64,000 nt of DNA from Sinomonas atrocyanea (GTDB lineage Bacteria; Actinomycetota; Actinomycetes; Actinomycetales; Micrococcaceae). The position numbers and the translations under genes are program-made. Where the stretch lies: assembly GCF_030811715.1 (NCBI RefSeq), contig NZ_JAUSRH010000007.1, positions 1 through 64,000 on the forward strand. Reading direction: 5' to 3'. Below, one piece after another: positions 1-64,000 of this stretch (positions within the stretch are counted from its first letter, which is position 1; every line of letters begins with the position of its first letter). A model generated the notes under the pieces. The model saw nothing but the letters and a program-made list of their open reading frames with translations. It did no database searches and was not told the DNA's origin.

Positions 1-135
1 CCCATTTGGCTTAATATTTTTTTTTTATTTGGTATTCCTCGTGGCACCCATCAGGCGGGTACAGGGTTTGGGGCAAACACCCCCCCGCGGGGGGGGGGCC
101 CCCCCCGGGCCCCACCCCCGCTTCGGGTGGGGTTC
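1..135. other. low-complexity edge sequence, no gene
   Basis: The first 60 bases are AT-rich, with a run of ten T residues at about 17-26. They are followed by long C and G homopolymer runs at about 90-110. Both features are unlike the rest of the window. I see no gene on either strand here apart from open frame running out of the regulator gene. It may be a contig or scaffold edge of poor quality, or an odd intergenic spacer. Confidence 0.5.
110..132 (-). terminator. hairpin downstream of the IclR-type gene
   Basis: CCCCACCC at 110-117 pairs with GGGTGGGG at 125-132 around a seven-base loop. It lies 33 bases past the stop codon of the minus-strand regulator. No U tract follows, as is common in high-GC actinobacteria, so termination is inferred from position and stem only. 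Confidence 0.45.
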
Positions 136-164
136 AGCTCGGGCGCCCGGAGGGGCGCGCCGGC

Positions 165-920
165 TCAGGTCCGGTTGAGCTCGGCCGAAATGCTCGCGGC
201 CGCCTCGCGCAGGAGAGGCACGGCACGCTCGCCGAACGACTCGTCGACGCGGGACACCGGGCCCGACACGGAGATGGCCGTGGGCGTCGGGGCGTTCGGG
301 ACGGCCATCGAGAAGCAGCGGACGCCGATCTCCTGCTCCTGCTCGTCGATCGCGTACCCGCGCGCGCGGATCTTGTCGAGGTCGGACAGCAACGACTCGA
401 TGTCGCCGAGGCTGTAGGCGGTGGGCGTCGGCATCCCCTGGCGCGCCACGATCGAGCGGACCTGGTCGTCCTCGAGCTGGGCGAGGATGGCCTTTCCGAC
501 CCCGGTGTCGTGCGTGTGGGCGCGCCGGCCCACCTCGGTGAACATGCGCATCGCATGGGGCGACGGGACCTGGGCGACGTAGATGACCATGTCGGAGTCG
601 AGGACCGCCATGTTGGCGGTCTCCCCGAGCCGCTCCACGAGCATGGCCAGCTGCGGCGCCGCCAGGGCCCCGAGCTGCTTGTTGGCCCCCTCGCCGAGGC
701 GGATCAGCCGCGGGCCGAGCGCATAGCGGCGGTTGGGCAGCTGGCGCACGTAGCCGAGGCTGACAAGCGTGCGCAGGAGCCGGTGGATCGTGGGCAGCGG
801 CAGCTCCGTCGAGGACGAGAGCTCGCTGAGGGTGACATCGCCGCCCGCATCCGTGATGAGCTCGAGGAGCTCGAAGACCCGCTCGACCGACTGGACGCCG
901 CCGGACGCCTTCTCTGCCAT
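165..920 (-). CDS. IclR-family transcriptional regulator
   Basis: A 251-residue protein, the usual length for IclR regulators. The N-terminal winged helix-turn-helix spans about residues 10-70 (VERVFELLELITDAGG, then LPLPTIHRLLRTLVSLGYV). A C-terminal effector-binding domain follows, with the family's VGKAILAQL and conserved SVSGP segments. I chose the ATG at 920 because GGAGGG lies just upstream; an in-frame ATG further up at 956 has no such site. The gene is divergent from malic enzyme and opens a glyoxylate and purine catabolic block. It is therefore a good candidate for an AllR-like repressor sensing glyoxylate or a ureide, but the ligand is inferred only. Operator-like boxes at 962-976 and 1075-1089 suggest autoregulation. 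Confidence 0.92.
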   Translation of the reverse strand: MAEKASGGVQSVERVFELLELITDAGGDVTLSELSSSTELPLPTIHRLLRTLVSLGYVRQLPNRRYALGPRLIRLGEGANKQLGALAAPQLAMLVERLGETANMAVLDSDMVIYVAQVPSPHAMRMFTEVGRRAHTHDTGVGKAILAQLEDDQVRSIVARQGMPTPTAYSLGDIESLLSDLDKIRARGYAIDEQEQEIGVRCFSMAVPNAPTPTAISVSGPVSRVDESFGERAVPLLREAAASISAELNRT

Positions 921-961
921 GGTTCCCTCCTGGGTGCCGCCGGACTGTTCCGGCAAAAATT

Positions 962-976
962 ATCCGCATCCCGGAA
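962..976. promoter_or_regulatory. candidate IclR-type operator, regulator side
   Basis: ATCC-N7-GGAA is an imperfect inverted repeat 42 bases upstream of the regulator's ATG. A related half site, TTCCACGATAC, follows at 988-998. The same architecture recurs at 1075-1089, 14170-14184 and 6984-6998. Binding by the adjacent IclR protein is inferred from position and recurrence. Confidence 0.45.
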
Positions 977-1047
977 ACTTGCGGCATTTCCACGATACCC
1001 CACCGGGGACACGCCGACTAGGCGGTCTTGACCTCCGGGCTCGGTAC

Positions 1048-1089
1048 TTGTTTTTCCAAGATACAGAGAATAATATCCGTAGTACGGAA
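1048..1089 (+). promoter_or_regulatory. malic enzyme promoter with overlapping operator
   Basis: TTGTTT at 1048-1053 and TAATAT at 1071-1076 are separated by 17 bases, a good sigma-70-type promoter. ATCC-GTAGTAC-GGAA at 1075-1089 contains the perfect 13-base palindrome TCCGTAGTACGGA and overlaps the -10 element and likely start point. This is the geometry expected for repression. A half site, TTCCAAGATAC, sits in the spacer at 1054-1064. Confidence 0.55.
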
Positions 1090-1133
1090 AAAGAGCCACT
1101 GAGGCGGATGCCTCCCGATCCAAGGACGATTCA

Positions 1134-2516
1134 ATGGCGAGTCCCAGCCCCGGCAACTCCATCACCCTGCGCGTCGACGCTCCCAGCCGCATCAGCATCA
1201 CGAGCGAGCTCGCGGCTGCCGTCGCGGCGGCGGGTGCGCCCGTCACTGCCCTGGACATCAGCGAGTCCCACCACGACCAGCTCGTCGTCGACATCACGTG
1301 CAACACCACCTCGGAGCAGCACGCGGAGCAGGTCGCGGCGGCGCTCGAGGCCCTCGAGGGCGTGGCCGTCCGCAAGGTCTCGGACCGCACCTTCCTCATG
1401 CACCTCGGCGGCAAGCTCGAGGTCGTCCCGAAGGTTCCCCTCCGCAACCGCGACGACCTCTCGCGCGCCTACACGCCCGGCGTCGCCCGCGTGTGCCGCG
1501 CGATCGCGGAGAACCCCGACGACGCCCGCCGCCTCACCATCAAGCGCAACACCGTCGCGGTGGTCACCGACGGCACCGCCGTGCTCGGCCTCGGCGACAT
1601 CGGCCCCGCGGCGGCCCTGCCGGTCATGGAGGGCAAGGCCGCGCTCTTCAAGCAGTTCGCCAACGTCGACGCCTGGCCCGTCTGCCTCGACACCAAGGAC
1701 ACCGAGGAGATCATCCGGATCGTCAAGGCCCTCGCCCCCGTGTACGGCGGCGTGAACCTCGAGGACATCGCGGCGCCGCGCTGCTTCGAGATCGAGGCCC
1801 GCCTCCGCGAGGAACTCGACATCCCGGTCTTCCACGACGACCAGCACGGCACCGCGATCGTCACGCTCGCCGCCCTCGTGAACGCCCTCAAGATCGTCCA
1901 GAAGAAGATCGAGGACGTCCGCATCGTCGTCTCCGGCGTCGGCGCCGCGGGCAACGCGATCATCCAGCTCCTCCAGGCGCAGGGCGCGCGCAACATCATC
2001 GCGTGCGACCGCAAGGGCGCCATCCACCGCGGCCAGCAGCACACCGATGCGCACCGCATCTGGATCGCGGAGAACACGAACCCGGAGGCCTTCTCCGGCA
2101 CGCTCGTCGAGGCCCTCAAGGGCTCGGACGTGTTCATCGGCGTCTCTGCGCCGAACCTGTTCGGCCCCGAGGCGGTCGCTACCATGGCCGACCAGGCGAT
2201 CGTCTTCGCGATGGCCAACCCGGACCCGGAGACCGACCCCATCGCCGCGGCGGACCACGCCGCCGTCGTCGCCACCGGCCGCAGCGACTTCCCGAACCAG
2301 ATCAACAACGTGCTCGCGTTCCCGGGAGTCTTCCGCGGCCTGCTCGACGCTGGCGTGGCGGACATCACCCCTGAGATGCTGGTGGCCGCGGCCCAGGCCA
2401 TCGCGGCCCGCGTCTCCGACGAGGAGCTCAACGCGAGCTTCATCATCCCGAGCGTGTTCGATCCGCACGTCGCCCAGGACGTCGCCGCCGCCATCGTCGC
2501 GGCCGTGCAGGCATAG
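1134..2516 (+). CDS. NAD(P)-dependent malic enzyme with N-terminal ACT domain
   Basis: Oxidatively decarboxylates malate to pyruvate and CO2. The protein is 460 residues. An ACT-like regulatory domain covers about residues 12-85. The malic enzyme N-domain follows with SRAYTPGVARVCRAI and the metal- and substrate-binding HDDQHGTAI. The C-terminal NAD-binding Rossmann domain carries VVSGVGAAGNAI. It is the first gene of a run with malate synthase, so it can drain the malate made from glyoxylate. Cofactor preference cannot be read here. An AAGGA element precedes the ATG. Confidence 0.93.
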   Translation: MASPSPGNSITLRVDAPSRISITSELAAAVAAAGAPVTALDISESHHDQLVVDITCNTTSEQHAEQVAAALEALEGVAVRKVSDRTFLMHLGGKLEVVPKVPLRNRDDLSRAYTPGVARVCRAIAENPDDARRLTIKRNTVAVVTDGTAVLGLGDIGPAAALPVMEGKAALFKQFANVDAWPVCLDTKDTEEIIRIVKALAPVYGGVNLEDIAAPRCFEIEARLREELDIPVFHDDQHGTAIVTLAALVNALKIVQKKIEDVRIVVSGVGAAGNAIIQLLQAQGARNIIACDRKGAIHRGQQHTDAHRIWIAENTNPEAFSGTLVEALKGSDVFIGVSAPNLFGPEAVATMADQAIVFAMANPDPETDPIAAADHAAVVATGRSDFPNQINNVLAFPGVFRGLLDAGVADITPEMLVAAAQAIAARVSDEELNASFIIPSVFDPHVAQDVAAAIVAAVQA

Positions 2517-2580
2517 TTCCCCAGCAGCAGAACAACCAGGCCCCAGGGAGAAACCCGGACACCGGGAGAAGGAGGATGGC

Positions 2581-4178
<1,598 letters not shown>

Positions 4179-4179
<1 letters not shown>

Positions 4180-5543
4180 TGAGCGAGCCCCGCGCGGATC
4201 TGGGCCAGACGGCCCGAGTGCTCGACGACGCCGACCTCGCCCGCATCGACGCCAGCCTCGCCGACACGGACCGGCTGCTCCACGAGGGCTACCCCGGTGA
4301 CTCGGGCACCCGCCAGCCCGTCCACACGGTGTACGTGCCCGCGGACCGCGTCTCCCCGCAGCTCGCTGCGGAGTGGGGTGCCGCCGCGCTCGCCGCCGCG
4401 GACGAGGCCGGCGGGCTCGAGGCCCTCGCCCGCCGCGTGGGGCTCGCCCCCGACCTCGCAGCCGAGGTCGCATCCCGGGTCGACGCCAAGCTGCGCACCG
4501 AGCCCATCGAGGACCTCCGCATCGACTTCGAGGACGGCTACCTCGCCCCCGCGAGGGCCGCGAAGGCCGGCGGCGACGCCAACGCGACGGAGGACGCCGA
4601 GGCGGTCCGGGCGGCGGACGGCGTCGCCGGCGCGCTGGAGGCGGCTGCCCGCGGCACGGGAAGCGCGACGCCGTTCGTCGGCATCCGCTTCAAGTGCTTC
4701 GAGGAGCCCACGCGCCGGCGCGGCCTTCGGACGCTCGAGCTGTTCGTGGGCCGCCTCGTGGAGCGGCTCGGATCCGAGGGCCTCCCGGAGGGCCTCATCC
4801 TGACCCTGCCCAAGGTGACCACGGTCGACCAGGTCAAGGCGATGGTGTTCGCCCTCGAGCGGCTCGAGTCCTCCCTCGGGCTCCCCCAGGGGCGCCTCGG
4901 CTTCGAGGTCCAGGTCGAGACGCCGCAGCTGATCATCGGCCCGGACGGCTCGCACCCGGTCGCCCAGCTGCCGCACCTCGCGGACCAGCGCATCACGGCC
5001 CTGCACTACGGCACCTACGACTACTCGGCATCACTGCAGATCGCCGCCGCATACCAGTCGATGGAGCACCCGGCCGCCGACTTCGCCAAGGAGGTCATGC
5101 AGCTCGCCGTCGCGGGAACGGGGATCCGCCTCTCCGACGGCTCGACCAACATCCTCCCGCTCGGCGACGCCGACCAGCGTCTGGCGGCCTGGCAGCTGCA
5201 CGCGCGGCTCGTCCGCCGCTCCCTCGAGCGCGGCTACTACCAGGGCTGGGACCTCCACGCCCACCAGCTGCCCACGCGGTACATCGCCACGTACGCGTTC
5301 TACCGCGAGGGGCTCGACGCCGCCACGACCCGCCTGCGCAACTACGTGCAGCAGACCACCGGCGCCGTCCTCGACGAGCCCGCCACGGCCCGCGCCCTCG
5401 CGGCCTTCGTGCTCCGCGGCGTCCAGTGCGGGGCGGTCGGCGCCGACGAGGTGCACGCCTCGACGGGCCTGGGCGAGCTCGAGCTCACGCACCTGGCGCA
5501 TCCACGGCTGGCCGACACGCATCCGGCCGCCGCCCCGAACTGA
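4179..5543 (+). CDS. DUF6986 HpcH/HpaI aldolase-like protein
   Basis: A 454-residue protein I recognise as the actinobacterial DUF6986 family, related to HpcH/HpaI and citrate-lyase beta-type TIM-barrel enzymes. Visible features are the acidic DLRIDFEDGY segment near residue 110, FKCFEEPTRRR, the substrate-barrel segment GFEVQVETPQLI, and a conserved TALHYGTYDYSA. The reaction is not known to me. Translational coupling to malate synthase, and the next gene making ureidoglycolate, suggest an aldol or Claisen-type step on glyoxylate or a related acyl-CoA. Some older annotations call such proteins phosphoenolpyruvate kinases; nothing in the sequence supports that. Confidence 0.8.
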
Positions 5544-5559
5544 CCCAAGGAAGGGACAC

Positions 5560-6372
5560 ATGGGCAAGTACTACTACCCCGAGGGCGGCCTGCCGCCCCA
5601 GACGCACCTGACCACCGAGCGCGCCATCGTCACCGAGGCGTACACGGTCATCCCGAAGGGCGTCCTGACGGACATCGTCACGAGCAACCTCCCAGGGTTC
5701 ACCAACACCCGTTCGTGGATCATCGCCCGGCCCATCTCGGGCTTCGCCACGACCTTCTCGCAGCTGATCGTTGAGATCGGCCCGGGTGGCGGCGCCCCCA
5801 AGGCCGAGTTCGAGGCCGGCGTCGAAGGCGTCGTGTTCGTCGTCAAGGGCACCGTGAACCTCACCCTGGGCGGGGAGGTCCACGAGCTCGGCGAGGGCGG
5901 GTACGCCTATCTGGCCGCCGGCGACGAGTGGGGCCTGGAGAACGTCTCGGAGGACATCGTCTCGTTCCATTGGATCCGCAAGGCCTACGAGCGGCTCGAG
6001 GGCTACGAGGCCAAGAGCTTCGTCACCTCGGACGCCGAGGTCGCTCCGCGCGAGATGCCGGACGTGGACGGCGTCTGGAAGACGACCCGCTTCGTCGACC
6101 CTGACGACCTCGCGCACGACATGCACGTGAACATCGTGACGTTCCAGCCGGGCGGGGTCATCCCGTTCCCGGAGACCCATGTCATGGAGCACGGCCTCTA
6201 CGTCCTGTCGGGCAAGGCCATGTACCTGCTCAACAACGACTGGGTCGAGGTCGAGGCCGGCGACTTCATGTGGCTGCGCGCCTTCTGCCCCCAGGCCTGC
6301 TACGCCGGCGGCCCGGGCGAGTTCCGCTACCTCCTCTACAAGGACGTCAACCGCCAGGTGAAGCTCACCTGA
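5560..6372 (+). CDS. allE: (S)-ureidoglycine aminohydrolase, bicupin
   Basis: Hydrolyses (S)-ureidoglycine to (S)-ureidoglycolate and ammonia in allantoate breakdown. The 270-residue length and two cupin halves are typical of AllE/YlbA. The N-terminal half has TERAIVTEAYTVIPKGV and the C-terminal half the metal-site strand FPETHVMEHGLYVLSGK, ending in RYLLYKDVNRQVKL. An AAGGAAGGG site precedes the ATG 16 bases after the previous stop, so it belongs to the malate synthase operon. The enzyme that makes its substrate (allantoate amidohydrolase) is not in the window. Confidence 0.92.
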   Translation: MGKYYYPEGGLPPQTHLTTERAIVTEAYTVIPKGVLTDIVTSNLPGFTNTRSWIIARPISGFATTFSQLIVEIGPGGGAPKAEFEAGVEGVVFVVKGTVNLTLGGEVHELGEGGYAYLAAGDEWGLENVSEDIVSFHWIRKAYERLEGYEAKSFVTSDAEVAPREMPDVDGVWKTTRFVDPDDLAHDMHVNIVTFQPGGVIPFPETHVMEHGLYVLSGKAMYLLNNDWVEVEAGDFMWLRAFCPQACYAGGPGEFRYLLYKDVNRQVKLT

Positions 6373-6424
6373 GGACGTCCTCCGATCGCACGACGGCGGC
6401 ACTCGCCGCCCGTGCCCCTTGAGC

Positions 6425-6470
6425 ACGACGGCGCTGGTCGGCCTGGCACTGAGTCGGCCGGCGCCGTCGT
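6425..6470 (+). terminator. hairpin after allE
   Basis: ACGACGGCGC at 6425-6434 pairs with GCGCCGTCGT at 6461-6470. The long loop contains further GGCC pairing. It ends the malic enzyme-allE run and lacks a strong U tract. Confidence 0.6.
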
Positions 6471-6480
6471 ATCCACTCCC

Positions 6481-6513
6481 GGGCCCCCGGATGCCTCGAG
6501 CATTTGGGGGCCC
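6481..6513. terminator. second hairpin between convergent genes
   Basis: GGGCCCCC at 6481-6488 pairs with GGGGGCCC at 6506-6513. An inner ATGC/GCAT stem closes a five-base loop. It lies between the convergent allE and the small minus-strand gene and may act in both directions. Confidence 0.55.
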
Positions 6514-6553
6514 GGTGATGCGTTAACGGGCATCGCCCGTCTGGGTGGATCGG

Positions 6554-6859
6554 TCAGCCGCCCCGGCCGGAGCCCTCGACGACCTCGGAGGCGCCATCGT
6601 CGACAATGGCCGCCCGCTCGTCGTCGTCCTGGGGCGCGTCGTCCTGGTTCTGCGGCCGCCAGCTCAGATGCACGCAGGCGCCGCCCTCCTCCGCCTCGAT
6701 GCGCATCACGATGTCCTGTCCGATCAGGTGCTGGTGATCCAAGTAGCTGCGATCGGCCTGCGCGGACTCGAGCAGCCGCTTGAGCGCGACCGCCATCGCG
6801 CGTCCCCAGTCGTGCGGATCCTTGCTCGACGCGTGCTCCATTGCTCTGTACGTGACCAT
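6554..6859 (-). CDS. small conserved-looking hypothetical protein
   Basis: A 101-residue soluble protein I cannot assign to a family. The first half is helical and basic to neutral (HDWGRAMAVALKRLLESAQ); then comes a beta-like stretch (IVMRIEAEEGGACVHLSWRP) and a very acidic tail (QDDAPQDDDE). The GC-skewed codon use matches real genes here. It is convergent with allE and divergent from hyi. A weak GGGAAAG precedes the ATG. Function unknown. Confidence 0.6.
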   Translation of the reverse strand: MVTYRAMEHASSKDPHDWGRAMAVALKRLLESAQADRSYLDHQHLIGQDIVMRIEAEEGGACVHLSWRPQNQDDAPQDDDERAAIVDDGASEVVEGSGRGG

Positions 6860-6933
6860 GTCCCCATCTTTCCCTGACGGGGCCGCTGTTAACCAGAGAC
6901 CGAAGACTCATCCCCATCTGGTATCCAAAAGAG

Positions 6934-6998
6934 TTGACCGCGGTCACATCCGAGCCCTACACTTTCATTCAGAGAGAATTTATTTCCACTATCTGAAA
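6934..6998 (+). promoter_or_regulatory. hyi promoter with operator-like box
   Basis: TTGACC at 6934-6939 and TACACT at 6958-6963 are 18 bases apart, a clear promoter for the hyi-glxR operon. TTCC-ACTATCT-GAAA at 6984-6998, flanked by ATTTC and GAAAT, lies about 15-30 bases after the expected start point. It resembles the boxes near the IclR-type gene, so control by that regulator is plausible. Confidence 0.55.
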
Positions 6999-7028
6999 TC
7001 GAGTGGATCGATCGAGAGGGACCCGACG

Positions 7029-7820
7029 ATGACCTACACGGTGAACTGCTCCATCCTGCTGACCGAGCTGCCCCTGCTCGAGCGCCCCGCGGCCGCGAAG
7101 GCCGCAGGCTTCGACGCCGTGGAGTTCTGGTGGCCGTTCAGCGAGGCCGTCCCGGCGGACAAGGACGTCGACGCCTTCATCGCCGCGCTCGACAACGCGG
7201 GCGTGGCGCTCTCCGGGCTGAACTTCTTCGCCGGCGACATGCCCGCCGGGGACCGCGGCCTCGTGTCGTGGAAGGGCCGCTGCGGCGAGTTCAAGGACAA
7301 CATCGACGTGGTGGTCGGCATCGCCGAGCGCACCGGCACCAAGGCGTTCAACGCGCTCTACGGCAACCGCCTCGAGGGCTTCACCCCCGAGGAGCAGGAC
7401 GAGCTCGGCCTGAAGAACCTCGTCGCGGCCGCCCAGGGCGTCGCCAAGATCGGCGGCACGGTCCTCCTCGAGCCCGTCTCCGGCACCCCGGCCTACCCGC
7501 TCAAGACGGCGGCGGACGCCCTCGCGGTGATCGCCAAGACCCAGGACGCCGGCGTGGACAACGTCAAGCTCCTCGCCGACTTCTACCACCTGGCGGTCAA
7601 CGGCGACGACGTCGCCGCGGTGATCGAGGAGCACGCGAAGGACTTCGGCCACATCCAGATCGCCGACAACCCCGGCCGCGGCGCCCCCGGCACCGGCGCC
7701 CTCCCGCTCGGCGAGTGGATCAGCCGGTCCCGCGAGCTCGGCTACACCGGCTACATCGGCCTCGAGTACAAGGCGCCCCAGGCCGAGGCCTTCAAGTGGG
7801 CCATCCGCCCCGTCGCCTGA
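7029..7820 (+). CDS. hyi: hydroxypyruvate isomerase
   Basis: Interconverts hydroxypyruvate and tartronate semialdehyde. The 263-residue TIM-barrel (AP-endonuclease-2-like) protein shows AGFDAVEFWWPF near the N-terminus, VLLEPVS with the metal-binding Glu, LLADFYHL, GHIQIADNPGRGAPGTG and GLEYKAP at the C-terminus, all family hallmarks. The ATG at 7029 was preferred to the longer open frame because the family begins with YTVNCSILL and GAGAGGG lies upstream. It is the first gene of a glyoxylate-to-glycerate operon with glxR. Confidence 0.93.
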   Translation: MTYTVNCSILLTELPLLERPAAAKAAGFDAVEFWWPFSEAVPADKDVDAFIAALDNAGVALSGLNFFAGDMPAGDRGLVSWKGRCGEFKDNIDVVVGIAERTGTKAFNALYGNRLEGFTPEEQDELGLKNLVAAAQGVAKIGGTVLLEPVSGTPAYPLKTAADALAVIAKTQDAGVDNVKLLADFYHLAVNGDDVAAVIEEHAKDFGHIQIADNPGRGAPGTGALPLGEWISRSRELGYTGYIGLEYKAPQAEAFKWAIRPVA

Positions 7821-7864
7821 CCGGCCGCCAACCACCACCTCCCAGAGACTTCAAGGAGAACAGC

Positions 7865-8743
7865 ATGAGCAACGTCGCAGTCATCGGCCTCGGCATCATG
7901 GGCCTCCCCATGGCCGTCAACCTCGTCAAGGCCGGCCACTCCGTCACCGGCTACAACCGCAGCGAGGACAAGGTCAACAAGCTTGCCGCCGAGGGCGGCA
8001 AGGGGGCCAAGAGCATCGCAGAGGCCGTCAAGGACGCCGAGGTCATCATCACGATGGTCCCGGACTCCCCCGACGTCGAGGGCGTCGTCTCCGGCCCCGA
8101 CGGCGTCTTCGCGAACGCGCCGAAGGGCGCGCTCTGGATCGACGCGTCCTCGATCCGCCCCGACGTCTCGGCGCGCCTGGCCGCCGAGGCCCGCGAGGCA
8201 GGCATCCGCCCCCTCGATGCCCCCGTCTCGGGCGGCGAGCAGGGCGCGATCGACGCCGTGCTGTCCATCATGGTCGGCGGCGAGAAGGCTGACTTCGACG
8301 CCGCCCTCCCGATCCTCGAGGCCGTCGGCAGGACCATCGTCCACGTCGGCCCCTCCGGCTCCGGCCAGACCGTCAAGGCCGCGAACCAGCTCATCGTCGC
8401 CGTGAACATCCAGGCCCTCGCCGAGGCCGTCGTGTTCCTCGAGGCCTACGGCGTGGACACCGACGCCGCGCTGAAGGTCCTCGGCGGCGGCCTGGCCGGC
8501 TCGAAGGTCCTGGACCAGAAGGGCCAGAAGATGCTCGACCGCAACTTCGACCCCGGCTTCCGCCTGGCCCTCCACAACAAGGACCTCGGCATCGTCACCT
8601 CCGCGGCCCGCGAGGCCGGGGTCGTGGTGCCGCTCGGCGCGGCGGTCGCCCAGCTCGTCTCGGCCCTCGTGGCCCGCGGCGACGGCGGCCTCGACCACTC
8701 GGGCCTCTTCAAGCTCACTGCCGAGCTTTCCGGCAAGAGCTGA
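7865..8743 (+). CDS. glxR: 2-hydroxy-3-oxopropionate (tartronate semialdehyde) reductase
   Basis: Reduces tartronate semialdehyde to D-glycerate with NAD(P)H. The 292-residue beta-hydroxyacid dehydrogenase has the N-terminal Rossmann motif [11 protein letters not shown], the substrate-binding [11 protein letters not shown], and the catalytic lysine in [18 protein letters not shown] precedes the ATG, 44 bases after hyi. Its neighbours gcl, hyi and glycerate kinase make tartronate semialdehyde, rather than hydroxyisobutyrate, the likely substrate. Compare the separate mmsB at 59485. Confidence 0.93.
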
Positions 8744-8805
8744 CCCACGACGGCGACCACTCGCCGTCGTCCGCGCGGCACGCCAGCGGCGCGTACCCAC
8801 AGACA

Positions 8806-8837
8806 GCCGGCCCCGGGCGCGCAACCTCGGGGCCGGC
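8806..8837 (+). terminator. hairpin between glxR and gcl
   Basis: GCCGGCCCCG at 8806-8815 pairs perfectly with CGGGGCCGGC at 8828-8837 around a 12-base loop. It may terminate hyi-glxR or act as a partial terminator ahead of gcl. Confidence 0.6.
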
Positions 8838-8883
8838 CCCATTCCCGCCTCTTCCACCCACTTCACCACCAAGGAGCTCCGAC

Positions 8884-10671
<1,788 letters not shown>

Positions 10672-10700
10672 GCGGACGCGGAAGGCACGGAGCAGAACCG

Positions 10701-11846
10701 ATGAAGATCGTCCTCGCCCCCGACAAGTTCAAGGGCTCCCTGACCGCCCCCGAGGTGGCCGAGGCGCTCGCGGAGGGCCTCCGCGCGGTGCTCCCGGAGG
10801 CCGAGCTCGTCCTGGTCCCCGTGGCCGACGGCGGCGAGGGCACCGTGACGGCGGCGCTCGGCGCGGGCTTCACCCCGCGCCGGGCGGCCGTGGCCGGCCC
10901 CACCGGGGCCACCCTCACGGCGGAGTTCGCCGTGTCCGGCACCCGCGCCGTCATCGAGATGGCCGCCGCGTCCGGCCTCGACGTCCTCCCGGGCGGCGTC
11001 AAGGACGCCCGCGGCGCGACCAGCCTCGGCACCGGCCAGCTCATCCGCGCCGCCCTCGATGCCGGCTGCCGGGACATCGTCCTGGGCGTCGGCGGCAGCG
11101 CCTGCACCGACGGCGGGGCGGGCATGCTCGCCGGCCTCGGCGCGCGCTTCACGGACGACGCCGGCGCGGACCTCCCGCTCGGCGGCGCGGCGCTCGCGCG
11201 GGTCGCCGCTGCGGACCTGTCGGACCTCGACACCCGGCTGGACCTGGCGCACCTGACCCTCGCGGCCGACGTCGACAATCCCCTCACCGGCCCCCGCGGC
11301 GCCGCCGCGGTGTTCGGCCCCCAGAAGGGGGCCTCGCCGTCGGACGTCGAGGAGCTCGACGCTGCCCTCGAGAGGTTCGCCGCCGTCCTCGGTGCTGCGA
11401 TGGGGCCGGCGGCCGCGGCCGCCAAGGACCAGCCCGGGGCGGGCGCCGCCGGCGGCGTCGGCTACGCGGCCCTGGCCCTGGGCGCGACACGGCGCCGCGG
11501 GATCGACGTCGTCGTCGAGTTCACGGGACTGCGCGAGAAGCTCGCCGGCGCCGACCTCGTCGTCACCGGCGAGGGCAGCCTCGACATCCAGAGCCTCTCC
11601 GGGAAGGCGCCGGTGGGCGTCGCGGCCGAGGCCCGGGCGCTCGGCGTCCCGGTGGTGGCGGTGTGCGGGCGCAGCCAGCTCGCGGACCCCGGCGCAGCCG
11701 GCTTCGACGCCGTGCACGCGCTCACGGACCTCGAGCCGGACGTCGAGGCGTGCATCCGCGGGGCGCGCAGCCTCGTGCGGCAGGTCGGGATCGACCTGGC
11801 CGCGTCTATCGTTGGAGACAAGAGCGGAAGGGAACCTGTGCGGTGA
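10701..11846 (+). CDS. glxK: glycerate 2-kinase, GarK/GlxK type
   Basis: Phosphorylates D-glycerate to 2-phosphoglycerate and so delivers glyoxylate carbon to glycolysis. The 381-residue length fits glycerate kinase type 1. Motifs are the N-terminal APDKFKGSLTAPEVA, VADGGEGT, VLGVGGSACTDGGAGM and the C-terminal VVTGEGSLDIQS. It ends inside the next gene: its TGA overlaps the GTG start of allantoinase by four bases, so the two are translationally coupled. Confidence 0.95.
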   Translation: MKIVLAPDKFKGSLTAPEVAEALAEGLRAVLPEAELVLVPVADGGEGTVTAALGAGFTPRRAAVAGPTGATLTAEFAVSGTRAVIEMAAASGLDVLPGGVKDARGATSLGTGQLIRAALDAGCRDIVLGVGGSACTDGGAGMLAGLGARFTDDAGADLPLGGAALARVAAADLSDLDTRLDLAHLTLAADVDNPLTGPRGAAAVFGPQKGASPSDVEELDAALERFAAVLGAAMGPAAAAAKDQPGAGAAGGVGYAALALGATRRRGIDVVVEFTGLREKLAGADLVVTGEGSLDIQSLSGKAPVGVAAEARALGVPVVAVCGRSQLADPGAAGFDAVHALTDLEPDVEACIRGARSLVRQVGIDLAASIVGDKSGREPVR

Positions 11847-13186
11847 CTGATATCGAATACGACCTCGTGGTCCGCGGGCAGCGGGTCCTCACGGACGAGG
11901 GCATCCACCCCCGCGAGGTGGGGATCTCCGACGGGCGGATCCTCGCCGTCGAGCCGCTCGGAGCCGGGCTGTCCGGCCGGGAGGTCATCGAGCTGGCCGA
12001 GGACGAGACCCTCATCCCCGGCCTCGTCGACTCCCACGTGCACGTCAACGAGCCCGGCCGGACCGAGTGGGAGGGCTTCGCCTCCGCCACCAAGGCCGCG
12101 GCGGCCGGCGGCGTCACGACCATTATCGACATGCCGCTGAACTCGATCCCGCCCACCGTCAGCGTGGACGCGCTCAACGTCAAGCGCCGCTCGGCCGAGA
12201 CGCAGTCGTTCGTGGACGTGGGTTTCTGGGGCGGGGCGATCCCGGGCAACACGGGGGACCTGCGCCCGCTGCACGAGGAGGGTGTGTTCGGCTTCAAGTG
12301 CTTCCTCCTCCACTCAGGCGTGGACGAGTTCCCCCACCTGGAGATCGACGAGCTCGAGAAGGACCTCGCGGAGATCGCCGCGTTCGACGGCCTCATGATC
12401 GTCCATGCCGAGGACTCCCAGGCGATCGACCACGCCCCCTCCGCCGAGGGCGCCGTCTACGAGCGCTTCCTCCACTCCCGCCCGCGCGGCGCCGAGAACG
12501 TCGCGATCGCCGAGGTCATCGAGCGCGCGCGCTGGACCAGGGCGCGGGCCCACATCCTGCACCTCTCGTCCTCGGACGCGCTCGCCATGATCGCCAGTGC
12601 CAAGCGCGACGGCGTCAAGCTCACCGTGGAGACGTGCCCGCACTACCTGACGCTGCTGGCGGAGGAGATCCCCGACGGCGCGACCGCCTTCAAGTGCTGC
12701 CCGCCGATCCGCGAGGCCTCCAACCGGGAGCTGCTGTGGAAGGGCCTTCAGGACGGCGTCATCGACTGCATCGTCTCGGACCACTCCCCCTCCACCGTGG
12801 ACCTCAAGGACCCCGAGCACGGCGACTTCGGCGTGGCGTGGGGCGGGGTCGCCTCGCTCCAGCTCGGGCTGCCGCTCATCTGGAGCGAGGCGCGGCAGCG
12901 GGGCATCCCGCTCGAGCGCGTGGTCGAGTGGATGGGGCGCAGGCCGGCCGAGCTCGCCCGGCTGCAGCGCAAGGGCCACCTCGCACCGGGCTACGACGCG
13001 GACCTGGCGGTGTTCGCCGCTGAGGAGACGTTCGTCGTCGACGCGGAGAAGCTGCACCACAAGAACCACATCACGCCGTACCAGGGCAAGTCCCTCTCCG
13101 GCGTGGTCCGGCGTACGTTCGTGCGCGGCACCGAGGTGGACTTCAGCGAGCCCAAGGGCCAGCTGCTCCGCCGCGGCTCCGCGTGA
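11843..13186 (+). CDS. allB: allantoinase
   Basis: Opens allantoin to allantoate. The 447-residue amidohydrolase has the metal ligands HVHVNEPG, a probable carbamylated lysine in FGFKCFLLHSG, HAEDSQ, ETCPHYL and the final Asp in SDHSPST. I chose the GTG at 11843 because it follows GGAAGGGAACC and overlaps the glycerate kinase stop (GTGA). The product allantoate is not processed by any recognised enzyme in this window. Confidence 0.95.
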   Translation: MTDIEYDLVVRGQRVLTDEGIHPREVGISDGRILAVEPLGAGLSGREVIELAEDETLIPGLVDSHVHVNEPGRTEWEGFASATKAAAAGGVTTIIDMPLNSIPPTVSVDALNVKRRSAETQSFVDVGFWGGAIPGNTGDLRPLHEEGVFGFKCFLLHSGVDEFPHLEIDELEKDLAEIAAFDGLMIVHAEDSQAIDHAPSAEGAVYERFLHSRPRGAENVAIAEVIERARWTRARAHILHLSSSDALAMIASAKRDGVKLTVETCPHYLTLLAEEIPDGATAFKCCPPIREASNRELLWKGLQDGVIDCIVSDHSPSTVDLKDPEHGDFGVAWGGVASLQLGLPLIWSEARQRGIPLERVVEWMGRRPAELARLQRKGHLAPGYDADLAVFAAEETFVVDAEKLHHKNHITPYQGKSLSGVVRRTFVRGTEVDFSEPKGQLLRRGSA

Positions 13187-13218
13187 GACGCTCCGCCGAT
13201 CTGCCAACAGGAGGAACC

Positions 13219-13692
13219 ATGACAGCACCGACGAAGCTCAGCGCGGGGCAGCAGGCCCCCGCGTTCACCCTGCCCGACGCCACCGGCACGCCCGTCTCGC
13301 TCGAGGACTACCGCGGCGGACGCGTCGTCGTGTACTTCTACCCCAAGGCGGCCACCCCCGGGTGCACCACCGAGGCGTGCGACTTCCGCGACAGCCTGGA
13401 CGCGCTGAACGCCGGCGGGGTCAAGGTCATCGGCGTCTCGCCCGACCCGGTCGAGGACATCGCGAAGTTCGCCGAGGACTACTCGCTCACCTTCCCGCTC
13501 CTTGCGGACGACGGCGCGTCCGTCGCCCGGGCGTGGGGCGCCTGGGGCGAGAAGATCGTCAACGGCGAGGTCCGCGAGGGCATCCTCCGGTCCACGGCTG
13601 TGGTGTCGCCCGAGGGCGAGATCGAGTCCGTCGACTACAACGTGCAGGCCGACGGCCACGTGGCCGCGCTGCGCACCAGGCTCGGGCTCTGA
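13219..13692 (+). CDS. bcp: thioredoxin-dependent thiol peroxidase (Bcp/PrxQ)
   Basis: A 157-residue peroxiredoxin reducing hydrogen peroxide and organic peroxides. The peroxidatic Cys and a resolving Cys five residues later are both present in TPGCTTEACDFRD, the PrxQ arrangement. The ATG at 13219 follows GGAGGAACC; the upstream in-frame start at 13183 would overlap allB. It follows allB by 32 bases. Its placement in a cluster with uricase, which makes hydrogen peroxide, may be meaningful, but this is inference. Confidence 0.94.
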   Translation: MTAPTKLSAGQQAPAFTLPDATGTPVSLEDYRGGRVVVYFYPKAATPGCTTEACDFRDSLDALNAGGVKVIGVSPDPVEDIAKFAEDYSLTFPLLADDGASVARAWGAWGEKIVNGEVREGILRSTAVVSPEGEIESVDYNVQADGHVAALRTRLGL

Positions 13693-13709
13693 CCCGCTGA
13701 GCCCCGCGA

Positions 13710-13743
13710 GGGCCCCGGACCAGCCACGGCAGGTCCGGGGCCC
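13710..13743 (+). terminator. terminator after bcp
   Basis: GGGCCCCGGACC at 13710-13721 pairs perfectly with GGTCCGGGGCCC at 13732-13743 around a ten-base loop. It closes the gcl-bcp run. Confidence 0.75.
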
Positions 13744-13771
13744 TTCCGCATCCCTTTCCCGCTCCTCCCCC

Positions 13772-14075
13772 GCCGACGTCACCCCGTGGACCGCCGGCGT
13801 CACCCCGTGGGACCGCCACGTCACCCCGCAGGGCCGGGACGTATCTGCCAGTGTGCGGTTGATGCGGGTTCCTGCGCTCAGCACCCGCGTCAGCCACACA
13901 CTCGTGGCGGTCTGGTCGCCGATTCCGCGGACGACGACGAGGGGCCGCCTCGTGCTGTCCGGTCCGGCAATCCCCCGTCGTCGTCCTAACACCCGACCTC
14001 GCGCACCCACGGCCCGACCTCGCGCACCCACGGGATGACTTCGCGCACCCACGGGGTGACCTCGCGGGTCTCCGG
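13772..14075. repeat. family A repeat array, intergenic copy 1
   Basis: This gene-free stretch holds three units with core GTCACCCCG and roughly 21-base spacing at 13772-13840. Four units of the opposite sense (ACCTCGCGCACCCACGG, some ending GGGGTGAC) lie at 13994-14075. Between the arms an interrupted hairpin pairs GGACGACGACG at 13929 with CGTCGTCGTCC near 13976-13986. Together the arms form a long inverted repeat. Related arrays are at 52639-52743, 53196-53300 and 56622-56752. I see no coding potential here. Confidence 0.8.
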
Positions 14076-14116
14076 CCCTGTGGCAGAATCCCTGTATCCC
14101 AGATCACGCGGACGTG

Positions 14117-14184
14117 TTGACAGTCACATCATCCATAGGCGAGAATAATTGCACATGCTGAAATAACAGTTCCACGATGCGGAA
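14117..14184 (+). promoter_or_regulatory. uraD-uraH-uricase promoter with operator-like box
   Basis: TTGACA at 14117-14122 is followed after 18 bases by GAGAAT at 14141-14146. The region is locally AT-rich. TTCC-ACGATGC-GGAA at 14170-14184 (extended GTTCC/GGAAC arms) lies after the expected start point. It is the best match in the window to the box at the IclR-type gene, so it is a candidate repressor site. Confidence 0.6.
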
Positions 14185-14255
14185 CCCAGAAACCGATGTT
14201 CCGTATAGCCGTCACCGTGGATGCCAGCATTGAGCAGTTGAGGACCCGACAAGCC

Positions 14256-14780
14256 ATGTTGCTTGAACAGTTCAATGCCGCCCCCGCCTCCGAGGCACGA
14301 GAGCTCTTGAAGCCCTGTCTCGACATCGACCGCTGGGTCGAGGAGATCACCGAAGCGCGCCCGTTCGCGGGCGTCGGGGAGCTCCTGGCAGCAGCGCGCC
14401 GCGCGGCGGACCCCTTCACCCCCGAGGAGCTGGAGGGCGCACTGTCCCACCACCCCCGCATCGGGGAGAAGGCGTCCGGCGCGTCGGCCGAGGCGTCGAT
14501 GTCGCGCAGCGAGCAGGCCGGCGTCGACCCCGGCGACCGAGCCGTCGCCACCGCCCTGGCCGAGGGGAACCGGGCCTACGAGGAGAAGTTCGGCCGGGTC
14601 TTCCTGATCCGCGCCGCCGGCCGCAGCGCCGAAGAGATGCTCTCCGCCCTCCAGGAGCGCCTGGGCCACACGCCCGAGCAGGAGGCGCCCATCGTCGCCG
14701 AGCAGCTCCGCGAGATCGCGGTGCTGCGCCTGCAGCAGAGCGTGCAGGAGAGCGCGTCCCGAGAGGAGCTGAGCGCGTGA
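14256..14780 (+). CDS. uraD: OHCU decarboxylase
   Basis: Decarboxylates 2-oxo-4-hydroxy-4-carboxy-5-ureidoimidazoline to (S)-allantoin, the last step from urate. With the ATG at 14256 the protein is 174 residues and begins MLLEQFNAAP, which matches the family start. An ATG at 14196 in frame would add 20 residues but abuts the operator-like box. The catalytic HHPRIGEK motif and the C-terminal FLIRAAGRSAEEML are present. Its stop overlaps the GTG of uraH by four bases. Confidence 0.93.
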   Translation: MLLEQFNAAPASEARELLKPCLDIDRWVEEITEARPFAGVGELLAAARRAADPFTPEELEGALSHHPRIGEKASGASAEASMSRSEQAGVDPGDRAVATALAEGNRAYEEKFGRVFLIRAAGRSAEEMLSALQERLGHTPEQEAPIVAEQLREIAVLRLQQSVQESASREELSA

Positions 14781-15118
14781 GCGTCTCACATGTGACCACC
14801 CACATTCTGGATACCGCTGCCGGGAAGCCGGCCGCAGGTGTCGCCGTCGAACTCTACGCCCGCGACGGCGAGGCATGGTCCCAGATTGGAGCGGGCACCA
14901 CCGATGCTGACGGGCGGGTGAAAGAGCTTGGCCCCGAGCGGCTGGACAGCGGAGACTACCGCCTCCAGTTCGCCACGGGAGCCTACTTCGCCGGCATCGG
15001 GCAGGACACCTTCTTCCCAGAGGTATCGCTGACCTTCACGGTCAACGCGGCCGAGGCGCACTACCACGTGCCGCTTCTGCTGAGTCCTTTCGCCTTTTCC
15101 ACGTACCGAGGGAGCTAA
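14777..15118 (+). CDS. uraH: 5-hydroxyisourate hydrolase (transthyretin-like)
   Basis: Hydrolyses 5-hydroxyisourate, the product of uricase, to OHCU. The 113-residue protein has the N-terminal VTTHILDTAAGKPA motif with its active-site His, and ends in the diagnostic YRGS. The start is GTG overlapping the uraD stop (GTGA). Uricase follows after six bases, so the three urate enzymes form one operon running opposite to pathway order. Confidence 0.96.
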   Translation: MSVSHVTTHILDTAAGKPAAGVAVELYARDGEAWSQIGAGTTDADGRVKELGPERLDSGDYRLQFATGAYFAGIGQDTFFPEVSLTFTVNAAEAHYHVPLLLSPFAFSTYRGS

Positions 15119-15124
15119 GTACCC

Positions 15125-16045
15125 ATGAGCAACGAGAACACCAAGATCGTCCTGGGCAAGAACCAGTACGGCAAGGCCGAGGTCCGCGTCGTCAAGATCA
15201 CCCGCGACACCGACCGCCACGAGATCGAGGACCTCAACGTGACCTCGCAGCTGCGCGGCGACTTCGACGCCGCGCACTTCGACGGCGACAACGGGCACGT
15301 CGTCCCGACGGACACCCAGAAGAACACCGTCTACGGCTTCGCCCGTGACGGCGTCGGCTCCCCCGAGCAGTTCCTCATCCGCCTCGCCAACCACTTCACC
15401 GGCGAGTTCGAGTGGGTCACCGGCGGCCGCTGGGAGGCCGAGCAGTACGCGTGGGAGCGCATCATCGCGGCCGGCGAGGGCCACGACCACTCGTTCGTCC
15501 GCAAGGGCCAGGAAGTCCGCAACGCGGTCGTCGTGAAGGACGGTGACGCCATCCAGGTGATCTCCGGCCTGAACGACCTCACGGTCCTCAAGTCCACCCA
15601 GTCCGGCTTCGTGGGCTACCCGAAGGACCGCTTCACCACGCTCGCGGAGACCACGGAGCGCATCCTCGCCACCGACGTCTCGGCCCGGTGGCGGTACAAC
15701 CCGGAGGCAGTCGCCAACGGCTCGGTGGACTTCAACAAGTCCTACGACGACGTCAAGGCCCTCCTGCTCGAGGGCTTCACCGAGGGCTACTCGTACGCCC
15801 TCCAGCAGACGCTCTTCCAGATGGCCCAGAAGGTCCTGGACGCGCACGCCGAGATCGAGGAGATCCGCTTCTCGACCCCGAACAAGCACCACTTCCTCGT
15901 CGACCTGACACCGTTCGGCCTGGACAACCCCAACGAGGTCTTCTACGCGGCAGACCGCCCGTACGGCCTCATCGAGGCCAACTTCCAGCGCGAGTCCATC
16001 TCGCCGGACAACGACGCCTGGGACGGCATCACCGGCTTCTGCTGA
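15125..16045 (+). CDS. pucL: urate oxidase (uricase)
   Basis: Cofactor-free oxidation of urate to 5-hydroxyisourate, with release of hydrogen peroxide. The 306-residue protein has two tandem T-fold halves. The family segment VVPTDTQKNTVYGFA, with its catalytic Thr, is near residue 60, and the second-half signature is STPNKHHFLVDLTPFG. There is no peroxisomal-type C-terminal signal, as expected for a bacterial enzyme. It is the last gene of the uraD-uraH-uricase operon and is followed by two strong hairpins. Confidence 0.96.
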   Translation: MSNENTKIVLGKNQYGKAEVRVVKITRDTDRHEIEDLNVTSQLRGDFDAAHFDGDNGHVVPTDTQKNTVYGFARDGVGSPEQFLIRLANHFTGEFEWVTGGRWEAEQYAWERIIAAGEGHDHSFVRKGQEVRNAVVVKDGDAIQVISGLNDLTVLKSTQSGFVGYPKDRFTTLAETTERILATDVSARWRYNPEAVANGSVDFNKSYDDVKALLLEGFTEGYSYALQQTLFQMAQKVLDAHAEIEEIRFSTPNKHHFLVDLTPFGLDNPNEVFYAADRPYGLIEANFQRESISPDNDAWDGITGFC

Positions 16046-16087
16046 GCCGGCGCCACCACCGTTTAGGCGCCCGCCCTCCCACCCCAC

Positions 16088-16136
16088 GGAGGGAGGCACG
16101 ACGGCGGTGAACTCCGGCCGCCGTCGTCCTCCCTCC
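16088..16136 (+). terminator. strong terminator hairpin after uricase
   Basis: A 19-base-pair stem with one bulged C joins 16088-16107 and 16118-16136 (GACGGCGG/CCGCCGTC near the loop) around a ten-base loop. It is one of the longest stems in the window. Confidence 0.8.
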
Positions 16137-16185
16137 GACTCGCCTCACCCCGAGGCGGGACCGTCCCCTCCGGGGGGCCCAGACC

Positions 16186-16227
16186 GCCGCGGGCGGCCCC
16201 GCACTCCCTGGGCCGGCCGCCCGCGGC
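16186..16227 (+). terminator. second hairpin upstream of the permease
   Basis: GCCGCGGGCGGCC at 16186-16198 pairs with GGCCGCCCGCGGC at 16215-16227. It either backs up the previous terminator or shapes the 5' leader of the permease mRNA. Confidence 0.55.
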
Positions 16228-16291
16228 ACACCACACCCCACCCCAAGAGAAGTTGCGCACTCGGAATATCCAGCTGACAAGGAGGTCCGCT

Positions 16292-17785
16292 ATGTCCCGA
16301 AATCAAGCGCCCGCACCCGGCCATCAGAGCGCCGAGGCGGCACGCCCGGAAGATCAGAAGCTGCCCATCGGCACCGCGTTTGCCTACGGCTTCCAGCACG
16401 TCCTGACGATGTACGGCGGCATCATCGCCCCGCCGCTCATCATCGGCTCCGCCGCGGGCCTGAAGGGTCCTGACCTCGCCCTCCTGATCACGGCCTGCCT
16501 CTTCATCGGCGGCCTCGCGACCCTCCTGCAGACGCTCGGGATCAAGTGGTTCGGCTCCCAGCTGCCGCTCGTCCAGGGGACCTCGTTCGCCTCGGTCGCC
16601 ACCCTGCTCGCCATCGTCAGCGGAGGCGGCGGACTCCCCGCGGTCTTCGGCTCGGTCATGGCCGCCTCGGTGATCGGCCTCATCGTCGCGCCGTTCTTCG
16701 CCCAGATCATCCACTTCTTCCCGCCAGTGGTCACCGGCGTGGTCATCACCACCATCGGCCTCTCGCTCGTCCCGGTCGCGGCCGGCTGGGCCCTCGGCGG
16801 CAACGCCAAGGCCCCGGACTACGGCAGCATGGCGAACATCGGCCTCATGGCCCTCACGCTCGTGATCATCATGGTCCTGAGCAAGCTCGGCAGCGGCATG
16901 ATCTCGCGCCTGTCGATCCTGCTCGCGATTGTCATCGGCACTGTCATCGCCGCCTTCCTCGGCAAGGCCGACTTCTCCCAGGTCGCCAACGGCCCGATCT
17001 TCGCCTTCCCGGACCCCTTCCACTTCGGCCTCCCCACCTTCCCGCCGGCCGGGATCATCTCGATGGTCATCGTCGTCCTCGTCATCCTCACGGAGACGAC
17101 GGCGGACATCCTCGCCGTCGCCGAGGTCACCGGGGCGAAGGTCGACTCCAAGCGCATCGCCAACGGCCTCCGCGCCGACATGCTCTCCTCGGCCGTGTCC
17201 CCGATCTTCAACGGCTTCACGCAGAGCGCGTTCGCCCAGAACGTCGGCCTCGTGGCCGTGACGGGCATCAAGAGCCGCTTCGCGGTGGCCGCCGGCGGCG
17301 GCGTCCTCATGGTCCTCGGCCTCCTGCCGGTGCTCGGCCGCGTCGTCGCGGCGATCCCGATGCCCGTCCTCGGCGGCGCCGGCGTCGTCCTGTTCGGCAC
17401 CGTGGCGGCCTCCGGCATCCGGACGCTGTCGAAGGTCGACTACAAGGACAACATGAACCTGATCATCGTGGCGACGTCGATCGGCTTCGGCCTCATCCCG
17501 GTGGTCAGCCCCACGTTCTACGCGAGCTTCCCCTCCTGGTTCCAGGTCATCTTCGACTCGGGCATCTCCTCCGCGGCGATCATGGCCGTCCTGCTGAACA
17601 TCATCTTCAACGTGATCAAGCGCGGCACCCCGCACGATCCGTCGGTGTTCGCGGCCGCCCCGACCCGCATGATCCCGATCCAGGTCCTCGACTGCCTCCA
17701 GGAGGGCGACCGCTGCGAGAACGGCAAAGTCCTCGACAAGGACGGCAACGAGCTGCCCGTGAAGGAGACCAACGGGGCCCACTGA
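16292..17785 (+). CDS. NCS2-family nucleobase permease, probably urate or xanthine
   Basis: A 497-residue integral membrane transporter of the nucleobase:cation symporter-2 family with about 14 membrane segments. The family signature QNVGLVAVTGIKSR is in the middle, and FAYGFQHVLTMYGG in the first segment. The ATG at 16292 follows a near-perfect AAGGAGGT; an upstream in-frame start at 16253 has none. Its position directly after the uricase operon argues for urate or xanthine uptake rather than uracil. Substrate choice remains inference. Confidence 0.93.
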   Translation: MSRNQAPAPGHQSAEAARPEDQKLPIGTAFAYGFQHVLTMYGGIIAPPLIIGSAAGLKGPDLALLITACLFIGGLATLLQTLGIKWFGSQLPLVQGTSFASVATLLAIVSGGGGLPAVFGSVMAASVIGLIVAPFFAQIIHFFPPVVTGVVITTIGLSLVPVAAGWALGGNAKAPDYGSMANIGLMALTLVIIMVLSKLGSGMISRLSILLAIVIGTVIAAFLGKADFSQVANGPIFAFPDPFHFGLPTFPPAGIISMVIVVLVILTETTADILAVAEVTGAKVDSKRIANGLRADMLSSAVSPIFNGFTQSAFAQNVGLVAVTGIKSRFAVAAGGGVLMVLGLLPVLGRVVAAIPMPVLGGAGVVLFGTVAASGIRTLSKVDYKDNMNLIIVATSIGFGLIPVVSPTFYASFPSWFQVIFDSGISSAAIMAVLLNIIFNVIKRGTPHDPSVFAAAPTRMIPIQVLDCLQEGDRCENGKVLDKDGNELPVKETNGAH

Positions 17786-17815
17786 CCCCGGCCGCAGGCT
17801 CGCACACCCTGCCCG

Positions 17816-17855
17816 CGCCGCCCCGTCACCGCCATCCGCCGGTGACGGGGCGGCG
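17816..17855 (+). terminator. terminator after the permease
   Basis: CGCCGCCCCGTCACC at 17816-17830 pairs perfectly with GGTGACGGGGCGGCG at 17841-17855, a 15-base-pair stem with a ten-base loop. Confidence 0.85.
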
Positions 17856-17890
17856 TCGTGCGTGGGGCCGGCGGCGGATAGGCTTGTCCC

Positions 17891-18307
17891 ATGCCCTCCC
17901 AGCGCCAGATCAGCGTCCGCCGCGCCCCCAAGTATGTGCCGTTCCTCGTGGCCGGCGGCCTGCTCGGCGTCATCGCCGCGGCGGTCACGTCCTTCGCGGA
18001 GCCCGCGCCGCAGAACTACACGCAGGGCTCGGTGTTCGGCTACTTCATGGTCCTCTTCGCCGCCGGCGGGGTGCTCCTCGGCGGCCTCGTGGCCCTCGTG
18101 CTCGACCGCGTCTCGCTGCGCCGGTCCGAGCGCGCCACCGTCGAGGAGGTCGAGGAGCCGGCGGCGCCCGCCTCGGCGCCCGCGGCGGAGGGTGACCCGG
18201 CGCACGACGGCGGCCACTCGCCGTCGTCCGCGGACTCGCCGGCCGCGCCGGGCGCGTCATCCACGGACGAGGAAGGTCCCGAGGCCGGTCCGGCCCCGGC
18301 TCCGTGA
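17891..18307 (+). CDS. small two-helix membrane protein upstream of purF
   Basis: A 138-residue protein with two clear hydrophobic segments, about residues 16-35 (VPFLVAGGLLGVIAAAVTSF) and 49-70 (VFGYFMVLFAAGGVLLGG). A long Ala/Pro/Glu-rich cytoplasmic-type tail follows. I cannot name a function. Such a gene just before purF is common in related actinobacteria, to my recollection. Only 12 bases separate it from the purF start, so they are probably co-transcribed. Confidence 0.75.
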   Translation: MPSQRQISVRRAPKYVPFLVAGGLLGVIAAAVTSFAEPAPQNYTQGSVFGYFMVLFAAGGVLLGGLVALVLDRVSLRRSERATVEEVEEPAAPASAPAAEGDPAHDGGHSPSSADSPAAPGASSTDEEGPEAGPAPAP

Positions 18308-18319
18308 GACAATCGACCA

Positions 18320-19912
18320 GTGGTACGTGGTGACGGACTCCTCTCGCTCGACTTAGACACAAACGACAAAGGTCCCAAGGACGCCTGTGGCGTCTTCGGG
18401 GTGTGGGCCCCTGGCGAAGAAGTCGCCAAGCTCACCTACTACGGGCTGTACGCGCTCCAGCACCGCGGGCAGGAATCCGCGGGCATCGCGACGAGCGACG
18501 GCACCCGGATCAACGTGTACAAGGACATGGGCCTCGTCTCCCAGGTCTTCGACGAGTCCACGCTCAACACGCTCACGGGCCACCTCGCCGTCGGCCACTG
18601 CCGCTACTCGACGACCGGCGCGAGCCACTGGGCCAACGCCCAGCCCACGCTCGGCGCGACCGCGAACGGCACCGTGGCCCTCGCCCACAACGGCAACCTG
18701 ACCAACACGGCGGACCTCCGCGACATGCTCGAGGAGCTCACCGGCGGCGAGCTCACCGGCGAGATGAAGCAGGGCAACACCTCGGACACGGCCCTCGTCA
18801 CCGCGCTCCTGCAGGGCCAGAAGGGCCAGACCCTCGAGCAGACGGCGGTCGAGCTGCTGCCGAAGATCCGCGGCGGCTTCTGCTTCGTGTTCATGGACGA
18901 GGGCACCCTCTACGCCGCCCGCGACACCTACGGCGTCCGCCCGCTGTGCCTGGGCCGGCTCGAGCGCGGCTGGGTGGTCGCCTCCGAGCAGTCCGCCCTG
19001 GCGACCGTCGGCGCGAGCTTCATCCGCGAGATCGAGCCCGGCGAGTTCATCGCCATCGACGAGAAGGGCGTCCGCTCCCAGCGCTTCGGCGCGGCCACGC
19101 CCGCCGGCTGCGTCTTCGAGTACGTCTACCTCGCCCGCCCGGACGCCTCGATCGCAGGCCGCTCGGTCTACGAGTCCCGCGTCGAGATGGGTCGCCAGCT
19201 CGCGCGCGAGAACACGCACGAGGCGGACATCGTGATCCCGGTCCCCGAGTCGGGCACCCCGGCCGCGGTCGGGTACGCCGAGGAGTCCGGCATCCCGTTC
19301 GCGCACGGGTTCGTCAAGAACTCCTACGTGGGCCGCACGTTCATCCAGCCGTCCCAGACGCTGCGCCAGCTCGGCATCCGGCTCAAGCTCAACGCGCTCG
19401 AGTCCGTGATCCGGGGCAAGCGCGTGGTCGTGGTGGACGACTCGATCGTGCGCGGCAACACCCAGCGGGCGATCGTGCGCATGCTGCGCGAGGCCGGGGC
19501 CAAGGAGGTCCACATCAAGATCTCGTCCCCGCCGGTGAAGTGGCCGTGCTTCTACGGGATCGACTTCGCCTCGCGCGCCGAGCTCATCGCCAACGGCGCC
19601 ACCATCGAGGAGATCGCCCAGGCCATCGGTGCAGACTCCCTCGGGTACATCTCCGAGGACGGCATGATTGCGGCCACCCAGCAGCCGCGCGAGCGCCTCT
19701 GCACGGCCTGCTTCACGGGCACGTACCCGATCGAGCTGCCGAGCGCCGACCGGCTCGGGAAGAACCTCCTCGAGCGCGAGTCCGCCGCGGCCACCGCGGA
19801 CGGCGCCACCGCCGACCCCGCCGAACGCCCCGGCGCCGCCGGCTGCGATCCGGGCCCCGGATCCGAACTCGAGTCCCTGCTGACCCCGGCCGACAGGAAT
19901 GAAACCGCATGA
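18320..19912 (+). CDS. purF: amidophosphoribosyltransferase
   Basis: Transfers glutamine amide nitrogen to PRPP in the first committed step of purine synthesis. The 530-residue enzyme starts at GTG and has a short propeptide. The N-terminal nucleophile would be Cys23 in DACGVFGV. The class II glutaminase domain is followed by the phosphoribosyltransferase domain with VVVVDDSIVRGNT. Cysteines in CVFEYVY, WPCFYGID and LCTACFTG are consistent with the Fe-S-containing Bacillus-type subclass. Its stop overlaps the purM start (ATGA). Confidence 0.96.
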   Translation: MVRGDGLLSLDLDTNDKGPKDACGVFGVWAPGEEVAKLTYYGLYALQHRGQESAGIATSDGTRINVYKDMGLVSQVFDESTLNTLTGHLAVGHCRYSTTGASHWANAQPTLGATANGTVALAHNGNLTNTADLRDMLEELTGGELTGEMKQGNTSDTALVTALLQGQKGQTLEQTAVELLPKIRGGFCFVFMDEGTLYAARDTYGVRPLCLGRLERGWVVASEQSALATVGASFIREIEPGEFIAIDEKGVRSQRFGAATPAGCVFEYVYLARPDASIAGRSVYESRVEMGRQLARENTHEADIVIPVPESGTPAAVGYAEESGIPFAHGFVKNSYVGRTFIQPSQTLRQLGIRLKLNALESVIRGKRVVVVDDSIVRGNTQRAIVRMLREAGAKEVHIKISSPPVKWPCFYGIDFASRAELIANGATIEEIAQAIGADSLGYISEDGMIAATQQPRERLCTACFTGTYPIELPSADRLGKNLLERESAAATADGATADPAERPGAAGCDPGPGSELESLLTPADRNETA

Positions 19913-21081
19913 GCTCCAGCACCCCTGACCAGTCCCAGCCCGCACCGGGCGCCACCGGCATCACGTATGCTGCCGCCGGTGTCGACGTCGAGGCCGGGGA
20001 CCGCGCCGTCGAGCTCATGAAGGACGCCGTCAAGGCCACCCACACCGACTCGGTGCTCGGCGGCGTGGGCGGCTTCGCGGGCCTGTTCGACGTCTCGCGG
20101 CTGCTCACGTACCGCCGGCCGCTGCTGGCGACCTCGACCGACGGCGTCGGGACCAAGGTCGCGATCGCGCAGGCCATGGACGTGCACGACACGATCGGCT
20201 TCGACCTCGTGGGCATGGTCGTGGACGACATCGTGGTGGTCGGCGCCGAGCCGCTGTACATGACCGACTACATCGCGTGCGGCAAGGTCGTCCCCGAACG
20301 CATCGCGGACATCGTGCGCGGCATCGCCGCGGCCTGCTCCGTCGCCGGGACTGCCCTCGTCGGCGGCGAGACGGCCGAGCACCCGGGCCTGCTGGGCGAG
20401 AACGAGTACGACGTCGCGGGCGCCGCCACCGGCGTCGTCGAGGCGGACGCCCTCCTCGGCCCAGAGCGGGTGCGCGCGGGCGACGTGGTGATCGGCATGG
20501 CCTCCTCCGGCATCCACTCGAACGGCTACTCCCTCGTGCGGCGCGTCATCAACCACGCCGGCTGGGCGCTGGACCGGCAGGTCTCCGAGCTCGGCCGCAC
20601 GCTCGGCGAGGAGCTCCTCGAGCCCACCCGCGTGTACGCCGCGGACTGCCTCGACCTCGTGCGGGAGCTCAACGGCGCGGCCGGCGGGGACGACCTCGCG
20701 CTGCGCGGCTTCTCCCACGTGACCGGCGGCGGCCTGGCCGCCAACCTCGCCCGGGTGCTGCCGAAGGGCCTCCTCGCGACCGTGGACCGCTCCACCTGGG
20801 AGCTCCCGGCCATCTTCAAGCTCGTGGCCGAGCTCGGGGGCGTGCCCCAGGCCGACCTCGAGCGGACGCTGAACCTCGGCGTCGGCATGGTCGCGATCGT
20901 CGCGCCCGAGGCCGCCGACTCCGCCCTGGCGCGCCTGGCGGAGCGCGGGCTCCCCTCGTGGGTCATGGGCCGGGTCTCGGACGACGACGCGTCCCTCGCC
21001 CAGGCCGGCGACCCCGACTACGTCCAGGGCGCCAAGGGCGTGGACGGCGGCGCGGTGCGCCTCGTCAACGCCTACGCCTGA
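19909..21081 (+). CDS. purM: phosphoribosylformylglycinamidine cyclo-ligase
   Basis: ATP-dependent closure of FGAM to AIR in purine synthesis. The 390-residue length fits PurM with an N-terminal extension of about 20 residues before ITYAAAGVDVEAGD. Motifs include LLATSTDGVGTK, FDLVGMVVDDIVVVGA, GGETAEHPG, MASSGIHSNGYS and HVTGGGL. The ATG overlaps the purF stop by four bases. It is followed directly by a family B inverted repeat and is convergent with the sirtuin gene. Confidence 0.97.
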   Translation: MSSSTPDQSQPAPGATGITYAAAGVDVEAGDRAVELMKDAVKATHTDSVLGGVGGFAGLFDVSRLLTYRRPLLATSTDGVGTKVAIAQAMDVHDTIGFDLVGMVVDDIVVVGAEPLYMTDYIACGKVVPERIADIVRGIAAACSVAGTALVGGETAEHPGLLGENEYDVAGAATGVVEADALLGPERVRAGDVVIGMASSGIHSNGYSLVRRVINHAGWALDRQVSELGRTLGEELLEPTRVYAADCLDLVRELNGAAGGDDLALRGFSHVTGGGLAANLARVLPKGLLATVDRSTWELPAIFKLVAELGGVPQADLERTLNLGVGMVAIVAPEAADSALARLAERGLPSWVMGRVSDDDASLAQAGDPDYVQGAKGVDGGAVRLVNAYA

Positions 21082-21099
21082 CCCTCCCCTCCCCCCCCC

Positions 21100-21194
21100 G
21101 TTTCGGGTACGCATCTCGTCGCGGTTCTGGCGTTTCGGGTACGAAGGCTCGTACCCGAAACGCCGTTTTGCCGACGAGATGCGTACCCGAAACC
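21100..21194. repeat. family B nested inverted repeat, copy 1
   Basis: Four copies of GTTTCGGGTACG are arranged in the order plus, plus, minus, minus. Outer arms of about 22 bases (starting at 21101 and ending at 21193) read GTTTCGGGTACGCATCTCGT and its complement. Inside is a perfect 16-base-pair hairpin, 21129-21144 with 21149-21164, and a four-base loop. It lies between the convergent 3' ends of purM and the sirtuin gene, so it could also terminate both. A second copy is at 43990-44093. Confidence 0.9.
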
Positions 21195-21198
21195 GTAA

Positions 21199-21307
21199 GG
21201 GGTGGGCCCGCGGTCAGGCTGCGGGGGCGGGCCTGCGGCGCGTCAGACTGCGGGGGTGGGCCCGCGGCGCGTCAGTGGGCGGGGGTGGGCCCGCGGCGTC
21301 AGAGGGC
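21199..21307. repeat. imperfect 28-base tandem repeat
   Basis: About four imperfect copies of GGGGGTGGGCCCGCGGCG with a variable TCAG-containing tail, 24-29 bases each. They lie directly after the family B repeat and run into the last codons of the sirtuin gene. Each copy contains the palindrome GGGCCC or a near match. Confidence 0.65.
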
Positions 21308-22264
21308 GCCGCTGAGTTCCTCGAGGGCCTCGCCGATGTCGGCGCGCCAGCGCCACGCAGCCCGGGAGTCCCCACGCGAGGGACCCTGGTTGACGATCCC
21401 GACCGGCTTGTGGTCGCGGGCGGCGTCGAGCACGAACCGGAACCCGCTCATGACGGCCAGGGACGAGCCCAGCACCAGGAGGCCGCGCGCGGCGGCGAGC
21501 ATCGCCGTCGCCCGGTCCTTGCGCTCCACCGGCACGCCCTCGCCGAAGTACACGACGTCCGGCTTGAGCATGTCAGAGCCGCAGACGAGGCAGGGGACCA
21601 TGACGAAGCGCGCGACCCACCGGGCATCGAGCTCGACATCGCCGTCCGGGTTGACCGTGGCGGGATCGTGCGCGACGGCCTCGGCGTAGCCAGGATTGGC
21701 CTGGGCGAGCCGCTCGTCGAGGTTGGTCCGGCCTTCGAGGTTGCCGCAGTTGAGGCACACGACCCGGTCCAGATCGCCGTGGAGCGTCACGAGGTGCTGC
21801 GTCCCGGCTGCCGCGTGCAGCCCGTCCACGTTCTGGGTGACGATCCCGGCCACGTGCCCGGACGCTTCGAGCCCGGCGAGGAGCCGGTGGGCCCGGTTCG
21901 GCTCCGCCCGGTTCAGGTGCCGCCAGCCGATGTAGCTGCGCGCCCAGTACCGGTGCCGCGCCGCTGGATCGTGGCGGAACTCCTGGTAGGTCATCGGGCG
22001 GTGCTTGCGCCACGAGCCCTGCGGGCCGCGGTAGTCCGGGATGCCCGACGCGGTGGAGACCCCCGCCCCCGTGAGCACGAGCACGTCCCGCCCGCGCAGC
22101 ATCGCGAGGATCCCCTCACGGGCGACGTCGGTCGGCTGGGGTGCGGCGTTCTCCGTCACCTCGCGCGCTATGGACCGCAGCGCGGCGGCATGCGCTCCGG
22201 CGACGGCCGGATGCTCGAAGGGGTTCAGGGCCTCAACCGATCCGGCGAGAGTCCTCGTCCTCAT
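21299..22264 (-). CDS. NAD-dependent protein deacetylase, SIR2 family
   Basis: Removes acyl groups from lysine using NAD. With the ATG at 22264 the protein is 321 residues. Motifs are VLTGAGVSTASGIPDYRG, TQNVDGLH, the catalytic His in LHGDLD, and zinc cysteines in CLNCG and CLVCG. The open frame continues upstream, but that part lies over the DUF3073 gene in another frame, so I reject it. The chosen start still overlaps the end of DUF3073 by 32 bases and lacks a strong ribosome binding site, so the start is uncertain. Confidence 0.88.
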   Translation of the reverse strand: MRTRTLAGSVEALNPFEHPAVAGAHAAALRSIAREVTENAAPQPTDVAREGILAMLRGRDVLVLTGAGVSTASGIPDYRGPQGSWRKHRPMTYQEFRHDPAARHRYWARSYIGWRHLNRAEPNRAHRLLAGLEASGHVAGIVTQNVDGLHAAAGTQHLVTLHGDLDRVVCLNCGNLEGRTNLDERLAQANPGYAEAVAHDPATVNPDGDVELDARWVARFVMVPCLVCGSDMLKPDVVYFGEGVPVERKDRATAMLAAARGLLVLGSSLAVMSGFRFVLDAARDHKPVGIVNQGPSRGDSRAAWRWRADIGEALEELSGAL

Positions 22265-22463
22265 CCTCGTCGGCAAACTGATCCGCGTACTTGTCCTCGT
22301 AGTCCGAGTAGTCCGGCTCCGGGTTGTCCGCGTAACGGTGAGACGAGTGGCCGCCCTGCGAGCCGAGTTCCCGCTCGAGAGCTGCGTAGTCAGTGCTGGG
22401 ACTGTAGTACTTGATGTCCCGAGCCTGCTTGGTTGCCTTAGCCTTTTGACGGCCGCGCCCCAT
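22233..22463 (-). CDS. DUF3073 domain protein
   Basis: A 76-residue protein opening with the basic MGRGRQKAKATKQARDIKYY typical of the actinobacterial DUF3073 family and closing with a very acidic tail (DEDEDEDS). Function unknown. A GAGGGGG element precedes the ATG. It precedes and overlaps the sirtuin gene on the same strand. Confidence 0.9.
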   Translation of the reverse strand: MGRGRQKAKATKQARDIKYYSPSTDYAALERELGSQGGHSSHRYADNPEPDYSDYEDKYADQFADEDEDEDSRRIG

Positions 22464-22638
22464 GGCGTGACCCCCTCTTTTGCGTCGTCCCGGAGGTTGT
22501 CGCGAAGGCACGTTCGCGAGGCCCCGGAGTGTCTGATCAATTTGTCGTAGGTCTAGACTACAGGCAATTGTGCCGTTCCGCGTATTCGATCGGCGCTGGC
22601 CACTGGCCGTGTGAGCTACAAGGAAGCGAGCCCAGTGC

Positions 22639-23250
22639 ATGAGCACGTCCAACGTCCCTGACGCCCCCCGCCGCGAGGATTTCCCGCCCCCTCCCCCACG
22701 CCCCGAGCGGTCCCCGCGGACCGCGGCGGTCCCGTCCGTTCCGGCGGGACCGGCAGCGGACGGACCGACCGGAAGGCCGGGCGCGACGAGGCGGCAGGGG
22801 CGCCGCGGGCGGAAGCGTCCGCCAGCCTGGATCCTGCTCGCGGCCATCGCGGCCGTGGGCCTCATCATCTGGGGCATCGCGGCGCTCGCGGGGGTCGGCA
22901 GGCCCGCCTCGGTCGAGGCGACCGCGTACGCCAAGGGCGACTGCTTCGCCGACTTCGACGCCGCGGCCGGCTCCGGGAACAGGATCCCGTGCACCGAGCC
23001 CCACTCGGCGCAGCTGGTAGGCGTCGAGAAGGCGGCCGACGGCGAGGCCTACCCCGGCCGCGACGCCCTCGAGCAGCGGGCCGGGCAGCTGTGCAAGGCC
23101 TCCGACGTGAAGCTGCCCCAGGACGTCAGCGCCCTCAAGCAGCGCTCCGCCTACCCGAGCGAGGACGGCTGGAAGTCCGGCGACCACAGGATGGACTGCT
23201 ACATCGTGAGCACGAATGGCAACACGCTCACCGCGTCCTTCCTTCCCTGA
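22639..23250 (+). CDS. septum-formation family membrane protein
   Basis: A 203-residue protein with a Pro/Arg-rich cytoplasmic N-terminus, one membrane segment at about residues 61-84 (PPAWILLAAIAAVGLIIWGI) and an extracytoplasmic domain. That domain has paired cysteines (GDCFADFD, RIPCTEPHSAQLVG, QLCKASD, DCYIVS), the pattern of the Septum_form family. The family name comes from association with division; a precise role is not known. It is divergent from DUF3073 across a 175-base intergenic region that must hold both promoters. Confidence 0.85.
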   Translation: MSTSNVPDAPRREDFPPPPPRPERSPRTAAVPSVPAGPAADGPTGRPGATRRQGRRGRKRPPAWILLAAIAAVGLIIWGIAALAGVGRPASVEATAYAKGDCFADFDAAAGSGNRIPCTEPHSAQLVGVEKAADGEAYPGRDALEQRAGQLCKASDVKLPQDVSALKQRSAYPSEDGWKSGDHRMDCYIVSTNGNTLTASFLP

Positions 23251-23299
23251 TCGCAGGCCTCCCTGGTCGCCGGCCTTCCCAGCTGGGCCGCGCCATCCC

Positions 23300-25936
<2,637 letters not shown>

Positions 25937-26006
25937 AGCGAGCTCCCTTCCCACAGCTTCCGGATCCATCCAACCTCGCCGACCTCATGCAGGTCAACGC
26001 ATTTAA

Positions 26007-26027
26007 CCTGAGTGTAAGCAACTCAAG
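26007..26027 (-). promoter_or_regulatory. HAIR element (HspR operator) of clpB
   Basis: CCTGAGT-N7-ACTCAAG differs by one base from the consensus HspR inverted repeat CTTGAGT-N7-ACTCAAG. It lies 71 bases before the clpB TTG. The repressor gene is in this window at 42547. Confidence 0.85.
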
Positions 26028-26097
26028 TCTCACCGGCAACTCGGCGATCGCCCCGCGGCCGCGACACGGGCGCCCCCGCGGGTGGATGCTGGTGCCC

Positions 26098-27006
26098 ATG
26101 GCAATCCTCATCGACTCGCCGATGTGGCCGGCGCACGGGACAGTCTTCGCGCATCTGGTCTCCGATGCCTCGCTCGCGGAACTGCACGTGTTCGCCGCCG
26201 CGGCGGGGATCCCGGAGCGCGCCTTCGACGAGGACCACTACGACGTCCCCGAGCGCCGCCACGCGGACCTCGTGGCCCTCGGGGCCCGGGAGGTGACGGG
26301 CCGGGACCTGGCCCGGGCCCTCATCGCGTCCGGGCTGCGCGTGCCCGCGCGCGAGCGGGCCAAGTCCCTGGAGCGTCCGCTCGCCCAGCGCTGGGAGGCG
26401 CTCCTGGCGGGCCGGGACGGGCTCGGCCGGGAGCTCCTGGCGCGCTGGGCGGAGCCGCACCGCCGCTACCACACGCGCGCCCACCTCTTCGCGGTCCTCG
26501 GCGCCCTCGAGACGATTGCCGACGGCGGCACCCCGCCGCGCGCCGTCGTCCTCGCCGCGTGGTTCCACGACGCGGTGTACGGCGCCCCGGCCGCGGCCGG
26601 CGCCGAGCCCGGCCGGGACGAGGAGGAGTCGGCGCTCCTGGCCGAGGTCCGGCTCGCCGACGCCGGGCTCCCGGCCGCGGAGGTGGGCGAGGTCGGGCGG
26701 CTCGTGCGCCTCACCGCCGGGCATGCGCCGGCGGCGTCCGACGCCGCGGGGCAGCTCCTGTGCGACGCGGACCTCGCGGTGCTGGGCCGCGACCTCCGCG
26801 GATACCGGCGGTACGCCGCGCAGGTCCGCGCCGAGTTCGCGCATGTGCCGGACGAGGCCTTCCGCGCGGGCCGGGCCGCGGTCCTCGAGCAGCTGCTCGG
26901 GCTCGATCCGCTCTTCCACACCGACCCGGCCCGCGGCCTGTGGGCTGCGCGGGCCCGGCACAATCTGCGCGCCGAGCTCGACGCCGGCTCGTGGCTGGGG
27001 CGCTGA
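26098..27006 (+). CDS. DUF4031 domain fused to predicted HD-type phosphohydrolase
   Basis: A 302-residue fusion. Residues 1-85 match DUF4031 (ILIDSPMWPAHGTVFAHLVSDASLAELH, DHYDVPERR). Residues 120-300 match the predicted metal-dependent HD-superfamily phosphohydrolases, with EPHRRYHTRAHL, AWFHDAVYG, the acidic EEESA, and LCDADLAVLG. Substrate unknown. The ATG at 26098 fits the family start; an ATG at 26086 would add four residues. It is divergent from clpB, and the shared region holds the HAIR box. Confidence 0.8.
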   Translation: MAILIDSPMWPAHGTVFAHLVSDASLAELHVFAAAAGIPERAFDEDHYDVPERRHADLVALGAREVTGRDLARALIASGLRVPARERAKSLERPLAQRWEALLAGRDGLGRELLARWAEPHRRYHTRAHLFAVLGALETIADGGTPPRAVVLAAWFHDAVYGAPAAAGAEPGRDEEESALLAEVRLADAGLPAAEVGEVGRLVRLTAGHAPAASDAAGQLLCDADLAVLGRDLRGYRRYAAQVRAEFAHVPDEAFRAGRAAVLEQLLGLDPLFHTDPARGLWAARARHNLRAELDAGSWLGR

Positions 27007-27062
27007 GCCCGGCCCTCCACACGCTGGTCGCCGCCACACCCGACGCGAGCGGGGCCGGCCGG

Positions 27063-27584
27063 TCAGGGCCACGCCGCGAGCGGCACGCGCCAGTCGGTGT
27101 CGCCATCCGGGGCCATGTCGACCAAGGCCACGCTGCCGAGCGCAACCACCTGGCCCGTGTGGACCCGCCGCTCGCCCTGCACGGTCACGTGCGGCCTGAA
27201 GCCCTGCCCGGTGTGCTGGGGGCTGTGGATCCGGCCGCCCGCGGCGGCCACGTCCTCGCGGAGGCGGTCGTGGAGGGCCTGGAGCCCCGCGTCCGGCTCC
27301 ACGAGGGAGACCCGGACACGGCCGCGGTAGCCGAAGTCGGCGTCCTCGCCGATCCGCACGCGCAGCGGAAGGGCAGCCCCGGACGCGGCGACGGCCCCGG
27401 CGACCGCCGCGTGGGCGGCCTCCGGGGCCGTGTCGAAACGGAGGAGCGTCACGTGGAGCGGCCAGTGCCGCTTGCCGAAGCGCTGGCCGATCCCGGCGGG
27501 TTCGATGAACGCCACCGCGACGAAGGGATGGATCCGGACCGGGCTCTCGGACTCTCCGGGGGACCCGCCAGGGCCCTCGCCCAT
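27063..27584 (-). CDS. 2H phosphoesterase, 2'-5' RNA ligase family
   Basis: A 173-residue protein with the two H-x-T motifs that define the 2H superfamily: HVTLL near residue 45 and HVTVQ near residue 132. Members hydrolyse or form 2'-5' or cyclic phosphodiester bonds in RNA or nucleotides; the substrate here is unknown. The first 15 residues may not be translated, as a later start is possible. It is convergent with the HD fusion gene and follows the YceI gene on the same strand after 19 bases. Confidence 0.8.
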   Translation of the reverse strand: MGEGPGGSPGESESPVRIHPFVAVAFIEPAGIGQRFGKRHWPLHVTLLRFDTAPEAAHAAVAGAVAASGAALPLRVRIGEDADFGYRGRVRVSLVEPDAGLQALHDRLREDVAAAGGRIHSPQHTGQGFRPHVTVQGERRVHTGQVVALGSVALVDMAPDGDTDWRVPLAAWP

Positions 27585-27603
27585 GCCAGCCGCCCCGGGG
27601 CCG

Positions 27604-28197
27604 TCAGCCCTGCGCGGCCTGCGTCTGCTCGGCCTGCCCGCTGCCTGCCGCGGACTTGATGGCGGAGATCTCGAACTCCAGCAGGATCCGGTCGGAGACG
27701 AGGACGCCGCCGGAGTCGAGCGCGGCGTTCCAGTTCACGCCGAAGTCCTTGCGGTCGATCCGGCGCGAGCCCTCGAAGCCCGCGCGCATGTTCCCGAAGG
27801 GGTCGGTCTCGATGCCGATGAACTCGATGGGAACGGCGATCTCCTTCGTGACCCCGCGGATCGTGAGGTCGCCGTTGACGATGAAGCTGTTCTCCTCGAC
27901 CTGGTCGATCCGCTTGGAGACGAAGGTGATCTCCGGGTAGTGCGGGGCGTCGAAGAAGTCGTTGGTCCGCAGGTGCTCGTCGCGCTGGGCGTTGCGCGTG
28001 TCGATGCTGGCGACCTTGATGGTCACGCTCACGGAGGAGTTGGTCGGCTCGTCGACGTCGACGTTGATGACGCCGTCGACGTCGTTGAACGCGCCGCGCA
28101 CCTTCGTGACCATCGCATGGCGGGTTGAGAACCCGAGCCGGGTGTGGGCCGGGTCGAAGCGCCACTCGCCGGCGAGGGAGCTGTCGAGTTCGGGCAT
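27604..28197 (-). CDS. YceI-family protein
   Basis: A 197-residue lipocalin-like beta-barrel protein of the YceI family, which binds polyisoprenoid-type lipids in characterised members. Family segments are WRFDPAHTRLGFSTRHAM, TFVSKRIDQV, GDLTIRGVTKEIAVPIEF, DRKDFGVNWNAALDSGGVLV and the ending ILLEFEISAIK. There is no signal peptide, so it appears cytoplasmic. AAGGAGG precedes the ATG. Confidence 0.92.
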   Translation of the reverse strand: MPELDSSLAGEWRFDPAHTRLGFSTRHAMVTKVRGAFNDVDGVINVDVDEPTNSSVSVTIKVASIDTRNAQRDEHLRTNDFFDAPHYPEITFVSKRIDQVEENSFIVNGDLTIRGVTKEIAVPIEFIGIETDPFGNMRAGFEGSRRIDRKDFGVNWNAALDSGGVLVSDRILLEFEISAIKSAAGSGQAEQTQAAQG

Positions 28198-28276
28198 GGG
28201 TGCCTCCTTGTCGGATACAACTTATTGTGCGCTCCCCCCTGAATCCAGACGAGGATACCCCGCCCGGAACCGCTGC

Positions 28277-28675
28277 TCAGCGGGTGTAGCTCGCGAACAG
28301 CCTCCTGCTCGGGACGATCTCCTTGCCCAGCGGCATGAGCGAGACCGGGATGAGCTTGAGGTTTGCGATCGCCAGCGGGATGCCGACGATCGTCGCGGCC
28401 ATCGCAAGGGCGGTCGCCACGTGCCCGATCGCGATCCAGATCCCCGCGACGAGGAGCCAGATGATGTTGCCGAGCGCCGACGCGGCGCCACCCCGGCCGG
28501 TGTCCACGACGGTGCGCCCGAACGGCCACAGCGCGTAGGAGGCAATGCGGAAGGAAGCGATGCCCCAGGGGATGGTCACGATCAGCGCGCAGCAGACGAC
28601 GCCCGCGAGGAAGTAGCCGAGGGCGAGGGCGAAGCCGCCGAAGATGAACCAGATGAGATTGAGGATGGTCTTCAT
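28277..28675 (-). CDS. YccF-domain membrane protein
   Basis: A 132-residue membrane protein with the two YccF repeats: LNLIWFIFGGFALALGYFLA with IVTIPWGIASFR in the first, and NIIWLLVAGIWIAIGHVATA with TIVGIPLAIANLK in the second. Function is not established; it is often called an inner-membrane protein. I use the ATG at 28675; a GTG two codons upstream is possible. Confidence 0.88.
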   Translation of the reverse strand: MKTILNLIWFIFGGFALALGYFLAGVVCCALIVTIPWGIASFRIASYALWPFGRTVVDTGRGGAASALGNIIWLLVAGIWIAIGHVATALAMAATIVGIPLAIANLKLIPVSLMPLGKEIVPSRRLFASYTR

Positions 28676-28715
28676 GGACACCAGTCTGCCCCGCGGGGTC
28701 CCGCCCTACAGTTGT

Positions 28716-29557
28716 CCCACGTCCAACGTCCAGATCGCGCGACGCGGCGCGGACGGCTGCACGCAGTACCGCATCCCCTCGCTGGCCGTGACACCTGCCG
28801 GGACCCTCCTCGCCGCCTACGACGGCAGGCCCAATCTCGACGACCTCCCGAGCCCGATCGCCCTGCTGCTGCGGCGCAGCCACCGTGGGGCCCGGCACCA
28901 ACGAGTCCGCCGTCGCGGCCCTGCCCGGCGGCACCCTCGTGCTGCACTCGCGCGCCGCCGGGCACCGGCTCGCCTCCCTCTCGCACGACGGCGGCGCCTC
29001 CTGGAGCGCGCCCCTCCCCATCGGCGGCCTCCCGGACCCGGGCGACAACGGCTCCCCCGTGGCGCTCGCGCCCTCCGCGCACGACGCCGGCAGCCGGGCC
29101 TCCGCGCCCGGCCCGCCCGGCGTGCTGCTCGCCTCGTCCAACCTCGACCCCGAGCTGCGCCGGAACACGGCGCTGAGCCTCTCCCGCGACGGCGGCGCGA
29201 CGTGGCCGCACCAGCTCGTCCTGTGCGAGGGCAGCTCCGGGCACTCGTGGCGGCCGAGCTCCCCGACGGGCGCATCGGCGTGCTGTTCGAGCGCGAGGGC
29301 TACTCGGAGATCCAGGGGACATCCTCGCCTTCCGTGCACGGGTCCGGCTGCCCCAGAGAGTGGCGGCGGCCGGGGTGACCCTGGCGCATCCGGGCGGGGC
29401 CACGATTCCTGTGGACCTCCCGCCCGGCGGCCGGGCCGTGTTCGGCGCGCCGTACCCCTCCCTCACTGTGACCGAGGCAGACGTCGGCGCGGGCCGGGCC
29501 GAGGCCCGGTTCGCAGTGCCGTCGCTGGGGCTCGAGACGGGCGCGTTGCTACCCTGA
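28716..29557 (+). pseudogene. decayed exo-alpha-sialidase gene
   Basis: Sialidase-like sequence is spread over three frames. Frame one (28716-28875) has the RIP motif in CTQYRIPSLAVTPAGTLLAAYDGRP. Frame two (about 28885-29250) has two Asp boxes, LSHDGGASW and LSRDGGATW, and LLASSNLD. Frame one then resumes with AELPDGRIGVLFEREGYSEIQ at about 29247-29316. Frame three carries a beta-sandwich-like tail ending LGLETGALLP. A central part is missing and no usable start remains, so the gene is not functional. An intact copy would act on terminal sialic acids. Confidence 0.8.
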
Positions 29558-29578
29558 TCCCAGGGGCCGCAGCGGCTC

Positions 29579-29620
29579 CCCGGACGAGGGAACCCAGTAC
29601 CCGGAACGCGACAAGACTGG
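29579..29620 (+). promoter_or_regulatory. guanidine-III riboswitch
   Basis: CCGGACGAGG, GTACCCGG and GACAAGAC occur in the order and spacing of the guanidine-III (ykkC-III) aptamer. CCAGT at 29594-29598 can pair with ACTGG at 29616-29620, where the well-studied actinobacterial example has a different but equally complementary pair. That covariation supports the pseudoknot. It ends 16 bases before the SMR gene's ATG and covers the approach to its GGAAGG ribosome binding site. Guanidine would thus control translation of the exporter. Confidence 0.88.
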
Positions 29621-29636
29621 CCGGAAGGCCCGCCCC

Positions 29637-29966
29637 ATGCTCTGGCTCGTCCTCATCGTCTCCGGCGCCCTCGAGGCCGTCTGGGCCGCCGCCCTCGAAC
29701 GGTCGGACGGGTTCCGACGGCCGCTGCCGGCCCTCGTGTTCGTGCTCGCCCTGGCCGCGAGCATGGGCGGCCTGGCCCTGGCGCTCACCGCGATCCCCGT
29801 GGGCACCGCCTACGCGGTGTGGGTGGGCGTCGGCGTGGTCCTCACCGCCGTCTACGCCATGGCCGCCCGGGTGGAGCCCTCGGCCGGCGCGCGTACGACG
29901 GCGGCACGGACGGTCCTGCTGCTCGGCATCGCCGGGTGCGTGGCCGGGCTCAAGGCGGTGGCGTAG
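29637..29966 (+). CDS. SMR-family exporter subunit, probable guanidinium exporter (first)
   Basis: A 109-residue, four-helix small multidrug resistance protein. The conserved Glu of helix 1 is in VSGALEAVWAAAL, and helix 3 carries GTAYAVWVGVGVVLT. The riboswitch in front and the second SMR gene two bases downstream indicate a heteromeric proton-coupled guanidinium exporter (Gdx type). Substrate is inferred from the riboswitch. Confidence 0.9.
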   Translation: MLWLVLIVSGALEAVWAAALERSDGFRRPLPALVFVLALAASMGGLALALTAIPVGTAYAVWVGVGVVLTAVYAMAARVEPSAGARTTAARTVLLLGIAGCVAGLKAVA

Positions 29967-29968
29967 CG

Positions 29969-30337
29969 ATGGCGTGGGCCGTGCTCCTGGCCTCCGCCAC
30001 GCTCGAGGCGGTGTGGGCCACGGCCCTCGCGGCGTCCGCGGGGTTCACCCGGCCCGGTCCCAGTGCCCTCTTCCTCGTGGGGTCGGCCGCGAGCATGGCC
30101 GGACTCGCGTGGAGCGTGCGCCGGATCCCGCTCGCGACGGCCTACGCCGTCTGGGTCGGCGCCGGCGCCTCGCTCACGGTCGGCTGGGCGATGCTGACGG
30201 GGGCCGAGGCCTTCAGCTGGGCCAAGCTCGTCTTCATCGCCGGGATCGTGGGCTGCTCCGCCGGGCTCAAGGCCCTCGGCGGACGGGCTGCTCGGACCGG
30301 GCGCGCTACTCGGGCTGGGCGCGGCGCACGCCGGTGA
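29969..30337 (+). CDS. SMR-family exporter subunit, probable guanidinium exporter (second)
   Basis: A 122-residue partner of the preceding SMR protein, with ATLEAVWATALA in helix 1 and ATAYAVWVGAGASLT in helix 3. Compared with its partner it has an extra Arg-rich C-terminal tail (GRAARTGRATRAGRGARR). That tail overlaps the 3' end of the convergent flavin-barrel gene by 32 bases. The tail may be an extension through loss of an earlier stop. Confidence 0.88.
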   Translation: MAWAVLLASATLEAVWATALAASAGFTRPGPSALFLVGSAASMAGLAWSVRRIPLATAYAVWVGAGASLTVGWAMLTGAEAFSWAKLVFIAGIVGCSAGLKALGGRAARTGRATRAGRGARR

Positions 30338-30785
30338 ACTGGGAGACCCAGTGCGAGGGGTCTGCGACCTGGAACTGGCGGCCGGTGACCTGGGAGGGGA
30401 CGATCCGGACGAAGAACGCCTTCTCGCCCGACTGCCACGGGAACAGCGGCAGCGCGACCGCGTCGACGATCTCCGCGGTGTCCAGCACCGGCTCGAGCAC
30501 CCCGTGCATCACCACGGACCACGCCTCGTTGATGTCCGGCTCGTAGCCGTCCACCTCGAAGGCGACCTGCAGCCGTCCGAGGGACGCCGCGAGCTTGGTG
30601 CCCGGCGCCGTGCGGAAGAGCACGGTCCCGCGGTCCACGAGGTAGTTGATCGGGAACAGCTCGAGGCGCTCGTCGGAGCTGAACGCGAGCCGCCCGACCA
30701 CCATGGTGCGCGCGCGCTCCCACGCGTCCTCAGGGGAGAGGCTCCGGACGCCCTCGGACGGGGCAGAGGTCTCGTGGCTGCTCAT
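30306..30785 (-). CDS. pyridoxamine 5'-phosphate oxidase family (FMN split-barrel) protein
   Basis: A 159-residue FMN-binding split-barrel protein. Conserved segments are VVGRLAFSSDERLELFPINYLVDRG, LFRTAPGTKLA, VAFEVDGYEP and VVMHGVLEPV. Such proteins bind FMN, F420 or haem; the ligand and substrate cannot be set from sequence. It is convergent with the second SMR gene and overlaps its end. Confidence 0.85.
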   Translation of the reverse strand: MSSHETSAPSEGVRSLSPEDAWERARTMVVGRLAFSSDERLELFPINYLVDRGTVLFRTAPGTKLAASLGRLQVAFEVDGYEPDINEAWSVVMHGVLEPVLDTAEIVDAVALPLFPWQSGEKAFFVRIVPSQVTGRQFQVADPSHWVSQFTGVRRAQPE

Positions 30786-30876
30786 GCGGCCAGTCTACGC
30801 ACGCCGCAGCCCTCGGGATCAGTGCCCAAGGGCCCCGCGGCACGGGGCGCTGCGTGCGCCCCGCGCCGCGCGGTCC

Positions 30877-30942
30877 AGCGGCTGCGCGGCCTTCAGTGGC
30901 TGCGCGGCCTTCAGTGGCCGTTCGGCCTTCAGCGGCTGTTGG
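30877..30942 (-). repeat. 18-base tandem repeat at the helicase 3' end
   Basis: Three full copies and a partial copy of AGTGGCTGCGCGGCCTTC run across 30877-30942. The helicase stop codon at 30929-30931 lies inside copy three to four. Read on the minus strand every copy brings its own TGA. The array is the first part of the helicase 3' untranslated region and may have displaced the original gene end. Confidence 0.7.
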
Positions 30943-32617
30943 ACGCCGGGGCGCTCGCGCGGCGCGGACCGCGCCCCCGGCCGCCCTGGGCACCGCGCTG
31001 GCCGGACCCACCCGAGCCGCCGCCGTAGCTGCCGCCCGACGTGCCGCCCGTGCTCGAGCTCCACACGGGAGCGCTGCCCCCGGACGCCTGCTCCGCGCGC
31101 TTCTGCCCGCGGCCCTGCTGTCCGCGCGCCTGCTGGCCGCGGCCCCGGGCCGCGCCCTCGCCCTGCGGGCGCGAGCGCTGGCCGCGACCGGGCTGGCTCC
31201 CGCCGCCCTGGCCCCCGCTGCTCTGGCCCTGCGCGGCCGGGACGTCGTTGCGGTGGCCACCGCCGCCGGTTCCCCGGCCGCCGCGGCGGGCGACGTCGTC
31301 GTGCGCGGAGGAGGACGACGAGGCCGCCCCGGAGCCGCGGCGCGAGCGCTTGCGCTGCGCGTTCGAACCGGTCGACCGGCCGCCGCCCTGCTGCGGCATC
31401 TTCGCGGCCACCGCGGCGGCGCGCTCGGCCGGGTCGACATACTCGGCGCGCTCCCCCACGAGGGCGAGCACCTCCGGGGAGGAGGACGTCACGGGGGTCA
31501 CCTCGACCTTGACGCCCGCGTCCTTGAGGAGCTTGCGGACATCCTGCTTCTGCTCGGGCAGGACGATGGTGACCACGGTGCCTTCGGAGCCGGCGCGGGC
31601 CGTGCGGCCCGAGCGGTGCAGGTAGGCCTTGTGCTCGGCGGGCGGGTCGACGTGGACCACGAGCTCGACGTCGTCCACGTGGACGCCGCGCGCAGCGACG
31701 TCCGTCGCCACCAGCACGCTGACCGCGCCCGAGGAGAAGTCCGCGAGGTTGCGGTCACGGGCGTTCTGGGACAGGTTGCCGTGGAGGTCCACGGCAGGGA
31801 TCCCGGACTTGGTGAGCTGCTGCGCGAGCCGCTTGGCGTGGTGCTTGGTACGCATGAACAGCACGCGCCGGCCCTTGCCCGAGGCGAGGACCTCGATGAG
31901 GTTCTTCTTGCTCGCGGCATCGGCCGTGAGGAGGACGTGGTGCTCCATCGTGCTTACGGCAGCCTGGGGGGCGTCCACGGAGTGCGTGAGCGGGTTCTGC
32001 AGGTAGCGCTTGACGAGCTTGTCCACGCCGTTGTCCAGGGTGGCCGAGAACAGGAGGCGCTGGCCACCCTGGGGGGTCTGGTCGAGCAGGCGCTTGACCA
32101 CGGGCAGGAAGCCGAGGTCCGCCATGTGGTCTGCCTCGTCGAGGACGGTCACGTCCACGTCCGCGAGGGAGACGAGGCCCTGCCGGCCGAGGTCCTCGAG
32201 CCTGCCGGGGCAGGCGATGACGATGTCGACGCCGGCCTTGAGTGCGCGCTCCTGCCGGGCCTGGGAGACGCCGCCGTAGATCACGGTCGTGTTCAGCCCC
32301 GCGGCCTGGGCCAGGGGCTCGACGGTCGCGTTGATCTGGGTCGCGAGCTCCCTCGTCGGGGCGAGGACGAGCCCGCGCGGCCGGTTGGCGGCGCGGCGGC
32401 TTCCTGCCCCGGCGTCCGCGAGGCGGGCCACGAGCGGCAGCGCGAAGGCGATGGTCTTGCCCGAGCCCGTGCGGCCGCGGCCGAGCACGTCCCGGCCGGC
32501 GAGCGTGTCGGGAAGGGTCTTGGTCTGGATGGGGAACGGCGTCTCGATGCCCTGCTCCGCGAGCACGCGGGTCAGGGCGGTGGGCACGCCGAGGGAAACG
32601 AAGGTGGTGTCAGCCAT
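30929..32617 (-). CDS. DEAD/DEAH-box ATP-dependent RNA helicase
   Basis: A 562-residue RNA helicase. Q-motif-like PFPIQTKTLPD, Walker A GRTGSGKT, PTRELATQ, VLDEADHMADLGF (the DEAD box) and SAT in LLFSATLDN are in the first RecA domain. RTKHHAKRL, ATDVAARGVHVDDV and HRSGRTARAG are in the second. The C-terminal 150 residues are low-complexity Gly/Arg/Gln/Ser, as in RhlE-like cold or ribosome-assembly helicases. I use the ATG at 32617. Confidence 0.94.
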   Translation of the reverse strand: MADTTFVSLGVPTALTRVLAEQGIETPFPIQTKTLPDTLAGRDVLGRGRTGSGKTIAFALPLVARLADAGAGSRRAANRPRGLVLAPTRELATQINATVEPLAQAAGLNTTVIYGGVSQARQERALKAGVDIVIACPGRLEDLGRQGLVSLADVDVTVLDEADHMADLGFLPVVKRLLDQTPQGGQRLLFSATLDNGVDKLVKRYLQNPLTHSVDAPQAAVSTMEHHVLLTADAASKKNLIEVLASGKGRRVLFMRTKHHAKRLAQQLTKSGIPAVDLHGNLSQNARDRNLADFSSGAVSVLVATDVAARGVHVDDVELVVHVDPPAEHKAYLHRSGRTARAGSEGTVVTIVLPEQKQDVRKLLKDAGVKVEVTPVTSSSPEVLALVGERAEYVDPAERAAAVAAKMPQQGGGRSTGSNAQRKRSRRGSGAASSSSSAHDDVARRGGRGTGGGGHRNDVPAAQGQSSGGQGGGSQPGRGQRSRPQGEGAARGRGQQARGQQGRGQKRAEQASGGSAPVWSSSTGGTSGGSYGGGSGGSGQRGAQGGRGRGPRRASAPASNSR

Positions 32618-32826
32618 GGCTGTAAGAACACTCCAGCGTCGGATCGGCCCCACGGGCCAAGCCGGCACGCGGGGGTCGCCGAGGAAAGGGAGCCTGGCCT
32701 CGCCGCGGTTCCGGGCGGCGCCCGATGGGGGCGCTCGCGTCCGGGCGCGGGGCCTGTCAACGCGTTCATCGACGCAGGTGCGCCTGGCGCACCGACCTCC
32801 CAGTCTACCCTGTCCGCGGGGTCGGC

Positions 32827-33891
32827 TCAGTCGAGCCCCGCCGGCATGGCCTCCCGCGGCATGGCCACGCGCCCCTCGGCCCGCCCGTCAGGGCCGAGCA
32901 GGACACCCATCCGCTTGGTCACGCGCAGGAGCACGAGGCTCTCGAGGAGCTCGATCCCGGGGACCTTCTCCTGCAGCGCCAGCTCCGCGGTCATGACGTC
33001 GGCGACGGAGCGGAGCCACATCGTCACGAGGAAGTTGGCCTGGCCGGTGATCGACGCGGCGAGGCGCACGGAGCGCAGCGACCGCACGGCGCCCGCGGCG
33101 GCGGCGTGGTGCCCGGGCGGCACTCGGGCGTACCACGTGCACGTCACCGGGAAGCCGACCGCGTTCTGCGCGACGTCGCAGCGGAAGGCGATGAGGCCCG
33201 AGCCGAGGACGCGCGCGAGCTGGCGCTGCACGGTGGACGGGGTGCGCCCGAGGTCCTTGGCCATCTGGGCCGCCGTCGCCCGGCCGTCCCGCGCCAGGAG
33301 GGGCAGCAGGTCCCGCGCGGCCGGGGACAGCGGGCCCTCGGCCGCGCCGCGCGCGGCGAGCTCGGCGAAGGCGGCCGACTTCTTCGGGGTGAGCGCGGCG
33401 AGGCGCCACGAGTGGCCGGCCTGGTGCAGCCGGCTCCCGAGCGAGGTCTGGACGCGCTCCACGCCGGGGATGGCCAGGATCGCCGGAGCGACGCGCTGGG
33501 CGTAGTCGGCGAGGGTCGCGGTGAAGACCGTGAGGACGCAGTCGTGGTGGCCGGCCGGCAGCTCGACCGTCTGGACCTCGGGGATGGCGTTGAGCGCTTC
33601 GGCGACGCCCGGGGTGCTGCCGGGGGCGCAGTCGACGTCCACGAACGCGAGGGTCATCTCTGTGGGGTCGCCGACCCCGTAGCAGGTGATCCAGGCCAGG
33701 CCCTCGGACTCGATGCGCTCCCAGCGGGCCGCGAGCGTGGCCGGGCGCACCCCCAAGATCCGGCCGGCATCCTGCCACGTGACCCGGGGGGCGATCTGCA
33801 GGGCGTTGATGAGCTCGAGGTCGGCCTCCGAGAGCTGGTCCGTGGCCCGGGGCCCTGCATTTTTCTGACTGTCTCGGCGTGAGTTCTGCAT
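32827..33891 (-). CDS. Lrp/AsnC-family regulator with two AsnC modules
   Basis: A 354-residue protein with two helix-turn-helix/RAM repeats, about twice the length of a simple Lrp protein. The first DNA-binding segment is LSEADLELINALQIAPRVTWQDAGRILGV. The second is LSPAARDLLPLLARDGRATAAQMAKDLGRTPSTVQRQL. The ATG at 33891 gives a start of MQNSRRDSQK. It is divergent from the M20 amidohydrolase across 90 bases, so it likely controls the hydrolase-transporter pair in response to an amino acid or its N-acyl derivative. Confidence 0.9.
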   Translation of the reverse strand: MQNSRRDSQKNAGPRATDQLSEADLELINALQIAPRVTWQDAGRILGVRPATLAARWERIESEGLAWITCYGVGDPTEMTLAFVDVDCAPGSTPGVAEALNAIPEVQTVELPAGHHDCVLTVFTATLADYAQRVAPAILAIPGVERVQTSLGSRLHQAGHSWRLAALTPKKSAAFAELAARGAAEGPLSPAARDLLPLLARDGRATAAQMAKDLGRTPSTVQRQLARVLGSGLIAFRCDVAQNAVGFPVTCTWYARVPPGHHAAAAGAVRSLRSVRLAASITGQANFLVTMWLRSVADVMTAELALQEKVPGIELLESLVLLRVTKRMGVLLGPDGRAEGRVAMPREAMPAGLD

Positions 33892-33981
33892 GATGCTGCC
33901 GAATCTAGCCCCCTGAGGCGCCCCGAGCGACACACTGGTCACCATCGACCGCCACGTGGCGCACGTCACAGGAAAGGAACC

Positions 33982-35205
33982 ATGGATCTCATCGCGGATG
34001 CCCGCAGTCTCCAGGACACGCTCACCGAGTGGCGGCATGCCCTCCACGAGGAGCCCGAGATCGGGCTCGACCTCCCCCGGACTCAGGAGAAGGTCCTCTC
34101 GGTGCTCGACGGCCTCGGCCTCGAGGTCTCCACCGGCACGGACACGACCTCGGTCACCGCAGTCCTGCGCGGCGGGGCGCACGAGTCCGCGGAGGCGGCA
34201 CCCACCATCCTGCTGCGGGCGGACATGGACGCGCTTCCCGTCCAGGAGCGCACGGGGGCGGCCTTCACCTCGAAGATCGACGGCGCGATGCACGCGTGCG
34301 GCCACGACCTCCACACCTCGATGCTGCTCGGTGCGGCGACGCTGCTCGCGGACTCCCGCCACCGGCTCGCCGGGGACGTCGTGTTCATGTTCCAGCCCGG
34401 CGAGGAGGGCTTCGACGGCGCCGGGGTGATGATCCGCGAGGGCGTGCTCGAGGCCGCCGGGCGCCGCCCCGACGCCGCATTCGGCATGCACGTCTTCTCC
34501 TCGATGGCCCCGCACGGGACCTTCGTCACCCGCCCCGGCGTCATGATGAGCGCCTCCGACGGGGTGTTCGTCCGGGTCCTGGGCGCCGGCGGCCACGGCT
34601 CCGCCCCGCACTCGGCCAAGGACCCGGTGACGGTCGCCGCGGAGATGGTCCTCGCGCTCCAGACCATGGTCACGCGCCAGTTCGACATGTTCGATCCGAC
34701 CGTCGTCACGGTCGGCCGGCTCGCCGCCGGGACCAAGCGCAACGTCATCCCCGACACCGCGGAGTTCGACGCCACCATCCGCACCTTCTCTGATGCCCAC
34801 CGCGAGCGCATGCAGACGGCCATCCCCCGCCTGCTGACCGGGATTGCCCACGCCCACGGGCTCGACGTCGAGGTCCGCTACGAAGCCGAGTACCCGCTCA
34901 CCATCACGGACACCGCGCAGACCGAGTTCGCGGAGGCCGCCGTGGCCGAGCTCTTCGGGGGCTCGGCCGGCCGGCACGCACGCCTCGCCCAGCCGCTGAG
35001 CGGGTCCGAGGACTTCTCCCGGGTCCTGGCCGAGGTCCCCGGCAGCTTCATCGGGCTCAGCGCCGTCCCGGCCGGAGTCGACCCCGCCACGGCCGCCTTC
35101 AACCACTCCCCGTACGCGACCTTCGACGACGCCGTCCTCGCCGACGGCGCCGCCCTGTACGCGCACCTCGCATTCTCCAAGACCGCCCAGCTCGCTGGCC
35201 GCTGA
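33982..35205 (+). CDS. M20-family amidohydrolase (N-acyl amino acid / hippurate hydrolase type)
   Basis: A 407-residue metal-dependent amidohydrolase of the M20D group. Metal and catalytic motifs are LRADMDALPVQE, HACGHDLHTSMLLGAA and FQPGEEG, then the dimerisation lid, then GSEDFSRVL. Such enzymes cleave N-acyl amino acids or indole-acetyl conjugates. It is followed after 26 bases by an MHS-type transporter and is divergent from an Lrp regulator. The three look like an uptake-and-hydrolysis unit for an amide-linked substrate. Confidence 0.92.
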   Translation: MDLIADARSLQDTLTEWRHALHEEPEIGLDLPRTQEKVLSVLDGLGLEVSTGTDTTSVTAVLRGGAHESAEAAPTILLRADMDALPVQERTGAAFTSKIDGAMHACGHDLHTSMLLGAATLLADSRHRLAGDVVFMFQPGEEGFDGAGVMIREGVLEAAGRRPDAAFGMHVFSSMAPHGTFVTRPGVMMSASDGVFVRVLGAGGHGSAPHSAKDPVTVAAEMVLALQTMVTRQFDMFDPTVVTVGRLAAGTKRNVIPDTAEFDATIRTFSDAHRERMQTAIPRLLTGIAHAHGLDVEVRYEAEYPLTITDTAQTEFAEAAVAELFGGSAGRHARLAQPLSGSEDFSRVLAEVPGSFIGLSAVPAGVDPATAAFNHSPYATFDDAVLADGAALYAHLAFSKTAQLAGR

Positions 35206-35231
35206 TCACCCCCCACCCGGAGGCCCCACCC

Positions 35232-36533
35232 ATGTCCACCAACGCCGCCGTGGCCGGACGCGTCCGCAAGGCGCCCTCGACCCGGCAGACCCTCATGAGC
35301 ACCGGGGTCGGCAACGCCGTCGAATGGTTCGACTGGAACGTCTACGCGACCTTCGCGCCGTTCTTCTCGAAGCAGCTCTTCAACGGCGCCGACCCCACGT
35401 CCGCGATCCTCGCGACCCTCGCCGTCTTCGCCGTCGGATTCCTCGCCCGGCCCTTCGGCGGGCTCGTGTTCGGCTGGATCGGCGACCGGATCGGCCGCCG
35501 GACGTCGATGACGCTCGCCGTGGCCCTTGCGGCGTTCGGCAGCCTGCTCATCGCCTTGGCCCCGACGTTCAGCTCGGTGGGCGTGCTCGCCTCGCTCGTG
35601 CTCCTCGTGGCCCGGCTCATCCAGGGCCTCGCCCACGGCGGCGAGCTCCCCTCGTCCCAGACCTACCTCTCGGAGGTCGCCCCCCGGGAGAAGCGCGGCC
35701 TCTGGTCCTCGCTCATCTATGTCTCCGGCACCATGGGCGTCCTCTTCGGCACGTTCCTCGGCGTGGTCCTCACGAGCGTGCTCAGCAAGGCCCAGATGGA
35801 CGCCTTCGGCTGGCGCATCCCGTTCTTCCTCGGCGCGGTGCTCGGCCTGTACGGGCTCATCATGCGGGCCCGGATGCCCGAGACCGAGGCGTTCGAGGGC
35901 CTCACGGCCGGGGCGAAGAAGCCCCAGCACCCGCTCTGGCGCTCCATCGTCGAGCACCGCAAGCAGGCCCTGCAGGTGATCGGCATGACCGTCGGCCTGA
36001 CCATCATCTACTACGTCTGGGGCGTGGTCGCCCCGGCGTTCGCCATCTCGAGCCTGCACATCGACCCCACCCAGGCGCTCTGGGCTGGCGTGGGCGCCAA
36101 CGTGGTGTTCCTCATCGCCCTGCCGCTGTGGGGCAGGGTCAGCGACCGGATCGGCCGCAAGAAGGTCCTCATCATCGGCGGCGCCGGGGTCGCGGTCCTG
36201 CACTTCCCGATGACGTGGCTCCTGCACAACGCCGCGTGGCAGCTGTTCGTCTCCATGTCCGTCATGCTGATCTTCATCGCCTGCTCCGCCGCGATCGTCC
36301 CGGCTGCGTACGCCGAGATGTTCCCCGCGCACATCCGCACGGTGGGCGTCGGCGTGCCGTACTCGATCTGCGTCGCGCTGTTCGGAGGCACGGCCCCGTA
36401 CCTCCAGCAGCTCTTCTCCGACGTGTTCCACCAGTCGTGGATGTTCAACGTCTACGCCGTGCTCATGGTCCTCGTCTCGATCCTGACCGTGCTCGGGCTG
36501 CCCGAGACGAAGGGCAAGGACCTGCGCCACTGA
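35232..36533 (+). CDS. MFS transporter, metabolite:H+ symporter (MHS) family
   Basis: A 433-residue, 12-segment transporter. The MHS hallmarks are GNAVEWFDWNVYATFAPFFS in helix 1, ARPFGGLVFGWIGDRIGRR between helices 2 and 3, and GELPSSQTYLSEVAP. The family takes up carboxylates, betaines and similar small acids. GGAGG precedes the ATG. It is probably co-transcribed with the M20 hydrolase and imports its substrate; identity unknown. Confidence 0.92.
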   Translation: MSTNAAVAGRVRKAPSTRQTLMSTGVGNAVEWFDWNVYATFAPFFSKQLFNGADPTSAILATLAVFAVGFLARPFGGLVFGWIGDRIGRRTSMTLAVALAAFGSLLIALAPTFSSVGVLASLVLLVARLIQGLAHGGELPSSQTYLSEVAPREKRGLWSSLIYVSGTMGVLFGTFLGVVLTSVLSKAQMDAFGWRIPFFLGAVLGLYGLIMRARMPETEAFEGLTAGAKKPQHPLWRSIVEHRKQALQVIGMTVGLTIIYYVWGVVAPAFAISSLHIDPTQALWAGVGANVVFLIALPLWGRVSDRIGRKKVLIIGGAGVAVLHFPMTWLLHNAAWQLFVSMSVMLIFIACSAAIVPAAYAEMFPAHIRTVGVGVPYSICVALFGGTAPYLQQLFSDVFHQSWMFNVYAVLMVLVSILTVLGLPETKGKDLRH

Positions 36534-36546
36534 GCCGAGTGCCGCG

Positions 36547-36584
36547 GACGGCGCCCCGCCAGCGCAGGCCGGCGGGGCGCCGTC
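36547..36584 (+). terminator. terminator after the MFS gene
   Basis: GACGGCGCCCCGCC at 36547-36560 pairs perfectly with GGCGGGGCGCCGTC at 36571-36584, a 14-base-pair stem with a ten-base loop. Confidence 0.85.
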
Positions 36585-36612
36585 GTGCGTGCCCCGGTAC
36601 CCTTGGAGGGCA

Positions 36613-37476
36613 ATGAGCGAGCACCCCGAATCCCCCGCGACCACCCCTGGCAACCCCGCCACCCCGGGCAGCCAGGCCTCCTTCGGCACCTACCGCCGCC
36701 AGCCCCTCAGCTTCGTCCGGCGCGGCACGCGCCTCCAGGGGCGCCGGCAGTCCGCGTGGGACGAGCACGCGGACGCCTACGTGGTGGACGTTCCCCGGCA
36801 CGTCGCGGACACCTCCGTGCACCCCGACTACGTGTTCGACGCCGCGGCCGAGTTCGGGCGCCGGGCGCCCCTCGTCGTGGAGATCGGCTCGGGCCTCGGC
36901 GAGGCCGTCGTCGCCGCCGCGGAGGCCTCCCCCGAGCGGGACTTCCTCGCCGTCGAGGTCTACCGGCCGGGCCTGGCCAACACCCTCCTGCGGATCGGCC
37001 AGCGCGGGCTCACGAACGTCCGCGTGGTCCAGGCCAACGCCCCCGAGGTGCTCGGCTCGATGCTGCCGGCCGGATCGGTGGACGAGCTGTGGGTGTTCTT
37101 CCCGGACCCCTGGCACAAGACGCGCCACCAGAAGCGGCGCCTGGTGAAGGACTCCTTCGCCGCGCTCGCCGCCCGGGTCCTCGCCCCCGGCGGCGTCTGG
37201 CGCCTCGCCACCGACTGGTCCGGCTACGCGCAGCAGATGCGGGACGTCGTGGCCGGCTCGCCGGACTTCCGCAACGCGCACGACGGCGAGCTGGCCGGCC
37301 CCGCGAGCCCGCTCACCGCGGCCTGGGCCTCCGGCGTGGACTGCGAGCCCACCGGGGAGGCAGATGCCGTGGGCGGCTGGGCGCCGCGGTTCGAGGGGCG
37401 GATCCTGACGAGCTTCGAGAACAAGGCCCTCAAGGCCGGCCGGGTGGTCTTCGACCTCACGGCCGTCCGGACCTGA
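36613..37476 (+). CDS. trmB: tRNA (guanine-N7-)-methyltransferase
   Basis: Methylates G46 of tRNA using S-adenosylmethionine. The 287-residue protein has the SAM-binding VVEIGSGLGEAV, VEVYRPGLANTLLRI, the family signature FFPDPWHKTRHQKRRLV and LATDWSGYAQQM. I chose the ATG at 36613 because it follows GGAGGG; the in-frame ATG at 36589 would lie next to the terminator. The first 45 residues are a low-complexity extension rich in Pro and Thr. Confidence 0.95.
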   Translation: MSEHPESPATTPGNPATPGSQASFGTYRRQPLSFVRRGTRLQGRRQSAWDEHADAYVVDVPRHVADTSVHPDYVFDAAAEFGRRAPLVVEIGSGLGEAVVAAAEASPERDFLAVEVYRPGLANTLLRIGQRGLTNVRVVQANAPEVLGSMLPAGSVDELWVFFPDPWHKTRHQKRRLVKDSFAALAARVLAPGGVWRLATDWSGYAQQMRDVVAGSPDFRNAHDGELAGPASPLTAAWASGVDCEPTGEADAVGGWAPRFEGRILTSFENKALKAGRVVFDLTAVRT

Positions 37477-37484
37477 GCGCCCCG

Positions 37485-37931
37485 CTACGGGGCGTCCGGG
37501 CCCGCGCCGTCTCCGGAGGTGCGCGTGAGCGTCCAGACGTTGGCCTCGCCCTGGCGTTCGCAGCTGACGGTGCTCAGGAGCTGGCGCACCATCTGCAGGC
37601 CCCTCCCGCTGTCCGCCTCCGGGCCGGGCATGGACGCGGGGAGTTCGAGCTCGCCCAGCGGGGCGGCGCCGAGTTCGTAGAGCCTTGCGAGGAGCAGGCG
37701 CGGGCGGACCTCCATGTCGACCTGCAGCTCCACCGCGCCGTCGTCCGGCGCCTTCGCGTGGCGCACCGCGTTGGTGGCCACCTCCACGACCGCCAGCTCG
37801 AACGGCATGCGGTCCTCGAGGCCGATGGTGAGGGCGTCGTCCCAGAGCCGCTCGAAGGTCTCATGGAGCGCCTCGATGACCGGCGGCTGCGCCGGCCCGC
37901 GGACCGTCGCAGAGGCGAGGACCTCAGCCAC
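37485..37931 (-). CDS. RsbW-like anti-sigma ATP-binding protein
   Basis: A 148-residue GHKL ATPase-fold protein of the serine-kinase anti-sigma type. The N-box is ELAVVEVATNAVRHAK, and the G-box-like region is DSGRGLQMVRQLL. The start is GTG and it overlaps the end of the STAS gene by eight bases, so the pair is coupled as in partner-switching operons. The cognate sigma factor is not identified; its partner STAS gene appears damaged. Confidence 0.82.
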   Translation of the reverse strand: MAEVLASATVRGPAQPPVIEALHETFERLWDDALTIGLEDRMPFELAVVEVATNAVRHAKAPDDGAVELQVDMEVRPRLLLARLYELGAAPLGELELPASMPGPEADSGRGLQMVRQLLSTVSCERQGEANVWTLTRTSGDGAGPDAP

Positions 37932-38409
37932 GGCTGAAGGCCTCCTCGGCGCTCGCGTACGGCGTGAGGATGCGGTCCATGCTCGTGAGCTTGAGGACCA
38001 TCTCCAGCTGGGGGCCGATGTTGGCGATGCGGAGGTCTCCCCCCGCCTGGCGCGCCGCCTTCAGGCAGCCCACCAGGGCGCCGAGGCCCGAGGAGTCCAT
38101 GAAGTCGGTCTCGCCGAGGTTCAGGACGATGTTGCGGTGGCCCGACTCGAGGGCGGCGGCCACCGCCTCCCTCAGCTCCGGCGCCCCGACCATGTTCAGC
38201 CGGCCGCTGCCGGCCAGCTCCGCGTAGTCGCCGCGCGGCGCGAGGACGGCATGGCGGTCGCCGAGGTCGCAGACCAGGGTATCGGCATGTCGGAGGAGGA
38301 CGTCGCCAAGGCGTTCGTCCGGTTCCACCGCAGCGACGCCGCCCGCAAGTCCGGGATCCCCGGGGTGGGCCTCGGCCTCGCCCTGGCCCACGATGTCGCG
38401 CGCGAGCAC
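37924..38409 (-). CDS. STAS-domain anti-anti-sigma factor, native 5' end lost
   Basis: The STAS fold is clear from GDYAELAGSGRLNMVGAPELRE through HRNIVLNLGETDFMDSSGLGALVG (with the phosphorylatable Ser) to MDRILTPYASAEEAF. Upstream of about 38230 the frame stays open, but the residues are only the complement of a histidine-kinase fragment on the other strand. No ATG, GTG or TTG lies between the domain and that region. The first in-frame ATG, at 38409, is inside it. So the native start has been deleted; any product is a hybrid or absent. The 3' end overlaps the RsbW-like gene. Confidence 0.65.
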   Translation of the reverse strand: MLARDIVGQGEAEAHPGDPGLAGGVAAVEPDERLGDVLLRHADTLVCDLGDRHAVLAPRGDYAELAGSGRLNMVGAPELREAVAAALESGHRNIVLNLGETDFMDSSGLGALVGCLKAARQAGGDLRIANIGPQLEMVLKLTSMDRILTPYASAEEAFSRG

Positions 38410-38490
38410 GGCGGCGCCCTCGAGTGCCGCAGCGTCCTGGGCGAGGGCAGCGTCTTCACGCTGCGCCTGCCCCTGAGCGCCGGGGCCTGA
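38230..38490 (+). pseudogene. 3' remnant of a sensor histidine kinase
   Basis: About 83 codons encode the end of a histidine kinase ATPase domain: VAEVADQGIGMSEEDVAKAF (G1 box and F-box region), GVGLGLALAHDVAREHGGAL (G2 box) and a final SVFTLRLPLSAGA before TGA. The N-box, dimerisation and sensor domains are missing. The remnant abuts the truncated STAS gene head to head at about 38230, so it is a deletion product and not a functional kinase. Confidence 0.75.
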
Positions 38491-38541
38491 CCGAGGGGTC
38501 CGGCCGGGCGGCTCAGCCGGCCGGCCGGCTCAGCCGGCCAC

Positions 38542-39258
38542 TCAGCCGAGCGACGTCCTCGCCACGGTCTGCTGGGCCGAGTCCCGGATCTCCACCGCGC
38601 GGATGGCGGAGAGCTCGAAGGAGGTGGCACCCGTCAGGACGGCGCGCCCCGAATACCCGGTCGAGCTCCACCCGCCGGCCTGCTGGGCGGCGCCCCCGGC
38701 GGACACCACCCACACCGTGTAGGCGCCCCCGCTCGGCATGCCCCGGCAGGTGAGGTCGAGCTCGGTGCCCCACGCCCTGGTGACGAGAGCGAGGTCGACG
38801 TGCGCGCCGTCGCCCGAGGTGAGCGTGACCGTGGTCGCGGGGGCCGGGGCCGTGGCGCTCGGCGACGGCTGGGCCGCCTTCGGCGGCACCGCTCCGAGCG
38901 TCGGGCCGAGGGCGATCCCGGCGACGAAGAATGCCGCCGCCGCGGCGGCAAGGGACGCGGCCCAGCCCGCCGCACGCGCACGACGGCGCCGCGTCACCCG
39001 GGCGAGCAGCTCGCGCGGTGCGGTGCCCGGCTCGGGCGGGCGGACGGCGTCGTGCGCGATCTGCGCGGCACGCTCGGCGGGCACGGCGTCGAGGAGCGCG
39101 GGGAGCGTCTCGAGCCCGGCGAGCTCGGCGCGGCACGGCGCGCACTCGGCGAGGTGCTCCTCGACGGCCTGCCTCTCCTGCGGGCTGAGGGCCCCGAGCA
39201 CGTAGGCGCCGAGGTCCGCCCGCTGCTCGTGTCCTGGCCGGAACGGTCCGGTGCTCAT
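38542..39258 (-). CDS. anti-sigma factor with zinc finger, RskA type
   Basis: A 238-residue membrane protein. The N-terminal zinc-binding anti-sigma domain has H-x3-C-x2-C in EEHLAECAPCRAEL. A membrane segment is at about residues 107-130 (AAGWAASLAAAAAAFFVAGI). The C-terminal extracytoplasmic domain, with SGGAYTVWVVSAGG and GWSSTGY, resembles the RskA sensor domain. The ATG overlaps the stop of the sigma factor gene by two bases (TCAT on the plus strand), so the pair is coupled. It binds and silences the upstream ECF sigma factor. Confidence 0.9.
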   Translation of the reverse strand: MSTGPFRPGHEQRADLGAYVLGALSPQERQAVEEHLAECAPCRAELAGLETLPALLDAVPAERAAQIAHDAVRPPEPGTAPRELLARVTRRRRARAAGWAASLAAAAAAFFVAGIALGPTLGAVPPKAAQPSPSATAPAPATTVTLTSGDGAHVDLALVTRAWGTELDLTCRGMPSGGAYTVWVVSAGGAAQQAGGWSSTGYSGRAVLTGATSFELSAIRAVEIRDSAQQTVARTSLG

Positions 39259-39764
39259 CGGTCCACCCCCATCTCGTCGAGCGCGGCGCGCAGGGCCTTG
39301 AGCGCGTAGAAGCAGCGGGACTTCACCGTGCCCGCCGGCACGCCGAGCTCCAGGGCCGCCTCCGCGACGGTGAGCCGCCGGTAGTGGACCGCGACGAGCG
39401 CCTGCCGGTGCTCCCGCGTCAGCCTCGCGAGCGCCTCCTCCATGACCACGCGGTCCAGGAGCTCGTCGATGCGCTCGGCGTCCACGGCCACGGCGAAGCC
39501 GTCGCCCGCCTCGTCCACCGGGGCGACGATCCGCGGACGGCGGGACGCGAGGCGGTGCTGGTCGACGATGAGGTTCCGCACGGTGCGGTACAGGTAGGGG
39601 CGCAGGCCCTGGGCCCCCGGCGGTGCCTGCCGCCACACCCTGATGATGGCCTCCTGCACGATGTCCTCCGCCTTCTCGCTGCCCACCGCGCCACGGGCGA
39701 AGCGGCGCAGGGCGGCGCCGTGCTCGCGGTAGAGCGCCGCGACCGCGTCCTCGTCCATGGGCAT
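39255..39764 (-). CDS. ECF RNA polymerase sigma factor
   Basis: A 169-residue ECF sigma factor. Region 2 runs through ALYREHGAALRRFARGAVGSEKAEDIVQEAIIRVWRQ, and region 4 through REHRQALVAVHYRRLTVAEAALELGVPAGTVKSRCFYALKALR. It is coupled to its anti-sigma factor directly downstream. The target regulon is not visible; ECF factors of this kind normally transcribe their own operon. Confidence 0.93.
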   Translation of the reverse strand: MPMDEDAVAALYREHGAALRRFARGAVGSEKAEDIVQEAIIRVWRQAPPGAQGLRPYLYRTVRNLIVDQHRLASRRPRIVAPVDEAGDGFAVAVDAERIDELLDRVVMEEALARLTREHRQALVAVHYRRLTVAEAALELGVPAGTVKSRCFYALKALRAALDEMGVDR

Positions 39765-39921
39765 GGGGACCTCCTCGCCCCTTCACACGTCCTCCTCGCC
39801 GGCTCGGTTCACCGCACGGCGCGCCCAGGATCATTCTGCGCCGCTGCGCCCGCACGGCGGCACCTCTGGAACCGCCCCCGTGCCGCGGGTAGTGTGGGGA
39901 GCCCGAGGTGGAGGAGGAACC

Positions 39922-40089
39922 ATGTCAGACTTCCGCACCTACACGGAAGATGAGAAGCACAGTTTCGTCGCGCCGTCATGCGAACTCTGCGGGCAGCACC
40001 GGCACATCGTGTGGCAGCAGGACGGGGAGAAGTGGATCCCCCGCGACAAGGGCTGCTCCAACGAGGCCTGTCCGCAGTACAACGGCTGA
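39922..40089 (+). CDS. 55-residue CxxC zinc-ribbon-like protein
   Basis: A small protein beginning MSDFRTYTEDEKHSF. It has four cysteines in two pairs, CELC near residue 20 and CSNEAC near residue 46, consistent with one zinc ribbon. GAGGAGGAAC directly precedes the ATG, a strong start for so short a gene. Function unknown. It is divergent from the ECF sigma factor gene. Confidence 0.8.
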   Translation: MSDFRTYTEDEKHSFVAPSCELCGQHRHIVWQQDGEKWIPRDKGCSNEACPQYNG

Positions 40090-40159
40090 CGCAGTACAAA
40101 GGCTGACGGCCTGGGCGGCCACCCGCCCGCGCCCCTGAGGGGCAGCGCGGGCGGGTGGC

Positions 40160-41458
40160 CTACTTCTGCCCGCCGAGGCCCAGCACCGGCAGCAGGACCT
40201 CGAAGGCGGTGCGGAACCCGCCGCCGATGGCGCCGTGGACGTGGCCGGCTCCGGGGACGGTGCGGAAGGAGGCGGCCATGCCGGCCGCCTTGGCCGCCTG
40301 CTCGGCCCGCCGGACCCCGGGCGTGAACGTGGGATCGCCCGAGCCGACCGTGAAGACGGCGGTGATGTGCGAGTACCTGCCGTGGTGGCGGGCGAGGATG
40401 GCGGCGGGCTTGGCGGCGTCGAAGGCCTTCACGTCACCGTGGAAGACGTCGGCGATGGCCGCCTGCGGGGACTCGGCGCCGGGGTACTCCTCGCCCGAGA
40501 CGGAGAACATGGCCCCGAACAGGGCCGGGCGCTCGGCGGCGAGCTTGAAGGCGCACGCCCCGCCGTTCGAGTAGCCGCCGATGGCGGTGTGCGCCGCGTC
40601 GCCGAGGACGCTGAAGGTGCGTCGGGCCCAGGGGATGACATCGTCCAGGATGTAGCTCTCCGCCGGGCCGTAGGTTGTCGAGTCGGCGCAGGCGGGATCG
40701 CCCTTGGTGCCGATCTGGTCGGCGACGACGACGATCGGCGCCAGGCCGCGGTGGGCGGCAGCGAAGGCGTCGAGGACGTTGGCGACGGCGCCCGGGTCCG
40801 GGGTGCCCGGGTAGCCCATCATGAGGACGACGAGCGGGAGCCGGACCGGGTGGGCCGTGAGGGCAGCCGGCGGAAGGTAGACGCCGGCCCGGCGGGCGGC
40901 GAAGCCGTTGGAGGGGATCTGCACCGTGCCCCGACGGCCCACGGCGGGCATGCCGGCCGGCGGGGTCCACGCGGACAGGAGCTTTCCCGCCGCGGCGCCC
41001 TTGACGGGCCCGGCGCCCTGGGGGAGCGCGCCGAGGTCGATCGGCGGTCCCGTGGACACCCCGGCGAGGGCCCCGAGCGTCCGGTCGTAGCCGAAGTAGG
41101 CGTTGACCGCGGCCCCGCCGGACACGGCGATGACGAGGACGCCCGCCGCCGCCAGCGCCCTGCGCCAGGCCTGCCGGTCCCAGAGGCAGGCGATGGCGAC
41201 GCCGCCGGCCGCGCACGTCGCCATGAGGAGGCGGCCGACGTCCTCCGGGAGGTACAGGCCGAGGGCATCGGCGGCGTCCCACGAGACGAAGAAGGTCAGT
41301 CCCACGAGGGTCCCGGCCGCCGCGGCGAGGAGGAGCCGCTGGACCCTCCACCGGTCAGAGCGGGCGGCGACGAGCACCACGAGGACCGCGACGCCTGCGG
41401 CGACCGCGCCCCCCACGAAGGCCCCGTCGAGGATGTCCAGGCTGTAGATCCAGTCCAT
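40160..41458 (-). CDS. membrane-anchored alpha/beta-hydrolase esterase
   Basis: A 432-residue protein with about four N-terminal membrane segments (residues 10-125) and an extracytoplasmic esterase domain of the esterase-D/antigen-85-like fold. The nucleophile elbow is GGYSNGG near residue 297. Candidate Asp and His lie in GSGDPTF and GAGHVHGA. The domain layout resembles mycolyltransferase-like esterases of actinobacteria, but the substrate is unknown. It ends convergent with the small zinc-ribbon gene. Confidence 0.85.
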   Translation of the reverse strand: MDWIYSLDILDGAFVGGAVAAGVAVLVVLVAARSDRWRVQRLLLAAAAGTLVGLTFFVSWDAADALGLYLPEDVGRLLMATCAAGGVAIACLWDRQAWRRALAAAGVLVIAVSGGAAVNAYFGYDRTLGALAGVSTGPPIDLGALPQGAGPVKGAAAGKLLSAWTPPAGMPAVGRRGTVQIPSNGFAARRAGVYLPPAALTAHPVRLPLVVLMMGYPGTPDPGAVANVLDAFAAAHRGLAPIVVVADQIGTKGDPACADSTTYGPAESYILDDVIPWARRTFSVLGDAAHTAIGGYSNGGACAFKLAAERPALFGAMFSVSGEEYPGAESPQAAIADVFHGDVKAFDAAKPAAILARHHGRYSHITAVFTVGSGDPTFTPGVRRAEQAAKAAGMAASFRTVPGAGHVHGAIGGGFRTAFEVLLPVLGLGGQK

Positions 41459-41507
41459 GCCGCCTCCCGGCCACCGTCAGCGCGCGCGGCCGGTGCCGGC
41501 CGGCGGC

Positions 41508-42431
41508 TCAGGGTGCCGTCTGCGCTGCGCGTCCGTCCTCGGGGCCTCCCCGCAGGGAGGCCTCGTCCACACCATGCCCATCGGCATCATGATCGGACGT
41601 CAGCTCGTCCTCGTCCAGCTCTACGAACTCGACGGTGGCGAGGACCGTCCCGTCTCCGGCGTCGATCATGGACGCCTCGTCGCCTTCCTCGACCATCACG
41701 TACTCCCCCAGGTCGGTCGTGAAGCGCCACCCGAAGGACTCGATCCCCTCGTGGACGTAGTTCGGGTCGGCCATCGTCACGGCCACGAGCTCGTGGCCCG
41801 CGGCGTCGCACAGCTCGCGGATCACGAGTTCGAAGTCGGGCATGTCCTCGAGGCCGTCCCCGTCCGCCGCCGCCCTGCGCTCCTCGAGGTCACCGATGAG
41901 GCCTACCCGGCGGGCGATCTCGTCCTCGATGCCGTCCTCGTCGAGGGCGAGCAGGCCCTCCTGGCCCCTGAGCCAGGACCCGTTGAGCGCCAGGAGGTCC
42001 TCCTCCTCGAGGAGGCCCTCGAACCTGTCGTCGAGGTCCTCGAGGCGCGCTACGGCCACGGAGCCCTCCGGGTCGCCGTCGAGGTACGCCTCGGTCTCCT
42101 CGACGGTCAGGGCCGCGACGGCGGCCGCCAGCTCGTCGAAGAGGGCCAGGTGCGCGGACGCGCCCATCTCGTGCAGGCCCTCGCGGACGAGGCTGTCGAC
42201 GCGCGCCCGCTCGTGGGCCGCGAGTGCGTACTGGGCGAAGCCGCCGTCCAGCATCTGCGCGAGGTAGAAGTCCACGTAGTAGCTGCGCAGCGCGTTCGGG
42301 GCGATCTCCCGCTCGTCGAGCAGCTCCTCGTACATGGCGTTGACGATGTCGATGTTCGCGTCCACGACGGCCTCGTCGCCGGCCGTGAGGGCCTCGGCCG
42401 GGAGGACGACGGGGTGCTGGGCGGTGCTCAT
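41508..42431 (-). CDS. DMP19-family protein
   Basis: A 307-residue, very acidic protein. The N-terminal part shows the DMP19 (DUF4375) pattern NALRSYYVDFYLAQMLDGGFAQYAL. The remainder is rich in Asp and Glu. DMP19 of Neisseria has been described as a DNA mimic; acidity makes a similar role possible here, but this is inference. AGGAGC precedes the ATG at 42431; the open frame further upstream has no comparable start. Confidence 0.8.
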   Translation of the reverse strand: MSTAQHPVVLPAEALTAGDEAVVDANIDIVNAMYEELLDEREIAPNALRSYYVDFYLAQMLDGGFAQYALAAHERARVDSLVREGLHEMGASAHLALFDELAAAVAALTVEETEAYLDGDPEGSVAVARLEDLDDRFEGLLEEEDLLALNGSWLRGQEGLLALDEDGIEDEIARRVGLIGDLEERRAAADGDGLEDMPDFELVIRELCDAAGHELVAVTMADPNYVHEGIESFGWRFTTDLGEYVMVEEGDEASMIDAGDGTVLATVEFVELDEDELTSDHDADGHGVDEASLRGGPEDGRAAQTAP

Positions 42432-42546
42432 GCGGGGCTCCTCGCTCGTGCGGTCACTCACGCATCGAACGTACGACGCCGGCCGCACCGCGGGCGGGCC
42501 GGCTCGGCCGCCGCGGGGTGAACGTTGGGCGAACCTTCGGCTGCGG

Positions 42547-42966
42547 TCAGCGCTGGGGGCGCCAGACCACGAGGGCCTGGGACCGCGGCTCGGGCCGCTG
42601 CCCGCGCGCGAGGCTCACGACGTCGCCGGCCATCCCGGCGGCGAACACGCGCCGGGCCTCGCTCGTGCGCTGCGTGTTGGCGAGCTCTGCCTGGAGCTCG
42701 GTCACGCGCGCGCGGAGGGCCGCCACCTGGTTCTCGAGCTCGAGGATGCGCCGGATCCCCTCGAGGGACACGCCGTCCTTCGAGAGTCGCTGCACCTCGC
42801 GGAGCATCTCGACGTCGCGCTGGGAGTAGCGCCGCTGGCGGCCGCCCTGGCGGGACGGCGAGACGATTCCCAGACGGTCGTACTGGCGCAGGGTCTGGGG
42901 GTGCATCTCGGCCAGCTCCGCCGCCACGGAGATCACGAAGATCGGAGCGTACGGGTCGATGGCCAT
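42547..42966 (-). CDS. hspR: heat shock repressor HspR, MerR type
   Basis: A 139-residue MerR-family repressor with the HspR start PIFVISVAAELAEMHPQTLRQYDRLGIV and GGRQRRYSQRDVEMLREVQRLSKDGVSLEGIRRILELE. A coiled coil follows, then a C-terminal tail. It binds HAIR elements, of which three lie in this window, and is normally stabilised on DNA by DnaK. It is the last gene of the dnaK operon, three bases after dnaJ, giving feedback control. Confidence 0.96.
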   Translation of the reverse strand: MAIDPYAPIFVISVAAELAEMHPQTLRQYDRLGIVSPSRQGGRQRRYSQRDVEMLREVQRLSKDGVSLEGIRRILELENQVAALRARVTELQAELANTQRTSEARRVFAAGMAGDVVSLARGQRPEPRSQALVVWRPQR

Positions 42967-42969
42967 GGC

Positions 42970-43950
42970 CTAGAGCCTCGCTTTCTCCGCAAGGTGTGCG
43001 CGCGGATCCGACTGGCCGTTCTTGGAGGTCGCCTCGGCGAAGGCGCGGATGGCCTGCTCGGCCTCCTTCGAGAGGTTCTTCGGGACCACGACGTCGACGG
43101 TCACGAGAAGGTCCCCCGAACCCTTGGAGGTCTTGACGCCCCGGCCCTTCACCCGGAGCGTCCGGCCCGAGCTCGTCCCGGCGGGGATCTTCATCTTCAC
43201 GGTCGGGCCGTCCGCGGTGGGGACCTCGATCTGGGCGCCGAGGGCAGCCTCGTCGAAGGTCACGGGCACGTGGATGCGGAGGTTGTCGCCCTCGCGAGTG
43301 AAGAAGTCGTGCGGGCGGACGTGGACGGTGACCATGAGGTCGCCCGGTCCGGCGGACCCGGGGCCGCCCTTGCCGCGGACGCGGACCTTCTGCCCGTCGC
43401 GGATGCCCGCGGGGATGCGGACCTCGATGACCTCGCCGTCCCGCTCGCGCAGGCCCACGGTGGTGCCGCGGATCGACCCGGCGAAGGAGATCGTGGTGCT
43501 GGCCTGGCGGTCCGCGCCGCGCTGGGGCGGGGGCTGGAAGCCCGCGCCCCCGAAGCCGCCGCCGCCGAAGAGGTCGGCGAACTCGGGCGGGAGGTTCCCG
43601 GTGTTGAAGCCGCGCGAGTGGCGGCCGGCGCCGCCGCCGAACAGCCCGCCGAAGAGGTCCTCGAAGCCTGCTGCGCCCGCCCCGCCGCCGGGGCCGCCGG
43701 CGGAGAAGCGCGCCCCGCCCATGGCGCGGATCGCATCGTACTGCTGGCGCTGCTCGGGATCGGACAGGACGGAGTTGGCCTCCGTGATGTCCTTGAACTT
43801 CTTCTCGGACTCGGCGTCGCCCGGGTTCTGGTCGGGGTGGTACTTGCGGGCGAGCTTGCGGTAGGCCTTCTTGATGTCGGCCTCGGAGGCGTCCTTGGAC
43901 ACGCCCAGAATGGCGTAGAAGTCCTTCTCCACCCAGTCCTGACTTGCCAC
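42970..43950 (-). CDS. dnaJ: DnaJ co-chaperone without zinc finger
   Basis: A 326-residue J-protein. The J domain (residues 5-75) holds HPD in [10 protein letters not shown], followed by a Gly/Phe-rich linker and two C-terminal beta domains. The four CxxCxGxG repeats of classical DnaJ are absent, so it is a type II (CbpA-like) protein. The start is GTG after AGGAG. It is separated from grpE by 154 bases that hold a family B repeat, while other genes of the operon are 2-3 bases apart. Confidence 0.94.
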
Positions 43951-43989
43951 GAACGCTCCTTAGATCAGCTGCTGCTTCAAGTGTGCACG

Positions 43990-44093
43990 GTTTCGGGTAC
44001 GGATCTCGTCACGGAAATCCCGTTTCGGGTACGCGGGCGAAGGAGCCCGCGTACCCGAAACCCTCAGAGGGCGGCGAGATGCGTACCCGAAAC
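43990..44093. repeat. family B nested inverted repeat, copy 2
   Basis: Four GTTTCGGGTACG-type cores again appear as plus, plus, minus, minus. Outer arms are at 43990-44010 and 44074-44093. The inner perfect stem is 17 base pairs (44022-44038 with 44045-44061, six-base loop). It sits inside the heat-shock operon between grpE and dnaJ. The inner stem sequence differs from copy 1 beyond the core, but complementarity is kept. Confidence 0.9.
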
Positions 44094-44104
44094 GTAAGGG
44101 TGGG

Positions 44105-44776
44105 TCAGCCCTGGGGCGTCGCCACGATGACCTGGGCCGCACGCAGCACGCGCGACGAGGTGCGGTAGCCCGTGCGGAGCACCTGCTGGACGGTGTCCAC
44201 CTCGATGCCCTCGCCCGGCTGCTGGATGAGGGCCTCGTGGATGTTCGGGTCGAACTCCACGCCCGCCTGGTCGATCCGCTCGAGCCCCTGGCCGGCGACG
44301 ATCGACTCGAGCTTGCCGGCGATCGAGGCGAACGGGCCGCCCTCGAGGTCGCCGTGGGCCCGGGCCGCGTCGATGTCGTCCAGGACCGGCAGCAGCGAGC
44401 TCAGCACGCCCAGCGTGGCGACCTCCCCGGCGACCGCGCGGTCGCGGTCCACTCGGCGGCGGTAGTTCACGTACTCCGCCTGGAGGCGCAGCAGGTCGTT
44501 GCGCAGCTCGGCCACCACGGCCGCCTGCCCCTCCTGCTCGCCGGCCTCGGCCTCATTCAGGATCTGCTCGGCCTGGGCCAGCGCGTCGCCCGAGTCGTGG
44601 GCCTCGTCCACCGGCTGCATCTCCTCGTGGCCGTCGTGCGGGGCGGCCTCGGAGGCCTCCGCGCCCTCCGGGTGCCGGGCCTGGCCGGTGACCGGGTCCA
44701 CCTTGCGGTTGTCCCGGATCACCGGCTCGGGGCGCTCGGACCCGTGCTCGTTCTCGTTTCCGTGGTGAGGAGCCAT
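44105..44776 (-). CDS. grpE: nucleotide exchange factor GrpE
   Basis: A 223-residue DnaK nucleotide-exchange factor. A disordered acidic N-terminus is followed by the coiled-coil stalk (AELRNDLLRLQAEYVNYRRR). The four-helix bundle and C-terminal beta domain then carry VEFDPNIHEALIQQPGEG and VLRTGYRTSSRVLRAAQVIV. It starts two bases after the dnaK stop, so it is translated with dnaK. Confidence 0.96.
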   Translation of the reverse strand: MAPHHGNENEHGSERPEPVIRDNRKVDPVTGQARHPEGAEASEAAPHDGHEEMQPVDEAHDSGDALAQAEQILNEAEAGEQEGQAAVVAELRNDLLRLQAEYVNYRRRVDRDRAVAGEVATLGVLSSLLPVLDDIDAARAHGDLEGGPFASIAGKLESIVAGQGLERIDQAGVEFDPNIHEALIQQPGEGIEVDTVQQVLRTGYRTSSRVLRAAQVIVATPQG

Positions 44777-44778
44777 GG

Positions 44779-47712
<2,934 letters not shown>

Positions 47713-47732
<20 letters not shown>

Positions 47733-49125
47733 CCTCGGTCCCCGCGTGCCGCGGCAGCAGCGCGCTGTCCACGACGGAGGCGATCATGAGCACCGCGATC
47801 GCCATGAAGGCGAACCGGTAGGGCAGGGCCGCGGCCGCTGCGTGGTCCCCGGCGGCGGGGAGCCAGGCCGCCCCTGCCCTGATCAGGAGGGCGCCCACGG
47901 CGACGCCGAGGGCCGCGGCCAGCTGGACCAGCGTGTTCGCGATGGCGTTCGCGCTGGGCAGCTGCTCTGCCGAGACGTCGGCGTACTGGACGTTCATGTA
48001 CGCGGAGAAGCCGATGGAGCGGAACGCGCCCGAGGCCACGAGCAGCAGGGCGATGAGCGCCTCGGGAGCCTCGGGGGCGAGCAGCGCGCACCCGGCGAAG
48101 GTCGCGGCCGAGGCTCCCGCGGCGGCCACGAGCACCGGCTTGAAGCCGAAGCGGCGGATGAGCGGCGTCGTCGCCGGCTTGATGCCGATGTTGCCGACGA
48201 ACACCGCGGCGACCAGCAGCCCCGAGTGCACCGGGTCCCAGCCGAAGCCGTCCTGGAAGAGCAGCGGCAGGAGGAAGGGCACGGCCTGGATCGTGAGCCG
48301 GTAGACGAACCCGCCCGTCTGGGTCGCGCGAAACGTGCGCACGCGCAGCACGGAGAAGTCGAAGAGCGGGCGCGGCGCGCGACGCATCCAGCCCACGGCG
48401 GCGGCCAGGCCGGCCAGGCCCAGCGCGAGGGTGGCCGCGGCCCAGCCGGCCGGGCGGCCCTCGCTGAAGAGCTCGAGGCCCACCACCACGGCGGCGACGC
48501 CGAGGGTCGTGAGCCCGAGCCCCGGCCAGTCGAGCCGCCGACCGGGATCGGCGCCGCCCTCGGGCACGAGCCTCAGGGCGGCCACGAGCGCGGCGGCGCC
48601 GAGGGGCAGGTTGACGAGGAAGATCCAGTGCCAAGAGAGGTACTGGGTGAGCGCCCCGCCCACGAGGGGAGCCAGGACCGGGGCGAGCAGGCCCGGCCAG
48701 ACGAGGAACGCCGTGGCCTTCAGCAGCTCGTCCTTGGGCGTTCCGCGCAGCACCACGAGCGAGCCGACGGGGACCATCATCGCCCCGCCGAAGCCCTGCA
48801 CCGCCCGGAAGGCTGTGAGCGCCGCGAGGCCAGGGCTCAGCGCGCACGCGAGCGAGGCGAGGGTGAAGACCAGGATCGCCGAGGTGAAGACGCGCCGCGG
48901 ACCGAAGCGCTCGGCGAGCCAGGAGCTGAACGGGATGCCCATCGCGACGGCGACAAGGTAGGCCGTCATGGCCACGTTCACGTCGGCCGGGGGCACACCG
49001 AAGTCCGCGCCGATCGCCGGCAGTGCCGTCGCCAGGGCCGTGCCGTCGAGGAACTCCATGAAGTACGTCGCGGCAACGAGCAGCGCGAGGCGGGGGTTCC
49101 AGACGGCCGGGGCGGGTGAGCTCAC
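47713..49125 (-). CDS. MFS efflux transporter, DHA2 (EmrB/QacA) type
   Basis: A 470-residue multi-spanning drug:proton antiporter-like protein. It starts at GTG, with FMEFLDGTALATALPAI in helix 1, the motif WLAERFGPRRVF between helices 2 and 3, and FRAVQGFGGAMMVPVGSLVVLR as the antiporter motif region. About 14 hydrophobic segments are expected. Substrate unknown. Convergent with the FAH gene, overlapping it by 20 bases. Confidence 0.9.
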
Positions 49126-49213
49126 CGGCTCAGGGTAGCGAGGGCGCAGCCGGCGCGGCAGGAGGGTCTCGCCAGGCGAGCCGGACGCGGGGCCGGCCCG
49201 CCGGCGTCGTGCG

Positions 49214-49621
49214 TCAGTTGGCGGGGTACATGAGGGCGCTGTTGACCATCTCGGCGTTGCCCGAGGCGGTCACCGCCCAGATCACCCCGACCGTGAGGAC
49301 GACGCTGATGAGCAGCCACACGAGGCTGAACTTGATAAGGGCACGGGCGTCGGAGCGGCTGACCGACGCGGTGTCGGTGCGGACCGCGTGGAGCTGCGCG
49401 CCGAGGCGGGCCATCGGCGAGGGCACCGCGGCGAGGACCGAGTTGGACGCGCAGTCGATGCTGCCGTCGCGCAGGGTCGCGACCATGCGGTTGGCCCGGC
49501 GGTCGAGGCGCAGGCTCGCGATGTTGTCGCCGTGGCGGGCGAGGAGGATGTCCTCGCCGAGGCGCATGCGGCCGTGCCGGCGGATTCCGTGGACGCTGTT
49601 CGGGCTGTGAGTCAGGGACAT
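49214..49621 (-). CDS. hypothetical protein with C-terminal membrane anchor
   Basis: A 135-residue protein of unknown family. The N-terminal 80 residues look like a small soluble domain (RRHGRMRLGEDILLARHGDNIASLRLDRRANRMVATL). One membrane segment at about residues 98-118 (KFSLVWLLISVVLTVGVIWAV) lies near the C-terminus, so most of the protein faces the cytoplasm or it is tail-anchored. AGGAG precedes the ATG at 49621. Confidence 0.7.
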   Translation of the reverse strand: MSLTHSPNSVHGIRRHGRMRLGEDILLARHGDNIASLRLDRRANRMVATLRDGSIDCASNSVLAAVPSPMARLGAQLHAVRTDTASVSRSDARALIKFSLVWLLISVVLTVGVIWAVTASGNAEMVNSALMYPAN

Positions 49622-49776
49622 CTGCGCTCCTCTCGGGATGAGGGGCACCATCGCCCGTCAGGTCGTATATGATTCGCCCTCCACTTTACGGGCCCGGGCG
49701 GGGCGACCCCCGCGAAACCGTGCTATAAGTAGCCAACTTCACACGCTCCTGTGACCGCGTCCCCTAACGTGGTGCC

Positions 49777-50607
49777 ATGGAAGCGCCGGACAGCACCGCC
49801 AAGACCCCCGAAGACGTCTACACCCACGGCCACCACGAGAGCGTGGTGCGCGCCCATGCGGCGCGGACCGCCGAGAACTCGGCCGCGTTCCTCCTCCCCC
49901 ACCTCGCCCCCGGGCTGACGGTGCTCGACGTCGGCTGCGGGCCCGGGAGCATCACGTGCGACTTCGCGCGGCTCGTCGACCCGGGGCACGTCACGGGGCT
50001 GGACCGCTCGGAGGACATCGTGGCCCAGGCCCGGGCCCTCGCCGAGGAGCGCGGGGTCGGCAACGCCTCCTTCATCGCGGGGAACGTGTACGACCTCGAG
50101 CTCGACGACGAGTCGTTCGACGTGGTCCACGCCCACCAGGTCCTGCAGCACCTCACCGACCCGGTCGCGGCGCTGCGGGAGATGCGGCGCGTCGCCAAGC
50201 CGGGCGGGCTGGTGGCGGTGCGTGACGCGGACTTCCACGGCATGAGCTGGTACCCCGAGCTGGACGAGCTCGACGAGTGGATGGACCTCTACCAGCGCAT
50301 CGCGCGGCGCAACGGCGCCGAGCCGGACGCCGGGCGCCGGCTCGTGGGCTGGATGCAGGAGGCCGGCTTCACCGACGTCTCCCCCAGCAGCAGCAACTGG
50401 CTGTACGCGACGCCTCAGCAGAGGGCCTGGCAGGCGCGGGTGTGGAGCGAGCGGGTGCTGCACTCCGCGTTCGCCGAGCAGGCCCTCGAGTACGGCTTCG
50501 CCGAGCAGGCGGGCCTCGAGCGGATCGCTGCGGGCTGGCACCGCTGGGGGTCCTCCTCCGACGGCTGGTTCCTCATCCCCAACGGCGAGGTCATCGGCCG
50601 CGCCTAG
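49777..50607 (+). CDS. class I SAM-dependent methyltransferase
   Basis: A 276-residue methyltransferase with motif I VLDVGCGPGSITCDFARLV, the acidic loop GLDRSEDIVAQA, motif II-like FDVVHAHQVLQHL and PGGLVAVRDADF. The fold resembles UbiE/arsM-type methyltransferases; the substrate cannot be named. A TATAAG element at 49724 may be its -10. Confidence 0.88.
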   Translation: MEAPDSTAKTPEDVYTHGHHESVVRAHAARTAENSAAFLLPHLAPGLTVLDVGCGPGSITCDFARLVDPGHVTGLDRSEDIVAQARALAEERGVGNASFIAGNVYDLELDDESFDVVHAHQVLQHLTDPVAALREMRRVAKPGGLVAVRDADFHGMSWYPELDELDEWMDLYQRIARRNGAEPDAGRRLVGWMQEAGFTDVSPSSSNWLYATPQQRAWQARVWSERVLHSAFAEQALEYGFAEQAGLERIAAGWHRWGSSSDGWFLIPNGEVIGRA

Positions 50608-50682
50608 GGCTGGCGGGATGCCTAGGCCTGGAGGGCGCCCCGGCTGGCAGGCCGCGCCCCGCCGCGGCCCTACGCTGGTGGG

Positions 50683-51303
50683 GTGCCACTTTCCCTCTGG
50701 GGCGCCCTCGTGGGCGCCTGCCTGCTCATCAGCTTCACCCCGGGCGCCGGTGCCATCAACACCATGAGCAACTCGCTCACCTCCGGGTTCCGCCGCGCCA
50801 TCTGGGGCGTGCTCGGACAGCAGGCCGCCCTCGTGGTGCACCTCGCCGTGGTCGCCGCCGGACTCGGAGTGCTCGTGGCCGGCTCGCCGCTCGCGTTCAA
50901 CGTGATCCGCTACCTGGGCGCCGCCTACCTGGCCTACCTCGGCGTCCGGCAGTTCTTCAGCACGCCGGACACCTCCGCCGAGACCGCAGCGGCCCTCGCC
51001 AACGAGCCGGCATGGTCCATGTTCCAGCGCGGACTCTGGGTCAACCTCCTCAACCCCAAGGCCATCGTCTTCTTCCTCGCCTTCATCCCCGGATTCGTGC
51101 GCCCGGAGTCCCCCCTGTGGAGCCAGTACCTCATCATCGGGGCGACGATCGTCGTGGTGGACATCCTGGTGATGTGGTTCTTCTTCGCGCTCGCGGCCAA
51201 GAGCTTCCAGCGGTTCACCCGCAGCGAGCGCGGGCAGCGCACGCTCAACCGCGTCTTCGGCGTGCTGTTCGTCGGCGTGGGCGTCCTCCTCGCCGTCGTC
51301 TGA
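50683..51303 (+). CDS. LysE/RhtB-family amino acid exporter
   Basis: A 206-residue, six-segment exporter. It starts at GTG and has the family N-terminus LLISFTPGAGAINTMSNSLTSGFRR, then LGAAYLAYLGVRQF and WVNLLNPKAIVFFLAFIPGFV. It exports amino acids such as lysine, homoserine or threonine in known cases; the substrate here is not set. It stands alone. Confidence 0.92.
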   Translation: MPLSLWGALVGACLLISFTPGAGAINTMSNSLTSGFRRAIWGVLGQQAALVVHLAVVAAGLGVLVAGSPLAFNVIRYLGAAYLAYLGVRQFFSTPDTSAETAAALANEPAWSMFQRGLWVNLLNPKAIVFFLAFIPGFVRPESPLWSQYLIIGATIVVVDILVMWFFFALAAKSFQRFTRSERGQRTLNRVFGVLFVGVGVLLAVV

Positions 51304-51377
51304 GCGCCCCGTCACGGACCGGCGGCGGGGCGCCCCCGATGCGGGACGCGGCCGCCGCGGACCCTATGCTTGATCGC

Positions 51378-51908
51378 ATGAACTCGACGGCGAGCCCCTA
51401 CCGGATCATCACGGTCTGCACCGGGAACATCTGCCGTTCCCCCATGGCCGAGTTCATGCTCGCCGACGCCCTGCGCGCTGCCGGCCTCGCCGAGCACGTC
51501 CTCGTCGATTCGGCGGGCACCACCAGCTACGAGGTCGGGCGGCCGATCGACCCCCGGGCCGCGCGCGTCCTCGACGCCCACGGGCTGGGCAGCCACACCC
51601 ACATCGCGCGCCAGTTCGAGCCGGCCTGGTACAGCGAGCGGGAGCTGATCCTCGCCCTCGACGTGGACCACTACGGGCACCTGCGGGAGCAGGCCCCGCT
51701 GGGGGCCGCCGAGAAGGTGCGCATGCTGCGCGAGTTCGACCCCGCCGTCGCCCATCTGGACCACCTCGACCAGGGGATCGAGGATCCGTGGTTCGGCGAC
51801 CAGGGCGACTTCGAGACCACCTGGCGCCTCATCGCCGCCTCGGTGCCCGGGATCATCGCCCACGTGCGGCGCGAGCTCGCCACGCTCGGCCTGGCCGTCG
51901 ACGCCTGA
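51378..51908 (+). CDS. low molecular weight protein-tyrosine phosphatase
   Basis: A 176-residue phosphatase with the P-loop VCTGNICRSPMAEFML (C-x5-R-S), VDSAGTTSYEVGRPIDPRA, the general-acid loop IEDPWFGDQGDFE (Asp-Pro), and HIARQFE. The ATG at 51378 is my choice; one at 51366 is also possible. The next gene starts four bases after the stop. Confidence 0.93.
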   Translation: MNSTASPYRIITVCTGNICRSPMAEFMLADALRAAGLAEHVLVDSAGTTSYEVGRPIDPRAARVLDAHGLGSHTHIARQFEPAWYSERELILALDVDHYGHLREQAPLGAAEKVRMLREFDPAVAHLDHLDQGIEDPWFGDQGDFETTWRLIAASVPGIIAHVRRELATLGLAVDA

Positions 51909-51912
51909 GCAC

Positions 51913-54183
51913 GTGGGGCCCTCCGTCCCGGCGCGCGTGCCGTCCGTGATCCTGCTCGACGGGAGGTCGGGCGCGGGGAAGACGTCCCTGGCCGTCGAGC
52001 TCGCGGCGGCGCTGCGCGAGCACCGCACCGTCACCCTCGTCCACCTCGAGGACGTCTACCCGGGGTGGGACGGCCTCGCCGACGGCATCTCCCGGTGCGC
52101 CGCCCACGTGCTCGCCCCCCTGCGCCGGGGCGAGGAGGCCCGCTGGCGCCCGTGGGACTGGGAGCGCGGCGCCGACGGCCCCGAGCGCCTGAGCGAGCCC
52201 GCCGACGTGGTGATCCTCGAGGGGGTCGGCGCGGGCGCCGCTCCCCTGCGCGCCCTCGCGGACGCGGTGGTGTGGGTGGACGCCCCAGCAGACGAGCGCC
52301 GGCGGCGCGCCCTCGCCCGGGACGGGGACCTCTACGCGCCGCACTGGGACCGCTGGGCCGCCCAGGAGGACGCCTGGCTGGCGCACGACGACGTCCCCGC
52401 GGCCGCCGCCGTCACCGTCGCCTCGCCCTCGGGCACCGAACGGCCCGACGGGCTCGCCGGCCGGGTGCTCGCCGCCCTCGCCGGGCTGCCGTCGCTGTGG
52501 GGGCTCCTCGCGCCCGAACGCTCCGCGCGCGAGTCCGCGCCCGCCGTCGTCCGTCGACTCAAGGCGGCGCCCGATCCGGAGCGGCTCTTCCGGTCGCTGT
52601 TCGGCGCGTCCGCGGCGGCGGTCTGGCTCGACTCCTCCGACGCCGACGTCACCCCGTCGAACGCCGACGTCACCCCGCCGAACGCCGACGTCACCCCGCC
52701 GAACGTCGACGTCACCCCGTCGAACGCCGACGTCACCCCGCGGAACCACTTCAGCGTCATGGCGGACGACGGCGGGCTGCTCGGGCGGCGCATGGCACAC
52801 CGGCGCGGACGGACCGAGGTGGTCCACGGGCCCGCGACGGACGCGCCGGTCTCCGTGCGCTCCGACATCCCGTTCTTCCGCTGGCTCGACGCCGAGTGGG
52901 GCCCCGGCCAGGCTGCCGCGGTATCGGGGCTCGAGTGCGGGTTCGCGCTCGGGTGGCTCGGGTACCTCGGCTACGAGCTGAAGCGGGAGTGCGGCGGATC
53001 CGACGTGGACCCCGGGCTGCCGGACGCCCAGCTCGTCTTCGCGGCCCGCGCAGTGGTCCTTGACCACGCGGCGGGCGAGGCTTGGGTCCTGGCCCTCGAC
53101 GCAGAGGACGCCGGACCGTGGCTCGACCGGGCTGTCGCCGCCGTCCGGGAGTGCGCGGCGGCACGTGAGCGCAGCGCCGCGGCGCGCGAAACCCCGACCT
53201 CGGCACCCCACGGGGTGACCTCGGCGCCCAGCGGGGTGACCTCGGCGGCCCACGGGGTGACCTCGGCGGCCCACGGGGTGACCTCGGCGGCGCCGCCCGC
53301 CTTCACCGCCCGGGACACCGCCGCGGAGTACATGGACAAGGTGCGCGCGGCCCAGGCCGAGATCGCCGAGGGGAACACGTACGAGGCCTGCCTCACCACC
53401 ACGCTCGAGGCGACGGTCCCCGCGCAGGGCGACCGGCCCGGCGTCGTGCCCCTGGACGTCTACGGCGCGCTCCGCCGCCGCAGCCCGGCGCCGTTCGCGG
53501 CGTTCGCCCGCTTCGGGAGCCTCGCGATCGCGAGCACCTCGCCCGAGCGCTTCCTGTCCGTCGCGGCGGACGGCGGGCTGCGGGCCGAGCCGATCAAGGG
53601 CACCCGCCGCCGCTCACCCGGCGGGTCGCCGGAGGACGCCGCCGCGGACGAGCGAGTGCGCGCCGAGCTCGCCGCGAACCCCAAGGACCGGGCCGAGAAC
53701 CTCATGATCGTGGACCTGCTGCGCAACGACCTGAGCCACCACGCGGTCCCGGGGTCCGTGCGGGTGTCGCGGCTGTTCGCCGTCGAGACCTACGCGACGG
53801 TCCACCAGCTCGTGAGCACCGTCGACGCCCGCCTCCGCCCGGGCGCCTCCCGCGCCGAGGCCGTCGCGGCAGCGTTCCCGCCCGGCTCCATGACGGGCGC
53901 GCCGAAGATCAGCACCATGGCGATCCTGGACCGGCTCGAGGCGGGCCCGCGCGGCGTCTACTCCGGGGTGATCGGCTACTTCTCCCGCACGGGGGCCGCG
54001 GACCTCTCGGTGGTGATCCGCACCCTCGTGATGGACGCCGCGGACGACGGCGCCACGCGCCTCACGCTCGGGGTGGGCGGTGCCGTCGTGGCCGACTCAG
54101 ATCCCGCCGGCGAGCACGACGAGATCCGGGCCAAGGCGTTCGCGGTCCTCAGCGCGCTCGGCTCGGAGTTCCCGGAGGACTGA
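51913..54183 (+). CDS. pabB: P-loop kinase-like domain fused to aminodeoxychorismate synthase component I (PabB)
   Basis: A 756-residue fusion. Residues 1-200 hold a nucleotide-kinase-like P-loop (LLDGRSGAGKTSLA) with a downstream VVILEGVGAG. The remainder is a chorismate-binding enzyme with TYEACLTTTLEATV, SPERFL, the catalytic EPIKGTRRRSPGGS, DRAENLMIVDLLRNDL, PGSMTGAPKISTM and AEHDEIRAKA-like ends. It makes 4-amino-4-deoxychorismate for folate, with pabC nearby at 55697. Two low-complexity peptides interrupt it: five DVTP heptads at about residues 243-277 and four to five GVTSA heptads at about 429-463. They are encoded by family A repeats. The start is probably GTG; later GTGs are possible. 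Confidence 0.88.
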   Translation: MGPSVPARVPSVILLDGRSGAGKTSLAVELAAALREHRTVTLVHLEDVYPGWDGLADGISRCAAHVLAPLRRGEEARWRPWDWERGADGPERLSEPADVVILEGVGAGAAPLRALADAVVWVDAPADERRRRALARDGDLYAPHWDRWAAQEDAWLAHDDVPAAAAVTVASPSGTERPDGLAGRVLAALAGLPSLWGLLAPERSARESAPAVVRRLKAAPDPERLFRSLFGASAAAVWLDSSDADVTPSNADVTPPNADVTPPNVDVTPSNADVTPRNHFSVMADDGGLLGRRMAHRRGRTEVVHGPATDAPVSVRSDIPFFRWLDAEWGPGQAAAVSGLECGFALGWLGYLGYELKRECGGSDVDPGLPDAQLVFAARAVVLDHAAGEAWVLALDAEDAGPWLDRAVAAVRECAAARERSAAARETPTSAPHGVTSAPSGVTSAAHGVTSAAHGVTSAAPPAFTARDTAAEYMDKVRAAQAEIAEGNTYEACLTTTLEATVPAQGDRPGVVPLDVYGALRRRSPAPFAAFARFGSLAIASTSPERFLSVAADGGLRAEPIKGTRRRSPGGSPEDAAADERVRAELAANPKDRAENLMIVDLLRNDLSHHAVPGSVRVSRLFAVETYATVHQLVSTVDARLRPGASRAEAVAAAFPPGSMTGAPKISTMAILDRLEAGPRGVYSGVIGYFSRTGAADLSVVIRTLVMDAADDGATRLTLGVGGAVVADSDPAGEHDEIRAKAFAVLSALGSEFPED
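52639..52743 (+). repeat. family A array inside pabB, arm 1
   Basis: Five consecutive 21-base units of the form AACGCCGACGTCACCCCGNC lie in frame in pabB and encode NADVTPP-type heptapeptides. Units differ by one to three bases. The array keeps the reading frame because 21 is a multiple of three. It is inverted relative to the array at 53196-53300. Confidence 0.9.
53196..53300 (+). repeat. family A array inside pabB, arm 2
   Basis: Four full and one partial 21-base units of the form GACCTCGGCGGCCCACGGGG lie in frame and encode TSAAHGV heptapeptides. The unit is close to the reverse complement of arm 1, so the two arms flank 452 bases of the PabB N-domain coding sequence as an inverted pair. 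Confidence 0.9.
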
Positions 54184-54216
54184 GGCCGGGCCCCGGCTCC
54201 GCTCGGCCGCCGCGGG

Positions 54217-55674
54217 CTACTGGAGCGTGGCGGTGAGCCGGGCGACGTTGTCCACGTAGCGGCTGAGCATCGGCCGGCGCCGCCATTCCTGCAGGTCGAG
54301 GCGCTTGCTCACCTCGCGGTACATGTCCTCGACCCGGCGCATCTGGTCCACGATCTCGCCCCCGGGGAGCATGAGCGAGACCTCCATGTTGAGCGAGAAG
54401 GAGCGCATGTCCATGTTGGACGAGCCCAGGACGGCGACCTCGTGGTCCACGGTGAAGTGCTTGGCGTGCAGGACGTACGGCTTGGGGTAGCGGTAGATCT
54501 TCACGCCCGCCGTGAGCAGCTGCTCGTAGTAGGACTGCTGGGCGTGGTGGACGAGGAACTGGTCGCCCTGTTCCGAGACGAACAGCTCGACGTCGACGCC
54601 GCGCTGCGCCGCTGTCGTGACCGCATAGAGGAGCGAGTCGTCCGGGACGAAGTAGGGGCTGCAGATCGAGAGCCGGCGCTGGGCCGAGTAGATGAGGGTG
54701 TTGAAGAGGCGCAGGTTGTTCTCGTTCGCGAACGCCGGGCCGCTGGGCACCACCTGCGCTGGGGCGTCGCCGGCGTGCTCCGCGGCCTCGAGCTGGTCCT
54801 CGAGGAGCACGTCCGTCTCCGAGAGCCAGTCGGTGGCGAAGACGACGTTGAGGGTCGTGACCACCGGGCCCTCGAGGCGGGCCATGAGCTCGACCCACTT
54901 GCGCTTGGCCCGCCGATGGTAGGAGCGCTCGATCAGGTTCAGGGAGCCCGTGAACGCGACCTCGCCGTCCACGACGAGGATCTTGCGGTGGTTGCGCAGG
55001 TCCACCCGGCGCCACTGGCCGTGGACGGGCATGACGGGGAGCATCCGCCGCCACTGGACCTTCGTGGCCTTGAGCCGCTTGAGGAACGTGCGGTAGCCCT
55101 TGATGCGCAGCGTGCCGATGTGGTCGAAGAGGAAGCGGACCTCGACGCCGCGCTCGGCGGCCTCGGTGAGGGCCGCGAAGAAGTCCTCGGTGACCTCGTC
55201 CCAGCTGACGATGTAGAACTCGGCGTTGACGAACCGCTTCGCACCGCGCACCGCCTCCGCCATCTCGGCGATCGCGTCCTCGTAGCCGGGGATGAGGCGG
55301 ACCTGGTTGCCGTTGACCATGGGCAGCGAGCCGAGCCCGCGGTTGAGCTCGGCGGCCGAGTGCAGCCACTCCGGGCCCGGGAAGGTGGTGTCGACGTCGT
55401 GCGAGTCGGCGAGCGCCGCCCGGACGCGCGCGTTGACCTCCTGCTGCTGGTCCCGGCGGCGGCCCGAGAAGCGGAAGTTGCCGAAGAGGAGGAACACCAG
55501 CAGCCCGATGGTCGGGATGAAGAAGATGGCCAGCAGCCACGCCATCGCCGTCGTGGGCCGGCGGTTCCCGGGGATGATGCCGAGCACGGCGACGCGGATC
55601 ACGAGATCGACGACGCCGAGGGCGAAGGTGAGCCAATCGGGCAGGAGGCCGATCAGCGGCAACTGGAGGAGCAT
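54217..55674 (-). CDS. cls: cardiolipin synthase (phospholipase D family)
   Basis: A 485-residue membrane enzyme that joins phosphatidylglycerol with a second lipid to make cardiolipin. Two N-terminal membrane segments lie in the first 65 residues (IRVAVLGIIPGNRRPTTAMA, WLLAIFFIPTIGLLVFLLFG). Two HKD motifs follow: NHRKILVVDGEVAFTGSLN and HAKHFTVDHEVAVLGSSNMD. I use the ATG at 55674; a GTG two codons upstream is possible. Divergent from pabC. Confidence 0.93.
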   Translation of the reverse strand: MLLQLPLIGLLPDWLTFALGVVDLVIRVAVLGIIPGNRRPTTAMAWLLAIFFIPTIGLLVFLLFGNFRFSGRRRDQQQEVNARVRAALADSHDVDTTFPGPEWLHSAAELNRGLGSLPMVNGNQVRLIPGYEDAIAEMAEAVRGAKRFVNAEFYIVSWDEVTEDFFAALTEAAERGVEVRFLFDHIGTLRIKGYRTFLKRLKATKVQWRRMLPVMPVHGQWRRVDLRNHRKILVVDGEVAFTGSLNLIERSYHRRAKRKWVELMARLEGPVVTTLNVVFATDWLSETDVLLEDQLEAAEHAGDAPAQVVPSGPAFANENNLRLFNTLIYSAQRRLSICSPYFVPDDSLLYAVTTAAQRGVDVELFVSEQGDQFLVHHAQQSYYEQLLTAGVKIYRYPKPYVLHAKHFTVDHEVAVLGSSNMDMRSFSLNMEVSLMLPGGEIVDQMRRVEDMYREVSKRLDLQEWRRRPMLSRYVDNVARLTATLQ

Positions 55675-55696
55675 GGGCACAGCCTAAGCTGTCCCC

Positions 55697-56611
55697 ATGA
55701 CTCACACCGTCCTGACGTTCCTCGACCGCGCGTTCCCCGACGGGCGGATCGAGGACGCCACGAAGCCGCAGCTGTTCGCCACCGATCTCGGGGCCACGCG
55801 CGGCGACGGGGTGTTCGAGACGCTCCTCGTCCTGGACGGGCACGTGCGCAAGCTCCCGGCCCACCTGGCCCGGATGACCCGCAGCGCGGCGCTGCTCGAG
55901 CTCGAGGTGCCCGACCACGAGGCCTGGGAGCGGGCCATCGTGACGGCGCTCGACGAGTACCAGCGCGTGGTCGGCCCCCTCACCGAGGTTGTCGTGAAGC
56001 TCGTGGCGACCCGGGGGGTCGAGGGCGCGCACGAGGCCACGTGCTGGGTCGCCGCCTCCGCGCCGGCGCCGGCGGCGAAGCGGCAGCGCGAGGAGGGCAT
56101 CGACGTCCTGCTCCTGGACCGCGGCTACGACTCCGACCTCGCCGAGCGGGCCCCGTGGCTCCTCCTCGGCGCGAAGACCCTCTCCTACGCGGTGAACATG
56201 GCCGCGCTGCGCTACGCCCACACGCACAGCGCCGACGACGTCATCTTCACCTCCGCCGATGGCAAGGTCCTCGAGGGGCCCACCTCCACCGTGCTCATCG
56301 CGCACGCCGAGAAGGACGACGCCGGCCGCCTCACCCTCAAGAGGCTCGTCACCCCCCAGCTCGACTCCGGCATCCTCCCGGGCACGTCGCAGGGGGCGCT
56401 GTTCGCGGCCGCCAAGGAGGCCGGCTGGGAACTCGGGTACGGCCCGCTCGAGCCGGAGGACCTGTTCGACGCGGACGCCGTGTGGCTCATCTCCTCGGTG
56501 CGCCTGCTCACCCCGGTGAACCACGTGGACGGCAAGGCGATCGGGGCCGACCCCGAGCTCGCGCGGGCGCTGACGGCCGAGCTCGCGGGGCTGTTCGACA
56601 AGATCGCCTAG
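55697..56611 (+). CDS. pabC: aminodeoxychorismate lyase, class IV aminotransferase fold
   Basis: Releases pyruvate from aminodeoxychorismate to give p-aminobenzoate, using PLP. The 304-residue protein has RGDGVFETLLVLDG, the PLP lysine in LLGAKTLSYAVNMAALR, FTSADGKVLEGPTSTVLI and LLTPVNHVDGK. A branched-chain or D-amino acid aminotransferase role cannot be excluded from fold alone. The presence of pabB 1.5 kb upstream on the same strand supports the PabC call. A family A repeat array follows its stop. Confidence 0.88.
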   Translation: MTHTVLTFLDRAFPDGRIEDATKPQLFATDLGATRGDGVFETLLVLDGHVRKLPAHLARMTRSAALLELEVPDHEAWERAIVTALDEYQRVVGPLTEVVVKLVATRGVEGAHEATCWVAASAPAPAAKRQREEGIDVLLLDRGYDSDLAERAPWLLLGAKTLSYAVNMAALRYAHTHSADDVIFTSADGKVLEGPTSTVLIAHAEKDDAGRLTLKRLVTPQLDSGILPGTSQGALFAAAKEAGWELGYGPLEPEDLFDADAVWLISSVRLLTPVNHVDGKAIGADPELARALTAELAGLFDKIA

Positions 56612-56621
56612 CTGGCCCTCC

Positions 56622-56752
56622 CCGCCGAGGTCACCCCGCCGGACGCCGAGGTCACCCCGCAGGCCGCCGACGTCACCCCGACCTCGCGCACCCACGGGGT
56701 GACTTCGCGTCTCCGCGACCCGACCTCGCGGACCCACGGGGTGACTTCGGCG
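56622..56752. repeat. family A repeat array, intergenic copy 2
   Basis: Three units of CGCCGAGGTCACCCCG at about 56622-56681 are followed directly by inverted units (CTCGCGCACCCACGGGGTGA) to 56752. The arms thus abut and can fold into a long hairpin. It fills the 3' side of pabC and the 5' side of mmsA, so it could act as a terminator. No gene is seen in 56612-56856. Confidence 0.85.
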
Positions 56753-56856
56753 CAGTGTGACGCCACGGCGGGACCGAAGCCTCTGGCAATTACTTGGAAG
56801 TCCGAGTATCTTCGGTCCCAGATGACCTGGATCACACACGAGCAAAGGAGCTTTCC

Positions 56857-58359
56857 ATGGTCCACGACCTGTACCACTACATCGGCGGCGCCCGCGTCGA
56901 CGGGACCTCCGGCCGCTTCGGCGACGTCTACAACCCCTGCACGGGCGAGGTCCAGGCCCGGCTCCCGCTCGCCAGCCGCGACGAGGTCCGCGAGGCGATC
57001 GCCAACGCGGAGAAGGGCCAAGCCGAGTGGGCCGCCATGAACCCGCAGCGCCGCGGCCGGATCCTGCTCAAGTTCGTCGACCTCGCCAACGAGCACATGG
57101 ACGAGCTCGCCGAGCTCCTCTCCTCCGAGCACGGCAAGACCTTCGCCGACTCGAAGGGCGATGTCCAGCGCGGCCTCGAGGTTGTCGAGTTCTCCGCCGG
57201 CGCCGCCCCGCACCTGCTCAAGGGCGAGTTCTCCGACAGCGTGGGCACGGGCATCGACGTGCATTCGCTGCGCAAGCCGCTCGGCGTGGTCGCCGGGATC
57301 AGCCCGTTCAACTTCCCTGCCATGATCCCGCTGTGGCAGGCGGGGCCGGCCCTCGCCGCGGGCAACGCGTTCATCTGCAAGCCGAGCGAACGCGACCCCT
57401 CGGTCCCGCTCCGCCTCGCGGAGCTCCTCACCGAGGCGGGCCTGCCGGACGGCGTGTTCAATGTGGTCAACGGCGACAAGGAGGCCGTGGACGCGCTCAT
57501 CGAGGACCCGCGCGTCAAGGCGATCGGCTTCGTGGGCAGCACGCCCATCGCCCAGGCGATCTATGCCGGCGCTGCGGCCCAGGGCAAGCGCGCCCAGTGC
57601 TTCGGTGGCGCCAAGAACCACATGGTCATCCTGCCGGATGCCGACCTCGACATGGCGGCGGACGCCCTCATCGGCGCCGGCTACGGCTCCGCCGGCGAGC
57701 GCTGCATGGCCATCTCAGTAGCCGTCCCGGTGGGCGAGGAAACCGCGGACGCGCTCGTCGCCAAGCTGCAGGAGCGGATCAAGGGCCTCCGCGTGGGCGC
57801 GAGCATGGACAAGGACGTGGACTTCGGGCCGGTCGTCGCGGCGTCGGCCAAGGAGCGGATCGAGGGCTACATTGCCCAGGGCGCCGAGGACGGCGCCGAG
57901 CTGCTCGTGGACGGCCGCGGCCACACGGTGGACGGCTACGAGGGCGGCTTCTGGGTGGGCCCCACGCTGTTCGACCGGGTCACCAAGGAGATGTCGATCT
58001 ACCGCGAGGAGATCTTCGGCCCCGTGCTGAGCGTGGTCCGGGCAGCGGACTACGACGAGGCGCTGCGCCTGTGCAGCGAGCACGAGTTCGGCAACGGCGT
58101 CGCGATCTTCACCCGCGACGGCGACGCCGCCCGCGACTTCGCCAGCCGCGTCGAGGTGGGCATGGTCGGGGTCAACGTGCCGATCCCCGTGCCGATCGCC
58201 TACTACACGTTCGGCGGCTGGAAGGCCTCGGGCTTCGGCGACCTCAACCAGCATGGCCCGGACGCGTTCCGGTTCTTCACCAAGACCAAGACCGTCACCA
58301 CCCGTTGGCCCTCCGGCGTCCGCCAGGGCGCGAGCTTCGTGATGCCGGCGGGCAGCTGA
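56857..58359 (+). CDS. mmsA: CoA-acylating methylmalonate-semialdehyde dehydrogenase
   Basis: Oxidises methylmalonate semialdehyde with CoA and NAD to propionyl-CoA and CO2 in valine breakdown. The 500-residue aldehyde dehydrogenase has ISPFNFPAMIPLW, the family's CIGAGYGSAGERCMAIS-like active-site segment with catalytic Cys (GERCMAIS), and KTVTTRWP near the end. AAAGGAG precedes the ATG; the longer open frame reaches into the promoter. The next gene begins at the base after its stop. Confidence 0.94.
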   Translation: MVHDLYHYIGGARVDGTSGRFGDVYNPCTGEVQARLPLASRDEVREAIANAEKGQAEWAAMNPQRRGRILLKFVDLANEHMDELAELLSSEHGKTFADSKGDVQRGLEVVEFSAGAAPHLLKGEFSDSVGTGIDVHSLRKPLGVVAGISPFNFPAMIPLWQAGPALAAGNAFICKPSERDPSVPLRLAELLTEAGLPDGVFNVVNGDKEAVDALIEDPRVKAIGFVGSTPIAQAIYAGAAAQGKRAQCFGGAKNHMVILPDADLDMAADALIGAGYGSAGERCMAISVAVPVGEETADALVAKLQERIKGLRVGASMDKDVDFGPVVAASAKERIEGYIAQGAEDGAELLVDGRGHTVDGYEGGFWVGPTLFDRVTKEMSIYREEIFGPVLSVVRAADYDEALRLCSEHEFGNGVAIFTRDGDAARDFASRVEVGMVGVNVPIPVPIAYYTFGGWKASGFGDLNQHGPDAFRFFTKTKTVTTRWPSGVRQGASFVMPAGS

Positions 58360-59454
58360 ATGTCCGCGCCCACGGAGGCGTCCGCCGCGGGCGACGACGA
58401 GGTCCTGTTCGAGCGGCGGGGGCGGCTCGCCGTCGTCGTGCTCAACCGGCCCCGTGCCGTCAACGCGCTCACGGCGGGCATGGCGGAGGCCATGCTCGCC
58501 CGGCTCACCGCGTGGGCGGCGGATGACGCCGTCGAGACCGTCCTCGTGCGCGGCGCCGGCGAGCGGGGACTGTGCGCCGGCGGGGACATCGTCGCGATCT
58601 ACCGGGACATGCTGGACGGCGGCCACGCGACGGAGGACTTCTGGGCCACCGAGTACCGGCTCAACTCGCTGATCAGCCGCTACCCGAAGCCCTATGTGGC
58701 CCTCATGGACGGGCTCGTGCTGGGCGGCGGGGTGGGCGTCTCGGTGCACGGCTCGCACCGGGTCGTGACGGAACGGACGCGGATGGGCATGCCGGAGACC
58801 ACGATCGGGTTCGTGCCGGATGTCGGCGGCACGCTCCTGCTCGCCAACGCGCCCGGCGAGTCCGGCACGCACGCGGCGCTGACCGGCGCCCATCTGGACG
58901 GCGCGGACGCCCTCCATCTGGGCCTCGCCGACTTCTTCGTCCCGGCCGCCCGGCTGGGCGAGCTCGTGGAGGCGCTCGAGACGGAGCCGGCGGACGACGC
59001 CGTGGCGCGCCTCGCCGTCGAGCCTCCCCTCTCGGAGCTCGCGGAGCAGCGGGGGTGGATCGACGAGGCGTACGCATCGGACGACGCCGAGGAGATCGTG
59101 CGCCGGCTGAAGGCCAACCCCGTCCCTGCCGCGTGGGAGACGGCGGCAGCGATCGAGACGAAGTCGCCGCTGGCCGTGAAGGTCACGCTCGCGGCGCTGC
59201 GCCGGGCCCGGGCCCGAGGCCCCGTCCCCGGCGCGCTCGAGGAGGCCCTCGACACGGAGTACCGGATTGGCCTCCGCCTGCTCGCCGGGCACGATTTCCG
59301 CGAGGGGATCCGCGCCCAGGTCATCGACAAGGACCGCAGCCCCCGCTGGAACCCGCCCACCCTCGCGGAGGTGGGCCGCGAGGACGTCGAGGCCTGCTTC
59401 GCCCCACTGGACGCGGAGGAGCTGGGCCTCGCCGCAGGGGTGGCGGCCCCGTGA
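58360..59454 (+). CDS. 3-hydroxyisobutyryl-CoA hydrolase
   Basis: Hydrolyses 3-hydroxyisobutyryl-CoA to 3-hydroxyisobutyrate in valine catabolism. The 364-residue crotonase-fold protein is longer than an enoyl-CoA hydratase and fits the hydrolase subgroup. It has LNRPRAVNALT, the oxyanion-hole GLCAGGDIVAIY, GLVLGGGVGVSVHGSHRV and PETTIGFVPDVGGT. It starts immediately after the mmsA stop and is followed by mmsB after 30 bases, which fixes the pathway. Confidence 0.92.
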   Translation: MSAPTEASAAGDDEVLFERRGRLAVVVLNRPRAVNALTAGMAEAMLARLTAWAADDAVETVLVRGAGERGLCAGGDIVAIYRDMLDGGHATEDFWATEYRLNSLISRYPKPYVALMDGLVLGGGVGVSVHGSHRVVTERTRMGMPETTIGFVPDVGGTLLLANAPGESGTHAALTGAHLDGADALHLGLADFFVPAARLGELVEALETEPADDAVARLAVEPPLSELAEQRGWIDEAYASDDAEEIVRRLKANPVPAAWETAAAIETKSPLAVKVTLAALRRARARGPVPGALEEALDTEYRIGLRLLAGHDFREGIRAQVIDKDRSPRWNPPTLAEVGREDVEACFAPLDAEELGLAAGVAAP

Positions 59455-59484
59455 CCCGCCAGCACGAGACCGAAGGAGACACCC

Positions 59485-60408
59485 ATGAGTGAGCCGTCCG
59501 CATCCGGAACCATCGCCTTCCTCGGCCTCGGCCACATGGGCGGGCCCATGGCGGTGAACCTGCTCAAGGCGGGCTACACGGTTCTGGGCTACGACCCCGT
59601 CCCCGCCGCCGTGGAGGCCGCGCGCTCCCACGGCATCCCCCTCGCGGAGACGGCCACCGAGGCCGTGGCCGGGGCCGCGATCGTCCTGACCATGCTCCCG
59701 AGCGGCCGCCACGTCCTCGACGCCTACCGCGGCGCCGAGGGCCAGCAGGGCCTGCTCGCCGCCGCCCCGCCCAACACCCTCTTCCTCGACTGCTCCACGA
59801 TCAACGTCACGGAGGCGCAGGAGGCCGCCGAGGCGGCGATCGCCGCCGGCCACCGGTCGGTGGATGCCCCCGTCTCCGGCGGGGTGGTCGGCGCCGAGGC
59901 GGCGACCCTGACGTTCATGGTGGGTGGGGAGGACGACGACGTCGCGGTGGTCCGCCCGATCCTGGAGACCATGGGCAAGCGCGTGGTCCACTGCGGCGCG
60001 CACGGCCTGGGCCAGGCGGCCAAGGTGTGCAACAACATGATCCTCGGCGTCTCCATGATCGCCGTGAGCGAGGCGTTCGTGCTCGGCGAGAAGCTCGGGC
60101 TCACGCACGAGGCGCTCTTCGACGTCGCCGCGCACGCCTCGGGCCAGTGCTGGGCCCTCACCACGAACTGCCCCGTCCCCGGGCCCGTGCCCACGAGCCC
60201 GGCGAACCGCGACTACCAGCCCGGGTTCGCTGGGGCGCTCATGGCCAAGGACCTCCGCCTCGCCGTCAACGCGCTCGAGCACACCGGGGTGGCCGCGGAG
60301 ATGGGCCAGCTCGCCTCCCGGATCTACGACTCGTTCGTCGCGCAGGGCGGAGCCGGCACCGACTTCTCGGGCATCATCAACACGATCCGGGAGCAGTCCC
60401 AGGCCTGA
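59485..60408 (+). CDS. mmsB: 3-hydroxyisobutyrate dehydrogenase
   Basis: Oxidises 3-hydroxyisobutyrate to methylmalonate semialdehyde, the substrate of the first gene of this operon. The 307-residue protein shows LGLGHMGGPMAVNLLKAGY, SVDAPVSGGVVGAE, and the catalytic lysine in GLGQAAKVCNNMILG. It is a paralogue of glxR at 7865 but belongs to the valine operon by position. Confidence 0.93.
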   Translation: MSEPSASGTIAFLGLGHMGGPMAVNLLKAGYTVLGYDPVPAAVEAARSHGIPLAETATEAVAGAAIVLTMLPSGRHVLDAYRGAEGQQGLLAAAPPNTLFLDCSTINVTEAQEAAEAAIAAGHRSVDAPVSGGVVGAEAATLTFMVGGEDDDVAVVRPILETMGKRVVHCGAHGLGQAAKVCNNMILGVSMIAVSEAFVLGEKLGLTHEALFDVAAHASGQCWALTTNCPVPGPVPTSPANRDYQPGFAGALMAKDLRLAVNALEHTGVAAEMGQLASRIYDSFVAQGGAGTDFSGIINTIREQSQA

Positions 60409-60535
60409 CCCCTCCCCCGCCGGGCCGCGGTGACCAAAGGCCCTTTCCGCCCCGCCGCCCTGGGGGGACCGTGGACGCAAGGGCTGCGGGCGGACGTGGG
60501 GGCGGCGCGCCTGCAGAGCGCGGGAGGAGCCTGAC

Positions 60536-60997
60536 ATGACCAAGGGAATCATCACCAGGACGTGGATCTGGGGCATCATCGGCATGGTGGCCGGCCTCGT
60601 GGTCGCCGGGGTGGCCACGGCCATCATGCTCGCGTACGGCGGGACGTACGTGAGCGCACGCAGCGGCAACGGCTACGACTTCGTGCCGACGCCGGGCGGG
60701 ACCTTCTGGTCCACGGTCGTCCTCATCTGCGTGGGCGGCCTCATTGCGTTGAGCGGCATCATCGCGCAGTTCGTGGCGTGGGTGGGGGCGCTCGTGAACT
60801 CGTACCAGCTGCAGGACAAGATGTGGTTCCTGCTGACCCTGCTCCTGGGGCTGATCGGCTTCGGGCTCGTCGTGATGATCGTGTACCTCATCGCGGCGCC
60901 CGAGGGCTACCCGGAGAAGGCCCGGTCCGCCGCGCCGGCCTCGGCGAACGCCCCGCGCCCGGCCCCACCTGAGGACCCCTTCCCCCGCACCGCCTGA
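60536..60997 (+). CDS. hypothetical membrane protein
   Basis: A 153-residue protein with three or more membrane segments: about residues 11-34 (WGIIGMVAGLVVAGVATAIM), 58-80 (TVVLICVGGLIALSGIIAQF) and 98-122 (LLTLLLGLIGFGLVVMIVYL). A Pro/Ala-rich tail closes it. Not assigned to a family. GGGAGGAG precedes the ATG, so translation is well supported. It is convergent with the MarR gene. Confidence 0.75.
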   Translation: MTKGIITRTWIWGIIGMVAGLVVAGVATAIMLAYGGTYVSARSGNGYDFVPTPGGTFWSTVVLICVGGLIALSGIIAQFVAWVGALVNSYQLQDKMWFLLTLLLGLIGFGLVVMIVYLIAAPEGYPEKARSAAPASANAPRPAPPEDPFPRTA

Positions 60998-61024
60998 GCA
61001 CGGCTGCCCGGCGCCGGCCCGGGG

Positions 61025-61531
61025 TCACTCGGTGAAGTCGCCGGCCTGGCGGCGGAAGTCGCCGAGGATGCGCAGGAGCGCATCGACGTCCTCGCCGGTG
61101 AAGCCGGACCGCCCGAACACCTCGGCGTTGAGCGCCACCGTGGCCTTCTCCGCGAGCGCGCGGCCGCTGTCCGTGAGCTCGATGAGCGTGGTGCGCCCGT
61201 CGGTGGGGTGCGGCGTGCGCGTGACGTACCCGGCGCCCTCGAGCCGGTCCACGGCGTTGGTCACCGACGTGGGGTGCACCTGCAGGAGCGCGCTGGCCTT
61301 GCTCATCGGCAGCGAGCCGGTGCGGGCGAAGCTGAGCAGCGCGAGCATCTCGTACCGCGCGAACGTGAGCCCGAGGGGCTTGAGCACGTCCTCGATGCGG
61401 GCGATGAGGATCTGCTGGGTCCGCATGATCGCCGTGATGGCGGCCATGGGCGCCGCGACGTCAGCCCATCCGTTCCGTTCCCAGTTGCGCCGGGCGTCGG
61501 CGATCGGGTCGCGGGGAAGCGGGTCGCCCAT
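61025..61531 (-). CDS. MarR-family transcriptional regulator
   Basis: A 168-residue winged-helix regulator. It has FARYEMLALLSFARTGSLPMSKASALLQVHPTSVTNAVDRLEGAGYVTR and the wing PHPTDGRTTLIELTDSGRAL. AGGAGG precedes the ATG. It lies 30 bases downstream of the acyl-CoA synthetase on the same strand and probably regulates that gene; its ligand may be an acyl- or aryl-CoA. Confidence 0.93.
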   Translation of the reverse strand: MGDPLPRDPIADARRNWERNGWADVAAPMAAITAIMRTQQILIARIEDVLKPLGLTFARYEMLALLSFARTGSLPMSKASALLQVHPTSVTNAVDRLEGAGYVTRTPHPTDGRTTLIELTDSGRALAEKATVALNAEVFGRSGFTGEDVDALLRILGDFRRQAGDFTE

Positions 61532-61561
61532 GGTCCTCCTGTCACAGCCTGGATGTGCTGG

Positions 61562-63298
61562 CTAGTCTCTCAGACCGGGGAAGTCGGCCTCGGCGTACTC
61601 GATGCCGTACCCGCCGGCGGACGCGCCGGCCGCCGCCGAGTGCCGCGCCTGCTCTGTGTGGCGCAGCTCGACCCGGCGGATCTTGCCCGAGATGGTCTTG
61701 GGCAGCTCGCTGAACTCGATGCGGCGGATCCGCTTGAACGGGGCGAGCTGGCTGCGGCAGTACCGCAGGATCTCCTCGGCGATCTCTGGCCCGGGCTCGT
61801 ACCCGCCGGCTAGCACCACGAACGCCTTCGGCACCGAGAGGCGCACCTCGTCGGGGGACGGCACCACGGCGGCCTCGGCGACGGCCGGGTGCTCGATCAG
61901 CACGCTCTCGAGCTCGAACGGGGAGAGCCGGTAGTCGGAGGACTTGAACACGTCGTCGCCGCGGCCCACGTAGGTGATGACGCCGTCGGCGTCCCGCGTG
62001 GCCATGTCGCCCGTGTGGTAGTAGCCGCCGCGGAAGGCGTCGGCGGTCTTCTCGGGGTCGCCGTAGTAGCCCTTCATGAGCCCCACGGGGCGGGGGTCGA
62101 GGCGGAGGCAGAGCTCGCCGTCGTCCGCCTCCTCCCCGGTGGCGGGGTCCACGAGCACGACGTCGTAGCCCGGCAGCGGGCGTCCCATCGCACCGACGGT
62201 GACGGGCTGGCCCGGGGTGTTGGCGACCTGGACGGTGGTCTCGGTCTGGCCGAAGCCGTCGCGGATGATCACGCCCCAGGCCTTGCGCACCTGCCCGATG
62301 ACCTCGGCGTTGAGCGGCTCGCCGGCGGAGACGACCTTCCGCGGCGGGGTCTTGAGCTGGGCGAGGTCGGACTGGATGAGCATGCGCCACACGGTGGGCG
62401 GGGCGCAGAAGCTCGTGACGCCCTCGCGGCCCATCTGGTCCATGAGGGCGGAGGCGTCGAAGCGCTCGTAGTTGTAGATGAACACTGTGGCCTCGGCGAT
62501 CCAGGGGGTGAAGACGTTGGACCACGCGTGCTTGGCCCAGCCCGGCGAGGCGACGTTGAGGTGCACATCGCCGGGCTCGAGGCCGATCCAGTACATCGTC
62601 GAGAGGTGCCCCACGGGGTAGGAGACGTGGGTGTGCTCCACGAGCTTGGCCCGCGAGGTGGTGCCGGAGGTGAAGTAGAGCAGGAGCGTCTCATCGGCCT
62701 TGGTCGGGGCGTCCGGGACGAAGTCGGCGCTGGCCTCGGCCGAGCCCGCGTAGTCGAGGGCCTCGCGCGCAGGGGCAGGCTCCGCACCGGCGCCCCCGAC
62801 GACGATGAGGCGGTAGGCGCCCGGCACGTCGTCGAACTTGTGCGCGTTCGCCCCGCCGACGGCGACCCAGTGGGCGCCGCCGCGCTCCACGCGGTCCTCG
62901 AGGTCCCGGCGGCCCATGAGCGTGGTGGTGGGGATCATGACGACGCCGAGCTTGATCCCGGCGAGCATGAGCTCCCAGAGCTCGATCTGGTTGCCGAGCA
63001 TGATGATCATGCGGTCGCCGCGCCGCACGCCCTGGCCTCGGAGCCACGTGGCCACCTGCGAGGAGCGGGCCGAGAGCTCGGCGAACGTGCGGCGGGTCGA
63101 GCTGCCGTCCTGCTCCACGATCACGAGGGCGGGCTGGCTCCCGCGCACCGGATCGGCGCCGAGGGCGTCGAACCAGTCGAGGGCGAAGTTGAACTCCGCG
63201 AACCGGGGCCAGGCGAACTCCGCGTGGGCGCGGGCGTAGTCCTCGCGGAGCTCGAGCAGCCTGTCGCGGGCAGCCCTGAAGTCGTCGGTGACAGTCAT
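61562..63298 (-). CDS. AMP-dependent acyl-CoA synthetase
   Basis: A 578-residue adenylate-forming ligase that activates a carboxylic acid to its CoA ester. The P-loop-like LLLYFTSGTTSRAKLVEHTH, GFGQTETTVQ (motif A4-like), YHTGDMATRDADGVITYVGRGDDVFKSSDYRLSPFELES, and the catalytic lysine in SGKIRRVELR are present. It resembles medium-chain or aryl acyl-CoA synthetases. It is divergent from an acyl-CoA dehydrogenase and upstream of a MarR regulator, suggesting a fatty or aromatic acid pathway. Confidence 0.93.
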   Translation of the reverse strand: MTVTDDFRAARDRLLELREDYARAHAEFAWPRFAEFNFALDWFDALGADPVRGSQPALVIVEQDGSSTRRTFAELSARSSQVATWLRGQGVRRGDRMIIMLGNQIELWELMLAGIKLGVVMIPTTTLMGRRDLEDRVERGGAHWVAVGGANAHKFDDVPGAYRLIVVGGAGAEPAPAREALDYAGSAEASADFVPDAPTKADETLLLYFTSGTTSRAKLVEHTHVSYPVGHLSTMYWIGLEPGDVHLNVASPGWAKHAWSNVFTPWIAEATVFIYNYERFDASALMDQMGREGVTSFCAPPTVWRMLIQSDLAQLKTPPRKVVSAGEPLNAEVIGQVRKAWGVIIRDGFGQTETTVQVANTPGQPVTVGAMGRPLPGYDVVLVDPATGEEADDGELCLRLDPRPVGLMKGYYGDPEKTADAFRGGYYHTGDMATRDADGVITYVGRGDDVFKSSDYRLSPFELESVLIEHPAVAEAAVVPSPDEVRLSVPKAFVVLAGGYEPGPEIAEEILRYCRSQLAPFKRIRRIEFSELPKTISGKIRRVELRHTEQARHSAAAGASAGGYGIEYAEADFPGLRD

Positions 63299-63318
63299 CG
63301 CCTCGCCTTTCCGTCCTA

Positions 63319-63332
63319 GTGATCTCCGTCAC
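63319..63332. promoter_or_regulatory. inverted repeat between divergent acyl-CoA genes
   Basis: GTGA-N6-TCAC is a perfect inverted repeat in the 91-base region between the acyl-CoA synthetase and the acyl-CoA dehydrogenase. It is a possible operator, with the nearby MarR protein the obvious candidate, although no binding evidence exists. Confidence 0.35.
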
Positions 63333-63389
63333 GATGAAATATAGTTGGACATCCTAGGGTTTGAACAGCGCCGCGATGAAGAGGTCCCC

Positions 63390-64000
63390 ATGCTCCACGC
63401 ACCAGCCCCGCTCCGCCCGGCTTCCGCCTCCCCGCTCCCCTTTCCGGACGCGGACCTCATGCATATGGCGGACCTGCTCTCCCCTGCAGAGCGGGAGCGC
63501 TTCGCCGAGCTGCGGGAGGTCCTCCAGCGTGAGGTCCGGCCCCTCACCGCCCCCTTCTGGAACCGCGAGGAGTTCCCCTTCGAGCTCCTCCCGAAGCTCG
63601 CGTCCCTGGGCCTCGGCCGGCTCCAGACGGACGGCTCGTCCCGCCTGTTCCAGGGGCTCGCGTACATGGAGACCGCCCGCGCCGACGTCTCCCTGTCTGC
63701 GCTGGTGGGGATCCACAACGAGCTCGTGGTGGGCATGGTCCACGAGCTCGGCTCCGAGGAGCAGAAGCGGCGCTGGCTGCCGGGCCTCGAGTCGTTCACG
63801 GCCCTCGGCGCATTCGCGCTCACCGAGCCCGAGCACGGCTCGGACATCGCCGGCGGCCTCGCCACGACCGCGACGCGCGACGGCGACGGCTGGGTCCTGC
63901 ACGGGGCGAAGCGATGGATCGGGGCGGGCACCATTGCCGACTTCGTCCTCGTCTGGGCTCGGGACACGGCGGACGGCGCGATCAAGGCGTTCATCGTCGA
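63390..64000 (+). CDS. acyl-CoA dehydrogenase, truncated by the window end
   Basis: The first 203 codons of a flavoprotein dehydrogenase, open to the last base. The N-terminal helical domain (LLSPAERERFAELREVLQREV) is followed by MVHELGSEEQKRRWLPGLESF. The FAD- and substrate-binding segment is GAFALTEPEHGSDIAGGLATTA, then DGDGWVLHGAKRWIGAGTIADFVLVWAR. The latter pattern is like glutaryl-CoA dehydrogenases and their relatives. The ATG at 63390 follows GAAGAGG. Divergent from the acyl-CoA synthetase. Confidence 0.9.
   Translation, partial: MLHAPAPLRPASASPLPFPDADLMHMADLLSPAERERFAELREVLQREVRPLTAPFWNREEFPFELLPKLASLGLGRLQTDGSSRLFQGLAYMETARADVSLSALVGIHNELVVGMVHELGSEEQKRRWLPGLESFTALGAFALTEPEHGSDIAGGLATTATRDGDGWVLHGAKRWIGAGTIADFVLVWARDTADGAIKAFIV

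Follow-up and report, generated by a model that had tools for sequence, protein, structure and literature searches.

A 21-bp repeat of Sinomonas genomes with convergent tandem arrays at gene ends and two in-frame arrays in pabB

Introduction

The pabB gene of Sinomonas atrocyanea holds two arrays of a 21-bp unit, in opposite orientation and both in frame, and similar units lie between genes elsewhere in the window, i.e. the whole 64,000-nt stretch of DNA analyzed here. This raises the question whether the encoded heptads belong to the protein or whether a repeat of intergenic DNA has settled in an enzyme gene, and in the latter case what kind of repeat this is.

Results and Discussion

Two in-frame arrays in the linkers of pabB

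The pabB ORF (51913..54183, + strand) encodes 756 aa with an N-terminal kinase-like domain, Anth_synt_I_N and a chorismate-binding domain. The array in linker 1 (52642..52746, + strand, sense to pabB) consists of five 21-bp units, in which GTCACCCCG starts at 52648, 52669, 52690, 52711 and 52732, i.e. in steps of 21 bp. The array in linker 2 (53192..53288, − strand, antisense to pabB) consists of four exact 21-bp units (53205-53288), with GTCACCCCG on the − strand at 53211, 53232, 53253 and 53274, again in steps of 21 bp, and of a partial fifth unit (53192-53204) where GTCGGGG replaces GTCACCCC. TRF called a period of 21 for both arrays. The five forward units and four to five reverse units that the original prediction had placed at 52639-52743 and 53196-53300 were thereby recovered within the borders given above. 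Both arrays keep the pabB frame and encode the heptads NADVTPP/S (ADVTPSN etc. in another register) in linker 1 and GVTSAAH in linker 2, at about residues 244-278 and 431-459. This is outside every Pfam match of PabB (AAA_18 at 13-137, slightly under cut-off; Anth_synt_I_N at 341-390; Chorismate_bind at 471-741), in agreement with the earlier view that the DVTP and GVTSA heptads are in frame and not part of known domains. The alignment to 8hx6, the best solved relative, starts where linker 1 ends, at residue 277. A uridine-kinase/AAA-like N-terminal domain precedes the synthase (window 51913-52640), and this domain could be aligned in Sinomonas and in four loci from other genera.

No tandem heptads in 12 PabB loci of other genera

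We collected 30 PabB loci from 58 matched genomes, where three of the 15 loci from other genera were dropped as their hallmark motif was not found. Tandem heptads were present in five of 15 Sinomonas genomes and in none of the 12 remaining loci from other genera with a recognized hallmark motif, which argues for a DNA element rather than an old protein repeat, as had been proposed. Linker 1 carries heptads in the host genome (G000), G084 and G122, and linker 2 in G000, G122, G129 and G121; in related species the same two linkers are occupied by 0 to about 9 heptads, and by eye these linkers are the most variable stretches of an alignment of eight PabB sequences. That the heptads are in frame and recur in the same two linkers of several species would fit functional protein repeats of PabB. 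We consider this highly unlikely, since they are lacking in ten of the 15 Sinomonas genomes as well as in the 12 loci from other genera, and the same DNA is found between genes and, in more than one frame, in unrelated genes. In G128 the query matched pabB (L043, C1:3643216-3645347) in two frames with a switch near linker 1, so this gene looks frameshifted at the repeat linker, or the assembly is in error.

A family of dispersed 21-bp units

The window contains 20 matches to GTCACCCCG, compared to 1.85 expected and a maximum of 5 in 100 shuffled sequences. Genome-wide, the host has 60 sites with two cores 21 bp apart (33 forward, 27 reverse) and none for the reversed-pattern control, so the predicted repeat family is real, with dozens of copies. 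When the gap was left free between 1 and 31 bases the count was still 60, and thus all core pairs in G000 are spaced by 21 bp. The consensus unit, built from 144 units of G000 and 98 of G122, is SSCGAVGTCACCCCGTGKGNS (21 bp). Over 75 arrays in 41 regions the spacing was 21 in 234 of 241 cases, in chains that allowed 20-22, 41-43 and 63 and prefer 21, so that other indel sizes break a chain uncounted; the free-gap counts, as judged on the sites listed, have no bias toward 21. Neighboring units in these arrays show 765 differences, a mean of 3.3 of the 21 positions.

The 12-nt tails are similar within arrays, unlike the unique spacers of a CRISPR array. At core+11, 125 of 143 G000 units have G and 107 of 133 G122 units have T. 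Such species-typical tails suggest that units may be exchanged or spread between loci. Single units have no conserved fold: in three of four typical units the z-score against shuffles was −0.30, 0.58 and 0.04, and the 5-bp stem of the pabB linker 1 unit (z −2.45) is not common to other units. A REP-like comparator gave −2.88 in the same single-unit fold.

Arrays often lie downstream of genes and mostly face each other

The 41 regions were chosen for holding arrays, and genes were called by our own codon-usage script and not by annotation; with this scope, the 75 arrays divide into 55 intergenic and 20 genic ones. Five of the latter are within the first 10% of the called ORF and may precede the true start. 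At least one G000 and one G122 array (L206, L229) apparently lie in the same gene, so the counts are not fully independent. A gene 3' end is beside 51 of the 55 intergenic arrays and within 40 nt of 30 of them, of which 26 have the sense orientation relative to this gene and 4 the antisense; at all distances 35 are sense vs. 16 antisense (n = 51). In sense orientation, 25 of the 55 start 0-17 nt past the stop codon. Arrays were present in 18 of 54 convergent gaps, 15 of 186 tandem gaps and 4 of 91 divergent gaps (summed by hand in the chosen regions). The arrays in genes use two frames when sense (9 and 2) and two when antisense (6 and 3), and the third is unused (n = 20); for antisense arrays, this third frame contains TGA.

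Other dispersed sequences were also observed. The motif GCACGACGGCG or GCACGACGCCGGCC is often found 3' of arrays (L204, L221, L226, L231, L235), and it is also present without an array in G084 or G128 (L214 and L203 loci). A further dispersed repeat, AGAAGTGCACTTCTCGCC with variants, follows position 4157 of L214 in an intergenic region and is found at the same locus in G084 and G128.

Intergenic inverted arrays of the pabB unit, as originally predicted, were confirmed at two places in the window. At 13772-14066 three units on the + strand (13772..13834) face three on the − strand (14004..14066), one with a GTCGGG core variant. At 56624-56751 the + arm of three units (56624..56686) starts 12 nt past the stop of a class IV aminotransferase gene and is followed after 2 nt by a − arm of three units, one of them diverged (56689..56751). 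Among 26 pairs of neighboring arrays at most 1.5 kb apart, 23 were convergent, 1 divergent and 2 on the same strand, i.e. 24 of 26 were inverted. A convergent pair reads GTCACCCCG towards CGGGGTGAC and often lies directly 3' of genes. The convergent share was 8/9 below 60 bp, 8/9 at 60-300 bp and 7/8 at 300-1500 bp. This polarity is not explained by hairpin formation alone, as inverted repeats can pair equally well whichever way they are ordered.

Position and order could reflect a selected RNA device at gene ends, in which the hairpin of the paired arms ends or protects transcripts from both sides. The sense arrays just past stop codons and the enrichment between convergent genes are in line with this, as is the strong predicted folding of the pair at 56624-56751 into a single hairpin (z −5.2). 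The arrays of pabB are also predicted to pair, over a distance of 458 nt (z −5.9, 20 shuffles). This pabB pair is intragenic, however, and unpaired arrays exist. The same gene ends are free of arrays in relatives with about 95% identical coding DNA (see below), and an ordinary terminator-like hairpin lies ahead of the array both at the gene before 13772 and at L213, so the arrays are not needed for termination at some loci. Furthermore, the tails of the two arms at one locus often differ by eye, and arm-to-arm pairing as a selected feature was therefore not supported. Taken together, a selected RNA device is possible but rather unlikely.

Units are gained and lost between close species

G129 and G121 differ at 275 of 14168 positions outside the arrays (1.9%, i.e. 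they are about 2% apart). We compared them at 13 anchors, which are 12 independent loci, and gaps split by the alignment were joined before counting. Ten of the 12 loci, pabB among them, differed by 21, 42 or 63 nt and two had no unit change; other gaps in or at the arrays measured 52 and 396 nt, and small ones 1 and 3 nt. Copy number consequently shifts mainly in 21-bp steps, which bears out the expected expansion in multiples of three, and the comparison of the two assemblies shows that units are gained and lost in the arms. Within arrays, changes affected 32 of 965 sites in the core together with CGA, compared to 50 of 713 in the remainder of the unit (Fisher p 0.0008), and both parts changed more than the flanks.

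The best coding anchors of G084 and G128 are about 95% identical to G000, and for 16 loci compared with G084 (15) and G128 (16) the arrays were usually shorter, diverged or absent. The array at L214:4010 is in neither relative, and in G084 the gap 3' of the class IV aminotransferase gene is free of arrays. A few are equally long in the relatives, e.g. the diverged G128 units at L213 and L216. One enzyme gene has four in-frame units in G000, two diverged units in G084 and one in G128, and seven units are found in what appears from the flank to be the same gene of G122. An intergenic repeat can thus inhabit enzyme genes if the length of its unit is divisible by three, and the arrays offer a fast-changing marker set for Sinomonas, stepped by 21 bp.

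A second family has the same core, period and order

Among the 15 Sinomonas genomes, four are rich in the GTCACCCCG family, and a fifth is rich in another unit of 21 bp. A looser pattern matched in ten of the 15, with 90 to 182 matches in G006, G122, G121, G129 and G000 and at most 13 in the others, counts that include overlapping readings of both strands. The exact core with a free gap gave 60 in G000, 43 in G122, 36 in G129, 38 in G121 and 2 in G006. Of 120 genomes drawn from the family of the host, five of them Sinomonas, four matched: three Sinomonas and, with a single hit, one of another genus. No such repeat family is named for Sinomonas in the titles or abstract beginnings of the literature found.

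The second family, in G006, has the unit GTGACCCCGCAACGCTGGGAG, which on the opposite strand begins CGGGGTCACCTCCC, with 162 matches at free gap; those listed are 21 apart except three. Both families contain GGTCACC, and their flanks differ. In the first 28 loci of G006, oriented by GGTCAC, all 58 spacings were 21, pairs were convergent in seven cases, divergent in one and on the same strand in one, and 10 of 14 arrays near gene 3' ends were sense.

A period of 21 bp is not a general law. Samples of 400 kb, taken at even spacing from G128 and G126, gave no peak at lag 21 and contained tandem repeats of many other periods, e.g. 18, 19 and 22. The same 9-mer is spaced by 17 bp upward in other phyla. 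A G122 sample placed between known arrays had a raised baseline, above which lags 21 and 42 stood out slightly. In G126 we also observed two adjoining, inverted 22-bp tandem arrays with the common core CCACTCGTCG (L328:17483-17725), the same inverted-array plan with a different unit and period.

As 21 bp are two helical turns, the arrays are candidate iteron-like sites at which a putative DNA-binding protein would read GGTCACC once every two turns. The exact spacing in intergenic DNA is compatible with such binding and so are the common core, period and order of two families with different flanks, none of which is proof; the core is also slower to change than the tail. On the other side, 21 is not universal in the genus, given the other periods in two relatives, and the matches range from 0 to 182 between species, and we find this reading unlikely. 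Iterons of replication origins are tandem units of about two helical turns; unlike these, the Sinomonas arrays are scattered across the chromosome and also lie in genes. The GGTCACC core is also reminiscent of PhoP/MtrA-type boxes, but these have an 11-bp step, which does not fit.

Possibly, though we hold it to be quite improbable, the putative factor would read GGTCACC per two turns with polarity, and convergent arrays would be paired boundary marks at gene ends. If so, the logic would be comparable to that of convergent insulator sites, a single factor would have recruited both families, and in pabB one such pair would lie inside a gene.

A REP-like minisatellite as the most likely explanation

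To place the repeat we compared it with known systems. MIRU/VNTR of mycobacteria are intergenic tandem units of about 50-77 bp with strain-variable copy number. The Sinomonas arrays share the intergenic tandem units and their variable number, and whole-unit differences between close relatives, at 10 of 12 loci, are those of a minisatellite/VNTR, although the unit is shorter and the arrays form convergent pairs, which are not known from mycobacterial MIRU/VNTR. 

The layout is that of the GTAG/CGTC REPs as described in PMC3733652: short, interspersed, mostly intergenic sequences near 3' ends (here 55 of 75 arrays are intergenic), often as inverted dimers, which are frequent here too with each arm being an array, and sometimes intragenic. 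According to that source, most conv-REPs of other species lie no more than 20 bp from a gene 3' end, and CGTC dimers are mainly head-to-head and CGTC clusters rare. Unlike REPs as portrayed there, the Sinomonas unit has no conserved hairpin, three of four units folding like shuffles instead of forming the stem of a palindrome, and its arms are tandem arrays with an exact 21-bp period. Of the REP tags, GTAG is not in the Sinomonas consensus and CGTC is in only some units; the base before GTC is C in 33% of G000 units and 4% of G122 units. A Y1 (PF01797) transposase was found in none of the 15 Sinomonas genomes, with a positive control in 5 of 14, so mobilization by a RAYT was not supported; CGTC families without a dedicated transposase are also reported (PMC3733652).

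That a repeat tolerating coding DNA is unusual, as originally claimed, was not fully supported: the expansion in multiples of three stands, but palindromic repeats within coding genes are known, with Rickettsia RPE and intragenic REPs as examples (PMC3733652). PARCEL elements are tandem DNA repeats that encode a 25-residue protein motif in varying number, the proteins are often membrane-targeted and a spread by horizontal transfer has been proposed (PMC2996958). Like these, the present units are tandem, protein-encoding and variable in number, whereas they are mainly intergenic.

The repeat is most likely an interspersed, REP-like minisatellite in which tandem arrays make up the arms, and it resembles known bacterial gene-end repeats. 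To the full reading, a minisatellite specific to Sinomonas, with the layout of a REP family and most likely a tolerated passenger in pabB, we give about an even chance. Within an arm, slippage or unequal exchange would create new units, and units may also move or undergo conversion between loci, as the species-typical unit variants indicate. Copies probably concentrate at gene ends and linkers because other places would be purged. In mRNA, the paired arms can fold into long hairpins, with possible effects on termination or on the stability of 3' ends. The near-absolute convergent order, which is also seen at 300-1500 bp (7 vs. 1), does not follow from a passive repeat as such, and neither do the strict 21-bp spacing in non-coding DNA and the GGTCACC, period and order that the second family, with other flanks, has in common. 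In both families, which differ in their flanks, the convergent order is a rule that holds for arrays up to about 1 kb apart.

Tandem units in other phyla

Matches at 21 bp in other phyla were imposed by the search pattern; many are REP heads and some resemble coding repeats. In Candidatus Binatia OX638375 (L098, L099, L138, L174 and others), tandem GTCACCCCG units, whose tails of ~12 nt are specific to the locus, terminate in a full REP-like hairpin such as GTCACCCCGGGCTTGACCCGGGGTCC, and the spacings are variable, many of them 19-23, as would be expected of REP heads that stutter together with their flank. Short tandem stutters, often of 17-23 bp, also accompany REP-like heads in other phyla, and therefore the amplification of arms of gene-end repeats may be general and overlooked.
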